A stretch of DNA of 11,189 bases, taken from positions 1 to 11,189 of the forward strand of contig PIVQ01000178.1 of the NCBI GenBank assembly GCA_003354055.1. The letters are read 5' to 3'. Origin of the DNA: Desulfobacteraceae bacterium (GTDB taxonomy: Bacteria; Desulfobacterota; Desulfobacteria; Desulfobacterales; Desulfobacteraceae). Under the pieces are notes generated by a model. The model was not told the origin of the DNA. It saw nothing but the letters and a program-made list of their open reading frames with translations, and searched no databases. This document shows, one piece after another, positions 1 to 11,189 of this stretch. How positions within the stretch are numbered: the stretch's first letter is position 1; every line of letters starts with the position of its first letter. A program made the position numbers and the translations under genes.

Positions 1-663
1 CAGACCGCCCTGGATGCATTCGGTACCATCGATATCCTCATTAACAATGCCGGAATTCTGCGGGACAAAAGCTTTACCAAAATGTCCGCCGACAACTGGC
101 AGGCGGTTTTGGATGTCCATCTAAACGGGGCTTACAATGTCTCCAAACCGGCCTTTCAAATTATGAAAGACAAGGGCTACGGCAGAATCATCCTCACCGC
201 GTCGGCAGCCGGACTTTACGGCAATTTCGGTCAGACCAACTATTCCGCAGCCAAACTGGCCCTGACAGGTCTTATGAATTCTTTAAAACTGGAAGGGGCA
301 AAGTACAATATACGGGTTAACACGGTGGCCCCTCTGGCTGCCTCCAGACTTACCGAAGATGTTCTGCCGCCCGATCTCTTTGAAAAACTTGCCCCTGAAT
401 TTGTTTCCCCCATGACCCTGCTGCTCTGTTCGGAAGAATGCCCGGTCACCGGCAACATTTATAATGTGGGTGCAGGCTGCTTTAACCGGGCTGCTGTGGT
501 TACGGGACCCGGTGCCGTGATTGGTAACGGTAAGGATATACCAGCCCCGGAGGATGTGTTCGCGGGCATGGAAAAGATCTCGTCCATGGAAGGCGCCAGA
601 CCCTATGACCAGCTCAATGATCTGGTCGGTGACGTCATGGCGCAGTTTACCCCGGACAAATAG
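1..663 (+). CDS. SDR-family 3-hydroxyacyl-CoA dehydrogenase, MFE-2/HSD17B4 type (5' partial)
   Basis: The reading frame is open from base 1, so the gene starts upstream; 220 codons are visible before TAG at 661-663. The N-terminal Rossmann glycine motif is cut off, but the rest of a classical short-chain dehydrogenase is present: NNAG followed by GILRDKSF, the Ser of TASAAG (codon 202-204), and the catalytic Tyr and Lys of NYSAAK (241-243 and 253-255). GILRDKSF and the downstream ASRLTED segment are typical of the dehydrogenase domain of peroxisomal multifunctional enzyme 2, which oxidises (3R)-hydroxyacyl-CoA with NAD+. By hand alignment about two thirds of some 170 residues match the SDR domain of the next gene, so the two are paralogues; this copy has no SCP2 tail. 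The next gene begins 21 nt downstream. Likely role: the 3-hydroxyacyl-CoA dehydrogenation step of beta-oxidation, possibly in a mixed oligomer with the fused SDR. Substrate unknown. Confidence 0.88.
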   Translation, partial: QTALDAFGTIDILINNAGILRDKSFTKMSADNWQAVLDVHLNGAYNVSKPAFQIMKDKGYGRIILTASAAGLYGNFGQTNYSAAKLALTGLMNSLKLEGAKYNIRVNTVAPLAASRLTEDVLPPDLFEKLAPEFVSPMTLLLCSEECPVTGNIYNVGAGCFNRAAVVTGPGAVIGNGKDIPAPEDVFAGMEKISSMEGARPYDQLNDLVGDVMAQFTPDK

Positions 664-684
664 ACTTAAGGAGGAAATCTTAAA

Positions 685-3435
685 ATGATAGGTATTACTT
701 CATACGGTGCATATATTCCGCGATTGAGACTAAGCAGATCTTCCATTGTCCAGGCCATGGGCTGGTTTGCACCGGCCATCATGGCCGTGGCCCAGGGGGA
801 GCGCTCCCTGTGCAATTGGGACGAAGACACCCTGACCATGGCGGTTGCCGCGGCCAGGGACTGCCTGACCGGCATGAGCAAGGAAGATCTGGACGGCCTG
901 TATCTTGCCTCAACAACCCTGCCCTTTGCCGACCGCCAGAACGCAGGGGTGGTGGCAGCTGCCCTGAACCTGAAAGAGAATCTCATCTCCACTGATTTTA
1001 CATCCTCCCAGAAGGTCTCCACCACGGCCTTGATTACCGCCCTGGAAGCGGTACAGGGCGGGAGCCGGAAAAATATAATGGTGGCGGCCACAGATAAAAG
1101 AGATACAAAGGCGGCCTATTTCTATGAAATGTGGTTTGGTGACGGGGCAGCCGCTTTAAGTGTCGGTGATGAAAACGTCATTGCCGAGTATCTGGGGTCC
1201 TACTCCATCTCGGCAGACTTCGCAGACCACTACAGGGGCTCGCTAAATGATTTTGATTACTATTGGGAAGAGCGGTGGAGCAGGAACGAAGGCTACGGTA
1301 AAATTTTGCCAAAGGCCATCAACGGGCTCTTTGACAAGCTGAACATCACCATGGACGATGTGGATACCCTGGTCTACCCCTGCTTTTTTGCGGGGGATCA
1401 TAAAAAGATCGCAAGAAAGCTTGGGGCTACCCCTGAAAAGCTGGTCGACAATCTTCACGAAGTCTGCGGGGAAACCGGTACGGCTCACCCCTTTGTGATG
1501 CTGGTATCCGCCCTGGAAAAGGCTAAGTCCGGGGACCGCATCCTTTTGGCCGGCTACGGACAGGGTGCCAATGCCCTTTACTTTAAAGTGACGGACAATA
1601 TTAAAAATATGGCCCCCCGCAAGGGATTTACCGGCCATATTGAAAATAAAAAGCCCCTGGATAACTACAACAAGTCTCTGAAATTCCGAGACCTGATGAA
1701 AACCGAGATGGGCATCCGGGCCGAAGCTCCCACCCAGACCGCCATGACCGTGCTATACCGGAAAAACAAGATGATTCTGGGGCTTGTCGGGGGGAAATGT
1801 ACCCAGTGTGATACCCCCCAGTTTCCCAAGATGGATATCTGTGTGAATCCCGAATGCGGAGCGGTTTACACCCAGGAAGACTATGAATTTGCCGATATTC
1901 CGGCCCGGATCAAAACATTTACCGCAGACATGCTCTCGGTGTCCGTGGATCCGCCGGCCATGTATGGGATGATCCAGTTTGAAGGGGGCGGCAGGTTTAA
2001 TGCCGACTTTACGGACTGTTCCCAGGATGAGATCCGGGTGGGACTGCCCGTGAGCCTGGAGTTCAAGCGTAAAAGTGTGGACAGTGAGCGGGGCATGGTC
2101 AATTACTTCTGGAAGGCAGTTCCTGTACCGGGTGCTGCTAACCGGCCCGCCGACCTGGATTTCAAGGGGCGCACCGCCATTGTGACAGGAGCCGGTGCCG
2201 GTTTGGGCAGGATCTATGCTCTGGAGCTTGCCAAACGGGGCGCCTCGGTTGTGGTCAATGACCTTGGCGGTGCCAGGGACGGATCAGGTTCCGGTTCATC
2301 TTCCCCTGCTGCAGCAGTGGTGGAGGAGATTGAAGCTGCAGGCGGCAAAGCCGTGGCCAATTTTGACAATGTGGCCACTAAAGAGGGGGGCGAAAATATT
2401 GTTAAGACCGCCATGGATACATTCGGCAGTGTGGATATCCTGATCAACAACGCAGGGATCTTAAGAGACAAAAGTTTTCTGAAAATGGAACCTGAGAACT
2501 GGTCAGCCGTTCTGGATGTCCACCTGAACGGATCCTATCACGTGACCCGTCATGCCTTCCCCATTATGAAGGAGAGAGGATTCGGCAGGATTATCATGAC
2601 CACTTCGGCTGCAGGGCTTTACGGCAACTTCGGCCAGACCAACTATTCGGCCGCCAAAATGGGAATCGTCGGCCTGATGAATACCCTGAAAATCGAAGGG
2701 GCCAAGTACAATATCAAGACCAATACAGTGGCCCCCATGGCCGCCTCCAGGCTGACCGAAGATATCCTTCCCCCAAATCTTTTAGAGCAGATGAAACCTG
2801 AGTTTGTGGCACCCCTGGTGCTGTATCTTGCCTCAGACCTGTGCGCCGAGAGCGGGGCCATCCTCAATGCAGGCATGGGATATTATAACAGGGCCGCAGT
2901 GGTCACAGGACCCACAACTCAGCTGGGTGAAGGCAAGATTCCGCCCACACCCGAGATGATCCTGGAAAACTGGGACAGAATCAACACCCTGGACGGGGCC
3001 CAGGAGTTCCCCGATATCAATGCCGCTCTGGGCGCTATTCTCAACCCGCCGGCGCCAGGTTCGGGCCAACAAGAAACATCTGCTGAACGTTCTGAGTCCG
3101 GCGGTGGCAGTGATGTCAGCCTGGAAGAGATCTTCAACCAGATGGGGGAAAACTTTGATCCGGATGCCGCCTCAGGTGTGGATGTGATTTTCCAGTTCAA
3201 TATTGCGGGTGCAGGCGGCGGGGATTATGCCTGTGTGATACGAAATCAGACCTGTGAAATCGACAAGGGGCAGCACGGAAGCCCGGGGTGTACCCTGAAG
3301 ATGGAAGCCTGCGATTTTACACAGATGATGGAAGGTTCCCTGCCACCTATGCAGGCCTACACATCGGGCAAGTTGATTATCGAAGGGGATATCATGAAAT
3401 CCCAACTCATCGAAAAGCTGTTTAAGATCAGTTAA
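685..3435 (+). CDS. Four-domain fusion: HMG-CoA-synthase-like / DUF35 Zn-ribbon-OB / MFE-2-type SDR / SCP2
   Basis: The protein has 916 residues; ATG follows GGAGG with good spacing. Residues 1 to about 320 look like the archaeal/bacterial HMG-CoA synthase (thiolase) fold, opening with GITSYGAYIPR. Against the remembered family pattern, the active-site Glu, Cys and His positions hold Thr77, Ser107 and Pro232, so this part is probably non-catalytic. Residues about 335-480 form a DUF35 domain: a zinc ribbon with Cys372, Cys375, Cys386 and Cys391, then an OB fold. Residues about 490-787 are a complete SDR of MFE-2 type: TGAGAGLG at 501-508, NNAG at 588-591, catalytic Ser641, Tyr654 and Lys658. 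A Pro/Gly/Ser-rich linker (788-812) leads to an SCP2 sterol-carrier domain (813-916) ending in the typical GKLIIEGD segment. DUF35 proteins are known partners of this kind of thiolase, and a thiolase gene follows 10 nt later. Inferred role: a cytoplasmic scaffold and dehydrogenase that binds the acyl-CoA and passes the 3-oxoacyl product to the thiolase. The MFE-2 hydratase domain is absent. The frame is continuous and no internal ribosome site or start was seen at the domain joints, arguing against an artefactual fusion. Confidence 0.9.
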   Translation: MIGITSYGAYIPRLRLSRSSIVQAMGWFAPAIMAVAQGERSLCNWDEDTLTMAVAAARDCLTGMSKEDLDGLYLASTTLPFADRQNAGVVAAALNLKENLISTDFTSSQKVSTTALITALEAVQGGSRKNIMVAATDKRDTKAAYFYEMWFGDGAAALSVGDENVIAEYLGSYSISADFADHYRGSLNDFDYYWEERWSRNEGYGKILPKAINGLFDKLNITMDDVDTLVYPCFFAGDHKKIARKLGATPEKLVDNLHEVCGETGTAHPFVMLVSALEKAKSGDRILLAGYGQGANALYFKVTDNIKNMAPRKGFTGHIENKKPLDNYNKSLKFRDLMKTEMGIRAEAPTQTAMTVLYRKNKMILGLVGGKCTQCDTPQFPKMDICVNPECGAVYTQEDYEFADIPARIKTFTADMLSVSVDPPAMYGMIQFEGGGRFNADFTDCSQDEIRVGLPVSLEFKRKSVDSERGMVNYFWKAVPVPGAANRPADLDFKGRTAIVTGAGAGLGRIYALELAKRGASVVVNDLGGARDGSGSGSSSPAAAVVEEIEAAGGKAVANFDNVATKEGGENIVKTAMDTFGSVDILINNAGILRDKSFLKMEPENWSAVLDVHLNGSYHVTRHAFPIMKERGFGRIIMTTSAAGLYGNFGQTNYSAAKMGIVGLMNTLKIEGAKYNIKTNTVAPMAASRLTEDILPPNLLEQMKPEFVAPLVLYLASDLCAESGAILNAGMGYYNRAAVVTGPTTQLGEGKIPPTPEMILENWDRINTLDGAQEFPDINAALGAILNPPAPGSGQQETSAERSESGGGSDVSLEEIFNQMGENFDPDAASGVDVIFQFNIAGAGGGDYACVIRNQTCEIDKGQHGSPGCTLKMEACDFTQMMEGSLPPMQAYTSGKLIIEGDIMKSQLIEKLFKIS

Positions 3436-3445
3436 GGAGGCTGCC

Positions 3446-4657
3446 ATGGCCAAAGGAATAAAAGATAAAGTTGCAATTCTCGGTATGGGATGTACGAAAT
3501 TCGGCGAGCGGTGGGATGTGGGGTCGGAAGAACTTATGGTGGAAGCCTTTATGGAATGCCTGGCCGATGCCGGCATCGAAAAAAAAGAGATTGGGGCGGC
3601 CTGGTTCGGTACCTGTTTTGACGAAGGGGGCGTTGGCAAGAGTGCCCTGTCACTGTCCACCACCCTGCGGCTGCCCTTTATCCCGGCGACGAGAGTGGAA
3701 AACTATTGTGCCACCGGCAGTGAAGCCTTCAGGGGGGCCTGCTATGCCGTGGCCTCCGGGGCCTACGATATCTGCCTGGCCCTTGGTGTGGAAAAGCTCA
3801 AGGACACGGGGTTCGGCGGACTGCCCAGTTTCACCGGCTCAAACTCCGGCAGCCTGAATTGGCAATGGTATCCCAATATGACGGCACCGGGCAGCTTTGC
3901 CCAACTGGCCCCGGCTTACGGGGCCAAGTACCGTGTGGATGACAAGGATATCAAACGGGCCATGGCCCATATTTCCACCAAGAGCCATGCCAACGGGGTG
4001 AAAAATCCCAAGGCCCATTTACAGAAAGAAGTCACCATTGAACAGGTGATGAATTCACCCATAATTGCACATCCTCTTGGGCTTTTCGACTGCTGTGGGG
4101 TCAGTGACGGAGCTGCCTGCGCCATTGTCACAACTCCCGAGATCGCCAAAAAACTCGGCAAGACCGATGTGGTGTCGGTCAAGGCCCTTCAGCTCTCATT
4201 GAGTTCCGGCGAGGAAATGGGCTTTAACGACTGGGATGGGGATCATTTCATGACCACCACCCGGTGCTCTACCCAGGCCTATAAGGAGGCCGGTATCACC
4301 AATCCCAGAAAGGAGATCTCCATGATGGAGGTCCATGACTGCTTTTCCATCACCGAGCTTGTGACCATGGAAGACCTTCATATCTCCGAACGGGGCCGGG
4401 CAGTTCATGACGTCCTGGAGGGGGTCTACGACCATGACGGCCAGGTGCCCTGCCAGGTGGACGGCGGGCTGAAATGTTTCGGCCATCCTATCGGCGCCTC
4501 CGGCCTGCGCATGCTCTATGAGATGTATCTCCAGCTCAACGGAAGGGCGGGCGAGCGGCAGCTTGATGATCCGCAATTGGGTCTGACCCATAACCTGGGG
4601 GGATTTCCCAGTGCTAATGTTTGCAGTATTTCCATTGTGGGCAAATACGGGGACTGA
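3446..4657 (+). CDS. Thiolase (acetyl-CoA C-acyltransferase), SCP-x/archaeal type
   Basis: 403 residues, a normal length for the SCP-x-like thiolase family. The ribosome site AAGGAGG overlaps the TAA stop of the preceding fusion gene and sits 5 nt before ATG, so translation is probably coupled. Catalytic features visible: nucleophilic Cys88 in the context NYCATGSEA, His297 in HDCF, and Cys344/His347 in KCFGHPIGASG, followed by a C-terminal NLGG loop. The enzyme would cleave 3-oxoacyl-CoA with CoA to acetyl- or propionyl-CoA plus a shortened acyl-CoA. Thiolases of this branch (archaeal acetoacetyl-CoA thiolase, BbsB of anaerobic toluene degradation, steroid side-chain aldolases) work with a DUF35 zinc-ribbon protein. 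Here that partner is the DUF35 section of the gene just upstream. The family is certain; the chain specificity is not. SCP-x thiolases accept 2-methyl-branched substrates, which would fit the racemase-like gene in the cluster. Confidence 0.92.
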   Translation: MAKGIKDKVAILGMGCTKFGERWDVGSEELMVEAFMECLADAGIEKKEIGAAWFGTCFDEGGVGKSALSLSTTLRLPFIPATRVENYCATGSEAFRGACYAVASGAYDICLALGVEKLKDTGFGGLPSFTGSNSGSLNWQWYPNMTAPGSFAQLAPAYGAKYRVDDKDIKRAMAHISTKSHANGVKNPKAHLQKEVTIEQVMNSPIIAHPLGLFDCCGVSDGAACAIVTTPEIAKKLGKTDVVSVKALQLSLSSGEEMGFNDWDGDHFMTTTRCSTQAYKEAGITNPRKEISMMEVHDCFSITELVTMEDLHISERGRAVHDVLEGVYDHDGQVPCQVDGGLKCFGHPIGASGLRMLYEMYLQLNGRAGERQLDDPQLGLTHNLGGFPSANVCSISIVGKYGD

Positions 4658-4668
4658 TCTTTACCCAA

Positions 4669-4714
4669 GCCCCGGGCCGTAAGCGCCCGGGGCAATGGTC
4701 CTTTTCTTCTTTTT
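4669..4714 (+). terminator. Strong GC hairpin after the thiolase gene, possible terminator or attenuator
   Basis: A perfect 9-bp inverted repeat, GCCCCGGGC (4669-4677) and GCCCGGGGC (4685-4693), encloses a 7-nt loop 11 nt after the thiolase stop. It is followed by AATGG and then a pyrimidine stretch rich in T (about 4698-4714), not an immediate T-run. This is a plausible but imperfect intrinsic terminator. It may stop only part of the transcripts, dividing the thiolase/SDR genes from the ligase/ACAD genes, or it may protect the 3' end of the upstream message. Confidence 0.5.
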
Positions 4715-4717
4715 CAA

Positions 4718-4736
4718 CCGGACTGATACGGTCCGG
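4718..4736 (+). other. Second hairpin in the thiolase-ligase gap
   Basis: CCGGACTG (4718-4725) pairs with CGGTCCGG (4729-4736), with one T-G wobble and a 3-nt ATA loop. It is not followed by a T-run. It lies 25 nt after the first hairpin in the only sizeable gap of the cluster (4658-4807). The rest of the gap up to the ligase ribosome site (a G-run at about 4798-4803) is more AT-rich and could hold a promoter, but I see no convincing -35/-10 pair there. Confidence 0.4.
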
Positions 4737-4807
4737 CCTTATCCCTCAATCCAGAGGACCATGCATCCTGACTTGTTTTATTAACCATTCAGCAAAAGGG
4801 GGGAAAT

Positions 4808-6496
4808 ATGATTTTAGCATCCAGGGATACCATCAACCATTACATGGAAACCGGGGTCTATTCAGACCTGACACTTATGGATCGACTGGCCGTTCATGTG
4901 GAAAATAACCCTGACAGGATTTGTATTGCAGACCCGCCCAATCGCAAGGATTTGAACGGGATTGAACCGGAGCGCCTTACCTATGAGAAGTTTCAATCCG
5001 CCATAGATGCCACGGCCCATGGACTTGTGAAGCTGGGGCTTGAAAAGGATGATGTGGTCATGGTTCAGCTTCCCAACACCTGGGAACTTGCCATGCTGTA
5101 CTTTGCCGTTTCCAAAGCCGGAGGTATCATTTCTCCGGCCCCTGTACTGTGGCGGGAGGCAGAGCTCGGGTATATTGCAGGCTTGACCGAGGCAAAGTTC
5201 TTTATTACTCTGGATACGTTCAATAAATTCAACCATTTTGAGATGGGAAAGAGACTGGCAGAAGAACATCCCCGGCTCACCCATGTGCTGAATCTTAGGG
5301 ATGTCCGGAAAATGAGTTCCGAGGCGTCAGATGCCCGCCGGGATCTCACCCGTCGGGCTCTTACCAGCCTCGACCACATCCGGGTCGATGCGAACGATAT
5401 CTTTACCATCTGCTGGACATCCGGTACCGAGGCCAATCCCAAGGGCTGCCCTTTGAGCCACAACAATTGGGCGGGGATGGCAGCTGTCCAGGACGCCGCA
5501 GGAATGAAGGCCGGGGATGTGATGCTTACGGCAGGTCCCCTGGTGAATATGGCATCGGTGGGAACGGTATTTATTCCCTGGACGGTTTTAGGCGGGACCC
5601 TGATTCTTCACCATCCCTTTGATCCTAATGCCTTTATGCATCAGATCATGACGGAAAAACCAAATTACACCCTTCTGGTGCCGGCCCTGGCCAATATGCT
5701 TGCCAAGCACCCGTCGGTGGATCAGTTTGACTTGAGTTCCTTTCGGACCATTACCCTGGGATCAGCACCGCCCTCTCTCTGGACTATGCAGGAGTTCAAG
5801 AAACGTTGGGACATCGATATCGGTAATATCTGGGGTCAGAATGAAGGCACAGGGTTTATCTCCGGTATCGAAGATGTGCCCAATATGGAGATCCGGGCCA
5901 CCTCCTTTCCCCATTACGGGAAAAAAGGGGTGGCCTGGAAAACCGTTGCCTCCAAACATATCATTGCCAAACTGGTGGATCCCATGGACAAAGAAGTCAC
6001 CGAAATCGGAAAGGTGGGGGAACTGGTTTACAAGGGCCCGGGCGTAATTGCCGGATATTACAAGGCCCCGGATATCACTAAAACCAGTTTTACCGATGAT
6101 GGATTTTTCAGGAGCGGTGATATTTTCAGAGTCGAAGAAAACGATTGTATCTCATTTTATGAACGGGCCAAGGACATCATCATCCGGGGTGGTTACAATA
6201 TCAGCTCCCAGGAAATCGAGAACTATCTTGTGGCCCATCCCAAGGTTCAGGATCTGGCAGTGGTCGGTATGCCTGATGAGAAGCTGGGTGAGAAAATGTG
6301 TGTGTATGCCGTACCGGCACAGGAGGTGACCCTTGTTCTGGATGACCTGGTTTCCTTTTTAGAGGACAACGGGGTGGCCAGGTACAAGCATCCGGAACGT
6401 ATGGAAATCGTTGATGTTATCCCCAGAAACCCTGTGGGCAAGGTGCTGAAAAAAACGTTGAGACAGGATATAATATCAAAATTGGAAATGGAGTAA
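4808..6496 (+). CDS. AMP-forming acyl-CoA ligase (ANL superfamily, DhbE-like)
   Basis: 562 residues, usual for the family. It activates a carboxylic acid with ATP to an acyl-adenylate and then to acyl-CoA. Visible core motifs: the phosphate-binding loop TSGTEANPKG at 204-213, the adenine/aromatic motif WGQNEGTG at 342-349, ribose-binding Asp438 in RSGD, the hinge ERAKD at 452-456 followed by IIRGGYNISSQEIE, and the C-terminal catalytic Lys545 in NPVGKVLKK. The C-terminal part (PERMEIVDVIPRNPVGK) recalls the 2,3-dihydroxybenzoate/cyclohexane- and aryl-acid ligase branch, so cyclic or aromatic acids are possible as well as fatty acids. ATG follows a G-rich ribosome site. The gene opens the second block of the cluster after the 150-nt hairpin-bearing gap, and its stop is adjacent to the start of the next gene. 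Within the cluster it is the most obvious entry step, feeding the dehydrogenases downstream. Confidence 0.92.
   Translation: MILASRDTINHYMETGVYSDLTLMDRLAVHVENNPDRICIADPPNRKDLNGIEPERLTYEKFQSAIDATAHGLVKLGLEKDDVVMVQLPNTWELAMLYFAVSKAGGIISPAPVLWREAELGYIAGLTEAKFFITLDTFNKFNHFEMGKRLAEEHPRLTHVLNLRDVRKMSSEASDARRDLTRRALTSLDHIRVDANDIFTICWTSGTEANPKGCPLSHNNWAGMAAVQDAAGMKAGDVMLTAGPLVNMASVGTVFIPWTVLGGTLILHHPFDPNAFMHQIMTEKPNYTLLVPALANMLAKHPSVDQFDLSSFRTITLGSAPPSLWTMQEFKKRWDIDIGNIWGQNEGTGFISGIEDVPNMEIRATSFPHYGKKGVAWKTVASKHIIAKLVDPMDKEVTEIGKVGELVYKGPGVIAGYYKAPDITKTSFTDDGFFRSGDIFRVEENDCISFYERAKDIIIRGGYNISSQEIENYLVAHPKVQDLAVVGMPDEKLGEKMCVYAVPAQEVTLVLDDLVSFLEDNGVARYKHPERMEIVDVIPRNPVGKVLKKTLRQDIISKLEME
6490..6493 (+). 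promoter_or_regulatory. Ribosome site for the first ACAD, favouring ATG at 6500 over GTG at 6497
   Basis: GGAG lies at 6490-6493 within the last codons of the ligase gene. It is 6 nt before ATG 6500 but only 3 nt before GTG 6497, so the ATG is the better start. The stop codon of the ligase (6494-6496) lies between, which suggests translational coupling. Confidence 0.5.
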
Positions 6497-6499
6497 GTG

Positions 6500-7648
6500 A
6501 TGACCCTTGAATTGAACAAATCTCAAAAGCAGATTCAAAAGGCAGCCTGGGAATTCGCCCGGGGTGAATTTGATAAGGATGAGATTCTGGAGCTGGAAAA
6601 GGCAGGTGTATTTCCACAAAAAATCTGGGAAAAAGCCGCAGACTTAGGATTTATCGGGCTCCACTTTGAAGAGGACTATTCCGGAGGCGGCCTAGGAGTC
6701 TTTGACACCCTGCTGACGGCTGAGGCCTTTTGCAGAAAGGATTCCTCCTGCGGCATGGCCCTTACGCTCGCGGGATTTGCCGGTGAACTTATCATGGCGG
6801 CCGGTACCCCGGATCAAAAGCAGCGGTATCTTGAGCCCGTGGCCCTGGGGAAAACCCTTTGCGGGGGCGCTTTTTTCGAACCTGAATCCGGGTATGAGTT
6901 GTCCTCTATCCGCACTCGTGCGGTTCAGGAAATGGGAATGTGGGTGATTACCGGTAAAAAGACCCGGGTGGTCAATGGAGAAGGAGCATACTTTTATCCG
7001 GTCCTCTGCGAAACAAAAGAGGGCCCCGGTCTGATCCTGGTGGAAAAAGAGGCACCGGGGCTGACCGTCATTCCCATGGCCAGGAAGCTTGGTAACACCA
7101 TGACCCCCTGGGCCGATCTTGAGTTCGACAGGGTAAAGGTGGGCCCGGATCAGTTTTTAAGTGTTCCCGGCAGAGGACTGGACCTGGTCGAAGGTTTTCT
7201 GGACCAGGCCCGGCTGCTCAACGCCGGTATGGCCTTAGGCATTGCCCAGGGTGCCATGGACAGAACCCTTTCCTATGCAAAAGAGCGGGAGCAGTTCGGA
7301 CGGAAAATTGCCTCTTTTCAGCATCTTCGTCACAAGATCGCGGACATGGCATTGAAAATTGAACTGGCCCGCGGCATTGCCTACGGGGCAGCGCAAGCTT
7401 GGGACAATAAAAATAAGGCACAGGTTCTGTCGGCCATGGCCATGGAATATGCCTGTGAGGCTGCCGAGGCCGTGGCGGATGAGGCGGTTCAGATCCACGG
7501 GGGGTACGGATATATGCACGAGGGAGAGGTGGAGCATTTTTACAGGGATGCCAAATTCTTAAGGCTGTTCTGCTCAAATCCTGTGGTGCGCAAGGATATC
7601 ATTGCCAAGGCCGCCATAGGTAAGCTGAAACCGGCAACCATCAAATAG
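6500..7648 (+). CDS. Acyl-CoA dehydrogenase family protein, probably non-catalytic subunit
   Basis: 382 residues from ATG 6500 (383 from GTG 6497), a standard ACAD length with the usual order of alpha, beta and alpha domains. The fold is clear from the FAD/tetramer motifs REQFGRKIASFQHLRHKIADM (broken here: REQFG at about residues 262-266) and IHGGYGY near residue 334. Two features are odd. The normal TEPxAGSD flavin motif in the middle domain reads FEPESGYE. The catalytic glutamate is missing at both positions used in the family: the C-terminal site reads LFCSNP with Cys358 where YEGT is usual, and the helix-G site used by isovaleryl- and long-chain ACADs reads LDQARL with Ala237. It probably either pairs with the next gene product as a structural and flavin-binding subunit or has a changed reaction. 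It starts 3 nt after the ligase stop and ends 10 nt before the second ACAD gene. Confidence 0.88.
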   Translation: MTLELNKSQKQIQKAAWEFARGEFDKDEILELEKAGVFPQKIWEKAADLGFIGLHFEEDYSGGGLGVFDTLLTAEAFCRKDSSCGMALTLAGFAGELIMAAGTPDQKQRYLEPVALGKTLCGGAFFEPESGYELSSIRTRAVQEMGMWVITGKKTRVVNGEGAYFYPVLCETKEGPGLILVEKEAPGLTVIPMARKLGNTMTPWADLEFDRVKVGPDQFLSVPGRGLDLVEGFLDQARLLNAGMALGIAQGAMDRTLSYAKEREQFGRKIASFQHLRHKIADMALKIELARGIAYGAAQAWDNKNKAQVLSAMAMEYACEAAEAVADEAVQIHGGYGYMHEGEVEHFYRDAKFLRLFCSNPVVRKDIIAKAAIGKLKPATIK

Positions 7649-7658
7649 GGGAAGGGAT

Positions 7659-8801
7659 ATGGAGATATTAAAATTTACTGAAGACCATCATGCCTATAGA
7701 GATCGCCTGGTATCCTTTCTGGCAGAGGAAGTGGTGCCCCTGATTGATGAATGCGAGGCCGCGCATCTCACTCCCAGATCGATGTGGCAGGCCATGGGGA
7801 AAAACGGATTTCTCTGCCCCTGGCTGGAAAAGGAATACGGGGGACCGGGCCTTGATTTACTCTACTCAATGATTGTCTGGGAAGAGATGGCGGCAATCAA
7901 TTTTACAGGGCTTGCCGCAGGGTTGCACAGTGATATTGTGGTACCCTATATTCATTCCTTCGCCAGTGAGGCCTTAAAACAGGCCTACCTGCCGGGATGC
8001 GCATCAGGGCAGATTATCACGGCCGTGGCCATGACCGAATCCTCCGCCGGATCTGATGTAGCCTCCATGGAAACCACGGCGGTTACCCGGGGCGATGAGA
8101 TCATTTTAAACGGGTCAAAGACCTTTATTTCCAACGGCGTCAATTGCGACCTGGTGGTTCTGGCGGCCCGGAATCCCGACATCGAAGACCGGCACAAGGC
8201 TATCTCCCTTTATCTGGTGGAGGACGGAACTCCAGGGTTTTCTAAAGGCACCCCCTTTGAGAAGATGGGATGGGCCAGTCAGGACACAACGGAACTTTTC
8301 TTTTCCGATTGTAAAATTCCCGTTTCCAACCGTCTGGGTAATGAAGGCGACGGCTTTCTCATGCTCATGCAGAAACTCCAGCAGGAACGCCTGGTCTGCG
8401 CCGCAGGCGGGGTGTTTGGTGCCCGGGCTATGCTGGACCACACCCTGGACTTTTGCAAAACCCGGACACAGGCGGGCAAGCCTATGAGCAAACACCAGTC
8501 AGTTCAGTTTGCCCTGGTGGAAATGGCCACGGAGGTGGAGATTCTTAATACCTATGCCCACACCCTGATCCGGGATCATATGGAGGGCCGGCAGATCATC
8601 AAAGAGACTTCCATGGCCAAATACAAGATGACGGAATTGTCAAAACGCATCGCTTCCAAATGCCTGGATATTATGGGTAGTGAGGCTGCCCTGGAAAGCC
8701 ACGATCTGCCGCGGATGTTCAGGGATGCCCGGGTCACGACCATCTTTGCCGGTACCAATGAGATCATGAAGTCTATTATTGCCAAAACTCTTGGATTGTA
8801 A
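7659..8801 (+). CDS. Acyl-CoA dehydrogenase, long-chain/isovaleryl-type active site
   Basis: 380 residues. It oxidises acyl-CoA to trans-2-enoyl-CoA with FAD, passing electrons to electron-transfer flavoprotein. The canonical flavin/substrate motif TESSAGSDVASM is intact in the middle domain. At the C-terminal position the usual YEGTNEI reads FAGTNEI with Ala364, but Glu243 is present in QQERLV. That is the helix-G position that supplies the catalytic base in isovaleryl-CoA and long-chain acyl-CoA dehydrogenases, so this subunit should be active, with a pocket shaped for branched or long chains. The ribosome site GGGAAGGG precedes ATG at close spacing. It is directly downstream of the ACAD lacking a catalytic Glu, and the two may form a heteromeric enzyme as the paired FadE/ChsE proteins of mycobacterial steroid degradation do. 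No electron-transfer flavoprotein genes are in the window. Confidence 0.92.
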   Translation: MEILKFTEDHHAYRDRLVSFLAEEVVPLIDECEAAHLTPRSMWQAMGKNGFLCPWLEKEYGGPGLDLLYSMIVWEEMAAINFTGLAAGLHSDIVVPYIHSFASEALKQAYLPGCASGQIITAVAMTESSAGSDVASMETTAVTRGDEIILNGSKTFISNGVNCDLVVLAARNPDIEDRHKAISLYLVEDGTPGFSKGTPFEKMGWASQDTTELFFSDCKIPVSNRLGNEGDGFLMLMQKLQQERLVCAAGGVFGARAMLDHTLDFCKTRTQAGKPMSKHQSVQFALVEMATEVEILNTYAHTLIRDHMEGRQIIKETSMAKYKMTELSKRIASKCLDIMGSEAALESHDLPRMFRDARVTTIFAGTNEIMKSIIAKTLGL

Positions 8802-8816
8802 ATAAAGGAGAAAACC

Positions 8817-9260
8817 ATGTCATCATCCATGACAGAGCTTAAGGATCTGGTGGAAAACAAGTTTGATTTTTTAAGGAATATGGGGTTGAAAATTTTGGCC
8901 TTGGCCCCTGGCGAGGTCAAACTTATGCTGCCGAAGAAGGGGAATGAAAATCATCTGGGCACGGTCTTTGCCGGTGCCCTGTTTACCCTGGCCGAGGTAC
9001 CGGGAGGTGTCCTGGCCTATACCACCTTTGATGCTGCACGTTTTTATCCTGTGGTCAAAGAGATGAATATTAAATTTGTCCGGCCGGCCACAACAGATGT
9101 GACGGTAGAGAGTGTCATGAGCCAGGCGGAATCAGACCGCCTGGCACAAGAGGCTGAAGAGACGGGAAAAGCCTCCTTTACCCTGGACGGGGAAATTCTG
9201 GATGCCAACGGGAAGGTGGTGGCAAAAACCCAGGGCTTTTATCAATTGCGGAAATATTGA
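8817..9260 (+). CDS. Hotdog-fold acyl-CoA thioesterase-like protein (PaaI/YiiD_C/DUF4442 group)
   Basis: 147 residues, a single hotdog domain. The central helix region reads NHLGTVFAGALFTLAEVPGG, the pattern of PaaI/DUF4442-like thioesterases, and is followed by strand segments such as NIKFVRPATTDVTVE and a C-terminal KTQGFYQLRKY. Members hydrolyse acyl-CoA to the acid and free CoA; many are uncharacterised. AGGAG sits about 6 nt before the chosen ATG; a second ATG four codons later is possible but less well placed. In a degradative operon it may release CoA from dead-end or accumulating intermediates. Alternatively the hotdog fold could serve another acyl-CoA function, since hydratases share it, but it lacks the MaoC hydratase signature I would expect. 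No catalytic residue can be assigned with certainty. Confidence 0.75.
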   Translation: MSSSMTELKDLVENKFDFLRNMGLKILALAPGEVKLMLPKKGNENHLGTVFAGALFTLAEVPGGVLAYTTFDAARFYPVVKEMNIKFVRPATTDVTVESVMSQAESDRLAQEAEETGKASFTLDGEILDANGKVVAKTQGFYQLRKY

Positions 9261-9284
9261 AATAGCGGTAGCGGAGGAAATTTA

Positions 9285-10469
9285 ATGGAAAAACCACTGA
9301 GAAACCCGGTGGGAAATCAAATGCTGGCACAGGGCGCGTTAACCGGAATCAAGGTTCTGGATCTTTCCCGCCTGCTTCCGGGGCCCTTTTGCTCCATGAT
9401 TCTGGCAGACCACGGGGCGGATGTCCTTGCCATTGAAGACGGTACAAAACAGGGGCAAGAGATCTTTTTCAACGGGGTAAACCGGAATAAAAGGCATATG
9501 TCCCTGAATTTGAAAACCGAAACGGGCAGGCATATTTTCTTTAAACTGGTAAAGGATGCCGACGTGATTCTGGAAGGGTTTCGGCCCGGAGTGGTAAAGC
9601 GTTTGGGCGTGGATTACGAGAGCGTAAAAGCTGTGAACCCGGGTATCATTTACTGCGCCATCACCGGATTCGGCCAGACAGGTCCTATGAAGGACCGGGT
9701 GGGCCATGATGTGAATTTTCTGTCCGAAGCTGGCATTCTGGATCTGATGGGGAATCCGGATCAGCCCCCATCTATTCCCGGTGTCCAGATCGCAGATATT
9801 GCCGGCGGTGCCATGAACGGGGCCATCGGAATTCTCCTGGCCCTGGTGGCCAGGAACACCACCGGCAAAGGTCAGTATATTGACATCTCCATGACCGATG
9901 GGGTGGCAGGTTTTATGATTCTTCCCCATTTTTTTTCCCAGCTCTTCGGACAGGTTCAGCAGCGCTCCAAAACCATGCTCTCCCACCGGTATGCCTGTTA
10001 CAATACCTATGAAACCGCAGATAAGCGCTACCTGGCCCTGGGTGCTGTGGAGGCGGTTTTCTGGCAGCGGCTGTGTACCCTTTTAGGTGCCCCCGAGTTC
10101 ATCCCTCTCCAATATGACGAGAATAGACGAGCCGAGATTATTTCCTGGCTTAAAGATGTGTTTTTGGGCCATACGGCGGAGCATTGGCAGGAGGTTCTGG
10201 GTGACGCAGATGTCTGCTGCTCCATCGTCAAAACACTGGAGGAGGCCATGACAGGAGATCTCTTCAGAGAGCGGGAGATGGTAGTGGAACTGCCCTCGGG
10301 CAACGGAATCCCTGTCACTACATTCGGCGTGCCGGTGAAACTCAGCCATACCCCGGGAAAGGTCAGGACACCGCCGGAAGACTTCGGCCAAAGTACGGCA
10401 GATATTCTTAAGGGACTGGGATACTCCCCGGAAGAGATTAACAAATTCAAACAGGACAAAATTATATAA
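9285..10469 (+). CDS. CaiB/BaiF (family III) protein, likely alpha-methylacyl-CoA racemase
   Basis: 394 residues, one CaiB/BaiF domain. It opens with GIKVLDLSRLLPGPFCSMILADHGADV, the usual start of the family (broken here: VLDLSRLLPGPFC near residue 25). It carries the FRPG arginine motif at Arg100, GHDVNF with His141 and Asp142, and IADIAGG with Asp171. In alpha-methylacyl-CoA racemases (human AMACR, mycobacterial MCR with His126 and Asp156) the catalytic pair is a His of GHD and an Asp 30 residues later, and the same 30-residue spacing is seen here. CoA transferases of the family use the Asp next to this His as nucleophile, so a transferase remains possible. Only one gene is present, unlike the two-subunit BbsEF transferase, and an ATP-dependent ligase is already encoded. 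Racemisation of 2-methylacyl-CoA is therefore the favoured role. GGAGG is well placed before ATG. Confidence 0.87.
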   Translation: MEKPLRNPVGNQMLAQGALTGIKVLDLSRLLPGPFCSMILADHGADVLAIEDGTKQGQEIFFNGVNRNKRHMSLNLKTETGRHIFFKLVKDADVILEGFRPGVVKRLGVDYESVKAVNPGIIYCAITGFGQTGPMKDRVGHDVNFLSEAGILDLMGNPDQPPSIPGVQIADIAGGAMNGAIGILLALVARNTTGKGQYIDISMTDGVAGFMILPHFFSQLFGQVQQRSKTMLSHRYACYNTYETADKRYLALGAVEAVFWQRLCTLLGAPEFIPLQYDENRRAEIISWLKDVFLGHTAEHWQEVLGDADVCCSIVKTLEEAMTGDLFREREMVVELPSGNGIPVTTFGVPVKLSHTPGKVRTPPEDFGQSTADILKGLGYSPEEINKFKQDKII

Positions 10470-10479
10470 GGAGGAAGAG

Positions 10480-11189
10480 ATGACCCATGTGATTGCCGAC
10501 AGGCGGGATATTGATTTTGTACTGTATGATCAGTTCCGGATTCATGAGCTTTGCGAGCTTCCCAAATATGAAGACTTCAACCGGAAAACCTTTGACATGA
10601 TCATCTCCGAGGCCCGTAAACTGGCCATTAAGGAGATTACGCCCACCTTGGCAGAGGGAGACCGTGAGGGCGCTTCCTTTGACAACGGGAAGGTAAGGGT
10701 TCCCAAATGTTTCAGGCGGCCTTACAAACTCTTTGTTGAAGGGGAGTGGACCGCCATGACAGCTGATCCCGAACTGGGAGGCCAGGGTCTGCCGACTGTG
10801 ATCGCCCAAGCCGCATCCGAATATCTGTCCGGGGCAAATTATGCCTTTGGCTTTTACGGATTTGAGGGCCATGCCGCAGGAAGGATGATCGAGGTGTTCG
10901 GCACTGATCTTCAAAAAGAACTTTTTTTAAAGAAAATGTATACCGGTGTCTGGGGCGGCACCATGGATCTTACCGAACCCTCCGCGGGGTCTGATGTAGG
11001 AGCCTTGACCACCACAGCGGTGAAAAATGAGGACGGCACCTATTCCATCACCGGCAGCAAGATTTTCATCACCTCCGGGGATCACGATCTTACAGAAAAT
11101 ATCATCCACCCTGTTTTGGCCAGGATAGAAGGAGCTCCGGTCGGTACCAAGGGGATTTCCCTGTTCATCGTTCCCAAGATCTGGGTCAA
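10480..11189 (+). CDS. Large acyl-CoA dehydrogenase, DmdC/FadE5-like (3' partial)
   Basis: The frame is open from ATG 10480, behind AAGGAGG, to the right edge: 236 complete codons of a protein whose family is about 600 residues long. The N-terminus begins MTHVIADRRDIDFVLYDQF, the extension typical of the large ACAD subfamily that includes 3-methylmercaptopropionyl-CoA dehydrogenase (DmdC) and FadE5-like enzymes. The middle domain starts with the flavin motif LTEPSAGSDVGAL near residues 164-176 and GSKIFITSGDHDL. The catalytic Glu and C-terminal domain lie outside the window. The start is 10 nt after the racemase-like gene, so it belongs to the same operon. It is a third and quite different ACAD in the cluster, perhaps acting in a later round or on a shorter product of the same pathway. 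Substrate cannot be assigned. Confidence 0.88.
   Translation, partial: MTHVIADRRDIDFVLYDQFRIHELCELPKYEDFNRKTFDMIISEARKLAIKEITPTLAEGDREGASFDNGKVRVPKCFRRPYKLFVEGEWTAMTADPELGGQGLPTVIAQAASEYLSGANYAFGFYGFEGHAAGRMIEVFGTDLQKELFLKKMYTGVWGGTMDLTEPSAGSDVGALTTTAVKNEDGTYSITGSKIFITSGDHDLTENIIHPVLARIEGAPVGTKGISLFIVPKIWV

What the first reader, a model, noticed from the sequence alone, without database searches (positions are those of the whole stretch)
685..4657. Fused HMGCS-like/DUF35/SDR/SCP2 protein beside its thiolase: a possible substrate-channelling complex
In archaea, thiolase, DUF35 protein and HMG-CoA synthase form one complex that passes the intermediate through a shared CoA site. Here the HMGCS-like and DUF35 parts are one polypeptide, extended by an MFE-2-type dehydrogenase and an SCP2 domain, with the matching thiolase 10 nt downstream. 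This would join 3-hydroxyacyl-CoA oxidation and thiolytic cleavage in one assembly. The domain order is read from the sequence; the complex is inferred.
Basis: partly seen in the sequence, partly recalled or inferred. Interest (0 to 1): 0.75.

Follow-up and report, generated by a model that had tools for sequence, protein, structure and literature searches.

The report
Dehydrogenase fused to thiolase-binding scaffold
A widespread protein of sulfate-reducing and related bacteria joins a fat-burning dehydrogenase, like the one in our peroxisomes, to a scaffold that probably holds the next enzyme of the pathway, so two successive steps of fatty-acid breakdown may run in one assembly.

Summary
Window 685-3435 encodes one 916-aa protein (HMGCS-like / zinc-ribbon+OB DUF35 / MFE-2-type SDR / SCP2), and its thiolase starts 10 nt later. 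It is no assembly error: the frame is open in two complete Desulfosarcina chromosomes and many other Desulfobacterota. The interpretation needs changing. (1) The HMGCS-like part lacks all three catalytic residues (Glu to Thr, Cys to Gln/Leu, His to Pro; 240 homologs), much as PhlA of PhlACB lacks two, so an archaeal-type hand-over to an HMG-CoA synthase is not expected. The conserved unit is MFE-2 / fusion / thiolase. (3) The scaffold-thiolase pair is commoner, and probably older, than the fusion: of 78 related thiolases in 297 genomes of the phylum, 74 directly follow an HMGCS-like-DUF35 gene and 4 lie at contig ends. Best reading: a dead HMGCS-like fold plus DUF35 holds a catalytic thiolase, with the preceding beta-oxidation enzyme grafted on. 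Contact with the thiolase, channelling, direction and substrate were not tested. New variant of a known kind.

The parts
1..663 (+). C-terminal 220 aa (SDR) of the upstream MFE-2-type protein; its N-terminal hydratase-2 would lie outside the window
   Evidence: orthologs in L001 and L002 (92 and 94% identical) are whole; the L001 one is MFE-2_hydrat-2_N + MaoC + SDR, 588 aa
669..674 (+). Shine-Dalgarno-like AGGAGG of the fusion gene
   Evidence: read
685..3435 (+). fusion protein, 916 aa, 98.7 kDa
685..1704 (+). HMGCS-like domain (residues 1-340), catalytic Glu/Cys/His replaced by T77/Q109/P232
1747..2145 (+). DUF35: zinc ribbon (C372, C375, C386, C391 invariant) and OB fold, residues about 355-487
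2152..3042 (+). MFE-2-type (3R)-hydroxyacyl-CoA dehydrogenase (SDR), residues 490-786, N589/S641/Y654/K658 and D526
3121..3432 (+). SCP2 domain, residues about 813-916
   Evidence: (PF02036, 48.7 bits)
3433..3440 (+). TAAGGAGG: stop codon of the fusion overlapping the Shine-Dalgarno-like site of the thiolase
3446..4657 (+). thiolase, 403 aa, NCBIfam PRK06157 (699 bits, cut-off 403); C88, H297-D-C299, H347
4808..6496 (+). acyl-CoA ligase (AMP-binding)
6497..8801 (+). two acyl-CoA dehydrogenases (6497-7648, 7659-8801)
8817..9260 (+). hot-dog thioesterase
9285..10469 (+). CoA-transferase family III, nearest solved relatives are alpha-methylacyl-CoA racemases (GHDxN motif)
10480..11187 (+). third acyl-CoA dehydrogenase, cut by the window end

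Best explanation
The 916-aa protein is a scaffold-plus-dehydrogenase subunit of a bacterial beta-oxidation complex. Its N-terminal half, a catalytically dead HMGCS-like fold joined to DUF35, holds a catalytic thiolase in a PhlACB-like assembly. Its C-terminal half supplies the (3R)-3-hydroxyacyl-CoA dehydrogenase and an SCP2 lipid-binding domain, so the 3-ketoacyl-CoA is made next to the thiolase that cleaves it. The gene just upstream supplies hydratase-2 plus a second, paralogous SDR(-SCP2). SHOWN: domains, loss of HMGCS catalytic residues, intact SDR and thiolase residues, conserved gene order, overlap of stop codon and Shine-Dalgarno-like site, kinship of the two SDR tails. INFERRED: DUF35-thiolase contact (homology), coupling of the two steps, the catabolic direction, and substrates that are bulky or 2-methyl-branched acyl-CoAs (peroxisome-like gene set).
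Against: No contact between fusion and thiolase was predicted or measured here; the thiolase model failed (pLDDT 40) and no multimer tool was at hand. No natural fusion of the scaffold with the thiolase was seen among the best 120. Inter-domain placement in the fusion model is uncertain (pTM 0.61, weak linkers 343-353 and 792-808). Of 77 scaffold genes that I checked in the phylum sample, 64 lack the SDR, so the SDR is not needed for the scaffold-thiolase pair. An AMACR-like gene was seen in only 17 of 56 loci with room, and the thiolase's best solved relatives are 7yvy and the archaeal 6esq_A, ahead of SCP2-thiolases, so the peroxisome-like, branched-chain reading is weakly supported.
Confidence: 0.66

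Rival explanations
1. Archaeal-type complex: the HMGCS part is active and receives acetoacetyl-CoA from the thiolase through a shared CoA site.
For: Best fold match is the archaeal HMGCS of that complex and the gene partners are the same kinds.
Against: Glu, Cys and His of the active site are absent in the 240 homologs examined (one gap at the Cys column), and the two archaeal-type HMGCS models score below their cut-offs.
Confidence: 0.03
2. Biosynthetic complex: the thiolase works as an acyl- or ketoacyl-synthesising enzyme as in PhlACB, and the SDR reduces the product.
For: PhlACB, the nearest dead-HMGCS complex, is an acyltransferase; SDR dehydrogenases of this kind are reversible (recalled).
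Against: Neighbours are an acyl-CoA ligase, acyl-CoA dehydrogenases and a hydratase-2 protein, the layout of a degradation pathway. No expression data were seen.
Confidence: 0.12
3. Gene neighbours without a lasting complex: the fusion and the thiolase are only co-expressed; DUF35 only binds acyl-CoA or steadies the fusion.
For: No contact was predicted here; the thiolase model failed; no fusion of scaffold and thiolase was seen.
Against: Reciprocal adjacency (74 of 78, and 73 of 77 the other way) across a phylum sample, and binding of DUF35 to thiolase-fold partners in PhlACB, Shy-Sal, Ltp2-ChsH2 and the archaeal complex.
Confidence: 0.13
4. The thiolase-fold partner is a retro-aldolase, as Sal or Ltp2, and not a thiolase.
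For: Sal and Ltp2 are DUF35-bound relatives.
Against: The thiolase Cys and His residues are invariant and the motif is HDCF where Sal has YDCY, the NCBIfam hit is a thiolase well above cut-off, and a dehydrogenase, not a hydratase, is tethered.
Confidence: 0.04

Closest known systems
PhlACB (PpATase) acyltransferase of Pseudomonas protegens (PDB 5m3k, 5mg5)
   Same: HMGCS-like subunit without the Cys and Glu, DUF35 subunit that joins it to a thiolase-fold catalytic subunit
   Different: Three separate proteins there; here the first two are one chain with an added SDR and SCP2, in a beta-oxidation gene set
Archaeal acetoacetyl-CoA thiolase/DUF35/HMG-CoA synthase complex (PDB 6esq)
   Same: Same three partner folds; closest fold match of the N-terminal domain
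   Different: HMGCS active there; all three catalytic residues lost here; no SDR or SCP2 there
Shy-Sal and ChsH1-ChsH2-Ltp2 steroid hydratase-aldolase complexes
   Same: DUF35 is covalently fused to an enzyme of the preceding step and binds the thiolase-fold C-C cleaving enzyme
   Different: There a MaoC hydratase and a retro-aldolase; here an SDR dehydrogenase and, by its residues, a true thiolase, plus a dead HMGCS-like domain
Peroxisomal MFE-2 (D-bifunctional protein, HSD17B4) with SCPx thiolase and AMACR
   Same: MFE-2 dehydrogenase (50% identical to rat), hydratase-2 upstream, SCP2 domains, a thiolase with the HDCF motif (label recalled), AMACR-like gene
   Different: Hydratase-2 precedes the SDR in the bacterial protein, a second SDR-SCP2 is fused to HMGCS-like-DUF35, and SCP2 is not on the thiolase
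Benzoylsuccinyl-CoA thiolase BbsAB
   Same: BbsB (PDB 7pxp_C, from a complex with DUF35) is a relative of the thiolase by sequence
   Different: No HMGCS-like domain and no fused dehydrogenase there (recalled)

Membership tests
Archaeal-type thiolase/DUF35/HMGCS complex | HMGCS active site with Glu, Cys and His | tested here: not met
   T77, Q109 (or L), P232; 0 Glu, 0 Cys, 0 His in 240 homologs, one gap
Archaeal-type thiolase/DUF35/HMGCS complex | thiolase gene partnered with DUF35 and HMGCS-like genes | tested here: met
Archaeal-type thiolase/DUF35/HMGCS complex | shared CoA site and passage of the intermediate | not testable with these tools
   needs a structure of the complex
PhlACB-like dead-HMGCS scaffold complex | HMGCS-like fold without the catalytic Cys and Glu | tested here: met
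PhlACB-like dead-HMGCS scaffold complex | DUF35 with zinc ribbon and OB fold | tested here: met
   PF01796 27.3 bits against 27.1; zinc cysteines invariant in 116; PF12172 is below its cut-off in the window protein
PhlACB-like dead-HMGCS scaffold complex | physical A-B-C assembly | not testable with these tools
   no multimer prediction or experiment
PhlACB-like dead-HMGCS scaffold complex | Friedel-Crafts acyltransferase activity | not tested
   gene neighbours suggest otherwise
Shy-Sal type tethered complex | DUF35 covalently fused to the enzyme of the preceding step | tested here: met
   DUF35-SDR in one chain, short linker about 480-490; that the SDR acts just before the thiolase is inferred
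Shy-Sal type tethered complex | partner is a retro-aldolase | tested here: not met
   by residues only: thiolase Cys/His and HDCF in 59 of 59, where Sal has YDCY; activity not assayed
MFE-2 (D-bifunctional protein) | SDR (3R)-hydroxyacyl-CoA dehydrogenase with N-S-Y-K | tested here: met
MFE-2 (D-bifunctional protein) | hydratase-2 in the same chain | tested here: not met
   absent from the fusion; present in the upstream protein in 67 of 69 loci (Pfam on 3)
MFE-2 (D-bifunctional protein) | SCP2 domain | tested here: met
   PF02036 48.7 bits

The most novel reading that the evidence does not exclude
The two paralogous proteins pair through their MFE-2-type SDR domains, so that hydratase-2, two dehydrogenases, SCP2 lipid carriers, a dead-HMGCS/DUF35 scaffold and the thiolase form one assembly: an anaerobic, FadAB-unrelated, peroxisome-like trifunctional beta-oxidation machine in which an inactive synthase fold serves as the thiolase dock.
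Probability: 0.25. Interest if true: 0.75.

Novelty: new variant of a known kind. Interest (0 to 1): 0.52.

Why it matters
It would extend the DUF35 principle (tether the preceding enzyme to a thiolase-fold C-C cleaver) from hydratase-aldolase pairs to the dehydrogenase-thiolase pair of beta-oxidation. It shows that a protein named a 3-hydroxy-3-methylglutaryl CoA synthase in some public records has no synthase site in a large bacterial family, and it gives a simple system, two adjacent genes in named Desulfosarcina strains, for testing whether fusing successive enzymes gives channelling. 3-hydroxyacyl-CoA oxidation is unfavourable and is pulled by thiolysis, which would make coupling useful to anaerobes living on small energy yields (established biochemistry, recalled; the link to this complex is inference).

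Tried and rejected
Missed stop or chimeric assembly: rejected, since complete chromosomes and many independent assemblies have the open frame. Active HMG-CoA synthase: rejected on residues.

Natural scaffold-thiolase fusion (Rosetta stone): 1298 matches at E <= 1e-50; in the best 120, all that was seen, the query is covered to at most 58% and no thiolase domain stands in the Pfam column.

SDR heterodimer signature: the helix that I took for an SDR dimer interface (alpha-E) is slightly more alike in cognate pairs than in matched pairs (0.737 against 0.709, 12 of 2000 draws reach it), but two helices not chosen as interface show as much or more (540-551: 5 of 2000; 566-580: 2 of 2000), and alpha-F, also chosen, does not (524 of 2000) (first look). 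So it gives no support to an interface; gene conversion is a simpler cause. The helix assignments are mine, from the model and recall.

SCP2 in at least one of the two proteins in 51 of 51 pairs (36 both, 11 fusion only, 4 MFE only): about 0.9 pairs with none would be expected by independence, so this is not evidence.

Thiolase structure prediction from 37 sequences failed (pLDDT 40) and was not used. Repeats in window 1-3435 of 40 bases or more: none. Promoter and terminator scan gave consensus matches above the shuffled mean (17 against 8.5; 21 against 13.7), but I drew nothing from it.

Literature: searches listed no paper that, as far as titles, abstract starts and term counts show, describes this fusion; most subscription papers are not in the library. 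The archaeal complex paper is not held; what I say of it comes from passages in PMC6392133 and PMC12329534. PMC5109826 (passages) and PMC8084838 (passages) did not bear on it.
Full report
WHAT IS THERE. The window is a row of + strand genes: the C-terminal 220 aa of an SDR protein (1-663), the 916-aa fusion (685-3435), a 403-aa thiolase (3446-4657), an acyl-CoA ligase, two acyl-CoA dehydrogenases, a hot-dog thioesterase, a CoA-transferase family III protein and a third, cut acyl-CoA dehydrogenase. The fusion has a Shine-Dalgarno-like AGGAGG, and its stop codon is part of the thiolase's (TAAGGAGG), which suggests coupled translation (inference). No whole genome is held for the window; its nearest relatives are Desulfobacteraceae and Desulfobacterales metagenome assemblies (89-90% identity).

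THE SYNTHASE SITE IS GONE. In the HMMER alignment to 6esq_I the Glu column is T77, the Cys column Q109 and the His column P232 (which columns are catalytic is recalled; for Cys and Glu it agrees with PMC6392133). Over 240 homologs (the best 120 listed in each of two searches, so not a random sample) position 77 is T in 239 and K in 1, position 109 is Q in 176, L in 58, M, V or I in 5 and a gap in 1, and position 232 is P in 240. PhlA likewise has Gly for the Cys and Cys for the Glu, and PhlA and PhlB are thought to be needed for assembly rather than for acyl transfer (PMC6392133, passages). The thiolase is equipped: C88, H297, C299 and H347 in 59 of 59 relatives (those over 350 aa that follow a scaffold gene in the loci); so is the SDR: N589, S641, Y654 and K658 in 70 of 70 fusion domains and 70 of 70 MFE domains.

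CONSERVED UNIT. The genome scan found 99 relatives and kept 80 loci. Of 81 HMGCS-like ORFs in them, 60 are HMGCS-DUF35-SDR-SCP2, 12 lack SCP2 (several cut by contig ends), 8 are HMGCS-DUF35 alone or cut, and 1 is a short piece. Where there is room, a thiolase follows within 600 nt in 53 of 54 fusions (gaps 3-294 nt over the 60 fusions with one) and an MFE-type SDR gene precedes in 57 of 58; the one exception to both is L014, whose gene lies between runs of 100 N. The preceding protein has a hydratase-2 region in 67 of 69 cases (the other two are a cut and a short ORF) and was shown by Pfam in the three tested to be hydratase-2 / MaoC / SDR, with SCP2 in two of the three. So the unit is MFE-2, fusion, thiolase.

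COMMONER PAIR, RARER FUSION. In 297 genomes of the phylum of D. alkanivorans (evenly drawn; at most 3 matches a genome were scored, so counts are lower bounds) 13 carry the fusion over at least residues 1-786, and in these 13 the thiolase lies within 400 nt downstream. The scaffold without the SDR is commoner: 64 of the 77 scaffold genes over 1 kb that I checked. Of 78 thiolase places at 60% identity or more to the window's thiolase (partial ones included), 74 lie within 400 nt downstream of an HMGCS-like-DUF35 gene and the other 4 are at contig ends. In reverse, 73 of the 77 scaffold genes have such a thiolase; of the other 4, two have an adjacent thiolase just under the 60% limit, one lies at a contig start, and one, G061:C68, is unexplained. 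About 31 lower-scoring scaffold rows were left out of this count. Unfused pairs with the MFE-2 gene still upstream exist (L077, L078, L080), as do scaffold-SCP2 proteins without an SDR (6 of the 120 listed, by their Pfam columns). That the pair is older than the fusion is inferred from this spread.

ORIGIN OF THE SDR TAIL. Cognate fusion and MFE SDR domains are 61-87% identical in 60 pairs. In a tree of 95 SDR domains (45 of the 59 loci with both, three unfused loci and the window) the labels need at least 6 changes (3 forced by well-supported branches; shuffled mean 32): mostly two clades, but in one group of eight loci (L029, L031, L037, L038, L046, L049, L051, L052) fusion and MFE domains branch together. 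I read this as one old duplication of the SDR(-SCP2) tail with some later conversion; repeated origin is not excluded, and the direction is inferred from the unfused forms, not from a rooted tree.

HOW IT PROBABLY WORKS. DUF35 domains bind thiolase-fold enzymes in PhlACB, in the archaeal complex, in ChsH2-Ltp2 and in Shy-Sal; in Shy-Sal the DUF35 is fused to the hydratase, the enzyme of the step before, and the DUF35 alone co-purifies with Sal (PMC12329534, passages; PMC11321319, abstract and outline). Here DUF35 is fused to the dehydrogenase, which would be the step before thiolysis. The simplest mechanism is that the dead HMGCS fold and DUF35 dock the thiolase while SDR and SCP2 deliver 3-ketoacyl-CoA beside it. 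Whether the intermediate is channelled is open: for Shy-Sal the authors judged the flexible linkage inconsistent with direct channelling. With four of each chain, as in PhlACB, the assembly would be about 570 kDa (98.7 and 43.3 kDa; stoichiometry by analogy only).

PATHWAY. SCPx alone cleaves the 3-keto esters of pristanic acid and the bile-acid precursors in human peroxisomes, MFE-2 does the two steps before, and a racemase converts the 2R-methyl esters (PMC4729952, passages). The window holds likely bacterial counterparts: an MFE-2 tail, a thiolase with the HDCF motif of SCP2-type thiolases (label recalled), SCP2 and a CoA-transferase III protein whose nearest solved relatives are alpha-methylacyl-CoA racemases. 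Against it: the thiolase's best solved relatives by sequence are 7yvy and the archaeal 6esq_A, with an SCP2-thiolase fourth; and while the 19 CaiB-family genes found in the loci have GHDxN, only 17 of 56 loci with room have one, and 36 of 56 have an acyl-CoA dehydrogenase like the window's. A branched or bulky substrate is therefore a guess, not a result.

LIMITS. Contact with the thiolase, channelling, direction and substrate are untested. The thiolase model failed. The test for an SDR-SDR interface signal gave nothing specific, so the bold reading of one large assembly rests on kinship and gene order only.

Noticed in passing
window 1009-1011 (residue Q109 of the fusion): The Cys position of the dead synthase site is Gln in most homologs (176 of 240), the same change as in KSQ-type decarboxylating ketosynthases (recalled), but the His is Pro here, so a decarboxylase is unlikely; D83, P232 and C233 are nonetheless invariant in 116 sequences, as if the pocket still had a use.
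   Followed up: partly
window 9285-10469: CoA-transferase III protein nearest to alpha-methylacyl-CoA racemases among solved structures, with GHDxN; NCBIfam gives CoA-transferase and one isomerase model, all below cut-off.
   Followed up: partly
L079:2979-5655 and L079:10036-12447: An Abyssobacteria contig carries two HMGCS-like-DUF35 / thiolase pairs 4.4 kb apart, both unfused to an SDR.
   Followed up: no
G001:C1:4185117-4187771: Desulfosarcina alkanivorans has a second, unfused HMGCS-like-DUF35 / thiolase pair about 30 kb from the fusion (45% and 67% identical).
   Followed up: no
L081:585-5752: CaiB-like ORF with GHDIN (by eye), unfused scaffold, thiolase (NCBIfam) and a MaoC-like ORF (by eye) in a row, a simpler relative of the window's unit.
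   Followed up: no
P0130, P0145, P0147, P0159, P0171, P0184: Scaffold proteins with SCP2 but no SDR in their Pfam columns: domains are added in different combinations.
   Followed up: no
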